The notes beneath the pieces are model-generated. The model was not told the DNA's origin. It saw only the letters and a list, made by a program, of their open reading frames with translations, and ran no database searches. DNA of 64,000 bases from Synechococcus sp. ROS8604. GTDB taxonomy: Bacteria; Cyanobacteriota; Cyanobacteriia; PCC-6307; Cyanobiaceae. The position numbers and the translations under genes were made by a program. Location: positions 1,054,001 to 1,118,000 of the forward strand of contig NZ_CP047946.1 of the NCBI RefSeq assembly GCF_014279655.1, given 5' to 3'. Of the stretch, positions 1 to 64,000 are shown piece by piece (position 1 is the stretch's first letter; every line of letters starts with the position of its first letter).

Positions 1-169
1 TGAGCCAGCCGGGAAGGGTGAGATCTCCGCGTTCGATTGCGGTCCCTGCAAGCTTCAGGGCAGACCCCGTGATCACGCCCAGGCCCACACCCATCAGCAC
101 CAGGCGCAGCAGCAACCTCAGGGGACGTCCCCAACCAGGGGGCTTTTGACTGGAACGACTGGAGGCCAA
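1..169 (-). CDS. Unrecognised membrane-anchored protein, N-terminal fragment
   Basis: An open frame runs off the left edge. The readable part begins with a basic Ser/Arg/Pro-rich stretch (SSRSSQKPPGWGRP) followed by one hydrophobic segment rich in Leu, Val and Gly (LRLLLRLVLMGVGLGVITG), which looks like a signal anchor, and then a soluble part. It lies directly downstream of the trmJ-like gene on the same strand. The start is unclear: TTG at 169 follows the trmJ stop, while an in-frame ATG at 262 would overlap trmJ by about 70 bases. Function cannot be judged from about 55 residues. Confidence 0.5.
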   Translation of the reverse strand, partial: MASSRSSQKPPGWGRPLRLLLRLVLMGVGLGVITGSALKLAGTAIERGDLTLPGWL

Positions 170-194
170 GGGGGGGTTGCGGGAGAGCCTGAGG

Positions 195-923
195 TTACGG
201 GCGGTTGCGCCTCGCTGCCCAACGCAATTGACGCACCATGCCGCGCAAGAGAGCCACTTCATCGCTGCGGATCATGGCCCGCTGCACGAGTCCTTTCACC
301 TTGGCCATCCGTGCCCTTGCTGTGTGCTCCAGCAAGAAGCCCACCTCGAGCAGAAGGTCTTCCGCATCGCGCAGGCAGCCATCCAGCTCTGGAGCACTGG
401 CCGGGATCTCACTCACTGGCGCATCGGGTTGGATCTGCAAACGCCGTTCTCGCTCTAGCTCATGCAGCACCACAGCCACGGCATGGGAGAGGTTGAGAGA
501 CGGGTAAACGTCTCCGGTGTGCAACGTCAAAACCCGATGGCTGATCAGGAGTTCTTCATTGGAGAGACCGCGATCTTCCCTTCCAAACACAAGGGCCGAA
601 CGCAGGCCTTTGCGTCTGCCCGTTTGAATCCAAGGCGCGATCTCTTCGGGTGATTGCAGGGGGATCTCGCCGTGATCGATGCGCCCGCAACTGGCCACCA
701 CCTGTTGACAATCGGCGACAGCCTCGAGCAGCGAAGGGAAAATGGCGGCCTGTTGGAGCACGGCATCGCCATGGACGGCCATGCGCACAGCCTCGGGATC
801 GTTTGGGTCGCAGCGGGGTGCGACGAGCCTGAGATCCTCAATGTTGTAGTTGGCACACAATCGGGCCACGCTGCCGACGTTGAGGGGTCCGGCTGGCTCG
901 ACCAGCACCACGGCCAAGGTCAA
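195..923 (-). CDS. trmJ: TrmJ-like tRNA/rRNA 2'-O-methyltransferase (TrmH/SPOUT family)
   Basis: The protein has 242 residues. Its N-terminus (VVLVEPAGPLNVGSVARLC) is the typical TrmH group 1 opening, and the middle and end carry the SPOUT knot motifs (VFGREDRGLSNEEL, then PSLNLSHAVAVVLHE). The family transfers a methyl group from SAM to ribose 2'-OH; TrmJ acts at tRNA position 32, but rRNA targets are also known, so the exact substrate is inferred. The start is TTG at 923, and its last two bases plus the next form TTGA with the cytM stop, which suggests translational coupling to the upstream cytochrome gene. Confidence 0.85.
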   Translation of the reverse strand: MTLAVVLVEPAGPLNVGSVARLCANYNIEDLRLVAPRCDPNDPEAVRMAVHGDAVLQQAAIFPSLLEAVADCQQVVASCGRIDHGEIPLQSPEEIAPWIQTGRRKGLRSALVFGREDRGLSNEELLISHRVLTLHTGDVYPSLNLSHAVAVVLHELERERRLQIQPDAPVSEIPASAPELDGCLRDAEDLLLEVGFLLEHTARARMAKVKGLVQRAMIRSDEVALLRGMVRQLRWAARRNRP

Positions 924-1321
924 GACAATGTTTTGAGATAGGCGAGCAGATCAGCCATGTTCTGAGGTTCGATTTCAAAGCGAGGCATCGGCGGTGTTTC
1001 ACCGCTCACCACTTGATGAATGATCTGCATGTCCTTGCGCCGTTCGCTCACTCCTTTCAGGCTCGGCCCAACAAGGCCCTGGCCTGCGATGCCATGGCAG
1101 CCCGCACAATTAATCCGGAACATCTGACCACCGTGCTGCACTGATCCCTCAAGGGCAAGCGTTGCTTTGGTGTACGGATCTTGACGTGTGTTGCTCAGCA
1201 TCCACACCAACAAGACAGCGCAGGCCATGGCCGCGAAAACAACAAGAGCCGCGATCAGCCCTCGACTCCGCTCAGGAATTGCTGCAGCAGTTGATGACGG
1301 TGCCGTCACAGAAGAGACCAT
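920..1321 (-). CDS. cytM: Cytochrome cM, membrane-anchored c-type cytochrome
   Basis: About 133 residues from ATG 1321. A hydrophobic anchor occupies roughly residues 21-42 ([19 protein letters not shown]), followed by a single c-type haem site CAGCH at 72-76 and a distal Met candidate in the PPMPRFE segment near the C-terminus. This layout (uncleaved anchor plus one short class I cytochrome domain) matches cyanobacterial cytochrome cM, which has been linked to respiratory electron flow and to control of photosynthesis and respiration. The gene is divergent from petG, the two starts being 44 bases apart. A TTG at 1333 could add four residues. Confidence 0.85.
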
Positions 1322-1365
1322 GCCATGGAACAATTGTGCTCAATCTTTTCATTGGGCGCGACGAC

Positions 1366-1479
1366 ATGATCGAACCCCTTCTTTGCGGCATTGTTTTGGG
1401 TTTGATTCCGATCACCCTGATGGGGTTGTTTGTTGCCGCTTGGAATCAGTACCGCCGGGGTAGTGCTCTGGGGGGCTGA
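1366..1479 (+). CDS. petG: Cytochrome b6f complex subunit V (PetG)
   Basis: A 37-residue protein starting [18 protein letters not shown], with one transmembrane helix and a short basic tail ([12 protein letters not shown]). Length, the MIEPLL start and the single helix are diagnostic of PetG, a small subunit needed for assembly and stability of the cytochrome b6f complex in the thylakoid membrane. The first ATG of the motif was chosen over longer upstream reading. Its 3' end (1412-1479) overlaps the end of rsmD on the other strand, and its apparent terminator lies inside rsmD. Confidence 0.95.
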
Positions 1480-2029
1480 GCAGCAGCAGGGCGCTCGTTC
1501 CATATCGCCTTTGATCCACCACCGTCCAGGGCGGTGGTGGGATCAATTTTTTGTTACGCGTGTGTTCGCAGATCACAAGTCCCTGTTTGGAGACCCAGTG
1601 TCCATCGAGCAAGGCAAGCAAGGTGGGCTCATATAGGTCAGATCCATAGGGAGGATCGAAATAAACGAGATCGAAGCAGGGCAGGGAGCTAGGGCGACCC
1701 ATTTTGAGCCAGCTCACCAGATCTCGACGGATCACCTCAATGGCTGGAGAGGGGGAACGACCTCCAGCGATCAACATGAGATTGTCTCGGCAGATGGAGG
1801 CTGTTTTGGGGTCCTTTTCCACGGCCCATACCCTGCTCACGCCCCGTTCGATCGCTTCGCAGCCCATCACGCCGCTGCCGCTGCACAGGTCGAGCCAGGA
1901 GGCGTCCTGCAGCTCTGGCGCGAGCATGTTCATGACCGCTTCCCGCACACGGGCTGTGGTGGGCCTCGTAGCGGTCCCCATAGGACTTCGGAGACGACGA
2001 CCTCCGCTCAGGCGTAGCAGGCCGCTCAC
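1412..2029 (-). CDS. rsmD: 16S rRNA (guanine-966 N2) methyltransferase RsmD
   Basis: About 205 residues from GTG 2029. It shows the family start ([12 protein letters not shown], then [10 protein letters not shown]), the SAM-binding motif DLCSGSG at 47-53 and the catalytic motif DPPY at 125-128. RsmD methylates G966 of 16S rRNA in the small ribosomal subunit. The GTG start shares GTGA with the hisH stop, which argues for this start over longer in-frame readings that would run far into hisH. The C-terminal 20 or so codons are antisense to petG. Confidence 0.9.
1516..1552 (+). terminator. Rho-independent terminator of petG, inside antisense rsmD
   Basis: A 9-bp perfect inverted repeat (CCACCACCG at 1516-1524, CGGTGGTGG at 1532-1540) with a 7-base loop is followed by GATCAA and six T residues (1547-1552). 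It lies 37 bases after the petG stop. On the other strand the same bases encode the Pro-rich PPPPW segment near the RsmD C-terminus. Confidence 0.75.
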
Positions 2030-2676
2030 GGCATCAAGGGAGCGCCCTGTCGCAGCCATTCCAGCCATCGCGACAGCAAACGCTGGCCCGTCACGGCCGA
2101 TTTCTCGGGGTGAAATTGGCAGGCACCCAGCCGATTCCGCCAAACCACGGCGGTGGCAAGCCCTGAGCCGAAGGCCACGCTTGCAGCACGATCCCGCGTC
2201 TCCTGGGGCTCAGCGGCGAACGAATGAACGAAATACATCCATTCAGCGCTGGAAGGATCCGGCAGCAGGGGGGAAGAACGATCAATCTGCAGCTTGCCCC
2301 AGCCCATGTGAGGGATGCGTTCTCCCTGGTTGTTCGGGAGCTGCTTCACCCGTCCAGGGAGCAAGCCCAGCCCTTGGCATTTGCCTTCTTCGCTGGACTC
2401 AAACAACAGCTGTAAACCCAGGCAAATCCCTAGGAGTGGACGATCTGCGTTGTTCCAGGCGAGCAGTTCAGGGATCAGTCCAGTGGCTTCCAAGCGATCC
2501 ATGGCCGGATCAAACGCTCCGACGCCCGGAAGAATGAGGGCCTGACAGCCTTCTAAATCTCCAGGATGTTGCACAGCCTTGAGGGAGCTCCCCAAGCGCT
2601 TAAAGCAAGTTTGAACAGAAAAAAGATTGCCCATGCCGTAATCGATCAGTCCAATGGTCTGAACTGAACGAGACAT
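2026..2676 (-). CDS. hisH: Imidazole glycerol phosphate synthase glutaminase subunit HisH
   Basis: 216 residues from the ATG at 2676 (an ATG five codons upstream at 2691 is also possible). Class I glutamine amidotransferase: oxyanion strand PGVGAFD near 50-56, nucleophile Cys85 in LLGICLGLQ, and the His-Glu pair in QFHPEKS near the C-terminus. HisH releases ammonia from glutamine for HisF in histidine biosynthesis. hisF is not next to it, so only the glutaminase half is in this window. It overlaps rsmD downstream by four bases. Confidence 0.95.
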   Translation of the reverse strand: MSRSVQTIGLIDYGMGNLFSVQTCFKRLGSSLKAVQHPGDLEGCQALILPGVGAFDPAMDRLEATGLIPELLAWNNADRPLLGICLGLQLLFESSEEGKCQGLGLLPGRVKQLPNNQGERIPHMGWGKLQIDRSSPLLPDPSSAEWMYFVHSFAAEPQETRDRAASVAFGSGLATAVVWRNRLGACQFHPEKSAVTGQRLLSRWLEWLRQGAPLMP

Positions 2677-2724
2677 GGGAATCAGGGGCAAGGCGAATAG
2701 CGAAGACCGGCTCAGAGGCAGGAA

Positions 2725-3048
2725 TCAGAGATGCTTCGAAATCGTGCCGGAGAGCGTGGCCTTAGGAACTGCGCCCACGACGGTGTCAACTTTCTGCCCA
2801 CCCTTGAACACCATCAACGTGGGGATGCTGCGAATCCCGTACTGGCTGGCGACGTTTGGATTTTCGTCGGTGTTGAGCTTAAAGACTTTGATTTTGCCTT
2901 CGAATTCCTTGGAAATCTCGTCAACAATGGGAGCCACCATGCGGCAGGGGCCACACCAGGGAGCCCAGAAGTCAACTAAGACAGGAACGTCACTTTGAAG
3001 GACATCCTGTTCGAAGGATGCGTCGGTTACAGCGGTAGCGCTGGACAT
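2725..3048 (-). CDS. trxA: Thioredoxin
   Basis: 107 residues with the active site WCGPC (Cys32 and Cys35), [14 protein letters not shown] context and the cis-proline loop SIPTLMVF. This is the full length of a classical cytosolic thioredoxin, which reduces target disulfides and in cyanobacteria relays ferredoxin-derived electrons to enzymes. It lies downstream of Yfr1 and guaB3 on the same strand, a familiar order in picocyanobacteria. Confidence 0.97.
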
Positions 3049-3169
3049 TCCATTTGTCGTCGTTATGACGTTAATTTAGCAACCACTTCCGCAGATTTCT
3101 CGGTTTCTTCGGGGGGGCTACAGAACTGTGACGGTTTCGAGTCCAGACTCGAACGCCGTTGGCGAAGAC

Positions 3170-3230
3170 AAAAAGCCCGAACGCGTCGGGCCGGGGGGTG
3201 TGAGGAGTGTGTGGGCCGAAGCCCCCACCC
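3170..3230 (-). ncRNA. yfr1: Small regulatory RNA Yfr1
   Basis: Read on the minus strand, the gap between guaB3 and trxA has three parts in order: a 5' hairpin (GTGGGGGC-TTCG-GCCCAC), an unpaired stretch holding ACTCCTCAC (complement of 3200-3208), and a terminator hairpin GCCCGA-CGCG-TTCGGGC followed by five T residues (3170-3174). This is the known Yfr1 plan: about 55-65 nt, two stem-loops and a conserved single-stranded CU-rich motif that pairs with target mRNA leaders. The guaB-yfr1-trxA position is also as described for picocyanobacteria. The 5' end is estimated. Confidence 0.88.
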
Positions 3231-3244
3231 CTTGAGATTAAGGC

Positions 3245-4408
3245 TTATTTGCCCATCCCTAGTTGCTGGGCTTTCTGATAAACCTTGCCTTCTGTGAGCA
3301 GGGATGGAGCTACCACCACTTCAACCTGCTGCATCTCCTCGATGGTGCGTGCTCCGAGGGTTCCCATCGAAGTCTTCAGGCAACCGAGCAAGTTGTGGGT
3401 GCCATCGTCCAGTTTTGCTGGACCTCTCAGGATGCGTTCGAGACTGCCCGTGCTGCCAACATTGATTCGTGTGCCTCGCGGTAGTACCGGGCTTGGTGTG
3501 GCCATCCCCCAGTGGAATCCCCGCCCTGGTGCTTCTTCTGAGCGGGCAATCGGGGATCCGATCATCACGGCATCGGCACCACAGGCGATGCATTTACAGA
3601 TATCTCCACCGGTGACGATGCCTCCATCCGCCACGATTGGGACGTAGCGTCCACTTTCTTTTTCGTAGTCAGCGCGAGCGGCGGCGCAATCGGCAACAGC
3701 GGTGGCCTGGGGAATGCCAACGCCGAGGACGCCACGGGAGGTGCAGGCTGCACCAGGACCAATCCCCACCATCACACCAGCAGCACCGGCGCGCATCAGT
3801 TGCAGAGCAACCTCATAGGTGACGCAGTTGCCGATCACCACGGGCACACCCATGTCGCGGCAAAGCGTTTCCAAATTGAGGGTGTCTTGGCCTTCAGGGC
3901 CGATGTGGTCGGTGGAGACCACGGTGGCTTGCACAAAAAAAAGATCAGCGCCCGCCTCTGCGATCGCCTTGCCAAAGCGCAATGCTGCCACTGGGGTGCC
4001 GCTCACAGCAGCAATTCCGCCCTGGGCTTTGATCGCTTCAATGCGCTTGCGAATCAGGCTTTCCTGAACCGGTTTGCTGTAGATCTCCTGCATCAACGGC
4101 ACAAACTCGTCCTTGCCGACGGATGTGATGCGATCCAGAGCTTCGGTGGGGTCTTCGTAACGGGTCTGAATGCCTTCCAGATTCAAGACGCCAAGAGCGC
4201 CGAGCTGAGAAAGCCGAACCGCCATTCCCACGTCCACCACTCCGTCCATGGCGCTGGCAATGATCGGGATTTCACGTTCGATTCCGCCTAGGGACCAGCT
4301 GGTGTTGGTGACCTCCGGATCAACCGTGCGACCCCCAGGCACCAGGGCGATCTCATCGATGCCATAGGCCCGGCGAACAACTTTGGAGCGTCCGAGCTGA
4401 ATGTCCAC
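3245..4408 (-). CDS. guaB3: GuaB3, IMP dehydrogenase-family protein without CBS domains
   Basis: 387 residues, GTG start at 4408. It has the IMPDH/GMPR TIM-barrel signature with catalytic Cys222 in [14 protein letters not shown] and the phosphate-binding [11 protein letters not shown] loop, but no CBS (Bateman) insertion, which makes it shorter than canonical GuaB. Cyanobacterial GuaB3 enzymes are reported to oxidise IMP to XMP with altered kinetics, so a role in guanine nucleotide synthesis is likely. A second, canonical guaB would be elsewhere if present. Yfr1 starts just after its stop. Confidence 0.88.
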
Positions 4409-4468
4409 CGCTAGTCGTATTTAGGATCAGCACAAACTACCAACCTGACATGCACTGTGTGGCAGTGA

Positions 4469-5122
4469 TCAGGGGCTAATAGAGCCCGTGAAGGTGGCCC
4501 AAATGCCGCTCACGTTTGCAAGGAGAGCCTTTCGTTCTTCACTGCGAATCAGCCTTGTGGCAGAGAACCAGATCACCCAGCCAAGACCCACCAACTCAAA
4601 CAATCTGGGAGCGAGAGGGATGCTGCCGATGGCCGCCAGGATTCCGCTGTAGATCCTGATCAGCAGGGTCAAGCCAATCAGGCCAACAATCAGAAACAGG
4701 GGCCTGCGGGAGCGTTGCCACAGGTCAACAAGGTTGTTGTCCTCCCACCACTGACGCACTTTGGAGCTGAGCAGATCCCACTCCCCTCCGCTGCTGGATG
4801 GGTCGTCGTTATCGGATGAGGCTGCCACCTGGATGCGCTCAGCGATCGCTTCGGAGGGTGGAGGCGTTGGCTTGGATGGATCAGCAATTTCTTGAGCGAT
4901 CTCGGGCTCCTTGGCAATCACCGGATCGGGTGCCTGCGGTGCAGCTGGAACAGAGGCTGTTGATTCAGCAGCTGCAGGGTCGGCTGTTTCTGGAAGGCTT
5001 GTTTCTGGAAGAGTTGTTTCTGGAACGGCTGCTGGTGATCCTGATTCGATCGGCTCGGTGCTTTTAATCTCCATCGAGGGACTGGAGTCGGAGGACGCCG
5101 GAGTGATCGGATCAGTTTCCAT
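4469..5122 (-). CDS. CAAD-domain thylakoid membrane protein
   Basis: 217 residues from ATG 5122; a GTG at 5170 would add 16. The first half is low-complexity, rich in Pro, Glu, Ser and Ala, and includes a threefold PET-x-LPET repeat. The C-terminal 100 residues start with an amphipathic segment (VRQWWEDNNLVDLWQRSRRP), then two hydrophobic helices (LFLIVGLIGLTLLIRIYSG and LFELVGLGWVIWFSATRLI). That is the CAAD domain, found alone or fused to aminoacyl-tRNA synthetases in cyanobacteria and in CURT1 thylakoid-curvature proteins. This copy is free-standing. It is divergent from gyrA. Confidence 0.8.
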   Translation of the reverse strand: METDPITPASSDSSPSMEIKSTEPIESGSPAAVPETTLPETSLPETADPAAAESTASVPAAPQAPDPVIAKEPEIAQEIADPSKPTPPPSEAIAERIQVAASSDNDDPSSSGGEWDLLSSKVRQWWEDNNLVDLWQRSRRPLFLIVGLIGLTLLIRIYSGILAAIGSIPLAPRLFELVGLGWVIWFSATRLIRSEERKALLANVSGIWATFTGSISP

Positions 5123-5253
5123 GGCTTCAGTAGCACGTGGCGAGTTGCGCAAGCTTAAGGGCGTTGTCACGTGCCGTTTTGAAGACGCATTAAAAGCTGA
5201 TGTTTTGCTTCCTCCTTCTCGCGATAAGCTGAGTTAAGGCAAATAGGTCTTGT

Positions 5254-7863
5254 ATGGCGGATCCAGTGGGACCCGGCAACGGCGGTCCCGGCGAATCCGA
5301 CGATCGGATCATCCAGACAGATTTGCGCAACGAAATGTCGCGCTCCTATCTGGAATACGCGATGAGCGTGATCGTCGGGCGTGCGCTGCCCGACGCTCGT
5401 GATGGGCTCAAGCCTGTGCACCGGCGAATTTTGTACGCCATGTACGAGCTCGGTCTGACCAGTGATCGGCCCTATCGGAAGTGCGCCCGTGTGGTGGGTG
5501 AGGTGCTGGGTAAGTACCACCCCCACGGTGATACGGCCGTTTACGACGCCCTGGTGCGGATGGCCCAGGACTTCTCGATGTCCATGCCCCTGATTGATGG
5601 GCATGGCAATTTTGGCTCGGTCGACAACGACCCCCCTGCCGCCATGCGTTACACCGAATCGCGGTTGCAGGCGCTCACCACCGACAGCCTCCTGGAGGAT
5701 ATCGAGGCTGAAACGGTTGACTTCGCCGACAACTTCGACGGATCGCAGCAAGAACCCACCGTTCTGCCATCGCGCATTCCCCAGCTCCTCCTGAATGGCT
5801 CAGCGGGGATTGCGGTGGGCATGGCCACCAACATCCCTCCGCACAACCTTGGAGAGTTGATCACGGGATTGTTGGCCTTAATCAGCAATCCCGAGATCAC
5901 CGATCAGGAGCTGATGGCTCTGATCCCAGGCCCTGACTTCCCCACAGGCGGGCAAATTTTGGGTCGCAGCGGAATTCGTGAGACCTACCTCACTGGCCGC
6001 GGCTCGGTGACAATGCGAGGGGTTGCTGGGATCGAAACGATCGAGGCTCCCGGGCGCCCAGATCGTGATGCGGTGATCATCACGGCCCTGCCTTACCAAA
6101 CCAACAAGGCGGCGATGATTGAACGCATCGCCGAGATGGTGAACGACAAGAAGCTGGAAGGCATTTCCGATATTCGCGATGAGAGCGATCGCGATGGCAT
6201 GCGCGTTGTGGTGGAGCTGCGCCGCGACGCCTACCCCCAGGTGGTGCTGAACAACCTCTACAAACTCACCCCACTCCAGAGCAACTTCAGCGCCCACATG
6301 CTGGCGTTGGTGAACAGCGAGCCGATCCTGCTCACCCTGCGCAAGATGCTCGAGGTGTTCCTCGAGTTCAGAGTTGAAACGATTGAGCGCCGCACGCGCT
6401 ATTTGCTGCGCAAGGCAGAAGAGAGAGATCACATTCTCCTGGGCTTACTGCTGGCCCTGGATCAACTCGATCCGATCATTGCCCTGATTCGGGCGGCGCC
6501 CGATACGGCAACAGCGCGCACGCAGTTGCAGGAGCGTCATGGCCTCTCAGCTGTTCAGGCAGACGCGATTTTGCAGATGCAGCTTCGCCGCCTCACAGCC
6601 CTAGAAGCGGACAAAATCCGCCTTGAGCATGAGGATCTGGTCACCAAGATCGCCGATTACAAGGACATCCTTGGCCGTAGAGAGCGGGTGTTCGGGATTA
6701 TTGAAGATGAGCTGGGGCAGCTGCGTGATCGCCACGCCGTTCCACGCCGCACCGAGATTCTTGATCTTGCCGGTGGTCTGGAAGACATTGATCTGATCGC
6801 TAATGAGCGATCCGTGGTGCTGCTTACGGAAACCGGCTATCTGAAACGGATGCCGGTGAGTGAGTTTGAAGCCACCAGTCGCGGCACCCGAGGCAAGGCC
6901 GGCACGCGCAGTCAAGGGGAAGAAGCGGTCAAGCTGTTTATTGGCTGTAACGACCACGACACTTTGTTGCTGTTTAGCGATCGCGGTGTGTCCTATGCCG
7001 TTCCTGCTTACCGGGTGCCTCAGTGCAGCCGTACCGCCAAGGGCACACCGGTGGTGCAGCTGTTGCCAATCCCTCGGGAAGAAGCGATCACCTCGTTGCT
7101 GGCGGTGTCGGAGTTCAATGATGACACCGACCTGTTGATGCTCACCACGGGCGGATACATCAAACGCACGCGGCTTTCGGCCTTCAGCAACATCCGCTCC
7201 AACGGTTTGATTGCGATTGGCTTGGAAGAGGGTGATGCGCTCACTTGGGTGCGGCTTGCTGTACAGGGAGACAGTGTGCTGATTGGGTCACGGGCAGGGA
7301 TGACAATCCATTTCCGGCTCAATGACAATGAGCTGCGCCCGTTGGGCCGTACGGCTCGTGGCGTGCGCTCGATGAATCTGCGCGCGGGCGACAGCTTGGT
7401 GAGCATGGACGTGCTGCCAGCCGAGTTGGCGGATCAAATCGCCGCCAGTGCCGATGAGGGAGATGAAGGCAGTGATGGGGGTGAATCTGCGGTGGCAGCT
7501 GAAGGTCCTTGGGTGCTGGTGGCCTCGGCCTCTGGTCTCGGCAAACGGGTACCGGTTACGCAGTTCCGTTTGCAGAAGCGGGCTGGCATGGGCCTGCGGG
7601 CGATGAAGTTCCGCACCGATGCCGATCAACTTGTGGGCTTGCGGGTGCTGGGGGCTGGTGAAGAGCTGCTTCTGGTCAGCGAAAAAGGTGTGATTGTGCG
7701 CACCAGTGCTGATGCGATCCCGCAGCAATCCCGCGCTGCCACCGGTGTGCGTTTGCAGCGGTTGGACAAGGGAGATCGCTTGGCCGATGTGGTGCTGGTG
7801 CCGCCTGAAGCCGAAACGGATGACGACAACGAAGCCGAACCTGAACCATCCGCTGAGGGCTGA
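5254..7863 (+). CDS. gyrA: DNA gyrase subunit A
   Basis: 869 residues. The breakage-reunion domain opens with the typical [21 protein letters not shown] and carries the catalytic Tyr133 in [10 protein letters not shown]. The C-terminal half holds six beta-propeller blades, with a degenerate GyrA box (SRGTRGKAG) near residue 545, and ends in an acidic tail rich in Glu and Asp. Together with GyrB it introduces negative supercoils. An acidic insertion ([14 protein letters not shown]) separates the last two blades. crtL follows after two bases. Confidence 0.97.
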
Positions 7864-7865
7864 CC

Positions 7866-9092
7866 TTGGCTGATTGCTCGGATGTGCTGGTGATCGGGGG
7901 AGGTCCTGCCGCCCTGTGCATCGCCTCCGAACTGCATCAGCGCGGTGTGAATGTGGAAGGCATCGCGCCGCATTCTGTTGATGATCCTTGGCCGAATACC
8001 TATGGGATTTGGGCCAAGGAACTCGAGCTGTTGGGCCTCCAAGATTTGCTTGAGCACCGCTGGAGCAACACCGTGAGCTTTTATGGCGCTGGTGGCTCGG
8101 AGTTGGAAGATCAACCCACGTCCCACGGGATGGATTATGGGCTGTTTGATCGCCAAAAGTTGCAGCAGCATTGGTTGATGCGCTGCGCTGGCATGAGCTG
8201 GCATCAAGACAGCGTGGAGCGCATCGAGCGAGAGGCTGATGGCACCCGGGTGCATGGCGCCTCCGGCGAACAGCGACTGGCCCGGCTGGTGATCGATGCA
8301 TCAGGGCATCGCAGTCCTCACATTCGCCGCCCGGATCAGGGGCCAGTTGCTGGGCAGGCGGCCTACGGCGTGGTGGGTCGTTTCAGCAATGCTCCGGTGG
8401 AGCCAGGCCAATTCGTGCTGATGGATTTTCGCTGCGATCACCTCAGCCCAGAGCAACGCCAGCAACCCCCCACCTTTTTGTATGCGATGGATTTTGGCGA
8501 TGGGGTGTATTTCCTGGAGGAAACATCGTTAGCACTCGCACCGGCGGTGCCGGAAGCGGAGCTCAAGCAACGGCTGGAGCAACGCTTGGCCAAGGCGGGG
8601 AATGCGATCACCGAAGTGATTGAAGAGGAGCATTGCCTCTTCCCCATGAATCTGCCCTTGCCGGATTTCCATCAGCCGCTGCTCGCCTTTGGCGGAGCAG
8701 CAAGCATGGTGCACCCAGCCTCGGGCTACATGGTGGGAGCACTATTAAGACGCGGGCCAGGTTTAGCGGAAGCCTTGGCCGCGGCTTTGAACGAGCAACC
8801 AGCGATGGGATCTGCAGCGCTGGCCCGTCTTGGTTGGCAGGCGCTCTGGCCCTGGGAGTTGGTGCTCCGTCATCGCCTATTTCAGTTTGGATTGGGCCGC
8901 TTGATGGGCTTCGATGAACGGCTGTTGCGCCGCCATTTCACCAGCTTTTTTCAGCTATCTCAAGACGATTGGAGTGGTTTTCTTACCAATACGATGCCGT
9001 TGCCACAGCTGATGGGTGTGATGCTGCGCTTGTTTGCGATCTCACCGTGGGATGTGAGGAGAGGCTTGGTGCTTGGGGCGCCTCGCTCGTAA
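7866..9092 (+). CDS. crtL: Lycopene beta-cyclase (CrtL type)
   Basis: 408 residues from a TTG two bases after the gyrA stop. It shows an N-terminal FAD/NAD(P) dinucleotide motif (VLVIGGGPAALCIA) at about 8-21, the plant-type signature WPNTYGIWAKELE, MDYGLFDRQKLQQ, and the later FGGAASMVHPASGYMVG motif. This family cyclises both ends of lycopene to beta-carotene at the membrane. Whether it makes beta or epsilon rings cannot be settled from motifs alone; beta is the more common function. The tight spacing implies co-transcription with gyrA. Confidence 0.88.
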   Translation: MADCSDVLVIGGGPAALCIASELHQRGVNVEGIAPHSVDDPWPNTYGIWAKELELLGLQDLLEHRWSNTVSFYGAGGSELEDQPTSHGMDYGLFDRQKLQQHWLMRCAGMSWHQDSVERIEREADGTRVHGASGEQRLARLVIDASGHRSPHIRRPDQGPVAGQAAYGVVGRFSNAPVEPGQFVLMDFRCDHLSPEQRQQPPTFLYAMDFGDGVYFLEETSLALAPAVPEAELKQRLEQRLAKAGNAITEVIEEEHCLFPMNLPLPDFHQPLLAFGGAASMVHPASGYMVGALLRRGPGLAEALAAALNEQPAMGSAALARLGWQALWPWELVLRHRLFQFGLGRLMGFDERLLRRHFTSFFQLSQDDWSGFLTNTMPLPQLMGVMLRLFAISPWDVRRGLVLGAPRS

Positions 9093-9101
9093 TCCCAGTG
9101 G

Positions 9102-10676
9102 TCAGCTTTCGATGGCCACTTGCTTCCAATCAGCAGGCTGAATGAAGGGGAAGAGAGAATCTTCCGCTTCTACGTCATTCAGCCACGCTTCACTCATTCT
9201 GTCTTGGCCATCGATGCAAGCCATCAGTGTCCAAAAGCGTTCTAAATGGCGTTCAATCCGTTCTTTGGCCAGTCCAGTGGTGGTGCCTGCGCGCAGGATG
9301 AAACTCCAATCCGACGATTGAGCTAAAAGCAATTCGCGGCCTGCTTGATGGAGCATGCGCAGACCTTGTTCACTGCCAACCCCGCGGCTGCAGCGTTCTT
9401 TCATCGTCCTGCCGGCTCGGCTCCACTCCGGAATGATCCAGGCATTGCTGTCGTTGAGCCAATAATCATGGAAACCACCCTGTCCCCAACTGGAGGGGGA
9501 GGGATCGCAGATTTGCAGATTCGGGGTTTGGCCTAATACACCGCGCAACGTGGTGAATCTCACCTGTTGCTCCGGTCCTTGGCGGAAGAGTTCAGCCAGG
9601 AACATCGGGCCTTCAAACCACCAGTGGCCAAATAATTCAGCATCGAAGGGGGCCACCAATAACGGGGCCGTCTCCATGCGCTGTTCGAGGGCTTCTAGTT
9701 GGAGGCGCCGCCCCTCGAGGTAATGCTTGGCATGGTCTTTGGTGCGGGCCTGAGCGAGCGCAGGTTCATAGGGCTGTTTGGCATCCAGCGGAGCCCGTTG
9801 GTCGCTGACGCGATGCAATTTGAGGCCGAGGGGGCGTTGGGTGGGTAAGCCAAAGGATTCGATCTGCTCTTGCGGGAGATCCCAGCCAAGGTCCCGGTGG
9901 AATTCGCGGTAGGCGGGGTCACCGGGGTAGCCATCGCGGGCTGACCAAACCGGCAGGGTTGCGTCGCTGTCCCGTCCGAAAAAGGCCACACCCTGGTGAC
10001 TGCAAATGGGTGCATATACCCCATACCTCGGCCGTGGTTTGGCATGGAGCAATCCGTGGCCATCCAGCACCGCGTAGCGCAAGCCGGCATCGCGCATCCA
10101 AACGTCTAGTCCTTCGTAGTAAGCGCATTCCGGCAGCCAAATACCCAGAGGCCGCTCGCCAATCAGGCGTTGGTGTTCGCGGACGGCTGTGCGCAGCTGG
10201 GCGCGTACAGCTTCAGGGTGTTCTCGCAGCAGGGGCATGTAGCCGTGCGTTGCCCCGCAGGTGAGCAGGTCGAGCACGCCTTGTTGTTGCAGCACCTTGA
10301 AGCGACTGATCAGATCCCCATTGCTGTTCTGCCAGCTCTGCAGATAGCGCTCAAAGTAGCTCTGCAGATGGTCGGCAGGGGCTTTGCGATCGCTGGGGGC
10401 CTGTTGCAGAAGCTGCAAGCGGGATTGAACCCAGCTCGGGAAGCGTTTGTGGAGTGTGCTGTCTGCAAGCAGTGATAGGAGGGTCGGTGAGATCCCCATC
10501 GTGAGGCGTGCTTGCTGGGCTGGGTCGCCCGCCGCAGACTCCAACATCTCCACTAAGGGGAGATAGCACTCGATTAACGCTTGAAAAAACCAATCTTCTT
10601 CGAGCGAGTTCGCCTCGTTTGCCCGCACGTAAGGAAGGTGCGCATGGAGAACAAGGGCTAGTGCTCCTTGGGCCAA
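9102..10676 (-). CDS. GH57 family glucan enzyme (1,4-alpha-glucan branching-type)
   Basis: 524 residues from TTG 10676. The start LALVLHAHLPYVR is the GH57 conserved region 1; the catalytic Glu183 sits in GIWLPECAYYEG and the second acidic residue in the PFDAELFGHWWFEGP segment near 346. The C-terminal DUF1957-type helical region follows. These features fit the GH57 branching-enzyme subgroup that acts on glycogen, though amylopullulanase or unknown specificity remains possible. It is convergent with crtL, only nine bases apart, and divergent from leuA. Confidence 0.82.
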   Translation of the reverse strand: MAQGALALVLHAHLPYVRANEANSLEEDWFFQALIECYLPLVEMLESAAGDPAQQARLTMGISPTLLSLLADSTLHKRFPSWVQSRLQLLQQAPSDRKAPADHLQSYFERYLQSWQNSNGDLISRFKVLQQQGVLDLLTCGATHGYMPLLREHPEAVRAQLRTAVREHQRLIGERPLGIWLPECAYYEGLDVWMRDAGLRYAVLDGHGLLHAKPRPRYGVYAPICSHQGVAFFGRDSDATLPVWSARDGYPGDPAYREFHRDLGWDLPQEQIESFGLPTQRPLGLKLHRVSDQRAPLDAKQPYEPALAQARTKDHAKHYLEGRRLQLEALEQRMETAPLLVAPFDAELFGHWWFEGPMFLAELFRQGPEQQVRFTTLRGVLGQTPNLQICDPSPSSWGQGGFHDYWLNDSNAWIIPEWSRAGRTMKERCSRGVGSEQGLRMLHQAGRELLLAQSSDWSFILRAGTTTGLAKERIERHLERFWTLMACIDGQDRMSEAWLNDVEAEDSLFPFIQPADWKQVAIES

Positions 10677-10807
10677 CGCTCAAACTCACTATCAACCCAT
10701 CGAATGTACCGGTATTTCTCCCTAAAGCCGCCGGCTCGTAACGCCTGTCTCGCTTAGAGTGGCTTAACTCATAGTCATTCCGACTAAAACCCTTCGAGGC
10801 TTTAGCC

Positions 10808-12430
10808 ATGGCCAAGGATCCAGGTCGCGTTTTGATCTTCGACACCACTCTTAGAGATGGTGAACAATCCCCCGGTGCCAGCCTCAATCTCGAGGAGAAG
10901 TTGGCGATTGCGCAGCAGCTGGCCCGGCTTGGCGTTGATGTGATCGAGGCTGGCTTCCCGTTTGCGAGCCATGGCGATTTCGCAGCCGTGCAGCGCATCG
11001 CTCAGCAGGTTGGTGGTGAGAACGGACCAATTATTTGTGGTTTGGCCCGCGCGTCCCGCGGCGACATCAAGGCCTGCGCTGACGCCGTCGCTCCGGCCCC
11101 AAAGCGACGCATTCATACGTTTATTGCCACTAGCGACATCCACCTCGAACACAAACTGCGCAAGAGCCGTAAGGACGTGCTGGGCATCGTGCCCGAGATG
11201 GTGGCCTACGCCCGCTCCTTTGTGGATGACGTTGAATTTTCCTGCGAGGACGCGGGTCGCAGCGACCCTGAGTTTTTGTATGAAGTGATCGAAGCGGCCA
11301 TTGCCGCTGGTGCCAGCACCGTGAACATTCCAGACACGGTGGGTTACACCACACCCTCTGAATTCGGCAGCTTGATTGAGGGCATCAACAGACATGTGCC
11401 CAACATCGATGAAGCGGTGATCTCTGTGCACGGGCACAACGATCTTGGGCTGGCCGTCGCCAACTTCCTCGAGGCTGTTAAAGCGGGCGCGCGTCAGTTG
11501 GAGTGCACGGTGAATGGCATCGGTGAACGCGCCGGTAACGCTGCTCTCGAAGAGCTGGTGATGGCGATTCATGTCCGCCGCCGCTATTTCAATCCCTTCT
11601 TTGGACGTGAGGAGGACTCACCAACTCCGCTCACCGCAGTCCGCACGGAGGAAATCACGAAGACCTCGCGCCTGGTTTCTAATCTCACCGGCATGGTGGT
11701 GCAACCCAATAAAGCGATTGTGGGTGCCAATGCCTTTGCGCACGAATCGGGGATCCATCAAGACGGTGTGCTGAAAAACCGGCTTACCTACGAAATTGTT
11801 GATGCCCGCACCGTTGGCCTCACCGACAATCGGATCTCGTTGGGCAAGCTCAGCGGTCGAAGCGCTGTTCGGGCTCGCCTCGAAGAGCTCGGCTATGACC
11901 TCAGCCGTGAGGATCTTGATGATGCGTTTGCCCGCTTCAAAGATCTTGCCGATCGCAAACGGGAAATAACGGATCGCGATCTTGAATCCATTGTCAGCGT
12001 CCAGGTGCAACAGCCCGATGCGAAATATCAGCTGAAGCTGGTGCAGGTGAGCTGCGGAAGCAGTCTTCAGCCCACAGCCACGGTGACCCTCGCCGATGAA
12101 AATGGTCAGGAGCAAACCGCAGCCTCTGTTGGAACGGGACCGGTGGATGCCGTCTGCCGTTCTCTCAATCAGCTGGCAGGTGAGCCCAATGAATTGGTGG
12201 AGTTTTCTGTGAAGTCGGTCACGGAAGGGATTGATGCCATGGGTGATGTCACCATTCGTCTGCGTCGTGACGGCCAGCTTTATTCCGGCCATTCCGCCCA
12301 TACGGATGTGGTGGTGGCCGCTGCTGAGGCGTTTGTGAATGCTTTGAATCGGCTTGTTGCCGGTACGGCAGGACCAACGATTCATCCGCAACGGGATATG
12401 GCTGAGCTCGATTCCAGCCCTGTCCGTTAA
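10808..12430 (+). CDS. leuA: 2-Isopropylmalate synthase
   Basis: 540 residues. The N-terminal TIM barrel starts [16 protein letters not shown], holds the metal-binding His pair in [14 protein letters not shown] and the GIGERAGNA motif, and the C-terminal allosteric leucine-binding domain covers about the last 130 residues ([12 protein letters not shown]...[14 protein letters not shown]). It condenses acetyl-CoA with 2-oxoisovalerate in the first committed step of leucine synthesis. Start ATG 10808. A promoter presumably lies in the 131-base gap shared with the divergent GH57 gene. Confidence 0.96.
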
Positions 12431-12440
12431 TGAGGGCTCG

Positions 12441-13292
12441 ATGGCGCTCAAATCCATGTCGCTCAAATCCACTCTGCGTCCAGCTCCCCTTGTGCAGTTG
12501 TTGCTGCTGATCCTGCTGGCACTGGCCGTGCTGGTTCCTTTGCTGTGGCTGGTGAGCACGTCATTGAAAGGCCCCGCGGAGGACATCTTCACGAGCCCGC
12601 CTTCGCTGTTTCCTACCCAGCCCAGCCTCGATGCCTATGGGCGTCTGTTTCGTGACAATCCGCTTTGGACTTACATCTTCAACAGTTCAGTCGTCAGCTT
12701 CCTTGCGGTGGTGGCGAATCTTCTGTTCTGCTCCCTTGCGGCTTACCCATTGGCGCGTATGCGCTTTTTTGGTCGTGGTCTTGTCCTCGCCCTCGTCGTG
12801 GCAACGATTCTCATCCCCTTTCAGGTAGTGATGATTCCTCTGTACCTGCTGATGGTGCAGCTTGGGTTGCGCAACACCCTGATGGCGTTGGTGATTCCTC
12901 AGGCAGCCACCGCCTTTGGTCTGTATCTCCTGCGTCAAAGCTTTCTTGGTGTGCCCGTTGAGCTTGAAGAGGCCGCACGGATTGATGGCTGCAGCAAGAT
13001 TGGGGAATGGTGGAACGTGATGATTCCTGCGGCCAAGGCTGATCTGATCACCCTGGCGATGTTCGTGTTCATCGGCACCTGGAGTGACTTCCTCTGGCCC
13101 CTGGTGATCCTTGATGATCCAGGCCTGTTCACCTTGCCTTTAGGGCTGCAGCAATTGGCCAGCAGCTTTTCCCTCGATTGGCGGATTGTTGCGGCCGGCT
13201 CCGTGGTGTCGATCCTGCCGGTGCTTGTGATGTTTGTGCTGCTCCAGCGCTTCATCCTCCCCAATGCCAGTGGGGATGCGGTTAAGGGATAG
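12441..13292 (+). CDS. Sugar ABC transporter permease (MalG/CUT1 type)
   Basis: 283 residues from ATG 12441, ten bases after leuA. About six hydrophobic segments are visible, with the cytoplasmic EAA loop (LEEAARIDGCSKIGEWWNVMIPAAKA) that contacts the ATPase. The N-terminal SLDAYGRLF context is typical of the MalG partner of carbohydrate importers. No binding protein, second permease or ATPase lies nearby, so the substrate is open; compatible-solute or disaccharide import is a guess. Its last 11 bases overlap the convergent gene. Confidence 0.85.
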   Translation: MALKSMSLKSTLRPAPLVQLLLLILLALAVLVPLLWLVSTSLKGPAEDIFTSPPSLFPTQPSLDAYGRLFRDNPLWTYIFNSSVVSFLAVVANLLFCSLAAYPLARMRFFGRGLVLALVVATILIPFQVVMIPLYLLMVQLGLRNTLMALVIPQAATAFGLYLLRQSFLGVPVELEEAARIDGCSKIGEWWNVMIPAAKADLITLAMFVFIGTWSDFLWPLVILDDPGLFTLPLGLQQLASSFSLDWRIVAAGSVVSILPVLVMFVLLQRFILPNASGDAVKG

Positions 13293-13632
13293 GAATGAAG
13301 TCCAGCGATGGCTTGTCTGGTTCTCCTGGCCTCGCCGTTGGCTCTGAGCGCTGAACCCGTTGTCGTTCCTGGGTGCGCCAGCGCTGCTGGGCTTGTTTTA
13401 AGTCTCCGATTTGTGTTTCTAGGGATTGTTGGCGGCGTTGCAGGAACTCCAGCTGTTCCATCATCAGGTTGGTGTTGGTGACCTCAGACTCTTGTTGTTC
13501 GAGCTCATGGAGTTGAAGACGGAGCGCGCGGATCGCATCGGTGTGATGACGGTATCCCTGCCAGAGCGCCAGGAACAGCAGGGTGAGCATTGGAAGGGCC
13601 ACCGCTTCGATGACACGCCATCGGGAACCCAT
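13282..13632 (-). CDS. Small membrane-anchored coiled-coil protein
   Basis: 116 residues. One N-terminal transmembrane helix (VIEAVALPMLTLLFLALWQGY, about 7-27) is followed by a long heptad-like stretch rich in Leu, Gln and Glu (residues 35-95: LRLQLHELEQQES, LEFLQRRQQSLETQ) and a Pro-rich tail. I do not recognise a family; the shape resembles small divisome-type or scaffold proteins, but that is only architectural. The C-terminal codons overlap the permease end by 11 bases. Confidence 0.65.
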   Translation of the reverse strand: MGSRWRVIEAVALPMLTLLFLALWQGYRHHTDAIRALRLQLHELEQQESEVTNTNLMMEQLEFLQRRQQSLETQIGDLKQAQQRWRTQERQRVQRSEPTARPGEPDKPSLDFIPIP

Positions 13633-13774
13633 GGTCAGCGAGAAGGCTTGTTTCTTGTCTGAGCATGATTGCTGACGAGAGGCCAGCGTTGCCTTTCATG
13701 GTGTCAGGTTGTTGCGGTCTGAACGCTTAAAGGGTGTGTTGCTGGTGTAAATCCATTTGAGTTGCCCCTGGCTC

Positions 13775-14020
13775 ATGTCGCTGCAAGATCTCGATCAATT
13801 GCTTGGCTCGCGTCATGACGATCCTGCTTTGGCCGAGCAACTTGCCCAGCCATTGCCGTTGGAGGAGTTGATCACCCTGGCCAAGTCTCGTGGGCTCACG
13901 ATCACTGAAGACGACGTGTTTCAGGCTCAACAACGGGAGCAGACCAATGCCAGCGCCGCTGATCTGCAGCAGCAAATGGCGCCTGAGTCCAGGCGATTGA
14001 GGCACTTCATTCCAGGTTGA
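13775..14020 (+). CDS. Nif11-domain small protein
   Basis: 81 residues from ATG 13775 (an in-frame TTG at 13757 is less likely). The first 50 residues match the Nif11 leader-like pattern: MSLQDLDQLLGSRHDDPALA, then LAQPLPLEELITLAKSRGL and TITEDDVFQ. In picocyanobacteria this domain forms leaders of modified peptides, but here no Gly-Gly cleavage site or Cys/Ser/Thr-rich core follows; the tail is Gln-rich and basic. So a stand-alone Nif11 protein of unknown role is the better call. It is 87 bases upstream of a ferredoxin gene on the same strand. Confidence 0.75.
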   Translation: MSLQDLDQLLGSRHDDPALAEQLAQPLPLEELITLAKSRGLTITEDDVFQAQQREQTNASAADLQQQMAPESRRLRHFIPG

Positions 14021-14107
14021 TAAGCGGCGCTTAGCGTTTGGGATCTCTGACGATCCAAGACCGCGCCCGTAAACCCCGTTAGCAAGAGTTTGATCATTTA
14101 TTGAGTC

Positions 14108-14389
14108 ATGGCTTCTTTCACGATCAGCATCGAAGGTGGATCCAGCTTCAGCTGTGCCGATGATCAATACATCCTCGATGCCGCTGAAGAGCAAGGCATT
14201 GACCTCGCCTATTCCTGCCGTGCGGGCGCTTGCAGCACCTGTGCTGGCAAGATTCTCAACGGAAGCGTTGATCAAGCTGACCAAAGCTTCCTGGATGACG
14301 ATCAGATGTCCAAGGGGTTTGCCTTGCTCTGCGTGAGCTATCCGCTGAGCGATTGCTCGATCAAGACCAACGTGGAAGATGAGCTCTAA
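14108..14389 (+). CDS. petF: Plant-type [2Fe-2S] ferredoxin
   Basis: 93 residues with ligands Cys37, Cys42, Cys45 and Cys75 in the classic [13 protein letters not shown] and LLCVSYP motifs. The protein is acidic and close to the usual 96-99 residues. It carries electrons from photosystem I to PetH (also in this window) and other reductases. The N-terminus [11 protein letters not shown] differs from the commonest photosynthetic form (MATYKV type), so it may be one of several paralogues. An upstream gap of 87 bases holds the likely promoter. Confidence 0.9.
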
Positions 14390-14592
14390 GCGAGCTTGAT
14401 CACGTCCGGGGTTTCCCCATGGGTTTGGCCGATGAGCAAGGCATGGCTTACAGCTCCTTCATGGCTGTGAAAACTCCATGCCGCTTCAACGCTCGACACC
14501 CCTTCAATCGACTGGGTTTGCTGATTCAAACTCAAGTAGCTACCTGTGCAGTTTTGACGGAGCACATAGTGTTCAGCAACAGGGGCTCTCAT
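14386..14592 (-). CDS. Small hypothetical protein, 68 residues
   Basis: The frame starts ATG 14592 and ends in a TAG overlapping the petF stop by four bases. The protein ([20 protein letters not shown] at the start, TPDVIKLA at the end) has mixed, soluble composition and no membrane segment. I do not recognise it and the ribosome site is weak. It is kept because it fills the whole gap after petF and has natural-looking composition; it may still be spurious. Confidence 0.4.
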
Positions 14593-14704
14593 GGCGTTCT
14601 CAACAAGGCTTATTTCCGGGTTAGCGATGGCCGAAGCTCGATCTTTCGGTCTACAGAATTTCCTTTGTTTTCAACCCTTGACATTGTTGCTGAGCGCCCC
14701 TGGC

Positions 14705-15163
14705 TCACTCGTTTGCTGCGGTTGAAGGGGCTTCGGCCGTAAAAGTAGATCGTCGGGTCCAGATCAAGCCATCAGGGGCTTGGGCTTGTTTTTGCTGCCC
14801 GCCATTCCTGAACCAGGGATCGCTCATCGCCTCGAAGCCGCTGGGATCGAGCCCCCAGGTGTTTTGCAGGTAATCGGAGCACATCTGTTCGGAGGCGGGT
14901 TCGCTTTGCTGCCAGTGCACCAAGGACAAACGCGTTGGCCGAATCGTGACGACGGCAATCTTTCCCAGCGGAGCGGCCTCCGGGTCGGGTTCGACCCATT
15001 CTTCGACCCGTTCCTCCGCCACGAATAACCGCAGAGCGCTGCGGCAATCGCGGCCGTCCAGAGGGTATTTGTCGAGGTAGAGGCGTCTTGCTCGTTTGAA
15101 CAACGCCGAGGGCGCGCGCGCCATCAGCTGCTCAAGTGCAGCTTGGAGTTGTGGGTGGCTCAT
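14705..15163 (-). CDS. Conserved-looking cyanobacterial hypothetical protein
   Basis: 152 residues, soluble, with an N-terminal helical stretch (LQAALEQLMARAPSALFKRARRLY), a central beta-rich part (KIAVVTIRPTRLSLVHW) and a low-complexity tail (TAEAPSTAANE). It has no motif I can name. ATG start at 15163. The gene stands alone on the minus strand between petF and a run of small plus-strand genes. Confidence 0.6.
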   Translation of the reverse strand: MSHPQLQAALEQLMARAPSALFKRARRLYLDKYPLDGRDCRSALRLFVAEERVEEWVEPDPEAAPLGKIAVVTIRPTRLSLVHWQQSEPASEQMCSDYLQNTWGLDPSGFEAMSDPWFRNGGQQKQAQAPDGLIWTRRSTFTAEAPSTAANE

Positions 15164-15247
15164 CGTGAGCTGATCGTGACGTTTCGGCTGTCTTCTTGCT
15201 TCACCGCTGGCGTTGTTGCACAGAGGTGGAAGACTAGGGACAGATGC

Positions 15248-15517
15248 GTGATTGGAACATTGCCGAAACTTGTTCGTTCCTCATACAGACTAGTTGCCTT
15301 GGACGGCAGTCCCCACCCAGTGCTGGATGCTCCCTACGAATCGATGGATGCCGCTGAAGCAGCGGCTCAGAGCTGGTGTTCGGGGCAAGGCCGTGATCTC
15401 TCTATTCAGCAGCGTGGGATCGGTTTAGAGGTCCAAACAAGTTGTGGTGCTTGGAGAACGATTCGCTATCCGCAGGCCTGTCTTCGTGACGGCGGAGAGC
15501 CCTCTTCCGTCCTTTGA
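15248..15517 (+). CDS. Small hypothetical protein, 89 residues
   Basis: GTG start at 15248, chosen because the upstream part of the open frame has poor protein-like composition and overlaps the opposite gene. The protein (RSSYRLVALDGSPHPVLDAP, then MDAAEAAAQSWC) looks like a compact alpha/beta domain with a conserved-looking ESMDAAEAAAQSW helix. No function recognised. Ten bases separate it from the thiamine-binding-type gene, so they are probably co-transcribed. Confidence 0.6.
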   Translation: MIGTLPKLVRSSYRLVALDGSPHPVLDAPYESMDAAEAAAQSWCSGQGRDLSIQQRGIGLEVQTSCGAWRTIRYPQACLRDGGEPSSVL

Positions 15518-15527
15518 GCCCTTACCG

Positions 15528-15830
15528 ATGAACGTGAGCGTGGATCTCTGTGTGGTGCCTGTGGGCGTTGAAGGTTCGCTGGCGCCGTGGGTGGCGATCT
15601 GCAACGAGCTGATCAAAGCGTCGGGGCTTGAGTATGAGCTCGGGCCGAATGGAACAGCGATCGAGGGGGATTGGGATGCTGTATTTGCTTGCGTGAAGCG
15701 CTGTCATGAGCGGCTGCATGGTGAGGGGGTGCCGAGGATTCATGCCACGCTGCGTGTGAATACCCGTGTGGATCGCGAGCAGTCGTTCCGCGACAAAGTT
15801 CCCAGCGTTGAGCGCTTGATCCTGCCTTGA
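15528..15830 (+). CDS. MTH1187/YkoF-type thiamine-binding family protein
   Basis: 100 residues from ATG 15528. The start VSVDLCVVPVGVEGSLAPWV and the later GPNGTAIEGDWDAVFACVKRCHERLH match the MTH1187/UPF0045 family, a ferredoxin-like fold that in homologues binds thiamine or pyrimidine pieces between subunits. The C-terminus holds the RINTR-like RVNTRVDRE motif typical of the family. Its cellular role is poorly defined. Confidence 0.78.
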   Translation: MNVSVDLCVVPVGVEGSLAPWVAICNELIKASGLEYELGPNGTAIEGDWDAVFACVKRCHERLHGEGVPRIHATLRVNTRVDREQSFRDKVPSVERLILP

Positions 15831-15955
15831 GCGGTTCTTAGGCGTTGCCGATGAGAAAGGCTTTGGGTCTGGCGCAAATCTGTAGATCCAAAGCTGCGCA
15901 TTCTCGTTAGTCTCTCTTGTGTCTTGAATGAGACCAGGCATAGGCCAGGCTCTTG

Positions 15956-16510
15956 ATGTGGAAAACCGTTCTTCGTCCCTCGTGGTTTGTCCTCGTTGGA
16001 ATTGGAGCCCCTTTGATGGGCTCTCTTTCGATTGGATCTCCAGTGCGTGCCCAGTCATGGGCTGACATCGGCGACTATTCCTCTCTTCTGCGTCAAGCCG
16101 GCACCCAAACCTTGGTGGCAAAAGACTGCCCCTCTGGACTCTTAGGTGCCTTTCATGCCGGAAGGAATGCCTTGCTGTTGTGCTCCAACAACCTTCAAGA
16201 TGATCCTGCTCAGGTGTGGACGGTGCTGGCCCATGAATCAGCCCATGTGATGCAGCATTGTCAGCAGGGACCTCTCTTGCCTGATCATCAGATTGGAAGT
16301 GCCCTTGCCCAGATCGAGAAGCAGTCGATGAGCTCGTTTCAGGAATTGCGTTTGTATCACCAGTCTCAGCGGCGCGATGAAATTGAGGCAAGGCTGGTGC
16401 AGGGATTGCCGATGGCTGAAGTGAAAGCGTTGTTTCGAGGTTTTTGTGGGAATCGTCTGAAACGTGGTGCTCCAAAGACCACTCCTGCTGTGGGGTTAGG
16501 CGATGGATGA
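15956..16510 (+). CDS. Exported HExxH protein, putative zinc metallopeptidase
   Basis: 184 residues from ATG 15956. An N-terminal hydrophobic region (residues 10-30) ends in SPVRAQS, a credible signal-peptidase site. HESAH at 93-97 gives the HExxH zinc motif within LAHESAHVMQHC, and a downstream RRDEIEAR segment offers a third acidic ligand, as in gluzincins. Three or more Cys may form disulfides in the periplasm or lumen. Catalysis is inferred from motif only. It overlaps the next gene by eight bases. Confidence 0.65.
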   Translation: MWKTVLRPSWFVLVGIGAPLMGSLSIGSPVRAQSWADIGDYSSLLRQAGTQTLVAKDCPSGLLGAFHAGRNALLLCSNNLQDDPAQVWTVLAHESAHVMQHCQQGPLLPDHQIGSALAQIEKQSMSSFQELRLYHQSQRRDEIEARLVQGLPMAEVKALFRGFCGNRLKRGAPKTTPAVGLGDG

Positions 16511-16799
16511 GGACGCACCGATCACGCCGATTACCGGTCCCAACATCGATGCAGAGGGCCGTCTCACCTACATGGGAGAGGACGGGCGTCGTTATGTGGT
16601 GATGGATGGCGATGAACGGGATGAAACCTCCTCCGCAGCCGTGATGGAGGCACTACGTAGTGCGGGACCCTTGTTTGAGGAAATTGAAACGCTCTGCCAG
16701 GGGTGGGTGGATGAGGTGAGTGATACCGCCTTGACCCGAGCAGAAGCGATTGCCTTGCTGCTTGCCACGCTCGAAACCTTGTTGGATGACGAGAGTTGA
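16503..16799 (+). CDS. Small acidic hypothetical protein, 98 residues
   Basis: Highly acidic, starting MDEDAPITPITGPNIDAEGR with a YMGEDGRRYVVMDGDE segment, then a helical C-terminal half (ALRSAGPLFEEIETLCQGW, AIALLLATLETLLDD). No family recognised. Its start lies inside the end of the HExxH gene (eight-base overlap), pointing to one operon and perhaps coupled translation. Confidence 0.6.
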   Translation: MDEDAPITPITGPNIDAEGRLTYMGEDGRRYVVMDGDERDETSSAAVMEALRSAGPLFEEIETLCQGWVDEVSDTALTRAEAIALLLATLETLLDDES

Positions 16800-16840
16800 C
16801 GCACCGGTGTTTACGGTGGCCATTCCTGGTCTGATCTTCG

Positions 16841-17248
16841 ATGGGTCCCAAGTTGCCCGGCTACTGGTTGATGACCTGGCTCGGGCTCACCGGGAATTTG
16901 CTGGCTTTGCCCGTGATTGGTCTGGTTGCGTTTCAGGCATCCAGCCTTCAGGCCGCCACGATCAGCGTGGCTTTTGCGCTTGCTTGGCCGGCGGCGATCG
17001 TGGGGATCGTGGCCTCTGCTGGTTTGCTTGGTGAGCGGCACTGGGGCGTGATTTTGGCCATCGTCTCCTTATCGATTGCCTTGGCTGGATCCCTGCCCTA
17101 TGGGATCGTCCGCCTCTCTTTGCTGGCTCTTGGGGGAGGAGACCAAGCGATTGTGTTGGGTGTGGCCACGATTGTGTTGGGCCTCCTCAACGTGCTGGCC
17201 CTGCTCTACTGGTGCCGTCCCGGCCATCGTCGTGGTGGTCGCCTCTGA
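16841..17248 (+). CDS. Four-helix integral membrane protein, unknown
   Basis: 135 residues with about four hydrophobic helices (LMTWLGLTGNLLALPVIGLVA; ISVAFALAWPAAIVGIVASAG; WGVILAIVSLSIALAGSLP; AIVLGVATIVLGLLNVLALLYW) and a short basic tail. No motif recognised. It sits 41 bases after the acidic small protein and three bases before the RluA-type gene, in one plus-strand series. Confidence 0.6.
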   Translation: MGPKLPGYWLMTWLGLTGNLLALPVIGLVAFQASSLQAATISVAFALAWPAAIVGIVASAGLLGERHWGVILAIVSLSIALAGSLPYGIVRLSLLALGGGDQAIVLGVATIVLGLLNVLALLYWCRPGHRRGGRL

Positions 17249-17251
17249 GCG

Positions 17252-17932
17252 ATGGCCGAGAAATCGGACTTGTCGGTCGGATCATCCCTCTCAGGGCTTT
17301 TGGTTCATTGCTGGCATCCCCATTTTGTGGTGGTCGAGAAGCCTTCCGGCTTGCTGAGTCAGCCTGGTCTTGGTCCCGCCCAGAGCGATTCCTTGATCAG
17401 CCGGGTTCAGGCTGTGCTGCCGGAGCTCCGCCTCGTGCATCGTCTCGATCGCGACACCTCCGGTTTGCTGCTGTTGGCCAGGGATCCGCTGAGCTTGAAA
17501 TGGCTTAGCGGCCTGTTTGCCGATCGCAAAGTGCACAAGCTGTATGTGGCTGATGTGCATGGCCATCCCAAGGCCCTCTCAGGATCGGTGCGCGTGCCAT
17601 TGGCGCGATTGTCTGCCCACCCACCCCTTTATGGGCCTCACAGGGATGGGCGCTCTTGCCTGACCCTTTGGCGTTGTGCCCAGCTTGGAGATGACCGCTC
17701 ACGCCTTTGGCTTGTTCCTCGAACAGGCCGCTCCCATCAATTGCGGGCGCATTTGGCAGCGATTGGTTTACCCGTGATCGGCGATCCGATTTACGCAGCG
17801 CCTGGGCTTGGCTCCTCCCCTGACCGTCTTCATCTGCATGCGCTCGGCATGAGCTTTTCCGACCCCTTCAGCGGGCAGCGCATTCGGGTGCGCTCTCTTC
17901 TGCCTTGGCCCGAGCGATTGCCTAGGCGCTGA
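17252..17932 (+). CDS. RluA-family pseudouridine synthase
   Basis: 226 residues. Motif II LVHRLDRDTSGLLLLA holds catalytic Asp66; VVEKPSGLLSQ and GRSHQLRAHLAAIGLPVIGDP are the flanking family motifs. There is no N-terminal S4 domain, as in RluA and TruC rather than RluC/D. It isomerises uridine in rRNA or tRNA; the exact site cannot be told. The last 11 bases overlap the convergent 7TM-HD gene. Confidence 0.88.
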   Translation: MAEKSDLSVGSSLSGLLVHCWHPHFVVVEKPSGLLSQPGLGPAQSDSLISRVQAVLPELRLVHRLDRDTSGLLLLARDPLSLKWLSGLFADRKVHKLYVADVHGHPKALSGSVRVPLARLSAHPPLYGPHRDGRSCLTLWRCAQLGDDRSRLWLVPRTGRSHQLRAHLAAIGLPVIGDPIYAAPGLGSSPDRLHLHALGMSFSDPFSGQRIRVRSLLPWPERLPRR

Positions 17933-20027
17933 AGCTGCGTTTCGCCGGGATTGGGTAGGGAATCCGGCGGTGTCGCATGCGCCTCCAGACGCGCACAAAG
18001 GCATGCATCACCAGGTCAACTTCGGCGCGACTGAGTCCGCTTTGCCTCAGTTGTCCGTCGGCTAAGCGCGCCTCCAAGATGCGCTTCACCGTGGTTTGCG
18101 CTTCGATGTCGCTGGTGTCGGGGGGGAGTGATCGCAAGGCGGCCTCACAGCCATCAGCCAGCATCAAGATTCCGGTTTCTTTGGATCGAGGGGTGGGGCC
18201 TCGGTAGCGAAACAGGTGTTCTGAAATCGTTGGGTCCCTCTGCTGGGCTTGATGCAGGAAAAAGCCCATGCGCAAGGTGCCTTGATGCTCCGGAATGAAA
18301 TCCGCGATGGGCCGCGGCAAGCGGTAGCGCCTGGCCAGTTTGAGGCCTTCGTCCACATGGGCCTGGAGAACTCCGGCGCTGGCCACCGGGTCGTTCAATT
18401 TGGTGTGTGGATTCTCTTCGCCGGTGGTTTGATTTTCGATGAACCAGTTCGGGGCATGAAGTTTGCCCACATCGTGATAGAGCGATCCGGTTTTGATCAG
18501 ATCCACATCGGCCCGAATGGCCCGAGCGCCCTCTTCGGCCAGCCCGCAGATCATCAGCGTGTGTTCAAAGGTTCCAGGTGCTTCTGACGACAACCGTCGC
18601 AGCAATGGACGCTCTTGATCCGCCAGTTCCATCAAACGGGCCCGAGTGAGCAGGCCGAATGAGCTCTCCAGCAGGGGAATCAACAGGATCGTGAGCATCA
18701 TCAGCAGACCCATCAGCAGGGCCTCGGACGCGAGTTCTCCGGTGTCGGGTGTGAGCCGCGTCCAGGACAGGTTCACGGCTTCAAACGGTTGCCTCAGCAC
18801 CACCATTTCGGCGACCAACGCACCCAAGGGGAGCAACACCGCCAGTTGCAACAACTGCGCTCGACTGCGTAATCGACCGGCCTGAATGGCGGCGATCGCT
18901 GCAACGGCCGCCGTGATCAGCAGCCGGCCTTCGCCTAATCCACTCACGGGAGTCGGCCACAGCAAACAGCTCACGGCCATCCAGGCCAGGCCACTGGTGG
19001 TTCCAAGCCCTTGGGCCAAGAGCAGGGTGGGAGGCACGATCACAGCCAGGGGGCTTACGGCTGCACCAAACCAAAGCTTGCTGAATTGGCTGATCAATAG
19101 GAGGCCTATTGCCAGAAACCCGTGGGACGCCTCGAGGCAGGGTCTTTCCCGTTTCATCACGAGCAGCATCACGCCGCAACTCGCCAGTGCTTCGGTGAAA
19201 CGCAACAACCAGATTCCCAGCTTCGGGCTGCGATTAATCAGTCCAAAGAAATCGAGCACGTCGTAGGCCTGGGAACTGATCGGTTCGCCTTTGCGCGTGA
19301 TCAGATCGCCCGCTTTGACTTCAATGCTTGGAATGCCTTGTTGCGTGATCAGCTCTTCAATCAGTCGTTGACTGCGCAGGGGATCGGTCTGGAGGTTGCT
19401 GGCTCCTTGAAGTGTGGTCGTCGCGATCTTGCTGCCAAGGGTTCTGGCTGGAGCGTCCTCAGGTCCCAAGGCTTCGAGTTGCAGGGATGAGGCCTTTCGG
19501 AGCTGTTCAATCGCCAGCGTGTTCACAAGACCTTGGCTGAGCATCCGATCGACAGCCCTGCGGATCGTCATGTCCCAGTTTTTGCGATCCTGTTGCGATC
19601 GTTTTTCCAGCCAGGATTGTTCGTCTGTGGTCAGATTGACGGGGCCAATTCGATCGATGTTCTGGCTCCTGGCGACGCGCTCCAATTCGGCGAGATGACG
19701 CTCGAGTCTGAGCTTGAGAAGGCTTGATTGCTGCGCATCCACCACCTGCACAAAGGTGTTGGGCATCAAGCTGGATCTCCTCTGTTCGAGCGCTTCGCTG
19801 TCCACCACCCGTGCGGCTTTCGGAGCAAAGGAATCGAACGGTGCTGGGATGCCGGGGCGTAAGTCGGGTTCCACCAGCCAGGGCCAGCTGGAAACAAGCG
19901 CAACGGCAATGCAGACCAGAAGCAGTCCAGCCTTTTGGAGGCGGTTCCAACGCAGCACAGGGCGTCGCGGTGACTCACTCCGCAACCAGCTTCTCCAGAG
20001 CTTGGCCAGAGGATGAGATCGGAACAC
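17922..20027 (-). CDS. 7TM-HD phosphodiesterase (PgpH/YqfF-like)
   Basis: 701 residues, GTG start at 20027. Order: one N-terminal membrane helix (about 30-48), an extracytoplasmic 7TMR-HDED region to about residue 265, a block of hydrophobic helices (about 270-460), then a cytoplasmic HD domain with [29 protein letters not shown] and DFIPEHQGT, and the final Asp in [10 protein letters not shown]. Homologues such as Listeria PgpH hydrolyse c-di-AMP. The HD residues look intact. A diadenylate cyclase gene lies at 62.7 kb, so a c-di-AMP role is plausible. Confidence 0.85.
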
Positions 20028-20098
20028 AGCTGTTGATCACTGATACAGACGCTAGCCCCACTGAGGAAGCATGCTGGGATCAGTGTCAACAGACCTCG

Positions 20099-20980
20099 AT
20101 GGCTCTCCGGCTGGATGGCAAGCAGCTCGCCGCAAAGCTAGAAGCGCGCTTGCAGCAGCAGATTGCAAATGGAACGGCATCAGCAGGGCGTTCACCAGGC
20201 CTTGCTGTCCTCCGCATTGGCGACGATCCCGCCAGTGCGGTCTACGTGCGCAACAAAGAGAAGGCCTGCGCTCGCATTGGGGTGGAGAGCTTCGGGTCTC
20301 ATCTCCCAGCTCATGCTTCACAGCAGGAGGTGTTGACAGCCATCCGCGAGCTCAATGCTGATGAACGGGTGGATGGAATCCTGCTGCAGCTGCCGCTGCC
20401 AAAGGGCTTGGATGAGACCCCGCTGCTGGCTGAAATCGATCCGAACAAAGATGCCGATGGATTGCACACCTTGAATCTCGGGCGCCTGTTGAAGGGTGAG
20501 CAGGGTCCACGAAGTTGCACACCTGCCGGCGTGATGGCGATGCTTCGTGATCAGGGCATCGATCCCGCCGGCAAGCGTGCCGTCGTGGTGGGCCGCAGCA
20601 TCCTTGTTGGCCAGCCGATGGCCCTCATGCTGCAGGCGGCGAACGCCACCGTCACGGTGGCCCATTCACGCACGCAAGATCTGAAATCGATGACCCGTCA
20701 GGCTGAGATTCTTGTGGTGGCAGCAGGTCGCCCCGAAATGATCGGTGCCGATCACATCACACCGGGTTGTGTGGTGGTGGATGTTGGTATCCATCGCCGC
20801 CCTGAAGGCGGGCTTTGCGGTGATGTGCGCGCGGAGGAGCTCGAACCGGTTGTCGCAGCGCTCTCTCCAGTTCCTGGAGGAGTGGGCCCGATGACGGTCA
20901 CGATGTTGCTAGTCAACACTGTGGTGGCCTGGTGTCGACGCCATCAAGTTGCGTTGGACTTGTCCGATTTGGTGGTTTGA
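20099..20980 (+). CDS. folD: Bifunctional methylene-THF dehydrogenase / methenyl-THF cyclohydrolase
   Basis: 293 residues from ATG 20099. It has the active-site Lys-containing [14 protein letters not shown], the [15 protein letters not shown] motif, the NADP-binding [17 protein letters not shown] and the [13 protein letters not shown] signature near the end. It interconverts 5,10-methylene-THF and 10-formyl-THF for purine and formyl-Met supply. The start codon follows directly on the divergent 7TM-HD promoter gap of 71 bases. Confidence 0.96.
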
Positions 20981-20994
20981 CCCCCTCGGCCTGA

Positions 20995-21960
<966 letters not shown>

Positions 21961-21962
21961 CC

Positions 21963-22478
21963 ATGGTGATTTCAATGATGTCGACCCTGTCTATGCCTGC
22001 ACAGATCTTGGATAATGCTGTGCTCGCCTGGGGATTGGCGGCTTGCGGCTTGGCGCAGTTCTCCAAGCTCTTCCTGGAATTGGTGCTGAATCGGCGCTGG
22101 AGGCCGGCGGTGTTGGTTGAAACCGGAGGAATGCCTTCGAGTCATTCGGCATTGGTCACGGGTACAGCCGCTGGCGTGGGCTGGCAGATCGGTTTTGATC
22201 AGCCTGCGTTTGCGCTGGCTGCCACGGTGGCTTTTGTGGTGATGTACGACGCCAGTGGGGTGCGCCGGGCGGCAGGATTCACGGCTGCTCGCCTCAACGA
22301 ATTGCCTGACTCGCTCTGGCCTAACCAACCGGAGAAGCCACTCAAAGAACGGCTTGGTCACACCCGAACGGAGGTGTTGGTGGGCAGTTTGCTGGGACCT
22401 TTAATCGCCCTCCCTGGACTCTTTTTTGTGGGGTCGCCCCTGCATTTGGCCCAAACGTTTGGTTTGTTCAGCGGGTGA
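21963..22478 (+). CDS. Divergent PAP2 (DUF212) family membrane protein
   Basis: About 171 residues from ATG 21963; ATGs at 21975 and 21978 are alternatives. The VLVETGGMPSSHSALVTGTA motif and the VVMYDASGVRRAAG segment mark the acid PPase/VanZ-like divergent PAP2 family found in cyanobacteria and plants, with several hydrophobic helices. In family members the GGMPSSHSA motif replaces the PAP2 phosphatase core, so a lipid-phosphate activity is inferred only. Its stop shares GTGA with the helicase start. Confidence 0.82.
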   Translation: MVISMMSTLSMPAQILDNAVLAWGLAACGLAQFSKLFLELVLNRRWRPAVLVETGGMPSSHSALVTGTAAGVGWQIGFDQPAFALAATVAFVVMYDASGVRRAAGFTAARLNELPDSLWPNQPEKPLKERLGHTRTEVLVGSLLGPLIALPGLFFVGSPLHLAQTFGLFSG

Positions 22479-23944
22479 GCAGGCTGAAGCCGTCTGAGGC
22501 CACTCTTACCGACGATCAGCAGACAGCAGCTGCATTGTTTGAGACGTGGTTAGCAAGCGAAGACCCTGGCGTTCCGTTTGTGTTGAGCGGTTATGCCGGC
22601 AGCGGCAAAACCTTCTTGTCGATGCGCTTGCTGCGCCAAGTGGAAGCCACAGGCCTGTGTTGGACCGTTGTGGCTCCCACCCATAAAGCGGTGGGTGTGT
22701 TGCGCCATGCCCTTGATTTAGAGGGCCTTCATCCCACCTGGTACCCCTCCACCATCCATCGACTGTTGCGTCTCAAGTTGCGACGCCAGGGGGATCGGGA
22801 GGTTTGCGAATCCACGGAACAAACGGCGGCATCGTTGGAACATCTCGGCCTGGTTTTGGTCGATGAGTCCTCCATGGTCGATAGCTCGCTGTTGTCGGTC
22901 GCACTGCAGTGCGCGCATCCTTTCAAGACTCGGCTGGTGTTCGTTGGCGATCCGGCCCAGCTTCCGCCGGTGGGGGAAGCGGATAGCCCTGTGTTCTCCA
23001 TGGACCGTGCGATCACGGCGTCGCTCAAGCAAGTGGTTCGTCATCAAGGCCCAGTGCTTCAGCTGGCGAGCTGCCTGCGCGATGGACGCTTGCCCTGTGA
23101 GCTCCCGCCCTTGATGCCACCGCTGCGCAGCGAATTGGGTCAGGTGGGTGTGCTCAATCGCTCGGCTTGGTTGATCCAGGCTCAAGAGGGTCTGCGCCGT
23201 GCTGCGGCCTGTGATAACCCTGATGCAGCACGCATTCTTTGCTACACCAATCGCACTCTGGATGCGCTTGTGCCCCATGCGCGACGGGCCATTCATGGTG
23301 AGATGGCCGATCAGATGGCCGTTCTTCCAGGTGAAGTCCTGATCAGCCGGACAGCGGTGATGGCCCCTGCCTCCCGCGACGGCGCAGAGACAGGGGAAGA
23401 ACCCGATCTGGTGCTCGGCTCGAATCGTGAAGTGGTGGTGGAGGACGTCACCCCTGAACGCTGTGACCTGGCTGAATTTGGGTTTGCGGGGGAGACGCAG
23501 ATGGCTCTCGCTGGATTCGAGGCCCCTGTGATCGAGACCGTGACGGCGAGGGTTCGTAGTGGTGAGCTAGAGCTCAGTTTGCGCTTGCAGCCACCGTCCG
23601 GGAGTGCGGCGCGGCAGCGTCTTGATGGTGTGCTTCAGGGGTTACGCACGCAGGCAAGAGATGCGGGAAAGCGGGGTGGGCGGCCCCTTTGGCGCCGCTA
23701 TTTCTTGATCCGTGATGCTTTTGCTTCCTTGGGTCCAGCCGCTGTACTCACCGTTCACCGCAGTCAGGGCAGCAGTTTCGGAGAGGTGTTTGTTGCCGAT
23801 GATGTGTTCTGGCCACAGGATCTCGTCCTGCGACGCCAGTTGGCTTATGTCGCTGTAAGCCGGGCACAAGAGGCTGTTTGGATAGCGGGAAAGTCATCAT
23901 CTGCCGCAGCGGTGGAACGCTGGTCGCGGGCTCTTCAAAAATGA
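22475..23944 (+). CDS. RecD-like superfamily 1 DNA helicase
   Basis: 489 residues, GTG start coupled by GTGA to the preceding gene. Walker A GYAGSGKT at 39-46, Walker B region LVLVDESSMVDSSLL, motif III VFVGDPAQLPPVGE, and C-terminal motifs LTVHRSQGSSFGEVFV and LAYVAVSRAQEAVWI are all present. This set fits the RecD2/Dda-like 5'-3' helicases. No RecB or RecC partner is nearby. A 2-kb sparse region begins just after its stop. Confidence 0.88.
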   Translation: MSRLKPSEATLTDDQQTAAALFETWLASEDPGVPFVLSGYAGSGKTFLSMRLLRQVEATGLCWTVVAPTHKAVGVLRHALDLEGLHPTWYPSTIHRLLRLKLRRQGDREVCESTEQTAASLEHLGLVLVDESSMVDSSLLSVALQCAHPFKTRLVFVGDPAQLPPVGEADSPVFSMDRAITASLKQVVRHQGPVLQLASCLRDGRLPCELPPLMPPLRSELGQVGVLNRSAWLIQAQEGLRRAAACDNPDAARILCYTNRTLDALVPHARRAIHGEMADQMAVLPGEVLISRTAVMAPASRDGAETGEEPDLVLGSNREVVVEDVTPERCDLAEFGFAGETQMALAGFEAPVIETVTARVRSGELELSLRLQPPSGSAARQRLDGVLQGLRTQARDAGKRGGRPLWRRYFLIRDAFASLGPAAVLTVHRSQGSSFGEVFVADDVFWPQDLVLRRQLAYVAVSRAQEAVWIAGKSSSAAAVERWSRALQK

Positions 23945-24258
23945 ATCACACCCATGACATGTCTGCTGTTCATGTGAATGGGTAGGGATCACAGAAGATC
24001 TTCATGCCCTGCAGAGCATCTCTAAGGGGATAAAAGATCGGCTTTTTTAAGCTAAAGATGGTTGTCAAAAGCCCTGCAAGGGCTCGAATCTGCTCGTAAT
24101 CCTATGAGACTCTTGATACGCGCTTTGCAGGTCTATTCAGAAGCAAGAAGCGAAGGCATATTCTTGTCTTTGTGACGCTATTCAGCAGGTGTTATGAATG
24201 ATTGTGTGAAAACTGTCAGGATTAATCTTCCTTCCCTAGGTGGATGCATAGAAAATGA
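23945..24258. other. Gap of 314 bases, no gene seen
   Basis: Just after the helicase stop is an interrupted inverted repeat (ACCCATGACATG against CATGTGAATGGGT, about 23950-23984) without a T tract. A short perfect hairpin AGCCCT-GCA-AGGGCT lies at 24070-24084. A GATCGGCTTTTTT run at 24037-24049 might end a transcript. Short ATG frames on both strands are under 25 codons or antisense to the gene that follows; none is convincing. Confidence 0.5.
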
Positions 24259-24423
24259 TTATTCTTCTGATGCTGTTTGCGGCTCCAGATGCTTGGTGAT
24301 GCACATGGTCACGCAAACGCCATCCTTAAGGTCGCAACTTGTGACGCATTCCAGGTAAGCGTCGACGCTACCCCAGCGCTCTGTGATTGATGAGTGTGAG
24401 TGTCCGGTTGGGATTGCTTTCAT
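24259..24423 (-). CDS. 54-residue twin CX3C protein
   Basis: A small gene with ATG 24423, TAA 24259-24261 and a purine-rich site (GAGAGAAC) seven bases before the start. The protein starts MKAIPTGHSHSSITERWGS and carries four Cys at 26, 30, 37 and 41 in the pattern C-x3-C-x6-C-x3-C, followed by a His-containing acidic tail. Paired CX3C motifs suit a helical hairpin with two disulfides, or a metal site. No membrane segment or signal peptide. I recall no named family, and function is unknown. Natural composition and the Cys pattern argue that it is real. Confidence 0.7.
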   Translation of the reverse strand: MKAIPTGHSHSSITERWGSVDAYLECVTSCDLKDGVCVTMCITKHLEPQTASEE

Positions 24424-24524
24424 CTTGTTCTCTCAAGTGGGTATTGAGTAAGATGATTTTCATTTGCTGGCAAGTAAATGATTGCGATATAAATCGTTCC
24501 TAGGCTTATTTGCTTGCTTTGCAT
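24420..24524 (-). CDS. Possible 34-residue upstream ORF
   Basis: ATG 24524 to TGA 24420-24422, where the stop overlaps the next ATG as ATGA. It encodes a short protein with a hydrophobic middle (SLGTIYIAIIYLPA). No good ribosome site is visible before its ATG. It may be a real leader peptide that couples translation of the twin CX3C gene, or a chance frame. Confidence 0.3.
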   Translation of the reverse strand: MQSKQISLGTIYIAIIYLPANENHLTQYPLERTR

Positions 24525-24591
24525 CAGTGAAGAGTTGTCTTGCCTGCTTACGTGTTTTTTTGTTTGCTTTATATGTGCTTGATCATGCAAT

Positions 24592-24623
24592 AAAAAACCG
24601 CCTGCGCTGATCGCTACAGGCGG
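24592..24623 (-). terminator. Rho-independent terminator, minus strand
   Basis: Inverted repeat CCGCCTG (24598-24604) and CAGGCGG (24617-24623) with a 12-base loop. On the minus strand it is followed by six T residues (complement of 24592-24597). It lies 35 bases downstream of the 27-residue ORF and so probably ends its message. Confidence 0.8.
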
Positions 24624-24658
24624 CCGTTACGAATCGGGTGCTCTTGGCTGTATAGCCA

Positions 24659-24742
24659 TTAATGCATGATATGTGAAAAGCAGAGATGAAATAATGTATA
24701 TGTGAGGATGCCAATTGAGATTGTGGGAACTGTAAAGTTCAT
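24659..24742 (-). CDS. 27-residue hydrophobic membrane peptide
   Basis: ATG 24742, TAA 24659-24661. A strong Shine-Dalgarno AAAGGAG sits five bases upstream of the ATG. The peptide starts MNFTVPTISIGILTYTLFHL and is hydrophobic for about 18 residues with a His/Met end, so one membrane helix is likely. A terminator follows. Size and shape resemble the one-helix subunits of photosynthetic complexes (PetG, PetN, PsbM type), but I cannot match it to any of them. Gene status rests on the ribosome site plus terminator. Confidence 0.6.
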   Translation of the reverse strand: MNFTVPTISIGILTYTLFHLCFSHIMH

Positions 24743-24783
24743 GACTACTCCTTTGGATAACACTAACTTAATAGGAGGTATTC

Positions 24784-24810
24784 ATGCCCTCGGCATCAGC
24801 AACTACATAA
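24784..24810 (+). CDS. Possible 8-codon micro-ORF with strong ribosome site
   Basis: AGGAGGT at 24773-24779 precedes ATG 24784, then eight codons (MPSASATT) and TAA at 24808. The start region is itself an inverted repeat (ATGCC-CTC-GGCAT). A near-consensus ribosome site in front of so short a frame is unusual; it could be a leader peptide, a standby site for the downstream frame at 24898 or 24991, or chance. Confidence 0.25.
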   Translation: MPSASATT

Positions 24811-25325
24811 TTCTTTTAACGAGTAAAAATACCTACTTCTGTTGATTGTTATTGGTTTGATGATGCTTCTGTCGGATGTCTGGTTGACACGGCACAAATG
24901 CTTTTCGTTGATAGGTCTGCTCAATCGCGGCTGCAGGATCTGATGCGATCCTGTTACAGGGCACATACCGGTGGCAATGATGCGACTGTGATGTCGAAGG
25001 CTGCATCTCTATTGTTGTCATTATTTTGCTGCATTTCAATCGCTTTGCTGGCAACTTCGTGGGCCAAATGCATTAATTGTCCTTTTGGGATCGCTTCATT
25101 ATTTGTGGTGCGTGTTTTCGTCATCAGCATCTGATTGATGATCAGTATTAAAAATTTATAGCCTTCCTTTGATGCGGTTTGTATCTATCAATACTCTCCT
25201 TGCTGTAGAGCCCATGAAAAGCCGATTTCTTTTGTTGCTCAGCTGATCATTCCCTGGCAAGAGAGGCTTTGTATCTTGTACTATCTGCGGCGACAAAGGC
25301 GAACAATCTCTTTGTGATCGAAAGG
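24811..25325. other. Sparse 515-base stretch, no confident gene
   Basis: AT-rich. The two longest frames overlap one another on opposite strands (plus 24898-25134, minus 24833-25054); neither has a clear ribosome site and the minus one is compositionally odd (many His, Gln, Pro). The only one worth listing is the 47-residue C-terminal part of the plus frame. No RNA fold recognised. Confidence 0.4.
24991..25134 (+). CDS. Possible 47-residue secreted or membrane peptide
   Basis: From ATG 24991 the frame encodes MSKAASLLLSLFCCISIALL followed by AKCINCPFG and a second hydrophobic end. The N-terminus looks like a signal peptide, perhaps a lipoprotein-like or Cys-containing small exported peptide. 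No convincing Shine-Dalgarno is seen, and the codons may be chance in an AT-rich gap. Confidence 0.25.
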   Translation: MSKAASLLLSLFCCISIALLATSWAKCINCPFGIASLFVVRVFVISI

Positions 25326-25502
25326 TTAGTTCTTCGTTGGTGTCTGTGTACTCGAACGATCAAGCAGCTCAGCAGCCAATAGATCCTTGGCCAGCATCGA
25401 TAAACCCACTCCCATCAGAGCGAGAGCAACGCCTTGATGGGCGTCTGCACTCTTAGATACTTTTCTGGAAAGCTCTAGGTGTTGTTTCCAGGAGAAGTGC
25501 AT
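25326..25502 (-). CDS. 58-residue small helical protein
   Basis: ATG 25502, TAA 25326-25328. The protein starts MHFSWKQHLELSRKVSKSAD and contains a mildly hydrophobic, Ala/Leu/Gly-rich helix (GVALALMGVGLSMLAKDLLA) with a polar Thr/Asn tail. The charged first third and amphipathic helix look protein-like rather than random. No clear ribosome site. I have a loose impression of similar short proteins in other marine picocyanobacteria but cannot verify it. Function unknown; it may associate with membranes. Confidence 0.55.
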   Translation of the reverse strand: MHFSWKQHLELSRKVSKSADAHQGVALALMGVGLSMLAKDLLAAELLDRSSTQTPTKN

Positions 25503-25700
25503 CGATGCCAGGCGTCACAATGCTTTTTAGGCTAATTAGCTGTTTCAATCAAAGGCATAAGCGCTGTTAGGCAATGATCTGTAATAAGCGAAATGTAGTG
25601 AGTTGAGCATGTAATCGTCAAATCGGTTGCAATCACTACCTGATGGATTTGCGTCGTCATTGCTTAAGGGCTAAATTCAGCTCGCCAAGCAAAAAGACCC

Positions 25701-25877
25701 ATGGATCCAATTGCTTTGACTATCGGGCAAATGTTCGAAATCGAGAAGTTTTCAAGAGAGATTGACGGTTCTAAAGACGTTGAGGAGTTGCAATCGATCG
25801 CTAAACAGTTGCTTGTCGCGTGGAAGCAACAGCAAGCAGCATCAGCGTGGATCATTCGTCAGCAACAAGGCCTTTGA
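25701..25877 (+). CDS. 58-residue protein with NblA-like pattern
   Basis: ATG 25701, TGA 25875-25877. Starts MDPIALTIGQMFEIEKFSRE, continues with an acidic turn (IDGSKDVEEL) and a second helix (LQSIAKQLLVAWKQQQAA) ending in WIIRQQQGL. Two helices with L-x3-Q-x-F-x4-F in the first, a short loop, and a C-terminal amphipathic helix at about 58 residues is the plan of NblA, the small adaptor that marks phycobilisomes for Clp proteolysis. Identity is low and this is an inference from pattern and length only. A hairpin follows 26 bases after the stop. Confidence 0.65.
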   Translation: MDPIALTIGQMFEIEKFSREIDGSKDVEELQSIAKQLLVAWKQQQAASAWIIRQQQGL

Positions 25878-25903
25878 ATGCTTCGGAGCACAGCTCTAAG
25901 TTT

Positions 25904-25932
25904 CAAGCAGGAGTGGTTAGTTCTCCTGCTTG
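25904..25932. terminator. Hairpin between convergent genes, possible bidirectional terminator
   Basis: Perfect 10-bp stem CAAGCAGGAG (25904-25913) and CTCCTGCTTG (25923-25932) with a 9-base loop. The T tract is short and broken on the plus strand (ATTTCCTT). It separates the NblA-like gene from the end of the GAP-family gene. Confidence 0.6.
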
Positions 25933-25951
25933 ATTTCCTTCAAGCGTTTGT

Positions 25952-26638
25952 TTAGGTCATGGTGAGGCCACTAATTCCTTGCCAGCCGAGGTAGCCCCCG
26001 ATCCCAATACTGACGGCGGCGACAACCAGTTCTCCACGAGCAAAGAGCACTTCTTTTCCGCGTTCCAATACAGGCACAACTTTGTTGCGGCCAACCGCAA
26101 CGGCGATCAATGGGGTGAGCAGCAAAAGGCTTGCTCCGATGGTGAAGGCCAAAAGACCAATCAGTTCTTGCCATGTAGGCAGTTGGGCCGCCAAGACCAC
26201 CCCTGCTGATTTTGCGAACAGCACGAGATCGTCGGGACTGGCAACTTCCGCCACCGCACCCAACAACAACAGCAGTGGGAGGGGCATGTTTACAAAGCGG
26301 TCCACGCTCGTGGTCCATGCCGGAGGTGAGTCTCCATCGGTCAAGGAGCGCAGCAGCTCCCTACCTCCAACGGCGATTAAGGCTCCACCTGCGAGGAGAT
26401 CCAATCCAGTGCGGTGATGGGAGCCTTGCGTCATGTCCAGCACCAGCGAATGGCCCACGGTGACCAAGAGAACAGATGTCGCCATCGTGGTGATGATCCA
26501 TCCCGCCACGAACCAGCCACCACGTCGCAATGGCTGCGGTCCTAGGAGAAGCAGCAACAACACGGCGATGTGAATCGGGGATAGGCCGATGCCAGTTCCA
26601 TAGGCGAGGAGCTCAGCCCAGAGCGTGGTGTCGCTCAT
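25952..26638 (-). CDS. GAP-family (Sap/LysE-like) membrane protein
   Basis: 228 residues with about six hydrophobic helices. The N-terminus ALLAYGTGIGLSPIHIAVLL-like (AELLAYGTGIGLSPIHIAVL) and the ASPDDLVLFAKSAGVVLAAQL segment match the GAP/Sap family, distant relatives of LysE exporters, known from mycobacterial glycolipid export. Substrate in cyanobacteria is unknown. ATG start 26638. It lies inside the AT-richer accessory stretch and has no operon partner. Confidence 0.75.
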   Translation of the reverse strand: MSDTTLWAELLAYGTGIGLSPIHIAVLLLLLLGPQPLRRGGWFVAGWIITTMATSVLLVTVGHSLVLDMTQGSHHRTGLDLLAGGALIAVGGRELLRSLTDGDSPPAWTTSVDRFVNMPLPLLLLLGAVAEVASPDDLVLFAKSAGVVLAAQLPTWQELIGLLAFTIGASLLLLTPLIAVAVGRNKVVPVLERGKEVLFARGELVVAAVSIGIGGYLGWQGISGLTMT

Positions 26639-26999
26639 CGTTTAGTGGAAACGCAAAATGCCAGCTCGATCGTATTAGGTTCTGCGCTCAATCAGCTGCT
26701 TTGAGCCTCTCCTCAATGGGGGTGTCTGCTTGATGATGAACTGCTTGGACGGTTCCACGTAGCAGTTCATTATTGCAGTTTCACGTCGCAGTTCTTCCAG
26801 GCTAAGACTTGATTCTGGCCTGCTGAAAAAGATTTAATAGAATTGAATACGATGAAAAAATAATCCTAAGCCATTGAAAAAGCTGGCAGTGCCGGACTGA
26901 TCATTTTCGATTGGGGTTCTCATTGCGACATTCAGCATCCCCTTCCCTCCTTCGGATTTTGCATTGCCTTGGCCTTTTTGTTGTTGCTACTTTGATTGG
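26639..26999. promoter_or_regulatory. 361-base divergent intergenic region with short repeats
   Basis: No gene seen. GCAGTT recurs three times at exact 13-base spacing (26762, 26775, 26788), and CACGT-x-GCAGTTC occurs at 26756-26768 and 26782-26794. An inverted copy GAACTGC stands at 26738-26744, allowing a stem with the first repeat. The part from 26820 is AT-rich. It separates the divergent GAP-family and exported-protein genes, so a regulatory role is likely. Confidence 0.45.
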
Positions 27000-27326
27000 A
27001 TGAAACGTTTTCTTGTTCTCAGCGGTCTGCTTTTTTCAGCGTCTCCTGCCTTGGCTGATGACGTCCTTTTTCTGGAGTGTAAGACAACCACACGAGCTGT
27101 TTTTACTGAAATTAAAACTCAGAAGCTGATCAAAGAGGAGACAAAAGAAGAAACATTGTTTTTGAAGATTGACCTCGCTAACAATAGGTTTATGTCCCAT
27201 AAAGACAGTCAATGGGATGAAACAGAAATGACAGGCCGTAGCTTAAAAGCTAATCTCAGCAAAAATGAAAACGGTTTGTCGTTAAATGGGAACTTGGGAA
27301 TAGAGGTTATCCGCCAGGTCAATTAA
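27000..27326 (+). CDS. Small exported protein, unknown
   Basis: 108 residues from ATG 27000. A clear signal peptide MKRFLVLSGLLFSASPALA is followed by ADDVLFLEC, so cleavage after ALA is likely. The mature part is beta-rich and charged (KTTTRAVFTEIKTQKLIKEE, FLKIDLANNRFMSHK). One Cys only. No family recognised. It is in the AT-richer stretch and codon composition is less GC-rich than the flanking core genes. Confidence 0.65.
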   Translation: MKRFLVLSGLLFSASPALADDVLFLECKTTTRAVFTEIKTQKLIKEETKEETLFLKIDLANNRFMSHKDSQWDETEMTGRSLKANLSKNENGLSLNGNLGIEVIRQVN

Positions 27327-27456
27327 GCTCAGAGATGGATTTTCTCGCTTGGATGATTGCAACCAAGGTGAATATGAACGGCCATTGCAATGAGGTTAAT
27401 CAGTCTGTATTTGATGCGGCAAGATAATCAGCTGGGGCCCTGGTTAATCTTCTTTT

Positions 27457-27807
27457 TTATTCAGGTGGATTCGCATTTGTATAGCCGTCAATGGTGCTGA
27501 GCAGATGTTTGGTAATGGCGTCAACGCCAATCAGGCGCTCTACCGGTTCTTCTGTGTAGTCGCAATCTTCGTCACCATCGGCATCAAGTTCGCAAGATAG
27601 GCCTTCATAGGTGACAACGAGGGTGGGCGCGCTATCGACTTGAAGCTTTTCTGCAAGGGCGGTGAACCCGCCATCAGGTCCACGTAAGGGAACGAATTCG
27701 AGTGTGGCTTGTTGAGGCTTTGTAAGTGTGTCTACGTACGCTTTGAGTTTTGCGGTGGGTTCGCAATCTGGCAGTGTGAACACGTATAAAACGTACGGCT
27801 TCATCAT
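27457..27807 (-). CDS. Thioredoxin/glutaredoxin-fold protein lacking a CxxC
   Basis: 116 residues from ATG 27807 (an ATG at 27804 is next; a longer frame reaches 27867). It opens MMKPYVLYVFTLPDCEPTAK, where one Cys stands at the usual active-site position with no second Cys in CxxC spacing, and continues with the cis-Pro strand VDSAPTLVV. An acidic insertion CELDADGDEDCDY contains two more Cys. The fold call is an inference from order of strands and helices; a redox role is uncertain. Confidence 0.55.
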   Translation of the reverse strand: MMKPYVLYVFTLPDCEPTAKLKAYVDTLTKPQQATLEFVPLRGPDGGFTALAEKLQVDSAPTLVVTYEGLSCELDADGDEDCDYTEEPVERLIGVDAITKHLLSTIDGYTNANPPE

Positions 27808-27867
27808 GTCCGTGTACCTTTGGTAGGTAGAAATTACCAGTAATCCTGGCAGCTTCTGAACCCGCAT

Positions 27868-28471
27868 TGTAGCGATTGTACGGATGGGAATTCATTCCGT
27901 TGTGATAGTTGACGAACGAAACATATTGGAATTCTGTATTCATTGCTTCTCGCTTGAGAGGCTTGGTCTAGGCATGGATATCCGCCGCTTAAAAGTTTGC
28001 TTGTCTGTGTTGTTTCTTAAGTCTCTTGAAAGGCAGCCTTGCTGAAGGGGCGGTTAACTTGAATGGCGATGGATTAGGGCAGCTGACTCTTGGTGTTTGC
28101 TATTAGTGTGCATTAACGAGTGAGCAAAGTTTGAATAGCTATGCAGCCAAGGCAAACGATGTGCCAACAAAAATGATTTGTTTCATAAAAAAGAACGGTC
28201 GCATTCTCCAAGACCGTCCCTTTTGTATGGAACTAAAACTCCCCAGTCATAGCTCCACAATAAAGATGGCTTAGGGATGGAGAAATGTCCGTAGAGATAC
28301 ATACCCATTTTTCTGTGAGGGTCGGGGTTGGTTCAGCGCAAAAAAGAGTGACGGTCTCCAACGCCACCCTCCCACTGAAGAGATCCAGTCTCTACAGCAG
28401 AAGCTTGAACTGGAAGTCTTGTTTCGTGCATAGAGATACATACGCATTGGCGATAGAACGCTGCCAAGCCT
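27868..28471. other. 604-base gap, no confident gene
   Basis: Contains the hairpin described at 28187-28224 and an imperfectly explained pair of direct repeats TAGAGATACATAC-x-CATT at 28292-28309 and 28431-28448. A frame from ATG 27943 on the minus strand looks protein-like for about 40 codons before running into the thioredoxin-fold gene in another frame. Other frames are under 25 codons or a 68-codon plus frame (28285-28491) without ribosome site. Confidence 0.45.
28187..28224. terminator. Bidirectional terminator-like hairpin
   Basis: Stem ACGGTC (28195-28200) and GACCGT (28212-28217) with an 11-base loop. It is flanked by an A run (28187-28192), giving a T run on the minus strand, and by CCCTTTT on the plus strand. 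No coding gene is assigned directly upstream on either side, so an unannotated transcript may end here. Confidence 0.55.
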
Positions 28472-29065
28472 CTAAAACAAGCCATTGGTAGGGGCATTCC
28501 AGCGGGTGATCGCACGTTGCCCTCGCTCGAAGCCCAGGATGCAAATCGTTCCTGTGTCGAGCTGGAACAGGCGCCCACCGGTTGCGCCGAGTCCCAACCA
28601 GGTGCCTGTCAGGGCACGAAGCAAATGCCCGTGGGCGAATAAGGCAACATCTCCATCCCCCGGCTCCGCTAAGGCGCTGGCAATGGATTGTTCACAGCGT
28701 TGTTGCACGGCTTCCGCATCTTCGCCATTGGGGCAGCCATGGCTCCAGACCGTCCAGTTCGGAATGCTCTTGCGAATCTCAGGGGTTGTGATTCCTTCGT
28801 AATCGCCGTAATCCCACTCGCGCAAGGTTTCCATGATCCGTCGTTGTTGGCCTAGGCCACCGAGTTCGCAGGTGCGTTTTGCCCGTTGAAGCGGTGAACT
28901 AAACACAGCTGCAAACCGATGGGATGTGAGGGCAGGCGCAAGCAGCCTGGCCTCTTCTTCGCCCTCCGGCAGCAAGGGCAAATCAGTGTTGCCGGTGTGC
29001 CGTCCATTTTTGGCCCATTCAGTGGCTCCGTGTCGAAGTAACCAGATCTGACGTTCATGGTCCAT
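28472..29065 (-). CDS. Histidine phosphatase (phosphoglycerate mutase-like) family protein
   Basis: 197 residues. The catalytic RHG motif is in IWLLRHGATEWAKNGRHTG; the second His is in LFAHGHLLRALTG. Length and the NTDLPLLPEGEEEA motif fit the CobC/PhoE type of broad phosphatases, acting through a phospho-histidine. Substrate cannot be told; because cbiA lies close by on the same strand, alpha-ribazole phosphate is a possibility but unproven. Confidence 0.85.
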   Translation of the reverse strand: MDHERQIWLLRHGATEWAKNGRHTGNTDLPLLPEGEEEARLLAPALTSHRFAAVFSSPLQRAKRTCELGGLGQQRRIMETLREWDYGDYEGITTPEIRKSIPNWTVWSHGCPNGEDAEAVQQRCEQSIASALAEPGDGDVALFAHGHLLRALTGTWLGLGATGGRLFQLDTGTICILGFERGQRAITRWNAPTNGLF

Positions 29066-29109
29066 GGTGTGGATTAGCTCACTTGAAGATCGTTGCTGTC
29101 TGGTCCCTC

Positions 29110-29382
29110 TTAAGCCCGAATGTCAAACCAGTCATTGCCCGTGACGGGCATTTTGGAGAGCAGCACCCTTTTGACGGTTGCCGTGCTCGGGCCGCGCTCA
29201 CACCACAGTCGAAATTCGTTCAAGGCCATTTCGCCTCCCTCGGCTTGGACCTCCACTCTCCCGTCCTTGAGATTTCGAACCCAACCGCAAAGTTCGAGGT
29301 CGAGGGCGCGTCGCCGGCAGCTGTTTCTGAATCCCACCCCTTGCACGCTGCCTTCGATTAAGAACCGCCAGCGCTCCTTCAA
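29110..29382 (-). CDS. Acylphosphatase
   Basis: About 90 residues if started at TTG 29382. The signature EGSVQGVGFRNSCRRRALDLELCGWVRN-type stretch is present as GSVQGVGFR and GWVRNLKDGRVEV, with the catalytic Arg in GFR and Asn in WVRN. It hydrolyses acyl phosphates. The start is doubtful: ATG 29460 would add 26 residues and overlap cbiA by 52 bases; the TTG gives the usual family length with a 26-base gap. Confidence 0.8.
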   Translation of the reverse strand: MKERWRFLIEGSVQGVGFRNSCRRRALDLELCGWVRNLKDGRVEVQAEGGEMALNEFRLWCERGPSTATVKRVLLSKMPVTGNDWFDIRA

Positions 29383-29408
29383 GGGCTGTTGTCTCTGACG
29401 CGTGGCCT

Positions 29409-30797
29409 TTATGGATCGGTCGCCATCTGATTCGCCACGGTTTCGAGAGCGTCGCGCCATCGGCATGAGATCGTCGATGAGCTGGCCCAGTGAAGATGCA
29501 CCCAGCTTGCGTGAACGGTTGGAAGTGCCCATCCTTCTTCTCTGCGATCAACATGCCAGCCATCAACCTGCCACAGCGATTGCCATCTGCCCACAGGTTC
29601 CTCGCTGAGTTGCCAGCGGTGAAATTCATGCCCCATCCACTGATCACCTGCCTTCAAAAGCAAGCTGTCACAGCTTGCCGTTAGGCGGCGATATCCCACC
29701 TGTAATGTCCCGCGTTGGGCGTGAAACGGCAAGACGCCCGCCATGGCATGGGTTTCTCCTTCCCCGTCCATCAGGCTGGTCCCCAACATCAACATCCCGC
29801 CACATTCGGCATACAGCGGTTTGTGTTGCAGCCAGTCGCGCAGTCCTGACAGGCTTTGTTGGCAACGGCTGAGTTGTTTGGCGTGGAGTTCTGGGAAGCC
29901 TCCTGGGATCACGAGTCCATAGGCCGCTTGCGGCAACGGCTCGTCCTCCAGGGGATGCCAAGGGATCACTGGCATCCCAAGTGCCTCGAGGCAATCCTGC
30001 ATCTCCGGATAACGGAAATGGAAGGCGTTGTCTTGGGCGACGGCCACTGGCAGTGGCTCTCGCTGGGTGTCCTGCACCAGAGCGTTCGCGAGCACGGTTT
30101 GGATCGGCTCTGGACCCGGCGTTGGCGCTGCCATCAGCCTCTCAAAGACCTCCATCTCGAGATGTTGATCAGCGATCGCTGCCCATTGCCCCAGGCGAAC
30201 ATTCAGTTGATCGAGCTCGTGGGCTGGAGCTAAGCCCAAATGCCGACTGGGTAGTTCGAGGCTTGAATCCCGCGGAAGACAGCCCAGGCAGGGCACGTCA
30301 ATGGACGCTAAGACATCTTCGAGAAGCGAGCGATGGCGCTCCGTGCTGACGCGATTGAGCACCACACCAGCAAACTGCACGTCGGGGTCAAGATCACGAA
30401 ATCCGCTCACGAGCGCGGCGAGTGATCGCGCCTGGCCGCCGGCATCCACCACCAACACCACCGGCAACTGCAGGTGTTTGGCCACGGCTGCGCTGCTTCC
30501 TTCTCCGGTTGAGCCGATCCCATCGAACAGCCCCATCACCCCCTCCACGAGGGCTAGGTCGCAGCGACCTCCGTAGCCATGGAAACTGGTCTTCACCCAG
30601 TCGGGTCCGCACAAGGGCAGATCCAAGTTGCGGCATGGGCGCCCCGCACTGGCCCCAAGCAGTTGGGGGTCGAGGTAATCGGGCCCCACCTTGAAGGGTT
30701 GAATGCTCAATCCCTTCTGTTGCGCCCAGGAGATCAGGCTGAGGCTGAGCAGGGTTTTGCCGCTGCTGCTAGATGGAGCAGCGATCACACAGGCCAT
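29409..30797 (-). CDS. cbiA: Cobyrinate a,c-diamide synthase
   Basis: 462 residues. An N-terminal P-loop (APSSSSGKTLLSLSL) and VEGVMGLFDG motif form the ATP-grasp-like amidating half; the C-terminal class I glutaminase half holds nucleophile Cys in LYAECGGMLMLG. CbiA amidates the a and c side chains of cobyrinate in corrinoid (pseudocobalamin) synthesis. It is 16 bases below opcA on the same strand, so it may be transcribed with zwf-opcA. Confidence 0.92.
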   Translation of the reverse strand: MACVIAAPSSSSGKTLLSLSLISWAQQKGLSIQPFKVGPDYLDPQLLGASAGRPCRNLDLPLCGPDWVKTSFHGYGGRCDLALVEGVMGLFDGIGSTGEGSSAAVAKHLQLPVVLVVDAGGQARSLAALVSGFRDLDPDVQFAGVVLNRVSTERHRSLLEDVLASIDVPCLGCLPRDSSLELPSRHLGLAPAHELDQLNVRLGQWAAIADQHLEMEVFERLMAAPTPGPEPIQTVLANALVQDTQREPLPVAVAQDNAFHFRYPEMQDCLEALGMPVIPWHPLEDEPLPQAAYGLVIPGGFPELHAKQLSRCQQSLSGLRDWLQHKPLYAECGGMLMLGTSLMDGEGETHAMAGVLPFHAQRGTLQVGYRRLTASCDSLLLKAGDQWMGHEFHRWQLSEEPVGRWQSLWQVDGWHVDRREEGWALPTVHASWVHLHWASSSTISCRWRDALETVANQMATDP

Positions 30798-30813
30798 GCT
30801 GCTCAGCTAGGAA

Positions 30814-32109
30814 TCAACTGAGAAGCTTGGCAGCTAGAGGGGCCGCCGCCGCCAAGAGCGGGTTGGAGGAATCGTGCCCGCCCTCAAGCAGTCGAGCCAT
30901 GTCGGCTTCCACATGGGTATGAAGCAAGGGCACCACCTCTTCCACGAGTTCCATGCTGGCCATGCCCCCGGCTTCGAGGCGCATGCAACCTCCGGATTCC
31001 GCGCAGAGAATCACACACATCGCCCCACCCTGTTCGGGTTTAGAAATGATCCGCAGCCCCACGATTTGTCCCGGATGAAGACTGGGTTGCCCCATGGGTA
31101 CGGGAGACACCCGCAGCGGGACCTCGGTTCCATCGGGACGTTGGAACTCGGCGCTGATCGTGGAATCGCTGGTTTTGGCCTCATGCCGATGGGTGGTCTT
31201 TAGGGTCCAGCCCAGTCGATCGGCGATCCAAGAGGCCAACAGCAGGCCTTGGACCGGGTGATCTCCCTCAACATCAATGTCGAGTTGCACCACGTGGCTG
31301 AGGGCATCGCGACGCTGCGGCGGATCGAACACCATCGCCAGGGTTTGATGCCAGCTGCCCAGCCTTAACCAGTTCAGGTCATTCACGGCTTGGCCGCTTG
31401 CGAGCCTGTTGGCGAGCAGGGTTAGGCAGTAAGCAGGATCACCAAGAGCGGAATCGAGAATCAGCCTGCGAGGCGCGATCGAGAGCTGCTCCATTAGCTC
31501 AGGCGACTCATCCAGGGGTCCGTTCCACCACACCCAGGAGGGCAGGTCTTCGGGAAGCAGGGGCTGCAACGTGTTGAGTCCCTCTCGCAGGGCTCCAGTT
31601 CCGCCGCGGAGCACCACCACATCTCCACAGGCAACGGTGCCCCCGCCTTCTTCCGGTAAGGGGCAATAGGCGGCGACCAGGGTTTCTAACGGGCGGCTGG
31701 AATCCAGGCTGGGGGCAAGGGTGATCAAGCGCCGCGGCCTCAGGGCACTCAAGGCCCCGTCCACATGTTGACCACGAAGGTCGTCACTGGTTTGGCTGCC
31801 ATCAATCTTGGCCAGACTGTTTGACACCGAGCTCACCAGCGGCGGGGTGCTGAGGGGGAGATCAAGATCGAGCACCGCTTTTCGTCCAGCCTTTTCGACC
31901 TCATCGCGTTGCACGCCCATGATTGGGCCCTCGAGCCTTCCTGTGCGGACCAGTTGCTGTTCCACCCATGCCGGCTGCCAGATCAACAGGCAAAAGGTGT
32001 GAGCCCCAATGCTGCTTTCTTGATCGCCGGACCACAGCTGATCGAGGTAATGAGGAACTTCCGAAGGGGGAAGCTCGAGGGGGGTTTGAAGCGTGAGCTG
32101 AGGAGACAT
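30814..32109 (-). CDS. opcA: Glucose-6-phosphate dehydrogenase assembly protein OpcA
   Basis: 431 residues, soluble, with typical OpcA features: an N-terminal PLELPPSEVPHYLDQLW segment, DLDLPLSTPPL, DLRGQHVDGAL-like central strands and the RLILDSALGDPAYC motif. OpcA binds and activates Zwf, and in cyanobacteria its effect depends on thioredoxin. It lies 58 bases downstream of zwf, the conserved zwf-opcA arrangement. Confidence 0.92.
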   Translation of the reverse strand: MSPQLTLQTPLELPPSEVPHYLDQLWSGDQESSIGAHTFCLLIWQPAWVEQQLVRTGRLEGPIMGVQRDEVEKAGRKAVLDLDLPLSTPPLVSSVSNSLAKIDGSQTSDDLRGQHVDGALSALRPRRLITLAPSLDSSRPLETLVAAYCPLPEEGGGTVACGDVVVLRGGTGALREGLNTLQPLLPEDLPSWVWWNGPLDESPELMEQLSIAPRRLILDSALGDPAYCLTLLANRLASGQAVNDLNWLRLGSWHQTLAMVFDPPQRRDALSHVVQLDIDVEGDHPVQGLLLASWIADRLGWTLKTTHRHEAKTSDSTISAEFQRPDGTEVPLRVSPVPMGQPSLHPGQIVGLRIISKPEQGGAMCVILCAESGGCMRLEAGGMASMELVEEVVPLLHTHVEADMARLLEGGHDSSNPLLAAAAPLAAKLLS

Positions 32110-32167
32110 GTTGCGGCCTGAGGGAGGGCGGAAACGAGGTGAAATTGGATCTTGTTTTGGGCTTGAT

Positions 32168-33691
<1,524 letters not shown>

Positions 33692-33864
33692 GGCTACAGC
33701 ACCTCTTAGGAAGGTTTAACCAGGATTTCTCGATCGGACAGCGCAATTCTTCCTGCAGGCTGGGTTTTGTGGCTGTCTCCTGAAAAACAACAGGATTGGC
33801 CATCAAAAAAGCCCACCAATGGCGAGCTTGATTCACTCAACGTTGAGGCTGAGATCTTTGAGGT

Positions 33865-35040
<1,176 letters not shown>

Positions 35041-35202
35041 CTATAAGCGTCATCACTGACTTGCTACTCAATTTTCGCTGAATTGAAGTTTCTTCCTTAG
35101 AGTCAACGACGTCAATCTCTCAGGATTAGAAGCGAAAACGGTTTGGCAACTATCAGTGGTCTGACACAACTGAAGCGTGGCGAAACGCCCACTGGAGAGG
35201 CG

Positions 35203-35703
35203 ATGTCTTCGAATCACCAACCCATTGAACAAACCGTTGAGAGGATGGCTGATGGCGTTCGTCGCCTCGCCGCTCAGCTGTTAACGCCGGTTTCCTCCGA
35301 TCAGATTTGGGCTGTTCTGACGGATTACGACCAACTCAGTACTTTCATTCCCAATCTTGCAAGCAGTCGTTTGCTGCTTCGAGAGGGCAACAAAGTGCAT
35401 TTGCAGCAAGAGGGGTGTCAGCAATTTCTAGGAATGAAGTTTTCGGCCTCCGTGGAGCTAGAGCTCGAAGAATTTCTTTCAGAAGGGGCGCTGAGATTCA
35501 AGATGAAGAAGGGCGACTTCCGGCGCTTTGAGGGAACCTGGCGGTTGAGAACCATGCCGGACGCCACAGCCCTCTTCTACGAACTCACCGTGCAGGGCTG
35601 TTTAGGAATGCCCATCGGCCTGATCGAACAACGGCTGCGCGACGATCTCACGACCAACCTCAAAGCTGTTGAAGCGGAAGCACGACGCAGAGCCGCTCAC
35701 TAA
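35203..35703 (+). CDS. SRPBCC (START-like) polyketide cyclase/coenzyme Q-binding type protein
   Basis: 166 residues from ATG 35203, which is preceded by GGAGAGG; an upstream TTG at 35143 lacks support. The AAQLLTPVSSDQIWAVLTDY and FIPNLASSRLL pattern with later LRFKMKKGDFRRFEGTW and a C-terminal long helix (GLIEQRLRDDLTTNLKAVEAE) is the helix-grip SRPBCC fold. Such proteins bind hydrophobic ligands. It is divergent from petH; ligand unknown. Confidence 0.8.
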   Translation: MSSNHQPIEQTVERMADGVRRLAAQLLTPVSSDQIWAVLTDYDQLSTFIPNLASSRLLLREGNKVHLQQEGCQQFLGMKFSASVELELEEFLSEGALRFKMKKGDFRRFEGTWRLRTMPDATALFYELTVQGCLGMPIGLIEQRLRDDLTTNLKAVEAEARRRAAH

Positions 35704-35840
35704 CTCTTTCTACTGTTCTTTCAGATCAATTTGCTGGGCTGGCAGAGCAGCCAGTTGCTGGGCTTGGACAGAGTGGTTTCAGGGACGTTGATGTTGGCTT
35801 CTAGCCATCTGCAGGCTGTCGCCAAGCGCCGGTGCCGCAT

Positions 35841-35867
35841 AAAAAAAACTCCCCCCGTGAGGAGAGT
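35841..35867 (-). terminator. Terminator downstream of tRNA-Glu
   Basis: On the minus strand ACTCTCC-TCAC-GGGGGGAGT forms a GC-rich stem (complement of 35848-35867) followed by eight T residues (complement of 35841-35848). It ends 40 bases past the tRNA. Confidence 0.75.
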
Positions 35868-35903
35868 GTTCATTGGATCCGGATGAAGTGTCATCCAGGT
35901 CTT

Positions 35904-35979
<76 letters not shown>

Positions 35980-36025
35980 AAGAACGTGAACGAAAGGTCT
36001 TGAGAACTTCCGGCACCCAGTGAAA

Positions 36026-37177
36026 TTACGGTTCAGCCTGACCCTCCGTCAAGGCAACGTTCTCCTTCTCTTGACCTTGCCCCTGCCAGACGGGCACGTT
36101 GAAGGTGAAGCAGGCTCCTTTGTCTGGTTCCGAGATCACCCAGATCCTGCCGCCATGCACTTCCACAATGCGCCGGCACACCGAGAGTCCAACCCCAAAA
36201 CCCGAGGCCCCAGCTGATGTTTGAGGAAGCCGGACGCGGTCAAGAAAAATGCGTTGCTGCTCTTCTTCCGGAATGCCTGGTCCGCTGTCGCTGATGCTCA
36301 CCTGCACCCACTGACTGGTGCGGTGAAGCATGGTTAAGGAGATCAATCCTCCGTTGGGTGTGTACTTCAGGGCGTTTTCAAGCAAATTGAGGAGCACCTG
36401 GCGCATCCTGCGTTGATCCGCAAACACCTTGGGCAGATCCGCAGGGATGTCGGTGTGGATGGTCACATCTCTGCCGAGCCAGAGTTTCTCCAGTTCCAGA
36501 ATCGCTTCAGCGGCCACACTGGCTAAATCAAGGCGCTGAGGGTTGAACAGTGCTTCCCAGCGTGTGCTCCCCACTTCCAGCAGATCTTTCGACAGCAGGG
36601 CGATTTCCTCGAGGCGTCTTTTGAGGACATCCCTGAAGCGATGGATATCGATCTGGCCTAATTGCTGGCTTTGTACGGCAAGAGTCGCAGCGGTGAGTGG
36701 CGTCCGTAGTTCATGGGCCACCATCCTCAGCAAGCGCTCTTGCGCTTCCAGGCGATCAATCAATGTTTCGTTTTCCTGACGCAGCACCAGCAACTGATCT
36801 TCGAGTTGGAGCTCCCGTTGGGTGCGGCTGCCATCCAGTTCTGTGGGTTTAAGACTTAAACCAAGTCCGCTCACCACCTCGTCCTGCTGCCAGCGCGGCA
36901 ACCAGCCCCGCAGTTGTTGAAAGATGCTGCTTCCCGCAAACACCTGCTTTGGTTGCGGTTGCAGCTTCACCAGTGATGGTGTCACCACCAGGCGGTGCAG
37001 TTCCAGCAACTCAGGTTGTTGGGTTGGATCTGAGATTTGAAGACTGACATCGAACCCGCAATCTTCGTTCTGCAGAAATTCCACCAACTCGCGAAGGTCG
37101 CGGCTGGACAAATGGTGGCGACCGGCAACGAGTAACAAACTCAATTGTTGGCGCGGATTGCGATCAATCCCATCCAC
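36026..37177 (-). CDS. sasA: Circadian clock sensor kinase SasA
   Basis: 383 residues. The N-terminal KaiB-like thioredoxin-fold domain (about 10-100: [29 protein letters not shown]) binds KaiC; the HisKA helix carries phospho-acceptor His155 in [10 protein letters not shown]; the ATPase domain has [25 protein letters not shown] and [16 protein letters not shown]. SasA relays clock phase to RpaA. kai genes are not in this window. It is divergent from the lyase-like gene, with the two starts 103 bases apart. Confidence 0.93.
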
Positions 37178-37280
37178 CGAGGGAGCTACGCAATGTTGAG
37201 GCTTACCTTATGGGTTTTTGCTCTGCCTCGCAGATCCGCTAAGAAGAAGGTGAACACTCTGTTGTTACCTAGGAGACGGC

Positions 37281-37853
37281 ATGCCCCTTCTGCCGCTTGA
37301 ACAACGAGGCTCAAACCCTCCCCACGGAGCGCCCCCGCCCTCTGAGCGCGTGCATCTTGATAGCAATCTGAGACGGTGGTTTGCGCGCAACTTGGGTCTT
37401 TGGAGATCGAGGCGTCAATACCTCTTCAACAACGAGGAAGTTTTTTTCCTCGACATGATGATTCGGGTTGAGATCTTTTCGGAATTTCAGTTTGGTGAGC
37501 CCCGCTACCGATTTAGTTGGTGGCCTGAACGCGACACCGACTTTTTTGATCGCAAACCCCGCTACGAGAAAGCTGGTGTGATGGAAGCCACCTTGATGGG
37601 CCATCAGCTGCAACGGAATCGTGCCTATCTCGAGCCAACGCCTCATCGCACCCGGATTCGACAGGTGGATGAACACGAGATGGTGTTTGAATCCCATTAC
37701 GGAGATTGGGATGTCCAGGAGTACACCCGGTTAATTGATGAGGACCGCTATCGCTCTCGAGCGATTTACAGCTGGCAAAACAACGTGCTCGAGATCGTTG
37801 AACATCATCATGAAACAAGGATGGAGGATGCTTCAGCTCCGATTCCGCTCTGA
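37281..37853 (+). CDS. CpcS/CpeS-like phycobiliprotein lyase homologue
   Basis: 190 residues. A Trp/Arg-rich stretch (LRRWFARNLGLWRSRRQYLF) is followed by calycin-like strands (FSEFQFGEPRYRFSWW, AYLEPTPHRTRIRQV, DRYRSRAIYSW). This fits the S-type lyase family (DUF1001), which holds bilins and attaches them to phycobiliproteins. Similarity is moderate, so bilin substrate and activity are inferred. A ribosome site AGGAGAC lies seven bases before the ATG. Confidence 0.6.
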   Translation: MPLLPLEQRGSNPPHGAPPPSERVHLDSNLRRWFARNLGLWRSRRQYLFNNEEVFFLDMMIRVEIFSEFQFGEPRYRFSWWPERDTDFFDRKPRYEKAGVMEATLMGHQLQRNRAYLEPTPHRTRIRQVDEHEMVFESHYGDWDVQEYTRLIDEDRYRSRAIYSWQNNVLEIVEHHHETRMEDASAPIPL

Positions 37854-37920
37854 AAAAGATCCGATTTGGATCAAATTGAGTCAAATTTAGACATCTCTCC
37901 ACTAGCCCGAATCGGGGAGG

Positions 37921-38382
37921 ATGCGGCACCATGGCGGCGTATTCCGGTTTGATCCTTTGCGTCCCCTTATCCGACTCCGTACTGCTCTGTCGGCACCATT
38001 GCTTCTGCTGCCTCTCTGCTTAGCAGGTCCTGCTGCGATGGCTCAGTCAGCCGGAAAGGCGCCGACGTCGCCTGCAAGCAACGAGGAAGTCTTCCTCTAT
38101 CGCGGTATGGGCTCGTCCTACGTCTGCAATGCCCGCACGGCAGGGATTGAGTTTCCTAAAGCTGTTGGCATTGCTGCCGCAACCTATGTCCAGCTCCTCA
38201 ATGGACGCCACGGTGGCAAGGTTGCATCGACAGGGATTAAGAAGCTGACCAATGAGCAGCTGTTTGCCGGTGCCGAGTTTCAAATCATCACCGGTGCCAT
38301 GCAGTTCTGCCCCGACAAGGTGCCTGCCGACGTCAAGACCAAGGTGGAAGACGCGTTGAAGAAACAGAAGGCCGCTCAATAG
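37921..38382 (+). CDS. Exported small protein, conserved-looking
   Basis: 153 residues. A long basic N-terminus leads into a hydrophobic signal segment (LSAPLLLLPLCLAGPAAMAQS) with AMA-QS as likely cleavage site. The mature part (VFLYRGMGSSYVCNARTAGI, FAGAEFQIITGAMQFCPDKV) has two Cys that could form a disulfide, and a Lys-rich end. Similar proteins have been labelled cAMP phosphodiesterase in picocyanobacterial genomes, but I see no catalytic motif to support that. Confidence 0.65.
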   Translation: MRHHGGVFRFDPLRPLIRLRTALSAPLLLLPLCLAGPAAMAQSAGKAPTSPASNEEVFLYRGMGSSYVCNARTAGIEFPKAVGIAAATYVQLLNGRHGGKVASTGIKKLTNEQLFAGAEFQIITGAMQFCPDKVPADVKTKVEDALKKQKAAQ

Positions 38383-38435
38383 GCCGCTCAATCATCGGAT
38401 CAGCCTCCACGGGGGACGTCTGCCCGCCAAGATCG

Positions 38436-41084
38436 ATGCAGACTCTCTTCCCCATGGCTTCCGCCTCCATCACTGCTCCGACGATTCGGTTGAAGGATTA
38501 CAAGCCCTTCCCCTGGCGTATTCCATCCATTGCTCTGGATGTGGTGATCGGGTCTGATGCCGTTGAGGTGAGCTGTTGCATGGAGCTCACTCCGCTGTTG
38601 GGGGCGGAACCACAAGCGCTTGTGCTTCAAGGGGTGGATTTGTTGTTGCAATCGATCGCCATCGATGACAACGCGCTTAAGCCTTCCGACTACAACGTGT
38701 CCGCCGAGCGACTGGTGATTCACCAGCCTCCGCAGGTGCCTTTTCAGCTCAAGACAGTCTGCAGGATTGACCCCCAGGCCAACACCTCGCTTGAGGGCCT
38801 CTATGCCAGTGGAGGAATGCTGACTACGCAGTGCGAAGCCGAGGGGTTTAGGCGGATTACGTATCACCCGGATCGCCCCGAAGTGCTCAGTCGTTTCAGC
38901 GTGCGCATCGAGGCCGATCGCGAGCGTTATCCGGTGTTGCTCTCCAATGGCAATGCCCTAAGTGCTGGGCCACTTGCTGGTGATCCCACACGCCATGAGG
39001 TGACTTGGGAGGACCCCTCCCTTAAGCCGTCCTATCTGTTTGCCCTAGTCGCTGGAAATCTCAACGAAGTCCGCGATCGGTTTGTGACCCGTTCCGGCCG
39101 CAATGTGAGCCTGAGGCTTCACGTGGAGCCAGGTGATGAGCCCTTCACGGCCCATGCGATGGAGTCGTTGAAGCGATCGATGGCTTGGGATGAACAGGTG
39201 TACGGCTTGGAATACGACCTGGATGAGTTCAATACCGTTGCGGTGCGCCATTTCAACATGGGCGCGATGGAGAACAAGAGCCTCAATATTTTTAACTCGA
39301 AATTAGTTTTGGCCGATGCGGAAACCGCATCCGATGCTGAACTCGAGCGTATTGAAAGTGTTGTTGCCCACGAATATTTCCACAATTGGTCGGGGAATCG
39401 CATCACCTGTCGTGATTGGTTTCAGCTCTCTTTAAAAGAAGGACTCACCGTCTTTAGGGATCAATGTTTCACCGCTGATCTTCATTCAGAAGCCTTAAAG
39501 AGGATTGAAGATGCAGCGATGCTGCGCAACACGCAGTTTCGGGAAGATGCGGGTCCCACAGCCCATCCGGTAAAGCCAGATGCTTATCAGGCGATCAGCA
39601 ATTTTTATACCACCACGATTTACGAGAAGGGCGCTGAGTTGATTCGCATGCTCAGAACGCTTCTTGGCGAGACACGATTCATGCGTGGCATGGCTCTTTA
39701 TTTCAAACGCCATGACGGTGAAGCGGCCACCACAGACGATTTTGTGTCGGCCATTGTGGAAGGTGCTTGCTCGCAGGGAGAACCGCTTGGGTTTGATTGT
39801 GAGCAGTTCAAACGTTGGTATGACCAAGCGGGCACTCCCACGGTGACGGTGAAGCGTGATTGGGATTCCAGGCGAGGAGTGTTGCTCCTGAGCTTGCGTC
39901 AAAGCACCCCGCCAACGCCAGGTCAGCCCAAAAAGCTGCCTCTGGTGATTCCCTTGCTCTGGGCTCTGGTCCCAGCCAATGGTGTGCCTATGGAAGAGCA
40001 GCTCCTCGTGCTGGATCAGGAGGAGCACACGCTGGAACTCAAGGGTTTGCCTTGTTCTGAGCAGCCCCCTGCCCTCTCCCTGTTCAGGCAATTTTCTGCT
40101 CCAGTGCACTGGGAGGCGAGTCAAGAGCCGGCTGAGCTGTTCACCTTGTTGGCCTGCGACAACGATCCATTCGCCCGTTGGGATGCGGGACAACAACTGT
40201 GGCGAAGGATTGTGCTGGCGCGGGCCTCTGGAACCCCGAATGCCGATTTGGAAGGCCAGATGTTGGAGGCTTTGTCCGTACTTCTGGCCGAGGCTGGAGA
40301 ACAGGACCCAGCGGTGCTGGCCACGTTGATGGCCTTCCCCGGTGGCCCTGAGTTGGAAGCACTCCAGCAGGAGGCTGATCCACCAGCGCTCTACCGAGCG
40401 GCTTGCGCGCTGCGCGAGCAATTTGGTCAGTCTTTGGCCCCCTTGCTGCGCGAGCGGCTGGATCAGGTTGCGCCCGATCTTGCACTGGCTTGGCCCGAGG
40501 GGCAGGGGCAACGACAACTCACCGGTTTGATCTGGGCTTGGCTGGCTGCAGCCGGAGATTCAGCTGTGCGTTCAGATGCTTTGGCTGGCGTCAGTGGTCC
40601 GTCGATGACTTTGGCGCGGGCTGCCCTGCGGGCGCTCCAGCCTTTGGATTGCCCAGAACGAGAGGAAGCCTTGAGGCAATTCCACGATCGTTGGCAAGAG
40701 AAGCCAGTGATCTTTGACAGCTGGTTTGCCTTGGAAGCATCCACTCCTCGGGCGGATGGCTTGCAGCGTGTTTCCTCTCTTTTGCAGCATCCACGCTTTG
40801 ATCCGATGGCTCCCAATGCGGTGCGTGCGGTGCTGGGTGGATTCGCGGGGAACCTGTTGGTGTTCCACGCTGAAGATGGCAGCGGCTATCAGTTCATGGC
40901 TGAACAAATCATTGCCGTGGATCAGCGCAACGCGATTACGGCGTCGCGTCTTGCCAAGGTTTTCAGTCGCTGGGGCACCTACAGCAGCAAGCGTCAAGCG
41001 CTTGTGAAGGCAGCCCTGGATCAGCTCTCCGCTGCCCAGCTTTCCTCTAACACCCGTGAAGTTGTGGAGATGATGTTGGGATAA
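38436..41084 (+). CDS. pepN: Aminopeptidase N (M1 family)
   Basis: 882 residues from ATG 38436 (ATG 38454 possible). The exopeptidase motif is FNMGAMENKSLN, and the zinc site HEYFHNW is followed by the third ligand Glu in LKEGLTVFRDQ. The C-terminal DUF3458-type Ig and helical domains complete the usual E. coli PepN length. It removes N-terminal residues from peptides in the cytosol. It begins after a 12-bp tandem duplication at the end of the preceding gene. Confidence 0.95.
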   Translation: MQTLFPMASASITAPTIRLKDYKPFPWRIPSIALDVVIGSDAVEVSCCMELTPLLGAEPQALVLQGVDLLLQSIAIDDNALKPSDYNVSAERLVIHQPPQVPFQLKTVCRIDPQANTSLEGLYASGGMLTTQCEAEGFRRITYHPDRPEVLSRFSVRIEADRERYPVLLSNGNALSAGPLAGDPTRHEVTWEDPSLKPSYLFALVAGNLNEVRDRFVTRSGRNVSLRLHVEPGDEPFTAHAMESLKRSMAWDEQVYGLEYDLDEFNTVAVRHFNMGAMENKSLNIFNSKLVLADAETASDAELERIESVVAHEYFHNWSGNRITCRDWFQLSLKEGLTVFRDQCFTADLHSEALKRIEDAAMLRNTQFREDAGPTAHPVKPDAYQAISNFYTTTIYEKGAELIRMLRTLLGETRFMRGMALYFKRHDGEAATTDDFVSAIVEGACSQGEPLGFDCEQFKRWYDQAGTPTVTVKRDWDSRRGVLLLSLRQSTPPTPGQPKKLPLVIPLLWALVPANGVPMEEQLLVLDQEEHTLELKGLPCSEQPPALSLFRQFSAPVHWEASQEPAELFTLLACDNDPFARWDAGQQLWRRIVLARASGTPNADLEGQMLEALSVLLAEAGEQDPAVLATLMAFPGGPELEALQQEADPPALYRAACALREQFGQSLAPLLRERLDQVAPDLALAWPEGQGQRQLTGLIWAWLAAAGDSAVRSDALAGVSGPSMTLARAALRALQPLDCPEREEALRQFHDRWQEKPVIFDSWFALEASTPRADGLQRVSSLLQHPRFDPMAPNAVRAVLGGFAGNLLVFHAEDGSGYQFMAEQIIAVDQRNAITASRLAKVFSRWGTYSSKRQALVKAALDQLSAAQLSSNTREVVEMMLG

Positions 41085-41114
41085 AGCCCGCTTAATCAAT
41101 GAAAGTAAAAGTCT

Positions 41115-42278
41115 TTACTGTGCACCCATTTGTTTAAACATTTCCTTGCGGTATTGAGCTCCTTCTGATCCTGAATGTTGGCCCCATAATCCTTCCCAAT
41201 AAAAGTAAATAACGCCATAGCCGCGATCATTTGCCAGTCGTACCTTTTCCTTCAATACATCCATTGAAGTTGTCCGTTTGCCGAAGCCAGCTAAGACGCC
41301 AATTTGGATGGGGATGCCCCATTCGCGGGCTTTGCGTAGGGCGGGCTGGTCGAGATCTTTGGCATACCCCCTGAGGGAATAGGCATAGTTTTGAACGACG
41401 AGATCATCAATCAGTTGACCCACGGCCCAGAGCTCCCAATCTTGAAGCCAGTTGTTGTAAGCAAACCGAAAGGGACCCGGCGACAGGCTAATGCGCACCG
41501 GCAGTGATTCTTGTTCCAAGCGGATGCGAAGGTCGCGCAGTAAACCGGTGAGTTGGCGGCGACGCCAGGTCATCCAATAGCGATTGGTGTAATCGCGGGG
41601 CGGAGCCATGCCGAATTCAGCCTTGTAAAGCGCTGAGGTGTAGGGGTCGTAACCCAATTCCACTGGCCAAGCGAAGTGGTCGTCGAGTTGCAGCCCGTCC
41701 ATCCGGCAGCGTTTCATTACCTCCACCACGAGGCTGATGAAGCGCTCGCGCACTTGGGGGTGCGCAGGATTGAGCCACACCATCTCCTTGCCATGCATCT
41801 TCATCACCGGGTCACCGTTGGCCCGTGACAACACCCACTCCGGATTGGCTTGAACCACCTCTGCCGAGGCGGGCTCCATTAATCCGTATTCAAACCAGGG
41901 CACCACTTTCATCCCGCGCTTGTGAGCTTCCTTGCTCAGGGTGCAAATCGGATCCACCGTCACACCAGCGGTCTTGAGGGCTGGCTCCAGCGGGGCAAAC
42001 TCACTGGTGTGAAACGTCGTTCCACGACTCCAAACATTGGGATAGAGCACGGAGAATCCCGCTTGCTCAAGCTCATCCACGGCTTGTTTGATGGTCCGCT
42101 GGTCGTAATACAGCGGGCTTGGGCTATTGGTGAGCCATACTCCCAGCGCCTGTTTTCGTTCCACACTCGGTAGACGACTTTTGCTCAGCAGGACGTCGGT
42201 GCCTTGGCCAAGCGTGGCTGGCGGGGACATGAGCAGGAGGAATGGAAGGCCGAGCGCCGAAAAAAAGTGTCGCAACAC
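41115..42278 (-). CDS. GHL10-type glycoside hydrolase-like exported protein
   Basis: 387 residues, TTG start at 42278. A signal peptide (MLRHFFSALGLPFLLLMSPP) is followed by the GHL10/DUF187 TIM barrel: ALGVWLTNSPSPLYYDQ, GFSVLYPNVWSRGTTFHTSE, and the conserved MDGLQLDDHFAWP with paired Asp. Family members are linked to cell-surface or peptidoglycan glycans; substrate unproven. It is 22 bases downstream of prs on the same strand. Confidence 0.85.
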   Translation of the reverse strand: MLRHFFSALGLPFLLLMSPPATLGQGTDVLLSKSRLPSVERKQALGVWLTNSPSPLYYDQRTIKQAVDELEQAGFSVLYPNVWSRGTTFHTSEFAPLEPALKTAGVTVDPICTLSKEAHKRGMKVVPWFEYGLMEPASAEVVQANPEWVLSRANGDPVMKMHGKEMVWLNPAHPQVRERFISLVVEVMKRCRMDGLQLDDHFAWPVELGYDPYTSALYKAEFGMAPPRDYTNRYWMTWRRRQLTGLLRDLRIRLEQESLPVRISLSPGPFRFAYNNWLQDWELWAVGQLIDDLVVQNYAYSLRGYAKDLDQPALRKAREWGIPIQIGVLAGFGKRTTSMDVLKEKVRLANDRGYGVIYFYWEGLWGQHSGSEGAQYRKEMFKQMGAQ

Positions 42279-42300
42279 GACAGATCAAGCTTGGGTTGAG

Positions 42301-43296
42301 TTAGCGGAACATCGAGCTGACAGAACTTTCCTCATGGATGCGCCAGATCGCTTCGCCGAGCATGTTGGCAACTGAGAGCACATGGAGTTGGTCAAATGTG
42401 CGATCGGGTTCGATTGGAATGCTGTTGGTGACCACCACCTGCTCGAAAAGCCCCTCTGCCGACAAGCGTTCAATGGCTGGAGGCGAGAACACAGGATGGG
42501 TGGCACAGGCAATCACCCTTTCGGCTCCTTGCTCTCTCAGCAGCCTGGCGCCGGAACAGATCGTGCCTCCGGTATCAATCATGTCGTCGATCAGGATCGC
42601 CGTGCGGCCACTCACATCACCAATCACGGTGAGGCTTTCAGCCATGTTGTGACCGGTGCGCCGCTTGTCGATGATGGCGAGAGGAGCGTCGTTCATTTGC
42701 TTGGCAAAGGCTCGGGCCCTGGCCACGCCACCCACGTCAGGAGACACCACCACCACCTCTCCCAGGTTTTGGGCGGCGAGGTGGTCCACAAGTACGGGAG
42801 AACCGTAAATGTGATCACAGGGAATGTCGAAATACCCCTGGGTCTGAGCTGAGTGCAGATCCATTGCCAGCACCCGATCAACTCCTGATTTGACGAGCAG
42901 ATTGGCGGTGAGCTTGGCGGCAATGGATTCCCGACCGGCTGTTTTTCGGTCTGCGCGCGCATAACCGTAATAGGGGACCACCGCGGTGATCTGTCGCGCC
43001 GATGCCCGCCTGCAGGCATCCACCATGATCAGCAGCTCCATCAGGTTGTCGTTGACCGGAGCGCAGGTGGGTTGGATCAGGAATACATCGCAACCGCGAA
43101 TCGATTCCTGAATTTGCACATATAGCTCACCGTCGGCGAAGCGCTTGCAAACCTTCGGGCCATCGGGCACACCCAGATAGGCGGCAATTTCTCGCGCTAG
43201 TGCGGGATTTGAGGTGCCGCTAAACAGGCGAAGACGTCTGGTGTCGTGCTGCAATTTCTCTTGCTCGGCTCGGGCAGCGGTGAGGAAACTTGTCAC
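42301..43296 (-). CDS. prs: Ribose-phosphate pyrophosphokinase
   Basis: 331 residues, GTG start at 43296. It shows RLFSGTSNPALAREIAAYLG, the flexible-loop Arg/Lys segment (PYYGYARADRKTAGRESIAA), the DLHSAQTQGYFDIPCDH metal site and the PRPP loop ILIDDMIDTGGTICSGA. It makes PRPP for nucleotides, His and Trp. Confidence 0.97.
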   Translation of the reverse strand: MTSFLTAARAEQEKLQHDTRRLRLFSGTSNPALAREIAAYLGVPDGPKVCKRFADGELYVQIQESIRGCDVFLIQPTCAPVNDNLMELLIMVDACRRASARQITAVVPYYGYARADRKTAGRESIAAKLTANLLVKSGVDRVLAMDLHSAQTQGYFDIPCDHIYGSPVLVDHLAAQNLGEVVVVSPDVGGVARARAFAKQMNDAPLAIIDKRRTGHNMAESLTVIGDVSGRTAILIDDMIDTGGTICSGARLLREQGAERVIACATHPVFSPPAIERLSAEGLFEQVVVTNSIPIEPDRTFDQLHVLSVANMLGEAIWRIHEESSVSSMFR

Positions 43297-43392
43297 GATG
43301 CCCGTGTTTGAGAACGGCGATGATCTGATCGTAGTGCTGCATCGCCTTCCTATCCATAAACGGTGCGGATCGGATCTCCCTAGGGTCGATCA

Positions 43393-43944
43393 ATGCTCGA
43401 TTTCACCTTGGCTCTTGTCGGAGCTGGCCCCCTTCCTGAGCTCTCGATGCGTGAGGGTGCTCTTCAGCTTGCCGATCGCTTTTCGGCTGAGTTGGTGCCG
43501 TTGGCCTGTGGGTCGGAACCCCACAGCGGCTTGCAGGCACTGGCCGCGCGGCAGCGCGATCACAATCGCCCCACACTGCTGCGTTTGAGTGGAGACGCGG
43601 CGATGGCTGAGGGCTCGTCGGGAAGCTGGCTTGATGCGCTGGCGGCCTGGCGATGTCCTGTGCTGCTGTTGGTCCAACCAAATGCAGCTGGTTTGATCCC
43701 TGGCATCGCACCGGCCTCCGTCGCCCTGTGTCACTCCCTCAACATTCCATTGGTTGGCTTAGCTCAACTTGGCGGCCGCTGGGATGTAACGGCCCGTCGA
43801 AGGGACGGCTTGCCCTGGTGTGGTCACTTGGATACGACCGATGATGGTGAGGCTGCTTCTGATGCACTGGTTCGTTCCATCCAGCAGCGCTGGAAACGCA
43901 TGAACCCAGCCATCAGTTCTGAGCTGGCCAGATTGGCAAGTTGA
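43393..43944 (+). CDS. Conserved-looking hypothetical, Rossmann-like
   Basis: 183 residues, soluble, alternating strands and helices (MLDFTLALVGAGPLPELSMR, CPVLLLVQPNAAGLIPGIAP, ALCHSLNIPLVGLAQLGGRW). No P-loop or catalytic motif; the order of strands hints at a Rossmann or amidotransferase-like fold, but this is weak. Divergent from prs with a 96-base gap. Its 3' end overlaps the LCP gene by 32 bases. Confidence 0.65.
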   Translation: MLDFTLALVGAGPLPELSMREGALQLADRFSAELVPLACGSEPHSGLQALAARQRDHNRPTLLRLSGDAAMAEGSSGSWLDALAAWRCPVLLLVQPNAAGLIPGIAPASVALCHSLNIPLVGLAQLGGRWDVTARRRDGLPWCGHLDTTDDGEAASDALVRSIQQRWKRMNPAISSELARLAS

Positions 43945-44908
43945 GATTTGGCTTCAGTTCGCGCAGCATCTGCTGACCGGCCCGTGGAGCAAGAGGAAGC
44001 TCCGTAATGACTGGTGGTGAGGGCGCACTGATCGCTGCAGCAATCAGGCTGAGCATCTCTGTGCTGCTGATATCGGTTGTGACTTGATTGGAAAACACAT
44101 TCAGCAGCTCAGGTACCACTGTGACGGCATCGATTTCCACTAACTGCTGATGCACGCCTTGGAGCAACAGCTGTTGCCTCACTCTGCGCTGATGGTCGTT
44201 ATTGGGCTTGGGTTTGTGCCGTGCGAGTTGTTCTGCCTGAGCGCCGTTCAGTGTTTGCAGTCCGGCCTGCAGGTTCACGCTGTAGCCCTGGGACTTGTCC
44301 TCGTATTTGTAGGTCTGGTTCAGGGTGACTTCAATGTCTCCAAGTCCCTCCACAAATCTGCGCAAGCCTTGTCTGGGGAGGACTAAGTAGCGATCTGGCT
44401 TGTTTGTCGGAAGATCGATCAGCTCGCCAATGACGTCAGAGGTGAGAGCGATTCCTCCGTGTTGCCACGTTTTAGAAAGAGCCTGCATCTTCTCGATTCC
44501 TGGCAGTTGAACGGCCAGTTCTGTTGGCAACTGCAAAATCTGAACAGGCTGTTTCGTGCTGATATTCACCAGCATCAAACTGTCGGCGTTGGCAGGTCCT
44601 TGAGGTGCTGCTTTGTTGGAGGGGGCATTGATCGTGTCTGCATCAAGGCCGACGACCAGCACCATCACAGCTTGTTCCGGAAGCGGAGCGAGGCTTGTTA
44701 ACCCATCGGACGACGGCACATCGGCGCCGGCAACGTCTGGTTTGGGCCAGATTGTGGTAATCGCTGTACCTGCTAAGGCAGTGCCCAACAATGCAGCACC
44801 AATGCGCAAAAGACTGCGCCCGGGGCGGTCGCCCAACCAGCTTTTGCTCGGTTGTTGCTGCGAGTCCCCACTCAACGCTGGTTCCCCCATGCGTGATGTT
44901 GTGATCAT
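43913..44908 (-). CDS. LytR-CpsA-Psr (LCP) family protein
   Basis: 331 residues. One membrane anchor near 35-52 (LLRIGAALLGTALAGTAITT), then the LCP domain: VMVLVVGLDADTINAP, ADSLMLVNISTKQPVQILQLP, and the conserved PDRYLVLPRQGLRRFVEGLG and DHQRRVRQQLLLQGV basic motif. LCP enzymes attach glycopolymers to peptidoglycan from undecaprenyl-linked donors. The uppS gene at the right edge makes that lipid carrier's precursor. Confidence 0.85.
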   Translation of the reverse strand: MITTSRMGEPALSGDSQQQPSKSWLGDRPGRSLLRIGAALLGTALAGTAITTIWPKPDVAGADVPSSDGLTSLAPLPEQAVMVLVVGLDADTINAPSNKAAPQGPANADSLMLVNISTKQPVQILQLPTELAVQLPGIEKMQALSKTWQHGGIALTSDVIGELIDLPTNKPDRYLVLPRQGLRRFVEGLGDIEVTLNQTYKYEDKSQGYSVNLQAGLQTLNGAQAEQLARHKPKPNNDHQRRVRQQLLLQGVHQQLVEIDAVTVVPELLNVFSNQVTTDISSTEMLSLIAAAISAPSPPVITELPLAPRAGQQMLRELKPNLNLPIWPAQN

Positions 44909-45105
44909 TGATTAGCCAGTCTCGCTCAGCCTCGCTGAATTGGGAATCAAAGCCTGAGCAGCGAACTGCCATTGGACCCAAAGGAAGGGTGCATCTCCTG
45001 ATGGATCTCAGTTCTAGGAAAAGATTGAAGAGCTGGGATAAGTCTTCTTTGTGTTCTGATTCAGTGTCTGATGGATTTTTTTTTGGGATAACGAAGGAGG
45101 TCTCG

Positions 45106-46194
45106 TTAAAACAGAGCAGCATCCCCTAACTCTTGGCCAGCCATTCCTTCTTTGTGCACCCTTGCGAAAAATTGTTCGAGGGTGTCATCGCCAAAGGAAG
45201 GGGTTGCATCGGGGTCATAGCAAGCACGCTTTTCGTCCCATACCAACATCGATTCACTGGCGTAATAGCAACCGATACGGGCGAATTCAGCTGTGTCTTC
45301 CATGGCTGGTATCAGCTCTGCAACTTTTTCTAATAGGGCCGTTGGGGCATTCATGACTGCCATCGGTAACGAAAACATTCTCGGGGAGCGGCCTAATGTT
45401 TTGAAGAGCATTTCCCCTTGCGTCCGCGCGCTCAAGGCCGGGCCGGGTCCCCCGATGGGTAAAACTTGGTTCACTTTGTCTGTTTCATGAACGCAATTAG
45501 CTAAGAAGCATGCAAGATCTTGTTCACTGATTGGCTTACAACTTGTTAGCTCTCCATTGCCAAACATCACATAAGGTGCACCTTTTCTGCAGCTCTCAAA
45601 TTGGCCTGCAATGCTTTTGAAAAAGGCTGTGGGCCGAACGATCGTATGGGTGATTTCTGCGTCTTCTTGGAGCCGAGTTTCGAATGCAAGCTTCGCTTTT
45701 TGGAATTCTAGAATTGGCTTCTGTACGCAGATGGCTGAAAGCATCACGAAATGCGCTACACCAGCCTTCCGTCCCTCGTTGTAGGTGTTGAGGTTGGCTT
45801 CATAATCAATGGCCCATGAGTCCTTCTTGCCGCCCGTTCTTGATGCAAGGCAAGAAATCACCACATCGGTGGGCTCGTTGAAGGCATGTGTTGCTAGTGA
45901 CGCCGGATTGCTGACATCGCCAAATCTCACCTCTGCACCGGGGAAATCGGCCACCACATCGGCTTGACCTTTTCGTCCTCCGATTCCACTGGATTCGCGG
46001 GCGAATGCCATCACCTGATATCCACGCTCTACCAGCTCTTTCACGACAAATCGTCCGATGTATCCGGTGGCCCCGAAAACGGCCACCCTCACTTGATCTG
46101 GAGAGCGTTCTCGAAAATCATGGCGCGGTAACAGGGGGGGGAGCACGTCGTGACTCGGTCGATCTGGACCAACGCTAAAGCGTGAATCTTTCAT
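45106..46194 (-). CDS. bciA: Divinyl chlorophyllide/protochlorophyllide 8-vinyl reductase (BciA type)
   Basis: 362 residues. Short-chain-type NAD(P) site VAVFGATGYIGRFVVKEL near residue 36-53, then KAGVAHFVMLSAICVQKP and THTIVRPTAFFKSIAGQ. This extended, NmrA-like protein matches the plant DVR/BciA enzymes that reduce the 8-vinyl group to give monovinyl chlorophyll. Prochlorococcus lacks it, so its presence supports a Synechococcus assignment. Divergent from malQ. Confidence 0.9.
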   Translation of the reverse strand: MKDSRFSVGPDRPSHDVLPPLLPRHDFRERSPDQVRVAVFGATGYIGRFVVKELVERGYQVMAFARESSGIGGRKGQADVVADFPGAEVRFGDVSNPASLATHAFNEPTDVVISCLASRTGGKKDSWAIDYEANLNTYNEGRKAGVAHFVMLSAICVQKPILEFQKAKLAFETRLQEDAEITHTIVRPTAFFKSIAGQFESCRKGAPYVMFGNGELTSCKPISEQDLACFLANCVHETDKVNQVLPIGGPGPALSARTQGEMLFKTLGRSPRMFSLPMAVMNAPTALLEKVAELIPAMEDTAEFARIGCYYASESMLVWDEKRACYDPDATPSFGDDTLEQFFARVHKEGMAGQELGDAALF

Positions 46195-46341
46195 TTACAA
46201 ACGACGCCAGCTAGGAGACCACCGTCATTGCGATCAGCCTGAGCAACGAGCTTCGATCGTTGTTGAGACGCTCCGTAAGATCAAAAAGGTCGGATCCCTT
46301 GATGCCCTTCGACCGTCTGACTCCCCGAATGATTGGCTTCG

Positions 46342-47868
46342 ATGGTTAAACACTCCAGAAGCGAAAGGGCGCAGAGGGTTGGTGTTCTCCTGCATCCCAC
46401 GGCCCTGCCGGATTCACCGGTGTGTGGAAGCTTTGGACGGTCAGCCCGCGCCTGGTTGAAGGCTTTGGCGGACCATGGCATCAATGTTTGGCAGGTTTTG
46501 CCCCTGGCTCCTCCTGATGGCACAGGGTCTCCTTACAGCTCCCCCTCCAGTTTTGCCCTGAATCCTTGGCTTCTGGATGCCGAAGATTTGGCAGAGGAGA
46601 GTTTTTTGGCGTCCGGTGATCTTGAGCATCTCCCTGGCGCTGAGCCCAAGCCGGAAGCCAGCGCTGAGGTGGACTTTCAGTTGGCGGATGCGCGTGCTGC
46701 GGCCCTGGCCCATGCGCTTGCCGCCCATTGGCCTCAGCAATCCTCTGCGCGTAAACAACAATTTGAACGCTGGAAAGTCGACCAAACGCATTGGCTCTCG
46801 GATCACGTCAATTTTGTGGTGCTCCGTGAGCAACACAACGGTTTTCCCTGGTGGTCTTGGCCCCATCCGCTCGCTGTGCAGCAACCTGCTGCCTTGGCGC
46901 AGTGGCGGCTTCAGCATGGTGAGGCCTTGCTGGAGCAGGAACTTCTCCAATGGCATCTCGATCGTCAGTGGCAACGTCTGCGCGTGCAAGCTCTGGAGTT
47001 AAACATCGAGATCCTTGGTGATCTGCCCTTTTATGTGGCTCGCGATAGCGCTGATGTTTGGAGCCATCGCTCCCTGTTTTCGATTGCGGCTGATGGACGC
47101 ATGCGGCTTCAGAGCGGCGTGCCGCCCGATTATTTTTCGGAGACCGGCCAGCTTTGGGGAACACCGGTTTACAGCTGGGCCAGGCACCGGCGGACTGGAT
47201 TTCGTTGGTGGCGCAATCGCTTGAAGCGGCAGTGGAGGCTTGCCGATCGCCTGCGCTTGGATCATTTCAGAGCCCTCGCAGGATTTTGGGCGGTTCCCGG
47301 GGATGACGACACGGCTCAAAATGGGGTGTGGCAGCGCTCACCCGGCCATGAGTTGTTGCGCCTGCTTCGTCGCGATGCCGGAGGGAAGCTTCCTCTCGTT
47401 GCCGAAGATCTTGGCGTGATCACGCCAGATGTGGAACGGCTCCGTGATCGCTTTCGTTTGCCAGGGATGAAGGTGTTGCAATTCGCCTTTGATGGCAACC
47501 CCAAGAACCCCTATTTGCCGTGCAATATCAAAGGTCGCCGCTGGGTGGTCTACACCGGTACCCATGACAACCCCACAACGATGGGGTGGTGGCAGAGACT
47601 GGATGAATCCTCTAGGCGCCAACTTGGTGAGCTGCTGGGATGTCATGTGGAGTCACCAGGATGGCAATTGATGGAACTCGGAATGGGAACGTCCGCTGAG
47701 CTCGTCGTGTCTCCTTTGCAGGATTTGCTGCATTTGGATGATCAAGCCCGATTCAATACGCCAGGCACGGTTGGCGGCAATTGGTGCTGGCGGATGAGCG
47801 CTTTTGATGAGGCCTTGCAAGGAGCTCTCAAGGGTTACGGGGAGAGAGCAGCGGTCTGGGGCAGGTGA
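46342..47868 (+). CDS. malQ: 4-alpha-glucanotransferase (GH77)
   Basis: 508 residues from ATG 46342 (TTG 46333 in frame upstream). GH77 motifs: GVLLHPTALPDSPVCGSFG, SPYSSPSSFALNPWLL, GDLPFYVARDSADVW, LRLDHFRALAGFWAVP with the nucleophile Asp, VAEDLGVITPDV with the acid/base Glu, and YTGTHDNPTTMGWW. It rearranges maltodextrins in glycogen turnover. Its last 34 bases overlap the convergent RodZ-like gene. Confidence 0.95.
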   Translation: MVKHSRSERAQRVGVLLHPTALPDSPVCGSFGRSARAWLKALADHGINVWQVLPLAPPDGTGSPYSSPSSFALNPWLLDAEDLAEESFLASGDLEHLPGAEPKPEASAEVDFQLADARAAALAHALAAHWPQQSSARKQQFERWKVDQTHWLSDHVNFVVLREQHNGFPWWSWPHPLAVQQPAALAQWRLQHGEALLEQELLQWHLDRQWQRLRVQALELNIEILGDLPFYVARDSADVWSHRSLFSIAADGRMRLQSGVPPDYFSETGQLWGTPVYSWARHRRTGFRWWRNRLKRQWRLADRLRLDHFRALAGFWAVPGDDDTAQNGVWQRSPGHELLRLLRRDAGGKLPLVAEDLGVITPDVERLRDRFRLPGMKVLQFAFDGNPKNPYLPCNIKGRRWVVYTGTHDNPTTMGWWQRLDESSRRQLGELLGCHVESPGWQLMELGMGTSAELVVSPLQDLLHLDDQARFNTPGTVGGNWCWRMSAFDEALQGALKGYGERAAVWGR

Positions 47869-48683
47869 TAAGAACCAGGTTGATTGGTTTTTGGAGCGAG
47901 AACTTGTCCGTTCCAGCTCACGGAGTCGGCCTCGCCTGGTGGTGGGTTGATGCTGAGGTCCACTGGGGGTAACAGCTGCAAGGTCACGGTTCCAGTGGCG
48001 CCCTGAAGGTTGGTTCGATCTCCTCCTTCACTGCGCAGATTGATCTGCCTGGGTTTGTTGAGGTTGATCTCGAGTACGCCGGGTTTTGTGAGTTGATCGA
48101 GAGGGAGAGCAGGCTTTCCAGGACTGGCAGTGATCACCTCCTCTAGCGGGCGCAAACCCTTCAACATCTGATCACTGTCCAGCGGTGTATTAATCGGGAT
48201 TGGCCTTGGCGAGAAGGCATTGAGGATGATCAGATGACGTTGTTGATGGTTCAGAGCCAGAATCGATCCGAGGATTACAGCGCCATAGACCACGCTTCCT
48301 TGCCACGTGGTGAAGATATCGATGCTGCCAAGAGTGAAGCGCGTGCCTCGACCGTTGGTCGCTAAGCGATTCGATCCGGGTTTGTTCGGGAGGGCTGCTA
48401 AAAGGCTGTTGTTTGGAAGGTCGAAATAGGTCTCCAAGCGCTGCAACATCGCCACTAAATAGGCGGGTTCCGGGAGGCGGTCTTGCCAGCCGCGTTCGAG
48501 AGCTTCCAGAACCGGTGTTGTGATTCTCACCTCTTTGGAGAGGTCTCGCATGCTGAGGCCCTTTCGTTCTCTCTGTTCTCGCAGCAGTTGTCCCGCCTCC
48601 TCCAGGGAGTTATTGCGACTCTCAAGCGGCGAGGGAGCTTGTTGCTTGTTTTTGAGACGTCGCCAAGGGAGGGAAAACTTCAT
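47835..48683 (-). CDS. RodZ-like membrane protein with HTH domain
   Basis: 282 residues. N-terminal helix-turn-helix (LLREQRERKGLSMRDLSKEV, LEALERGWQDRLPEPAYL, about 30-95), a single membrane helix (VVYGAVILGSILALNH, about 130-146), then a periplasmic part with DUF4115-type strands. This is the RodZ plan; RodZ links MreB to the elongation machinery. A regulatory rather than cell-shape role is also possible. It lies 16 bases downstream of the pseudouridine synthase gene. Confidence 0.78.
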   Translation of the reverse strand: MKFSLPWRRLKNKQQAPSPLESRNNSLEEAGQLLREQRERKGLSMRDLSKEVRITTPVLEALERGWQDRLPEPAYLVAMLQRLETYFDLPNNSLLAALPNKPGSNRLATNGRGTRFTLGSIDIFTTWQGSVVYGAVILGSILALNHQQRHLIILNAFSPRPIPINTPLDSDQMLKGLRPLEEVITASPGKPALPLDQLTKPGVLEINLNKPRQINLRSEGGDRTNLQGATGTVTLQLLPPVDLSINPPPGEADSVSWNGQVLAPKTNQPGSYHLPQTAALSP

Positions 48684-48699
48684 CGCGGCGATGCCGTTA

Positions 48700-49431
48700 T
48701 CAGGGGCACTCGTTCCGTTCCAAACGGATAGAGGTCCATTCTGAACCTGTTAACTCGCGCCAGTGGCCCTCTGGCAAAGAACCGAGATCAATGGACGAGA
48801 TGGCTGTTCGTTGAAGATCCAGCACTGGGTGGCCAAGGGCGTCGGCCACCCGGCGGATTTGGCGATTCCTTCCCTCCGTGAGGATGACTTGTAAAAGCGA
48901 TTGGTTGGCTCCTTGTTTCAGCAGGGAAACCTCGGCCGGTTGTGTGGGTATGCCGTCGAGGCTCACACCGTTGCGCCAGCGCTGCAGCGTTGTGGATTTG
49001 GGCTTCCCCCTAACCAGCACTTTGTAGGTTTTACGGTGCGCATAGCGGGGGTGCGTGAGTTGCAAGGTGATGGCACCTTGATTGGTTAACAGGAGAGCTC
49101 CGCGGCTGTCTCCATCCAGTCGGCCAATGGGGTGAAGGCCGCGTCGGAGCGACTCGGGTATGAGATCGAGAACCGTCTTACGCCCTTGGGGATCACTGCA
49201 GCTGCTGATGACCCCGGGGGGTTTGTTGAGCAGGATCAGTCCTGGGCTCGAGGGCTGAGACAAGGGACAGCCATCCACCTCGATGCGGTCGATGCTTGGA
49301 TCGGCTTGGTCGCCAAGTCCCGCTGTGACCTGATTCACCTTGACGCGGCCCTCGCGCAGAAGGTCTTCAGCGTGTCGCCGCGAACAGACTCCAGCAGCAG
49401 CGATCAGTTTTTGCAACCGTTGGCGGCTCAC
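48700..49431 (-). CDS. RsuA/RluB-family pseudouridine synthase
   Basis: 243 residues from GTG 49431, which is preceded by AAGGAG at good spacing; a TTG at 49449 is also in frame. An N-terminal S4 domain (RLQKLIAAAGVCSRRHAEDL) precedes the catalytic LHPIGRLDGDSRGALLLTN with its Asp, and EGRNRQIRRVADALGHPV. It modifies a uridine in rRNA; RluB/RluE/RsuA subtype is not resolved. Confidence 0.88.
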   Translation of the reverse strand: MSRQRLQKLIAAAGVCSRRHAEDLLREGRVKVNQVTAGLGDQADPSIDRIEVDGCPLSQPSSPGLILLNKPPGVISSCSDPQGRKTVLDLIPESLRRGLHPIGRLDGDSRGALLLTNQGAITLQLTHPRYAHRKTYKVLVRGKPKSTTLQRWRNGVSLDGIPTQPAEVSLLKQGANQSLLQVILTEGRNRQIRRVADALGHPVLDLQRTAISSIDLGSLPEGHWRELTGSEWTSIRLERNECP

Positions 49432-49471
49432 CGGTTCACTCCTTGGCAATGATCTGACGCTGTTTTGATCC

Positions 49472-49495
49472 AGTGATCATCAAGAGTGATCATCA
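49472..49495. repeat. Direct repeat AGTGATCATCA x2 upstream of sigma factor gene
   Basis: AGTGATCATCA occurs at 49472-49482 and again at 49485-49495, 13 bases apart, each copy enclosing the palindrome TGATCA. The pair lies 130-150 bases before the sigma factor start in the divergent gap and looks like a regulator binding site. Confidence 0.45.
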
Positions 49496-49624
49496 TGAGT
49501 GGTAGCAGTCATGACGGAAAAGATCTCAGTTTCGTCATTTTGTCAAGTGGATTGGATGGGTGCCAACGTGAAGAAAATCATAAAAAGTGGTAGATTAGGA
49601 AATGAAAACGTTTCGTAATTGCCG

Positions 49625-50590
49625 ATGGCGCCCTTGGCTCTGCTCCCCGATGCGGACCTCGTGCGTTCGTATTTGCGAGACATCGGCAGAGTGCCGTTGT
49701 TGAGTCATCAGCAGGAGATCACGCTGGGCCGTCAGGTGCAGGAGCTGATGGATCTCGAGGCGTTGGAAGCGGAATTAAAAGATCAGCGCGGCGAAGACCA
49801 GGTGGCCCGAGAAGAAGTGGCCAAAGCCGCTGGTGTGAGTGCAGCGCAACTCAAGCGCAAGCTGCAGGCGGGCCGGCGAGCCAAAGAGCGGATGGTGGCT
49901 GCCAATTTGCGCTTGGTGGTGAGCGTCGCCAAGAAATACACCAAGCGGAATATGGAACTGCTGGATTTAATCCAGGAGGGAACGATTGGTTTGGTGCGTG
50001 GTGTGGAGAAATTTGATCCCACCCGGGGCTACAAATTCAGCACCTATGCGTATTGGTGGATCCGTCAGGGCATCACCCGTGCGATTGCGGAGAAGAGCCG
50101 AACGATTCGCTTGCCGATTCACATCACCGAGATGTTGAACAAGCTGAAAAAAGGCCAGAGAGAATTAAGTCAAGAGCTGGGCCGCACCCCCTCGGTAACG
50201 GAATTGGCCTCGTTTGTGGAACTTCCAGAAGAGGAAGTGAAGGATTTGATGTGCCGTGCCCGTCAGCCTGTGAGCTTGGAGATGAAGGTGGGAGATGGGG
50301 ATGACACCGAATTGCTGGAGCTGCTGGCCGGTGATGCTGAGCTGCCGTCTGAACAGGTGGAAGGCGAATGCTTGAAGGGAGACCTGCGTGATCTATTGAG
50401 TCAGCTGCCTGAATTGCAGGGAAAGGTGTTGCGTATGCGCTACGGGATGGACGGGGAAGAGCCGATGAGCCTCACGGGCATTGCCAAATCCATGAAGATG
50501 AGTCGTGATCGGACCCGAAGACTCGAACGCGAAGGCCTAGAGATGTTGCGCCGAGGTGATGAACAACTCCAGGCCTATGTGCTTGTTTAA
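49625..50590 (+). CDS. Group 2 RNA polymerase sigma factor (RpoD-like)
   Basis: 321 residues from ATG 49625; TTG 49619 adds two. Region 1.2 is DLVRSYLRDIGRVPLLSHQQE, region 2 includes NLRLVVSVAKKYTKRNMELL, DLIQEGTIGLVRGVEKFDP and YKFSTYAYWWIRQGITRAI, region 3 starts RLPIHITEMLNKL and region 4 ends in an HTH (SLTGIAKSMKMSRDRTRRLE). It lacks the long N-terminal region 1.1 of the primary factor, so it is a group 2, non-essential type used in stress or light responses. Confidence 0.92.
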   Translation: MAPLALLPDADLVRSYLRDIGRVPLLSHQQEITLGRQVQELMDLEALEAELKDQRGEDQVAREEVAKAAGVSAAQLKRKLQAGRRAKERMVAANLRLVVSVAKKYTKRNMELLDLIQEGTIGLVRGVEKFDPTRGYKFSTYAYWWIRQGITRAIAEKSRTIRLPIHITEMLNKLKKGQRELSQELGRTPSVTELASFVELPEEEVKDLMCRARQPVSLEMKVGDGDDTELLELLAGDAELPSEQVEGECLKGDLRDLLSQLPELQGKVLRMRYGMDGEEPMSLTGIAKSMKMSRDRTRRLEREGLEMLRRGDEQLQAYVLV

Positions 50591-50598
50591 GCCTGAAT

Positions 50599-51078
50599 TC
50601 AGAAGAATTCGTCAAAGTTGTCGAAATCAACGGCTTTGAAATTGCCTGACTCCACTTGAGTCATTAATCGCTCCAATTGCACCCATAACGCTCCACCCGT
50701 GAGAAGGGAAAGCAGCATGGCAACAAGGTATCCAGCCCCAGACGCGAAGCCAAACACTTGAAGTGACCCTCCGATGAAAAGGGTGATGCCGAGCAGGGTT
50801 CCGGCATAACTCATCGTGACTTCTGCCGTCCCAAGGGGCAGAAGGGCGAGCCGATCTTGTTTCCATCCGTCTAAGCGAATCTGGATCAGACGCGCAAAGG
50901 TGAGCCCGCACAACACGCCAATGGCTAGCCCCAGCCCCGCCACGAGATAGGGCGGCTGGCTCATCGGAGCGTATTCCAGCAATATTTCACTGGGATCGAG
51001 ATCACCAAAGAAATCACTGAGTGCATCGAGGTCGGCTTGGTCTAACTCGATGGGCATGAGGTCAGGGGCTAATCCCAT
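50599..51078 (-). CDS. Membrane protein, unknown
   Basis: 159 residues. An acidic N-terminus (LDALSDFFGDLDPSEILLEY) precedes three or four hydrophobic helices (LVAGLGLAIGVLCGLTFARL; AEVTMSYAGTLLGITLFIGG; GAGYLVAMLLSLLTGGALW) and an acidic end (VDFDNFDEFF). No family recognised. It is 44 bases downstream of the ABC1 kinase gene on the same strand and faces the sigma factor gene, eight bases between stops. Confidence 0.65.
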   Translation of the reverse strand: MGLAPDLMPIELDQADLDALSDFFGDLDPSEILLEYAPMSQPPYLVAGLGLAIGVLCGLTFARLIQIRLDGWKQDRLALLPLGTAEVTMSYAGTLLGITLFIGGSLQVFGFASGAGYLVAMLLSLLTGGALWVQLERLMTQVESGNFKAVDFDNFDEFF

Positions 51079-51121
51079 AACAGTGAGGTTGAGAGTGTGA
51101 GGTGAAAGCGTTGGGGGGACC

Positions 51122-52831
51122 CTAAGCGGCAGCTAGTGGATTCAGTTGTTGGAGCATGCGCCCTGCAATGCGACGCGGGCTGAAGGTGCGTCCAAGCAGG
51201 GAGGTCAGGGATCTGATGTCTGCTGTGCTGAGGCGATCGTCACGCACGAGGGTGAGCATCAGCCGTCTGCGCAGGCCGGCGCCATCCTTGCTCAGCAGTA
51301 AGCGCAAACCTGCTCCCGCAACTGGGATGAGTTCAGCACCCGGTGTGGGTGCATCGCTTCCCACAACGTCGAGGAGGCTTTCCAGTCTTTCGAGGCGTAG
51401 GTGGCCCTCGGAATCAAACAGGACCTCCAAAAGCTTTTCGCGCATTTCTTTGGTGTCTCCCGCCAAGAGTCGCTTCGCCACGTAGGGGTAGGCCACGGCA
51501 ATGATTTTGAAATCTGGGTCTAGACGCAGGGCAAGACCCTCCTGACTAACAACGGCGCGGATGATCAGAGCAAAGCGAGCTGGCACGCGGAATGGATAGT
51601 CGTACATCAATTCCGAAAAGCGATCGGTAATCGCCTTGAAATTGAAGGTGCCAACGGAGTCGCCCAGGCTTCCCCCCAACACTTCTCTTAACGGAGGAAT
51701 GATCGACTCCAGGTCGGCATTGGGTGCCAAGAATCCCAGCTGTTGGAAATCCTTAGCGAGCGCTGAAAAGTCTTTATTGATCAGGTGAACCACGGCACCA
51801 GTGAGCGTTAAGCGGTCGGCATCACTGATGGAATCCATCATTCCGAAATCGACGTAGGCCACGTGACCGAGATCCCCCGTTTGTCCACTCAAAGCAAACA
51901 GATTTCCCGGATGAGGATCGGCGTGGAAGTATCCATATTCGAGAAGTTGCTGGAGACCGCTAATCACCCCCGTGCGGATCAGGGCTGGGGGGTTGAGACG
52001 TTGAGATTTCAACTCCTGCCGATCTCGCATTTTTGTGCCATGAATCCAGGAGGTGGTGAGCACACGCCTGGCGGATAACAGGCGCTCAACCTTTGGAATC
52101 GTGACGGCTGGATTATCAGCAAACAGCGCAGAAAATCGTTCGGCATTGTCGGCTTCGCAGTAGTAATCGATTTCTTCAAACAAGCTGCGACCAAATTCAT
52201 CGATGATCTCGCCCAATCCGAAGCCCAAGTTGAGAGGCAGGAAAGGTGCTCCGATCACGCCCAAGGTGCGAATCAGCACCATGTCGCGGCGCAAAATAAA
52301 CGCAAGATTGGGCCGTTGAACCTTCACGGCAACCCAGTGCTGACCGTGCAAACGCGCCTTGTAGACCTGCCCCAGACTGGCGGCAGCAACAGGGACGCCT
52401 GGAAAGTCTTCGAAGAGTTGCTCCACCGGAGCGCCTAGCTCCTCTTCAATAGTTTGCAGGGCGATCGCATGGTTGAAAGGGGGGAGATCGTCCTGAAGCT
52501 TGGTGAGTTCATCGAGCCAATCGCGTCGGATCAGATCAGGCCGTGTGGACAGGGCTTGCCCCACTTTGATGAAACAAGGCCCCAGATTGGTGAGGGTGCG
52601 AAGCAGGGTTCTGGCCAGTTTTCGCTGCACCTCGGCGTCCTTGCTTCTGCCGCGAAGCAGCAAGCTGACGACCAACCCCGTGAGTGCCCAAAAGATTTGG
52701 AGCACCCGCGGCAAATAGATCCACGGTCGGAGGAAGAGCCAGCGCGCATCCTTGCCAGGGGCATAACGCATGCGTTGTTCGGAAGCGTCTTTAGGCGGGG
52801 TGTTGTTGGCCAGACTGATTCGTTCTGCCAT
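51122..52831 (-). CDS. ABC1/UbiB-family atypical kinase
   Basis: 569 residues from ATG 52831. The family KxGQ motif is GPCFIKVGQALSTRPDL, the Ala-rich nucleotide loop is VAAASLGQVYKARL, and the metal/catalytic parts are YGYFHADPHPGNL and VAYVDFGMMD. C-terminal helices follow. UbiB-like kinases act at membranes in quinone biosynthesis; in cyanobacteria and plastids homologues (ABC1K) affect plastoquinone and tocopherol metabolism. Substrate unknown. Confidence 0.9.
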   Translation of the reverse strand: MAERISLANNTPPKDASEQRMRYAPGKDARWLFLRPWIYLPRVLQIFWALTGLVVSLLLRGRSKDAEVQRKLARTLLRTLTNLGPCFIKVGQALSTRPDLIRRDWLDELTKLQDDLPPFNHAIALQTIEEELGAPVEQLFEDFPGVPVAAASLGQVYKARLHGQHWVAVKVQRPNLAFILRRDMVLIRTLGVIGAPFLPLNLGFGLGEIIDEFGRSLFEEIDYYCEADNAERFSALFADNPAVTIPKVERLLSARRVLTTSWIHGTKMRDRQELKSQRLNPPALIRTGVISGLQQLLEYGYFHADPHPGNLFALSGQTGDLGHVAYVDFGMMDSISDADRLTLTGAVVHLINKDFSALAKDFQQLGFLAPNADLESIIPPLREVLGGSLGDSVGTFNFKAITDRFSELMYDYPFRVPARFALIIRAVVSQEGLALRLDPDFKIIAVAYPYVAKRLLAGDTKEMREKLLEVLFDSEGHLRLERLESLLDVVGSDAPTPGAELIPVAGAGLRLLLSKDGAGLRRRLMLTLVRDDRLSTADIRSLTSLLGRTFSPRRIAGRMLQQLNPLAAA

Positions 52832-52998
52832 ATCCAACACACTTCGAATCTCTAGAGCGTGAATCTTAGGCAGATCGTTCCTTCAACTCGTTTCATGGGC
52901 GATTGAATGGCCGTCGTTGTCGTGTTGTTGTCTTTTCGTTCCATCGCTTTCTGGGCGACCCTGCCCCTTTTTGCTGGACTGAAGAAGCGCAGGCCCTT

Positions 52999-54423
52999 AT
53001 GCACTCCTTAATTCCCTTATTGCGGCCTGATCGTCGGCAGCCTCTGCACTTGCCAGTGCATGGTCGGGGCAGAGCCTTGCCACCCGCTTTGAAGCGTTTG
53101 CTGCGGCAGGCACCCGGTAGTTGGGACCTCCCAGAACTTCCAGAGATTGGTGGCCCCCTTGAGAGCGAAGGGGCTGTGGCTGAATCGCAAGCACAACTGG
53201 CTTCCCTATTGGGTGTTGAGGGTTGTTGGTTTGGTGTGCACGGAGCCACCGGTTTACTTCAAGCAGCGCTTTCGGCTCTGGTTGGACCTGGGCAGGCGGT
53301 GTTGTTGCCGCGCAATGCGCATCGCAGCTTGATTGCTGCCTGTGTGATGGGAGGGATCCGGCCTGTGTTTTTACCCGTTCCTTTTCTGTCTGATCGTGGA
53401 CATCCCGGTGCGATGTCTGAGCCATGCCTGGAGCAAGCGCTCATGGCTCTGCCTTCTATCCCCGAGGCGATCGTGGCTGCCGTGTTGGTGCATCCCACAT
53501 ATCACGGGTATGCGTCCGACCCCACGCCGTTGATCGCAGCCCTGCATCGGCGCGGCTTGCCGGTTCTGGTGGATGAGGCGCATGGCACCCACTTCGCTTT
53601 CTCTGGCAGGGAGGACCTCCCGAGCTCCTCCCTGCATGCGGGCGCTGACCTCGTCGTGCATTCCCTGCATAAATCAGCGCCTGGTCTCGGGCAGACAGCC
53701 GTGCTTTGGCTGCAAGGGATGCGAGTCAGCTCTGAAGCGGTGCAAGCGTCGTTGCTCAGGTTTCAGACCAGCAGCCCCAGTGCCTTGTTGTTGGCTTCCT
53801 GTGAGGCAACGTTGCATTGGATGCTGACCTCATCATGGGAGCGTTTGCTGCAGCGAAGGTTGCAGGAAGCGCATCAAATCGCCGCTCGCCTTCGTGCTGC
53901 AGGACTGCCCTTGGGCAGCAGTGATGACCCCTTGCGTTTGATTTTGGTGACGGCAGAGCAGGGAATCAGCGGTTTGGATGCCGATGCCTGGTTCATGCAG
54001 CGGGGATTGATCGCCGAGCTCCCAGAACCTTTGTGTTTGACCTTTTGCCTTGGCTTGGCGTCTCAGCGTGGGTTGGCTCAACGCATGCAACAGCTTTGGC
54101 GGAGGCTCCAGCTGTCCCAACCCCGGTCTGGGCCCTTGGAGCCGTTGCTTGTGCCGCCTCTGGAGACCAGTTCAACGCCTGAACTGCTTCCAGCGCTTGC
54201 CGTTCGGGCCCAAGCCTGTGAGCTGTCTCTTCAGGACAGTGGTGGGCGCATTGCCGCCGACATGATTTGTCCCTATCCGCCAGGGATTCCATTGCTGATC
54301 CCTGGAGAAAGAATTGAATCGGATCGGTTGGAGTGGTTATTGAGTCAGCACCGGAGATGGCCGGAACTGGTGCCCGGTAAGGTGAAAGTTCTGGCTGAAG
54401 AGCCGCAGGTGCAACTGGGGTGA
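52999..54423 (+). CDS. PLP-dependent Orn/Lys/Arg decarboxylase-like enzyme
   Basis: 474 residues from ATG 52999. Fold type I: VDEAHGTHFAFSG gives the Asp-His of the PLP site and HSLHKSAPGLGQTAVLW holds the Schiff-base Lys. GVHGATGLLQAALSALVGPG is the phosphate-binding loop. The protein is shorter than inducible lysine decarboxylases and lacks the N-terminal receiver-like wing, typical of cyanobacterial versions. The amine product is not predictable. Its stop shares GTGA with cdsA. Confidence 0.85.
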   Translation: MHSLIPLLRPDRRQPLHLPVHGRGRALPPALKRLLRQAPGSWDLPELPEIGGPLESEGAVAESQAQLASLLGVEGCWFGVHGATGLLQAALSALVGPGQAVLLPRNAHRSLIAACVMGGIRPVFLPVPFLSDRGHPGAMSEPCLEQALMALPSIPEAIVAAVLVHPTYHGYASDPTPLIAALHRRGLPVLVDEAHGTHFAFSGREDLPSSSLHAGADLVVHSLHKSAPGLGQTAVLWLQGMRVSSEAVQASLLRFQTSSPSALLLASCEATLHWMLTSSWERLLQRRLQEAHQIAARLRAAGLPLGSSDDPLRLILVTAEQGISGLDADAWFMQRGLIAELPEPLCLTFCLGLASQRGLAQRMQQLWRRLQLSQPRSGPLEPLLVPPLETSSTPELLPALAVRAQACELSLQDSGGRIAADMICPYPPGIPLLIPGERIESDRLEWLLSQHRRWPELVPGKVKVLAEEPQVQLG

Positions 54424-55340
54424 TTTCAGAAGGAGCAAGCAGCAGCAAAGGCAAAACCAAGACGGGTTTTGATCGCAAGCGCTTGCTCAGTGGACTGCTG
54501 GCTGGCGCTTTTGGGTTGCTGGTGGTGGGACTCGGCGGCTGGTGGTTCACGCTCGCGTTGGGGGTGATCGTGCATCTGGGCTTGTTGGAATTTTTCCGAA
54601 TGGCCCAGTTCAAAGGTATGAGGCCTGCCACGAAAACCACGCTTGTGGCGTGTCAGCTCTTGCTTTTGAGCACGCAGTGGGCCAATTCAGGAGGTCTTCC
54701 GGCTCTTTTGCCTGATGCCGTGCTGCCCTTATCCGGTGCAGCCATTTGTGGTTGGTTGCTCTTGCAGCCGGTCACAGGATCGATTGCGGACATCGCCGCT
54801 TCCATTTTTGGTTTGTTTTATCTCGGCTTTCTTCCAAGCCATTGGTTGAGACTTCGCAACCTGACTGATTTTGAAGTTGCCCCCATTTTGCAACGGCTAA
54901 GCATTGATAATTCCTGGCTTTCATCGGGCTTATTAATCACTTTGGCTGCCTGTTTGATGGTGGTTGCGAGTGATATTGGCTCCTACATGATTGGTCGTCG
55001 ACTCGGTCGCCATCCCCTGTCTCCAATCTCTCCGTCAAAGACGATTGAGGGGGCGATCGGAGGAGCCTTGTGCTCTGTTGTGGTGGGGGCTTTGATGGCA
55101 AGCCTGATGGGCTGGCGCCTGGGGTGGCTGAGTGGTGGTTTGCTTGGAGCGTTGGTGGCGTTATTTGCTCTTGTCGGTGATCTGACCGAGTCGATGATGA
55201 AACGCGATGCAGGAGTGAAAGACTCTGGAGATGCTCTTCCAGGCCATGGGGGGATTCTGGATCGGATTGATAGTTATTTGTTCACCCCAGCGGTGGTGTA
55301 CTACGCCTTGATTTTGATCATGCCTTTGCTCGCCAACTAG
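54420..55340 (+). CDS. cdsA: Phosphatidate cytidylyltransferase
   Basis: 306 residues, GTG 54420 overlapping the previous TGA. Seven to eight hydrophobic helices and the CTP-transferase signature near the end (SPISPSKTIEGAIGGAL, then FALVGDLTESMMKRDAGVKD and LPGHGGILDRIDSYLF). It makes CDP-diacylglycerol for phosphatidylglycerol, essential in thylakoid membranes. The four-base overlap suggests it is translated together with the decarboxylase. Confidence 0.95.
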   Translation: MISEGASSSKGKTKTGFDRKRLLSGLLAGAFGLLVVGLGGWWFTLALGVIVHLGLLEFFRMAQFKGMRPATKTTLVACQLLLLSTQWANSGGLPALLPDAVLPLSGAAICGWLLLQPVTGSIADIAASIFGLFYLGFLPSHWLRLRNLTDFEVAPILQRLSIDNSWLSSGLLITLAACLMVVASDIGSYMIGRRLGRHPLSPISPSKTIEGAIGGALCSVVVGALMASLMGWRLGWLSGGLLGALVALFALVGDLTESMMKRDAGVKDSGDALPGHGGILDRIDSYLFTPAVVYYALILIMPLLAN

Positions 55341-55378
55341 CGTTTCGAGTTGCAGGTCACGGAATGATCAAGGACTGA

Positions 55379-56017
55379 TTAGGGGCTGACAGTGGCCTTC
55401 CCTTGAAGGATTAATTGACCTGCTTTGAGGTTTGCCTTGTCAATGTGAATGCCGGAATCCATGGGCAATAAAAACGATTTTCCTGACTCGAGCTGAGTGA
55501 TTTGAATGGTGCCCTCCGCGGCCTGAAGACCAAACCGAGCGCGAACAGGATCTTGGGTTGCAATCACGGCTGCCTGCAATTCCAGTAAGTCGTCGTCAAT
55601 GCTCAAGGTTTGCAGAGGTGTGAGCCCCATCAATTGCTCACTGATGAGATCTCCTAACCACCTCCAACGATCACTGGCGAGGGCTCGGTTGAGATCGGCT
55701 CCGCTGAGGACCACTTCTCCATCAATGGTGAAGGGGTGGGAAAGCTGAATCGGCTGGCCAGGATTGGAGGGATTGATGTGGGCTTGAAGGGCACCGGATT
55801 TGAGCTCAGCCCGCAGAAGGGGGAGTTTCTGAAAACTCACTTTGCGGGCGGTTAAGGACACACCTTCCAGCTTGCCGCGCAGAAGTTGCAAAGCTGATCC
55901 TTGGAGTTTCAGCTTCAACTCACCGACGTCATCGCATTGACCTCGGATCCAAATTTGCAGACCATTGGACAGCAGCTGTAGCAGCGGGCCAGAGCTATTT
56001 GCGTTCATGGGAGTCAT
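55379..56017 (-). CDS. DUF2993 (LmeA-like) lipid-binding family protein
   Basis: 212 residues from ATG 56017, which overlaps the upstream TGA as ATGA. Pattern of long amphipathic strands (LSNGLQIWIRGQCDDVGELK, LEGVSLTARKVSFQKLPLLR, FTIDGEVVLSGADLNRALAS) fits DUF2993, a tubular lipid-binding-like domain related to mycobacterial LmeA. No signal peptide, so it may be cytoplasmic or peripheral. Last gene of the clpC-led series. Confidence 0.75.
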   Translation of the reverse strand: MTPMNANSSGPLLQLLSNGLQIWIRGQCDDVGELKLKLQGSALQLLRGKLEGVSLTARKVSFQKLPLLRAELKSGALQAHINPSNPGQPIQLSHPFTIDGEVVLSGADLNRALASDRWRWLGDLISEQLMGLTPLQTLSIDDDLLELQAAVIATQDPVRARFGLQAAEGTIQITQLESGKSFLLPMDSGIHIDKANLKAGQLILQGKATVSP

Positions 56018-56880
56018 TCTGATGCTTGCCAGCGTTTCGCCACCAACTCCGGTTGATCGAGATGGGGAAGATGCCCGCAATTGGCAACCGATTCAAGCTT
56101 GTCTCCCAATAATTCCTGCGCGGAACGTTTTTGAGGGGCGCGCAGGATTCGATCCTGTTCACCCCAGAGCACATGCAGGGGTTGAGGGGGAAGGGGGTCA
56201 CCACACCCGGCAAATCCTCCGCTGCGGGCGAAAGCCGCTAACGAACGGGCCCACCCAGGCACCTTGAGATGCAGGGATGCAATCTCAATTTCTGGTTCTC
56301 CAACGTTGCTGTCGGGATCGGCGAAGGCTTGTCTGCATAAACCCCGTCTCACGCCAGGTCTGCCTAGAAACCAAACCCCTAGTTGGTCCAGCACCGGAGG
56401 CAGGGGCATCGGTTTGCCATCCAGTCCTGCTGGAGCAAGAAGCAGCAAGCGATCGATGCGTTCGGGGTGGCGCCGCGCCAGTTCCATCGCGACAGAGCCA
56501 CCCATTGATGCTCCGATCACACCGATGGTTTCGTCTGTTGGCAGGGTGTCGAGCAGGGCATCGAGATGGTTGAGCACCAGCTCAGGTCCGTAGCTGATTT
56601 GTTCTGGCCTTGGACAGAACCCGAAACCGAACAGATCGGGAATGATCAGCGTGTTGTTGGTTTTGAGCAGGGGCACCAGACGTCGGAATTCCAGATTGGA
56701 ACTATCAAATCCGTGCAGTAGCAATACCGGTGGCCCACTGCCCATAGTCACCACTGGGTAGTGGTCTGCCCCGCTATCGGTGCAGGCAAGTTCCAACCAC
56801 TCCAAGCCCTGGAGCTGTTCACGGGCCAGAGGATCGAGAAGGGTGGATGCAGCGTTCTCGAGAATGCGCTTGTTGGTCAA
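56014..56880 (-). CDS. Alpha/beta-fold hydrolase
   Basis: 288 residues, TTG 56880 within TTGA shared with the upstream stop. HGFDSSNLEFRRLVP is the oxyanion loop, GVIGASMGGSVAMELA the nucleophile elbow (Ser in GASMGG), and GHLPHLDQPELV the catalytic His; the acid is likely Asp in WGEQDRIL. Similar cyanobacterial proteins sit near chlorophyll or lipid genes, but the substrate is unknown. It is coupled on both sides. Confidence 0.85.
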   Translation of the reverse strand: MTNKRILENAASTLLDPLAREQLQGLEWLELACTDSGADHYPVVTMGSGPPVLLLHGFDSSNLEFRRLVPLLKTNNTLIIPDLFGFGFCPRPEQISYGPELVLNHLDALLDTLPTDETIGVIGASMGGSVAMELARRHPERIDRLLLLAPAGLDGKPMPLPPVLDQLGVWFLGRPGVRRGLCRQAFADPDSNVGEPEIEIASLHLKVPGWARSLAAFARSGGFAGCGDPLPPQPLHVLWGEQDRILRAPQKRSAQELLGDKLESVANCGHLPHLDQPELVAKRWQASE

Positions 56881-58010
56881 GCTTCGGTCTCCAGCGAGGT
56901 GCTGACGGAGCGATTGTCTGCGTCGGTGCTCAAGAGAGCTTCCAGCAGATCGGTCTCAGTGACGTCGAAGGGGAGATGGTGCAGGTCGGAGCCTGGCCGG
57001 CAGGCGAAGCTGCAAATGGCGCGCAATTCATGCAACCCAGCTTCTCCCAGTCCAAGATCTTGCAGCGTGACCGGGACACCCAGCTCTTGAAGCAGAGGCA
57101 AAAGTTGACGACGGGATTGGGCTGCTAGTTGATTGCCGCCAAGGCGCTCTTCTAGCCGGAGCTGGACAAGAATGCCGAAGCCCACTTTTTCTCCGTGCAA
57201 CTTGCTGTGACAGGCATGCAATTGCGTTAAGCCGTTATGGACCGCATGGGCCGCAACCGTTCTGCATTGCGCACCTCCAAGGCCACCAATCACCCCGGCG
57301 GTGAGACCACAGGCCTCAGCCACCCGAACCCAGGCTTCACTCTCCGGTTGAGCCATCGACTCGCGGGCATCGATCAGAAGTTGATCGCGAAGCACACGGG
57401 CCATCTGTACGGCCTGTTGGATGATTCCGTCCGTGCTGGATCCGCTCCCCACAGATGCCTCGTACCACTTGGCGAGGGCGTCGGCGATGCCACTGGCCAA
57501 CGTTTGATTCGGGGCTTGGCGAACCAGGCCATGATCAAAAATTAAAAGATCTGGGCAAGAAGCGAGTGCCTCGTCGGCAATAAAGGCTCCATCGGGGGAA
57601 TAAATGTTGGCAAGCGCTGTCCACCCGGCGCAGGTCGCGGCACTGAGCGGCACCGTGACGCATGGAAGTTTGAGTCGATAGGCCAGGAGTTTTCCTGCAT
57701 CTAAAACCTTTCCTCCACCGGCTGCAATCACGGCATCACAGCCTGTTGCCTGCAGTTGGGCCTGCAGGCGTGTGAGGTCGTCTTCGCAGCAGTCGAAATG
57801 GAGTTGGCTCTCCACAACAGCCAAATCACAGCCGATGAGATCGGCCTTTAAACGCGCACGAATGGATTGGGTTGCGGGACTGCGTCCGAGTAGGGCAGGT
57901 CGCTGACAGAGATCAGCAATAGCAGGAAGACCTTGTTGCCAGGCTTGCTCTCCCCGGATCACCCGGGAAGGAGCAATGGCATGGGTATGGCAAACCAACG
58001 ACGTGGTCAT
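56877..58010 (-). CDS. Iron-containing alcohol dehydrogenase (glycerol dehydrogenase-like)
   Basis: 377 residues. NAD-binding GGGKVLDAGKLLAYRL, VPLSAATCAGWTALANIYS, and metal ligands Asp in SGIADALAKWYE and His in AAHAVHNGL and KLHGEKVGFGI. GldA-like subgroup; could act on glycerol, glycerol-1-phosphate or other polyols. ATG 58010 lies seven bases after the clpC stop. Confidence 0.82.
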   Translation of the reverse strand: MTTSLVCHTHAIAPSRVIRGEQAWQQGLPAIADLCQRPALLGRSPATQSIRARLKADLIGCDLAVVESQLHFDCCEDDLTRLQAQLQATGCDAVIAAGGGKVLDAGKLLAYRLKLPCVTVPLSAATCAGWTALANIYSPDGAFIADEALASCPDLLIFDHGLVRQAPNQTLASGIADALAKWYEASVGSGSSTDGIIQQAVQMARVLRDQLLIDARESMAQPESEAWVRVAEACGLTAGVIGGLGGAQCRTVAAHAVHNGLTQLHACHSKLHGEKVGFGILVQLRLEERLGGNQLAAQSRRQLLPLLQELGVPVTLQDLGLGEAGLHELRAICSFACRPGSDLHHLPFDVTETDLLEALLSTDADNRSVSTSLETEA

Positions 58011-58017
58011 GCTTGCT

Positions 58018-60600
58018 TCAAACCCCAGCGTTGGCCAGTTGAGGTGTCACTGGGGCGGTGGTGTTGAGGTGTCGAACAACCACTTTTTTGTCGTGGTCGA
58101 TGTCCACTTCAGCGGAATCCCCCTCCTTGATGCGCCCGGTGAGGACTTCCTCCGCCAGGCTGTCTTCGAGAAGACGCATCACGGCACGACGCAAAGGTCT
58201 TGCGCCGTAAGCAGGGTTGTAACCCTCCTCCACAAGGCGCTCTTTGAAAGCATTGGACACCGTCAAAGTGATTCCCTTGTCGCCGATACGAGCGAAGACT
58301 TCTTTAAGCATGATTTCTGCAATGTCTTTCACCTCCTCACGGTTGAGTTGACGGAAGACAATGATTTCGTCAAGACGGTTAAGGAATTCAGGGCGGAAAT
58401 ACTGCTTCAGTTCCTCATTTACAAGAGATTTGATTCTGTTGTATTGATTCTCTTCGGCATTTTCACCAGAGAATTCGAAACCTAAACCACCACCACCTTT
58501 TTCAATCACTTTCGAACCGATGTTCGAAGTCATGATGATCAAGGTGTTTTTGAAATCAACGGTTCTTCCTTTGGAATCGGTCAGGCGACCATCTTCGAGA
58601 AGTTGCAGAAGCAAGTTGAAGACATCGGGATGGGCCTTCTCAATCTCGTCAAAAAGAACAACGGTGTAGGGACGACGGCGAACCGCTTCAGTGAGCTGAC
58701 CTCCTTCGTTGAATCCCACATATCCGGGAGGTGAACCGATCAATTTGCTGACCGTGTGCCTCTCCATGAATTCCGACATGTCGAGACGGATCATCGCTTC
58801 TTCGCTACCGAAGAAATAGGCGGCGAGAGCCTTGGTGAGCTCGGTTTTACCGACGCCGGTGGGGCCAGAGAAAATGAAGCTGGCAATCGGACGATTGGGG
58901 TTTTTAAGGCCAACGCGTGCCCGCCGAATCGCCTTGGAAACCGCTTTCACCGCCTCATCTTGTCCAATCAAACGTTTATGGAGGGTTTCCTCCATGTTCA
59001 ACAATTTCACGGACTCGCTCTCGGTGAGCTTCTGAACGGGGACTCCAGTCCAGGAGGCCACGATGTGAGCGATATCTTCCTCGTCAACAATCGGAGTGGT
59101 GAGGAGTTGAGGTTGGGCTGTGGATCCCTCCGCTGAATCGGAGGGCACAGCCTCTCTCACCGCACCTTCGCTGGTTTGGCCGGCATCCCCGCTGTTAACA
59201 GGGGACTCTTCTCGGCTGCTTTGCAGCAACGTGCGGATCTTTTCACGCAACTCAACTTCTTTGTCGCGGAGTTCTCCTGCGCGACCGAAGTCTTGATCGC
59301 GAACAGCATCCTCTTTTTCCTTCTGGACAGCGCGGAGTTCTTTGTCCACTTCCTTGGCGGCAGGGGGAAGCTTGGAATTCAGCAAACGAACTCTGCTGCC
59401 AGCTTCATCAATGAGATCGATGGCCTTATCTGGAAGGAAGCGATCGGAGATATAACGATCCCCCAAGGTTGCTGCTGCATCTAGAGCTGCGTCGGTGATT
59501 TTGAGGCGATGGTGCTGCTCGTAGCGCTCGCGCAGTCCCCTCAGAATTTCAATGGTGTCTGGAATGGAAGGTTCGCCCACGGTGACGGGCTGGAAGCGAC
59601 GCTCCAGGGCCGCATCGCGCTCAATGTGTTTGCGGTATTCGTCAAGGGTAGTTGCTCCGATGCATTGGAGTTCGCCACGAGCCAGTGCTGGTTTGAGGAT
59701 GTTGGCGGCATCGATAGCACCTTCAGCCGCTCCAGCACCGATCAAGGTGTGAACTTCGTCGATCACCAAGATCACATTGCCGGCTGATTTGATCTCTTCC
59801 ATGATCTTCTTGAGCCGCTCCTCAAATTCCCCTCGATATTTCGTGCCTGCAACGAGCAAGCCGATATCGAGTGTGAGAACACGCTTCTCTTCCAAAATGT
59901 CTGGGATATCCCCCTGCTGAATTCTCTGAGCAAGACCCTCAGCGATGGCCGTCTTGCCAACACCTGGTTCCCCTATCAGAACAGGGTTGTTTTTTGTGCG
60001 TCGGCCGAGGATCTGGATCACCCGATCGATTTCTTTGTGACGTCCAACGACCGGATCTAGTTTGGATTCAGTTGCCAGTTGGGTGAGGTTGGTGCCGAAT
60101 TCATCCAACGTTGGAGTTTTGGTGGACCCTTTGGCTCCGCCACCACCTCCGGCTCCCACTTCAGCTGTTTCGCCAAGCATGCGAATCACCTGAGTGCGTA
60201 CCTTCGCCAGGTCGACTCCGAGGTTTTCGAGCACGCGTGCCGCAACCCCTTCGCCTTCGCGGATCAGGCCTAAGAGGAGGTGCTCGGTTCCGATGTAGTT
60301 GTGACCCAACTGCCTCGCCTCTTCCAAGGAGAGTTCAAGCACGCGCTTGGCACGGGGAGTGAAAGGAATCTCAACGGCAACGAAGCCTGATCCCCTTCCA
60401 ATGATTTTTTCAACTTCAACCCGAGCGTCCTTGAGATTGACGCCCATCGACTTGAGCACTTTGGCGGCGACGCCAGTGCCCTCACCGATCAAACCCAACA
60501 AAATCTGCTCTGTTCCAACAAAGTTGTGGCCGAGGCGACGGGCCTCTTCCTGGGCCAGCATGATCACCTTGATGGCCTTCTCGGTAAACCGCTCGAACAT
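58018..60600 (-). CDS. clpC: Clp protease ATP-binding subunit ClpC
   Basis: 860 residues from ATG 60600 (family start [20 protein letters not shown]); the frame extends nine codons upstream. Two N-domain repeats (about 1-145), AAA-1 with [13 protein letters not shown], a UVR/M region (about 425-465, rich in Glu/Lys), AAA-2 with [15 protein letters not shown] and the ClpP-loop region. It unfolds substrates for ClpP/ClpR. If the 25.7-kb protein is NblA-like, ClpC would be its expected partner, but that is speculative. Confidence 0.97.
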
Positions 60601-60811
60601 CTTGAGGGCCGTTAATGGTGAAACCAAGCTATCAGGGATGAAGAGTTGTTGTGATCACTCTCGATACCAGCTCAGATCCCAGTAGTGATTTGGGGTGAGC
60701 ATCTCAAAAAGTGTTAATCAATGCAGAAATGTAGTGCGGGTTTCTGTTTGATCAGTGCGGTTATCCCTACCCATTGCGTGCTGAATTGATTCAATTCAGT
60801 TTGATGTCTGT

Positions 60812-61213
60812 TTACAGCTCAAGGGATTGAATCAAGGCGTCCTTGCCGTTGCGGTAATAGCCGGACCTGCGACCAATGGTGTGAAAGCCCAAAGCCCCGT
60901 AAAGAGCGAGGGCTCCATGGTTGTCTTCGGCCACATCAAGAAAGGCCTGCCTTGCTCCGGCGCTGCTGGCGTCCACGAGCAGCTGTTTCAAAACAGTTCG
61001 GCCCAGTCCCAAGCGCCGTTGCTCAGGATCAACGGCAACCACGGTGATTTGGAGCTCATCGAGGACAACCCAGCCGCAGGCCACTGCAGACAAATTGTCT
61101 GAGCCCTCTGCAATTCCGACACAAATGCGCTTGGGATCGGAGAGTTCACGCTCCCAATGGTCGGCATTCCAAAGGCCATTGAGCGCTCGGGCATCGAGTT
61201 TCAGGCAGGCCAA
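60812..61213 (-). CDS. GNAT N-acetyltransferase (RimI-like)
   Basis: 133 residues from TTG 61213. Core motif A is ITVVAVDPEQRRLGLGRTVLKQLL (Q/RxxGxG/A acetyl-CoA loop), then FLDVAEDNHGALALYGALGF and RRSGYYRNGKDAL, the usual RimI ending. RimI acetylates ribosomal protein S18. The frame stays open upstream (NPTHGLACLKLDA context) but has no ATG or GTG, so the true start could be a rarer codon further back. Divergent from lysA. Confidence 0.82.
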   Translation of the reverse strand: MACLKLDARALNGLWNADHWERELSDPKRICVGIAEGSDNLSAVACGWVVLDELQITVVAVDPEQRRLGLGRTVLKQLLVDASSAGARQAFLDVAEDNHGALALYGALGFHTIGRRSGYYRNGKDALIQSLEL

Positions 61214-61306
61214 ACCATGCGTTGGATTGAGCCTGATTGTTTTTGCAGTCAGGGTTGAGAAGCGTCGCTTCTTACATTGCCCTGATTGCCTGCCCCTGAC
61301 GAAGCC

Positions 61307-62668
61307 ATGGCCACCCCTTACGAATCCGGCTGTGATCCTGTCAGCCCCAATCGAAATCTCGCTCCCGTCTCGGCTGAGCTTGATGATCAGGGCCGTCTGA
61401 TGGTGGGCGGCTGCCGTCTGAGTGAACTCGCAGAGCGATACGGAACCCCGCTTTACGTCCTTGATGAGCTGAGCATTCGCGCTTCGGCTCAGGAGTACCG
61501 CGAAGCTCTAAAGCGTCATTACCCCGGCGATTCCCTTGCCGTGTATGCATCAAAAGCCCATAGCTCCTTGGCCTTAACCGGACTCGTGGCCTCAGAAGGG
61601 CTGGGTCTTGACGCCGTTTCAGCTGGAGAGTTGCTAACAGCACTCGATGGAGGGATGCCGCCAGAACGCATGGTGCTGCATGGCAATAACAAGTCGGTGG
61701 AGGAGCTCGCCCTTGCCTACAGCCATGGCGTGATGGTGGTGGCTGATAACCAGCACGATCTGGATTGCCTCGCTGAGCTCGTTCCTAAGGGTGGAGCACC
61801 GGTTCGCTTGATGTTGCGTTTCACGCCGGGCATCGAGTGCCACACCCATGAGTACATCCGTACGGGACATTTGGACAGCAAATTTGGGTTTGATCCCGAT
61901 CAGTTGCAGCCCGTGCTGACAGCGTTGGCCGGGTGTGCTTGGGCCCGTGTTGAAGGCCTACACGCGCACATCGGCTCGCAGATTTTTGAACTGGATCCGC
62001 ATCGGGATTTGGCGGCTGTGATGGCAGATGCCCTCAAGTTGGCCCGTGAGCTCGGACATCCAGTGCGTGATCTCAATGTCGGTGGGGGGCTGGGAATTCG
62101 CTACGTCGAATCCGACGATCCACCATCGATTGATGCTTGGGTCAAGGTGGTGGCAGAAGCCGTGACCTTGGCCTGCAGGGAGCGTGGTCTTGAGCTACCG
62201 CGCTTGATGTGCGAGCCGGGTCGTTCTCTGGTGGCATCCAGTGGGGTGACGGTTTACACCGTGGGCGCACGCAAGGTGGTTCCTGGCATTCGCACCTATG
62301 TCTCTGTTGACGGTGGGATGAGCGACAACCCGCGTCCGATCACCTACCAGTCGCTCTATACGGCCTGTCTTGCTGACCGTCCCCTGGCAACGGCAGACGA
62401 AACGATCACCTTGGCCGGAAAGCACTGTGAATCCGGTGACGTGTTGCTCAAGGATCTGCCGTTTCCGACTTGCCGCAGTGGGGAGGTGCTCGTGGTTCTG
62501 GCGACGGGTGCCTACAACCTCTCGATGAGCTCGAACTACAACCGGATTCCAAGACCCGCTGCCGTGCTGGTGCATCAAGGCGAGGCGGAGCTGATTCAGC
62601 GGCGAGAACAGCCAGAGGATCTGCTTCGTTATGACCTGATGCCAGATCGCCTGCGCTCGTTAAAGTGA
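61307..62668 (+). CDS. lysA: Diaminopimelate decarboxylase
   Basis: 453 residues from ATG 61307. PLP-binding Lys in AVYASKAHSSLAL, the HIGSQIFELDP and DLNVGGGLGIRY phosphate loop, and CEPGRSLVASSG. It converts meso-diaminopimelate to lysine, at the branch where mDAP goes to peptidoglycan. First gene of the lysA-cdaA-uppS series; cdaA starts 30 bases on. Confidence 0.96.
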   Translation: MATPYESGCDPVSPNRNLAPVSAELDDQGRLMVGGCRLSELAERYGTPLYVLDELSIRASAQEYREALKRHYPGDSLAVYASKAHSSLALTGLVASEGLGLDAVSAGELLTALDGGMPPERMVLHGNNKSVEELALAYSHGVMVVADNQHDLDCLAELVPKGGAPVRLMLRFTPGIECHTHEYIRTGHLDSKFGFDPDQLQPVLTALAGCAWARVEGLHAHIGSQIFELDPHRDLAAVMADALKLARELGHPVRDLNVGGGLGIRYVESDDPPSIDAWVKVVAEAVTLACRERGLELPRLMCEPGRSLVASSGVTVYTVGARKVVPGIRTYVSVDGGMSDNPRPITYQSLYTACLADRPLATADETITLAGKHCESGDVLLKDLPFPTCRSGEVLVVLATGAYNLSMSSNYNRIPRPAAVLVHQGEAELIQRREQPEDLLRYDLMPDRLRSLK

Positions 62669-62697
62669 GCTGAACGTATGAGGGGTGCATAAACGGA

Positions 62698-63531
62698 ATG
62701 GCGGTGTTGCAACTTCGCCTGCTGATCGACGTTTTCTGCGCCTCTGCTCTTGGTTTTCTTCTCTTTACGAGGGTCAACGAGCAGCGAACCCTTTGGCTGT
62801 TAAGGGGTTACCTGTTTCTTGTTGCTCTCGCTTGGTTCGTTAAACGGTTTTTCAATCTTCCACTCACATCGACGTTGGTCGATGCCTTGGTTCTTGCCTG
62901 TTCGCTTTCTTTGGCCATCCTTTGGCAAGGGGAATTGCGCCGGCTGATGGAGCTTCTCGGCACCGGAAGGCTTGCCGTTTTGTTTGGGAATCCTCAAAGC
63001 AAGCTCAGAGCGACCGCCAGCACCGTTGCGCAACTCACGGATGCGGCTGGTCGGCTGTCCAAATCGCGCCGTGGTGCCTTGATCGTGGTGGATTTGGGTA
63101 GTGATTTGCGCCCCGAGGATTTCCTGAATCCAGGGGTGAGCGTCGATGCTCAATTGAGCAGTGAACTCCTTCTCAACCTGTTTGCTTCTGACACCCCTCT
63201 TCATGACGGTGCTGTGGTGCTGAAGGGAAATCGCATTATTTCCGCTGGCGTGATTTTGCCGCTGTCGCGGCAAGGGATTAGTCGCTACGGCACCCGACAC
63301 CTCGCGGCCTTGGGCATCACGGAACGCTTTGACCGCTGCATCTGTGTTGTGGTTTCGGAAGAAACAGGCACGCTGTCGCTCGCGAATCAGGGCAAGCTCG
63401 AACGTCCGATCACCAGTTCGCGTCTTCAGGATCTCTTGACCGAATTGATGGCGGCTCCCGTGACTTCAACGCCAGCGAAAACCGGGTCTTCACGTAGCGT
63501 GAAAAGTGCTTCCCAGGACTCATCGCCTTGA
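62698..63531 (+). CDS. cdaA: Diadenylate cyclase CdaA
   Basis: 277 residues. Three N-terminal membrane helices (about 5-24, 36-50, 60-77) precede the DAC domain with DGA at 170-172 ([15 protein letters not shown]) and [10 protein letters not shown] at 198-207. The canonical second motif is RHR, but the third residue here is Leu. DAC enzymes join two ATP into c-di-AMP, controlling potassium and osmotic balance. A C-terminal Ser/Lys-rich tail follows. The stop overlaps the uppS TTG start. Confidence 0.9.
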
Positions 63532-64000
63532 GTCAACGCTTGGTCACTAGTTCAGATGACGCTCGGATTGAGGTTTGTCCTGCCGAGATCAATCCTCAGC
63601 GTTTGCCGGCCCACGTAGCAGTGATCATGGATGGCAATGGACGCTGGGCCCAATCAAGGGGTTTACCGCGGGTGATGGGGCATCGGGCAGGTGTTGAGGC
63701 TCTGAAAGCGACTTTGCGTCGCTGTAGCGATTGGGGTGTGAAGGCTCTCACCGCCTACGCCTTCTCCACGGAGAACTGGTCTCGCCCTGGCGACGAGGTG
63801 AATTTTTTAATGACGCTGTTTGAGCGGGTGCTCGAACGGGAGCTTCAGGCCTTAGAGGCGGAGAGGGTGCGGATCCGTTTTCTTGGTGATCTTGAGCCCC
63901 TGCCGTCCCGTCTTCAGTCCTTGATTGAGGAGGCGACAAAGCGCACGGCGTCCAACGATGGAATTCATTTCAACGTTTGCACCAATTACGGCGGACGGCA
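63528..64000 (+). CDS. uppS: Isoprenyl transferase (undecaprenyl diphosphate synthase), 3' truncated
   Basis: The N-terminal 157 codons are present; the gene runs off the right edge. TTG 63528 overlaps the cdaA stop as TTGA. Motifs [16 protein letters not shown] (Asp for IPP binding), [22 protein letters not shown] and [10 protein letters not shown] are typical of cis-prenyltransferases. Product is the C55 carrier lipid for peptidoglycan, used also by LCP-type enzymes. Confidence 0.94.

Follow-up and report, generated by a model that had tools for sequence, protein, structure and literature searches.

Five small genes, one for a candidate NblA-like protein, in an AT-rich interval of a marine Synechococcus genome

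What does an AT-rich interval filled with short reading frames encode (positions 23945-25932 of the window, as we call the whole 64-kb stretch of DNA analysed), and could its products help a marine Synechococcus through nitrogen shortage? Marine Synechococcus carry large nitrogen-rich antennae in nitrogen-poor water, and NblA marks light-harvesting antennae for recycling on nitrogen exhaustion. Antenna recycling in marine Synechococcus has been unclear since classical nblA seemed to be missing: according to two reports, nblA was not found in marine cyanobacteria (PMC3037559) and strain SynAce01 is without it (PMC6337551). We favor, with a probability of about 0.6, a reading in which the interval is a small-gene cluster that responds, wholly or in part, to nitrogen shortage, with an NblA-like adaptor (b7) and its partner (b6). 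If an NblA-like gene here is under nitrogen control and has a fixed partner, the question of antenna recycling in marine Synechococcus would gain a concrete, testable locus.

Small genes of the interval

The G+C content is 0.439 and 0.452 in the two 1-kb bins across 24001-26000, versus 0.593 and 0.603 in the preceding two kilobases and 0.535 in the following one, which bears out the AT-richness relative to neighbors noted in the first-pass annotation; 27001-28000 is equally AT-rich (0.452). The open reading frames listed for the interval include two of 54 codons and three of 58, and at least four short genes (54, 27, 58 and 58 codons) had been anticipated. The small genes are real, but there are five, one of 56 codons: those of 54, 27, 56 and 58 codons lie on the minus strand and another of 58 codons on the plus strand (Table 1). 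When stops and dN/dS were assessed in seven syntenic genomes plus the window (eight sequences), all five frames proved to be under purifying selection (dN/dS 0.04-0.25). The proposal of a small-protein island was to fall if no frame carried a synonymous-site signal; five frames carry one. That these are chance frames in intergenic DNA would fit their shortness and the lack of Pfam matches, with only one weak, irrelevant NCBIfam match (to b7), but is scarcely credible given a frame-specific synonymous excess and no stops in eight genomes, with mirror frames failing the same test.

Table 1. Features of the interval (window coordinates)
Feature	Position	Strand	Details
b2, 54 aa, two CX3C motifs	24259-24423	-	dN/dS 0.14, 0 stops in 8 sequences
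Conserved non-coding block 5' of b2	24425-24504		Identity to window in 6 relatives
Rho-independent terminator of b3 transcript	24592-24624	-	Stem then six T
b3, 27-aa hydrophobic peptide	24659-24742	-	dN/dS 0.23, 0 stops in 8 sequences
b5, 56 aa	24954-25124	-	dN/dS 0.25, 0 stops in 8 sequences
b5 NtcA-type promoter, canonical	25153-25194	-	GTATTGATAGATAC (25181-25194), 22 nt, TAAATT (25153-25158)
b6, 58 aa, putative partner protein	25326-25502	-	dN/dS 0.20
Conserved non-coding b6-b7 spacer	25503-25700		No frame behaves as coding
Candidate b6 -10 box TACATT	25592-25597	-	Weakly supported; largely conserved in alignment
NtcA-like site of b7 promoter	25626-25639	+	GTTGCAATCACTAC
Candidate b7 -10 box TAAATT	25672-25677	+	32 nt past NtcA-like site; TAN3T conserved
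b7, 58 aa, NblA-like	25701-25877	+	dN/dS 0.04, 0 stops in 8 sequences
Hairpin between convergent b7 and SfLAP-family gene	25904-25932		10-base arms, 11 pairs in fold

Two plus-strand frames were rejected as genes. The 54-codon frame at 24194-24358 mirrors b2 and has two stops in eight sequences and a dN/dS of 0.34; its 5' part is unconserved, and the dN/dS of 0.20 in its 3' half, which overlaps b2, is a mirror effect. The 78-codon frame at 24898-25134 mirrors b5 and has 20 stops in eight sequences and a dN/dS of 0.57. The starts of two genes were also revised: the listing takes b3 from a TTG, which gives 34 aa, and from its ATG it has 27, and b5 starts two codons past the listed ATG, at a position with ATG or GTG in 8/8 sequences.

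The b2 family was found in 37 of 60 genomes, comprising all 37 from the window's taxonomic family, often in multiple copies, and none of the 23 outside it. Neither Pfam nor NCBIfam contains a match to b2, and identity with PSHCP, the hyper-conserved picocyanobacterial protein, was rejected because PSHCP is reported to be a strongly basic protein without the cysteines that a zinc fold requires. The non-coding block 5' of b2 has a mean identity to the window of 81-87% in six relatives, versus 49-54% just beyond. The b3 gene was found in 9/60 genomes at E < 1e-8, and b5 in 8/60 at E < 1e-9.

A consensus scan of the region found no excess of promoters (3 versus 6.0 in shuffled sequences) or terminators (1 versus 5.4) and omitted both hairpins that folding supports. 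These are a terminator and a convergent hairpin that the first-pass annotation had already pointed out: the former is the b3 terminator (fold z -3.1; 2/200 shuffles were equally good), and the latter, with arms at 25904-25913 and 25923-25932, has fold z values of -4.5 and -4.8 on the two strands. Inspection of relatives by eye showed a comparable stem and run of T at the b3 terminator. An Rfam NsiR4 hit overlying this terminator (24595-24659, minus strand) scored 20.9 bits (threshold 40) and was discarded. The claim that neighboring genes are unknown up to 28.5 kb is only partly right, in that the gene at 25952-26638 clearly belongs to PF11139 (SfLAP).

b7 and the NblA family

Sequence comparisons place b7 in a divergent NblA-like family. 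No Pfam model matched b7 at its cut-off, including the NblA model PF04485, which scores above cut-off in 0/37 genomes of the window's taxonomic family versus 20/23 outside it. When a profile of the wide b7 family was aligned with the NblA profile (hhalign), the probability was 88.6 and the score 34.7, compared with at most 3.8 and 17.0 in column-shuffled controls (n = 40; reversed controls were also used). Repeating the comparison with other rows gave a probability of 87.5, with 16% identity in the profile alignment, while b7 orthologs alone reached only 45. At the profile level, the b7 family and NblA are thus distant homologs. In searches with single sequences NblA does not stand out: among 44 family members searched against Pfam, NblA was reached at E ≤ 1 by six (best 0.02) and the unrelated Imm32 by eight (best 0.0074). 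A related protein from genome G001 matched the b7 profile at 4e-12 and, across 42 of 50 positions, Pfam NblA at E 0.0066.

The predicted structure points the same way. The b7 model consists of two helices (residues 8-23 and 27-55; pLDDT 91) and is predicted to form a two-helix hairpin, and a two-helix hairpin of about 55-65 residues is the plan of NblA. A Foldseek search of the PDB with this model returned no NblA and one unrelated chain, which for a two-helix hairpin need not count against NblA; in a sequence-profile search with b7, NblA 1ojh ranked third (E 0.74), in register. An LTMEQ-type N-terminal motif of NblA is named in PMC5083919, and against LTxEQ the L, T, Q and F of b7 are in register, whereas the window protein has G at the position of the E. 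Relative to NblA (PF04485), b7 is alike in length, two-helix plan, the L-[ST]-x-x-Q-x-F N-terminal register and profile similarity, but differs in falling below Pfam recognition, in its low identity, in the glutamate-to-glycine change and in its linkage to b6.

NblA-like genes of marine Synechococcus and cyanophages have already been reported (PMC7439483, PMC9602691), and both papers, in the portions available, credit Nadel et al. 2019 with divergent NblA-like genes in picocyanobacteria and marine cyanomyoviruses. Our b7 resembles these genes in its weak match (E 0.09) to an S-SCSM1 cyanophage gene annotated as a phycobilisome degradation protein and in having relatives in 38 viral contigs. 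In PHROGs, b7 matched phrog_27081 (function unknown), as did 34/44 family members, and the top match among viral models was an uncharacterised phage protein (E 9.9e-4). The window's genome contains five b7-family members, two of them weak there, with profile E values of at most 3e-9 for the other four. The available portions of PMC7439483 and PMC9602691 make no reference to any partner gene or shared promoter, and our literature search, within the parts of papers it covered, found no mention of b6, the conserved divergent promoter, b2, b3 or b5. Expectations of undescribed biology in this interval were consequently half right, failing for the NblA-like genes themselves.

The b6-b7 spacer and NtcA-type promoters

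The b6 gene adjoins a b7-family gene in 31 of the 40 places examined, the remaining nine being weak b6 relatives, and the two genes are divergent in 29 of the 31 linked places. This association is partial from the b7 side, with 27/83 family members in named contigs paired with b6. At ten b6-b7 loci inspected by eye, the neighborhoods differed and no antenna genes were recognised. The b6 protein is predicted, with modest confidence (pLDDT 67), to form a helical hairpin; kinship with b7 or NblA was rejected (probability 0.4).

The spacer between the two genes is constrained: in six close relatives it is ~87% identical to the window and almost unchanged in length. Its length is 196-200 nt in window-type relatives, except for L068 (182 nt). 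Such conservation could reflect a structured RNA, either encoded or carried by the spacer, with the promoter-like pattern being incidental, but we consider this very improbable: no Rfam family reached threshold inside the spacer, the consensus fold consists of four pairs, with compensatory changes absent from both strands, and the 21-nt spacing described below is identical in all 41 pattern-bearing spacers.

More probably, the spacer contains binding sites for NtcA, the nitrogen regulator. In diverged b6-b7 pairs, GTN10AC stands exactly 21 nt before TAN3T in 41/44 spacers, versus a mean of 0.91 and a maximum of 4 on resampling; the strict form is present in 24/44 (resampled mean 0.01), and three spacers are without an NtcA-type pattern. 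Among window-type spacers, 35/36 contain GTTG-N6-CTAC with TAN3T 31-33 nt downstream, and the 15-base NtcA-like motif occurs in 17 of the 25 genus genomes searched, once per genome, at the b6-b7 spacer. These promoter-like patterns are far above chance. The diverged spacers match the NtcA-activated class II promoter as given in PMC3898017 and PMC9430850 in GTN10AC, spacing and TAN3T. In the window, b7 lacks GTAN8TAC at 20-24 nt from TAN3T and has the relaxed GTN10AC; its promoter is not a canonical NtcA promoter because it has GTT rather than GTA and 32 nt rather than ~22. The window site nevertheless resembles the NtcA-type promoter of diverged pairs, placed about one helical turn farther off: in L068, which is near the window type, the site is 22 nt from the -10 box, and 35/36 spacers have ~10 nt more. 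The candidate b6 -10 box derives from a promoter scan that finds no more sites than shuffles do.

A canonical NtcA-type site is found upstream of b5, which agrees with the class II form in GTAN8TAC, distance and TAN3T. It is the sole GTAN8TAC-N20-24-TAN3T in the 64-kb window on either strand, and among the island sequences GTN10AC-N22-TAN3T is present in 8/8 and the strict form in 3/8.

A possible role in nitrogen shortage

Together, these patterns suggest a mechanism in which NtcA most likely switches on b5 via its own canonical site and b7 via the site in the b6-b7 spacer, so that both genes would be induced by nitrogen starvation. As an NblA-like adaptor with a 58-aa helical hairpin, b7 would most likely bind phycobilisome proteins and pass them to a Clp protease, and the antenna would thereby be recycled for amino acids. 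Read the opposite way from the same spacer, b6 is most likely a partner or brake of the b7 adaptor, and joint action of the two products would explain why it stays next to b7. A bolder version, possible but tentative, is that b6-b7 forms a two-part targeted-proteolysis switch, in which NtcA drives an NblA-like adaptor and a dedicated small partner or anti-adaptor is read from the same promoter region. This switch would have taken the place of classical NblA in picocyanobacteria with phycobilisomes and would belong, with b5, to a branch of the nitrogen response that is made up of small proteins and lacks family annotation.

The distribution of the genes bears on the target of b7. The b7 family occurs in 194/300 genomes, including 181 of 187 with at least two phycobilisome linker genes versus 13 of 113 with fewer, and b6 occurs in 85/187 versus 0/113, a contrast that follows a few lineages, in counts uncorrected for descent. 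The 13 genomes, none with more than one linker gene, hold weak relatives, so part of the family may have a role apart from phycobilisomes. Alternatively, then, b7 could descend from NblA and act as a protease adaptor under nitrogen regulation, but on a target other than the phycobilisome, such as an enzyme of nitrogen or carbon metabolism. The several family members per genome and the glycine in place of the LTxEQ glutamate are consistent with this, but we consider it rather unlikely, since at least two linker genes are present in each of the 85 genomes with b6 and in every genome with a b7-family match better than E 1.1e-6, and since relatives are carried by cyanophages, for which NblA-like proteins are reported. 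An unrelated toxin-antitoxin or phage-defence pair could likewise consist of two linked genes of about 58 codons in differing neighborhoods, with b7 relatives in viral contigs. However, b6 and b7 are mostly divergent rather than operonic and have an NtcA-type promoter; moreover, b6 and b7 have no PADLOC or Pfam match at the thresholds used (nor b6 an NCBIfam match), and b6 was not found in viral contigs, so we give this explanation little credence. Within individual strains, WH7803 (L184, record CT971583) has the b6-b7 pair, with b7 at 844862-845035 on the minus strand and b6 at 845233-845373 on the plus strand by the coordinates of G010, and SynAce01 (L235) carries a b7-family gene but no b6 across the part inspected.

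Coding status and setting of the island frames

We aligned the island across the window and the seven genomes that retain both the helicase and SfLAP neighbours, omitting an eighth (G026) in which these two genes are split over contigs. Conserved blocks alternate with near-noise stretches in this alignment, and when all six frames of each block were submitted to the coding test, the b2, b3, b5, b6 and b7 frames proved stop-free in all eight sequences with synonymous change in clear excess (dN/dS 0.14, 0.23, 0.25, 0.20 and 0.04, respectively). The opposite-strand frame in mirror phase also had lowered values in each block (0.15 to 0.54), with stops in every case. Coding support is weaker for b3 because it is short, and the b5 start was set two codons past the listed ATG, as this is the one start that all eight sequences retain, whether as ATG or as GTG. 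Overall, the five frames are real genes and, for a predicted function, a good lead that is partly known already.

The source genome is closed (2.88 Mb), and its same-genus relatives include Synechococcus WH7803 (record CT971583; L184, G010). A RecD-type helicase gene flanks the island on one side and an SfLAP-family gene on the other, and by base composition the upstream flank is less AT-rich than the island itself. Variability extends downstream of the SfLAP-family gene, where the secreted-looking and weakly thioredoxin-like genes are shared with L061 alone among the seven syntenic relatives. Within the island, b3 encodes a hydrophobic 27-aa peptide and has its own terminator. The b2 family, represented in the island by the gene at 24259-24423 on the minus strand, carries twin CX3C motifs and was found in 37/37 genomes of the taxonomic family (Cyanobiaceae) and 0/23 outside it (60 searched), with one to four matches per genome to this twin-CX3C family, which also includes loci L305 and L306.

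Features located in the window
Feature	Position	Strand	Remarks
Yfr1 small RNA	3172-3228	minus	67.9 bits, threshold 38
Imperfect inverted repeat CATTTGCT ... AGTAAATG	24461-24480		found by eye; within conserved block upstream of b2
Strict NtcA-type promoter form	25153-25194	minus	immediately upstream of b5
Gene for secreted-looking protein	27000-27326	plus	judged by eye
Weakly thioredoxin-like gene	27457-27867	minus	PF13098, E 0.003, below cut-off
Two 23-nt direct repeat copies	28287-28309 and 28426-28448		87% identical, 139 nt apart

An NblA-like reading of b7

For b7 there is no match in Pfam and one in PHROGs, of unknown function. The profile of the b7 family aligns with that of NblA in register from an N-terminal L-[ST]-x-x-Q-x-F motif at a probability of 87-89. 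Controls gave at most 3.8 in 40 column-shuffled NblA profiles and 0.1 with a reversed profile. The probability is only 45 with b7 orthologs alone, so the likeness claim rests on the wider family. Taken singly, family members are not decisive: 6/44 match NblA in Pfam (best E 0.02) and 8/44 match Imm32 (best 0.0074), the latter being taken for chance matches. The predicted structure is a two-helix hairpin (pLDDT 91). Given the profile match, the hairpin model and the lack of a Pfam match, we call b7 an NblA-like protein rather than a member of Pfam NblA, which itself scored above cut-off in 0/37 genomes inside Cyanobiaceae versus 20/23 outside. In the literature, cyanomyovirus nblA genes group with picocyanobacterial ones (PMC9602691); this and related print therefore agree with an NblA-like b7, whose identity with the published gene is putative. 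The b7-family gene of Synechococcus sp. SynAce01 (L235) is present though the genome paper reports nblA absent.

Relatives of b7 occur in 194/300 genomes of its taxonomic family, and the best 80 of 162 relatives include freshwater and marine Cyanobium and Synechococcus contigs. The family was found in 181/187 genomes with at least two linker genes (PF00427, taken as the phycobilisome marker) versus 13/113 with none or one, where matches had E no better than 1.1e-6; for b6 the counts are 85/187 versus 0/113. Because the genomes are related, Fisher values for these contrasts are not readable as probabilities. A further 38 IMG/VR contigs carry b7 relatives. Among eight of these examined over ten proteins, six have recognisable phage genes (e.g., terminase, primase, helicase, ribonucleotide reductase and endolysin), one (L266) has a phage family of unknown function and DNA methyltransferases, and one (L285) matches solely families of unknown function. 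Four b7-family contigs under non-cyanobacterial names (L178, L180, L181 and L243, from Flavobacteriales, Blastopirellula and Bifidobacterium metagenome bins) are probably misbinned cyanobacterial DNA.

Pairing of b6 with b7

In the first locus set, all 19 b7-bearing loci also carried b6, divergently oriented and 182-200 nt away. Since these loci had been fetched via b7 or window DNA, we reversed the test, starting from 40 of 103 listed b6 places and excluding most places that were already obtained or had a listed b7 match nearby (five of the 40 nevertheless turned out to be loci obtained before). A b7-family gene adjoins b6 at 31/40 places, 29 divergently and two in tandem; the tandem order occurs at five distinct loci when both surveys are combined. 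The other nine places (L344-L352) hold only weak relatives of b6 (E 1e-6 to 1e-10), possibly a separate paralog. The pairing is one-sided: b6 goes with b7, yet many b7-family genes lack b6, with pairs accounting for 27/83 in named contigs and 0/38 in viral contigs. Three unpaired genes (at L250, L235 and L193) have a tail-to-tail neighbour that, judged by eye, resembles an HtrA-type protease gene.

No family match was found for b6 in Pfam or NCBIfam, weak Pfam matches coming from single members only, nor was a relationship to b7 or NblA detectable. Its predicted fold is a helical hairpin of modest confidence (pLDDT 67). The accessible portions of the literature on NblA-like genes contain no mention of the fixed partner b6, of b5, or of a shared promoter and its geometry.

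Putative nitrogen promoters

Every frame of the b6-b7 spacer is non-coding, and its divergence is about 12% per site versus 49% at b7 synonymous sites in the same relatives. Conspicuous across 36 unique spacers close to the window's own (window type) is GTTGCAANNACTAC, whose 15-base form occurs in 18/40 genomes searched: as a single copy in 17/25 genus genomes, by coordinates always at the b6-b7 spacer, and once in a member of a different family. The reversed pattern had nine matches across the 40 genomes.

More distant b6-b7 pairs have GTN10AC at the same place, separated by exactly 21 nt from a downstream TAN3T. This combination, at such spacing, corresponds to the layout of an NtcA-activated promoter (PMC3898017, PMC9430850), GTN10AC being the later definition of the site for this nitrogen regulator (PMC6166021). 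It was present in the first 20/20 spacers and then in 21/24 new ones, totalling 41/44 unique diverged spacers after removal of five duplicates, or 28/30 clusters at 75% identity; the strict form (GTAN8TAC) was present in 24/44. Resampled spacers gave a mean of 0.91 (maximum 4), and 0.01 (maximum 1) for the strict form, and the opposite strand of the 44 spacers gave none. Window-type spacers have GTT-N8-TAC as the site, with the -10 box 31-33 nt away in 35/36; in the exception (L068) the spacer is shorter and the distance is 22. The simplest account is a putative NtcA promoter with its site shifted by one helix turn; GTT forms are among the putative NtcA sites listed for WH7803 in PMC9430850.

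A second putative nitrogen promoter precedes b5. Across both strands of the whole window, GTAN8TAC-N20-24-TAN3T has a single match, which is the one before this gene. When the island was scanned for GTAN8TAC with TAN3T 20-34 nt away, a match common to the window and its relatives was found before b5 only, and none for b2 or b3. The relaxed form, GTN10AC-N22-TAN3T, precedes b5 in 8/8 island sequences and is strict in 3/8. The strict form also lies upstream of L304, another b7-family gene in the same genome, and of 12/113 unpaired b7-family entries, a count that includes viral entries and loci fetched more than once.
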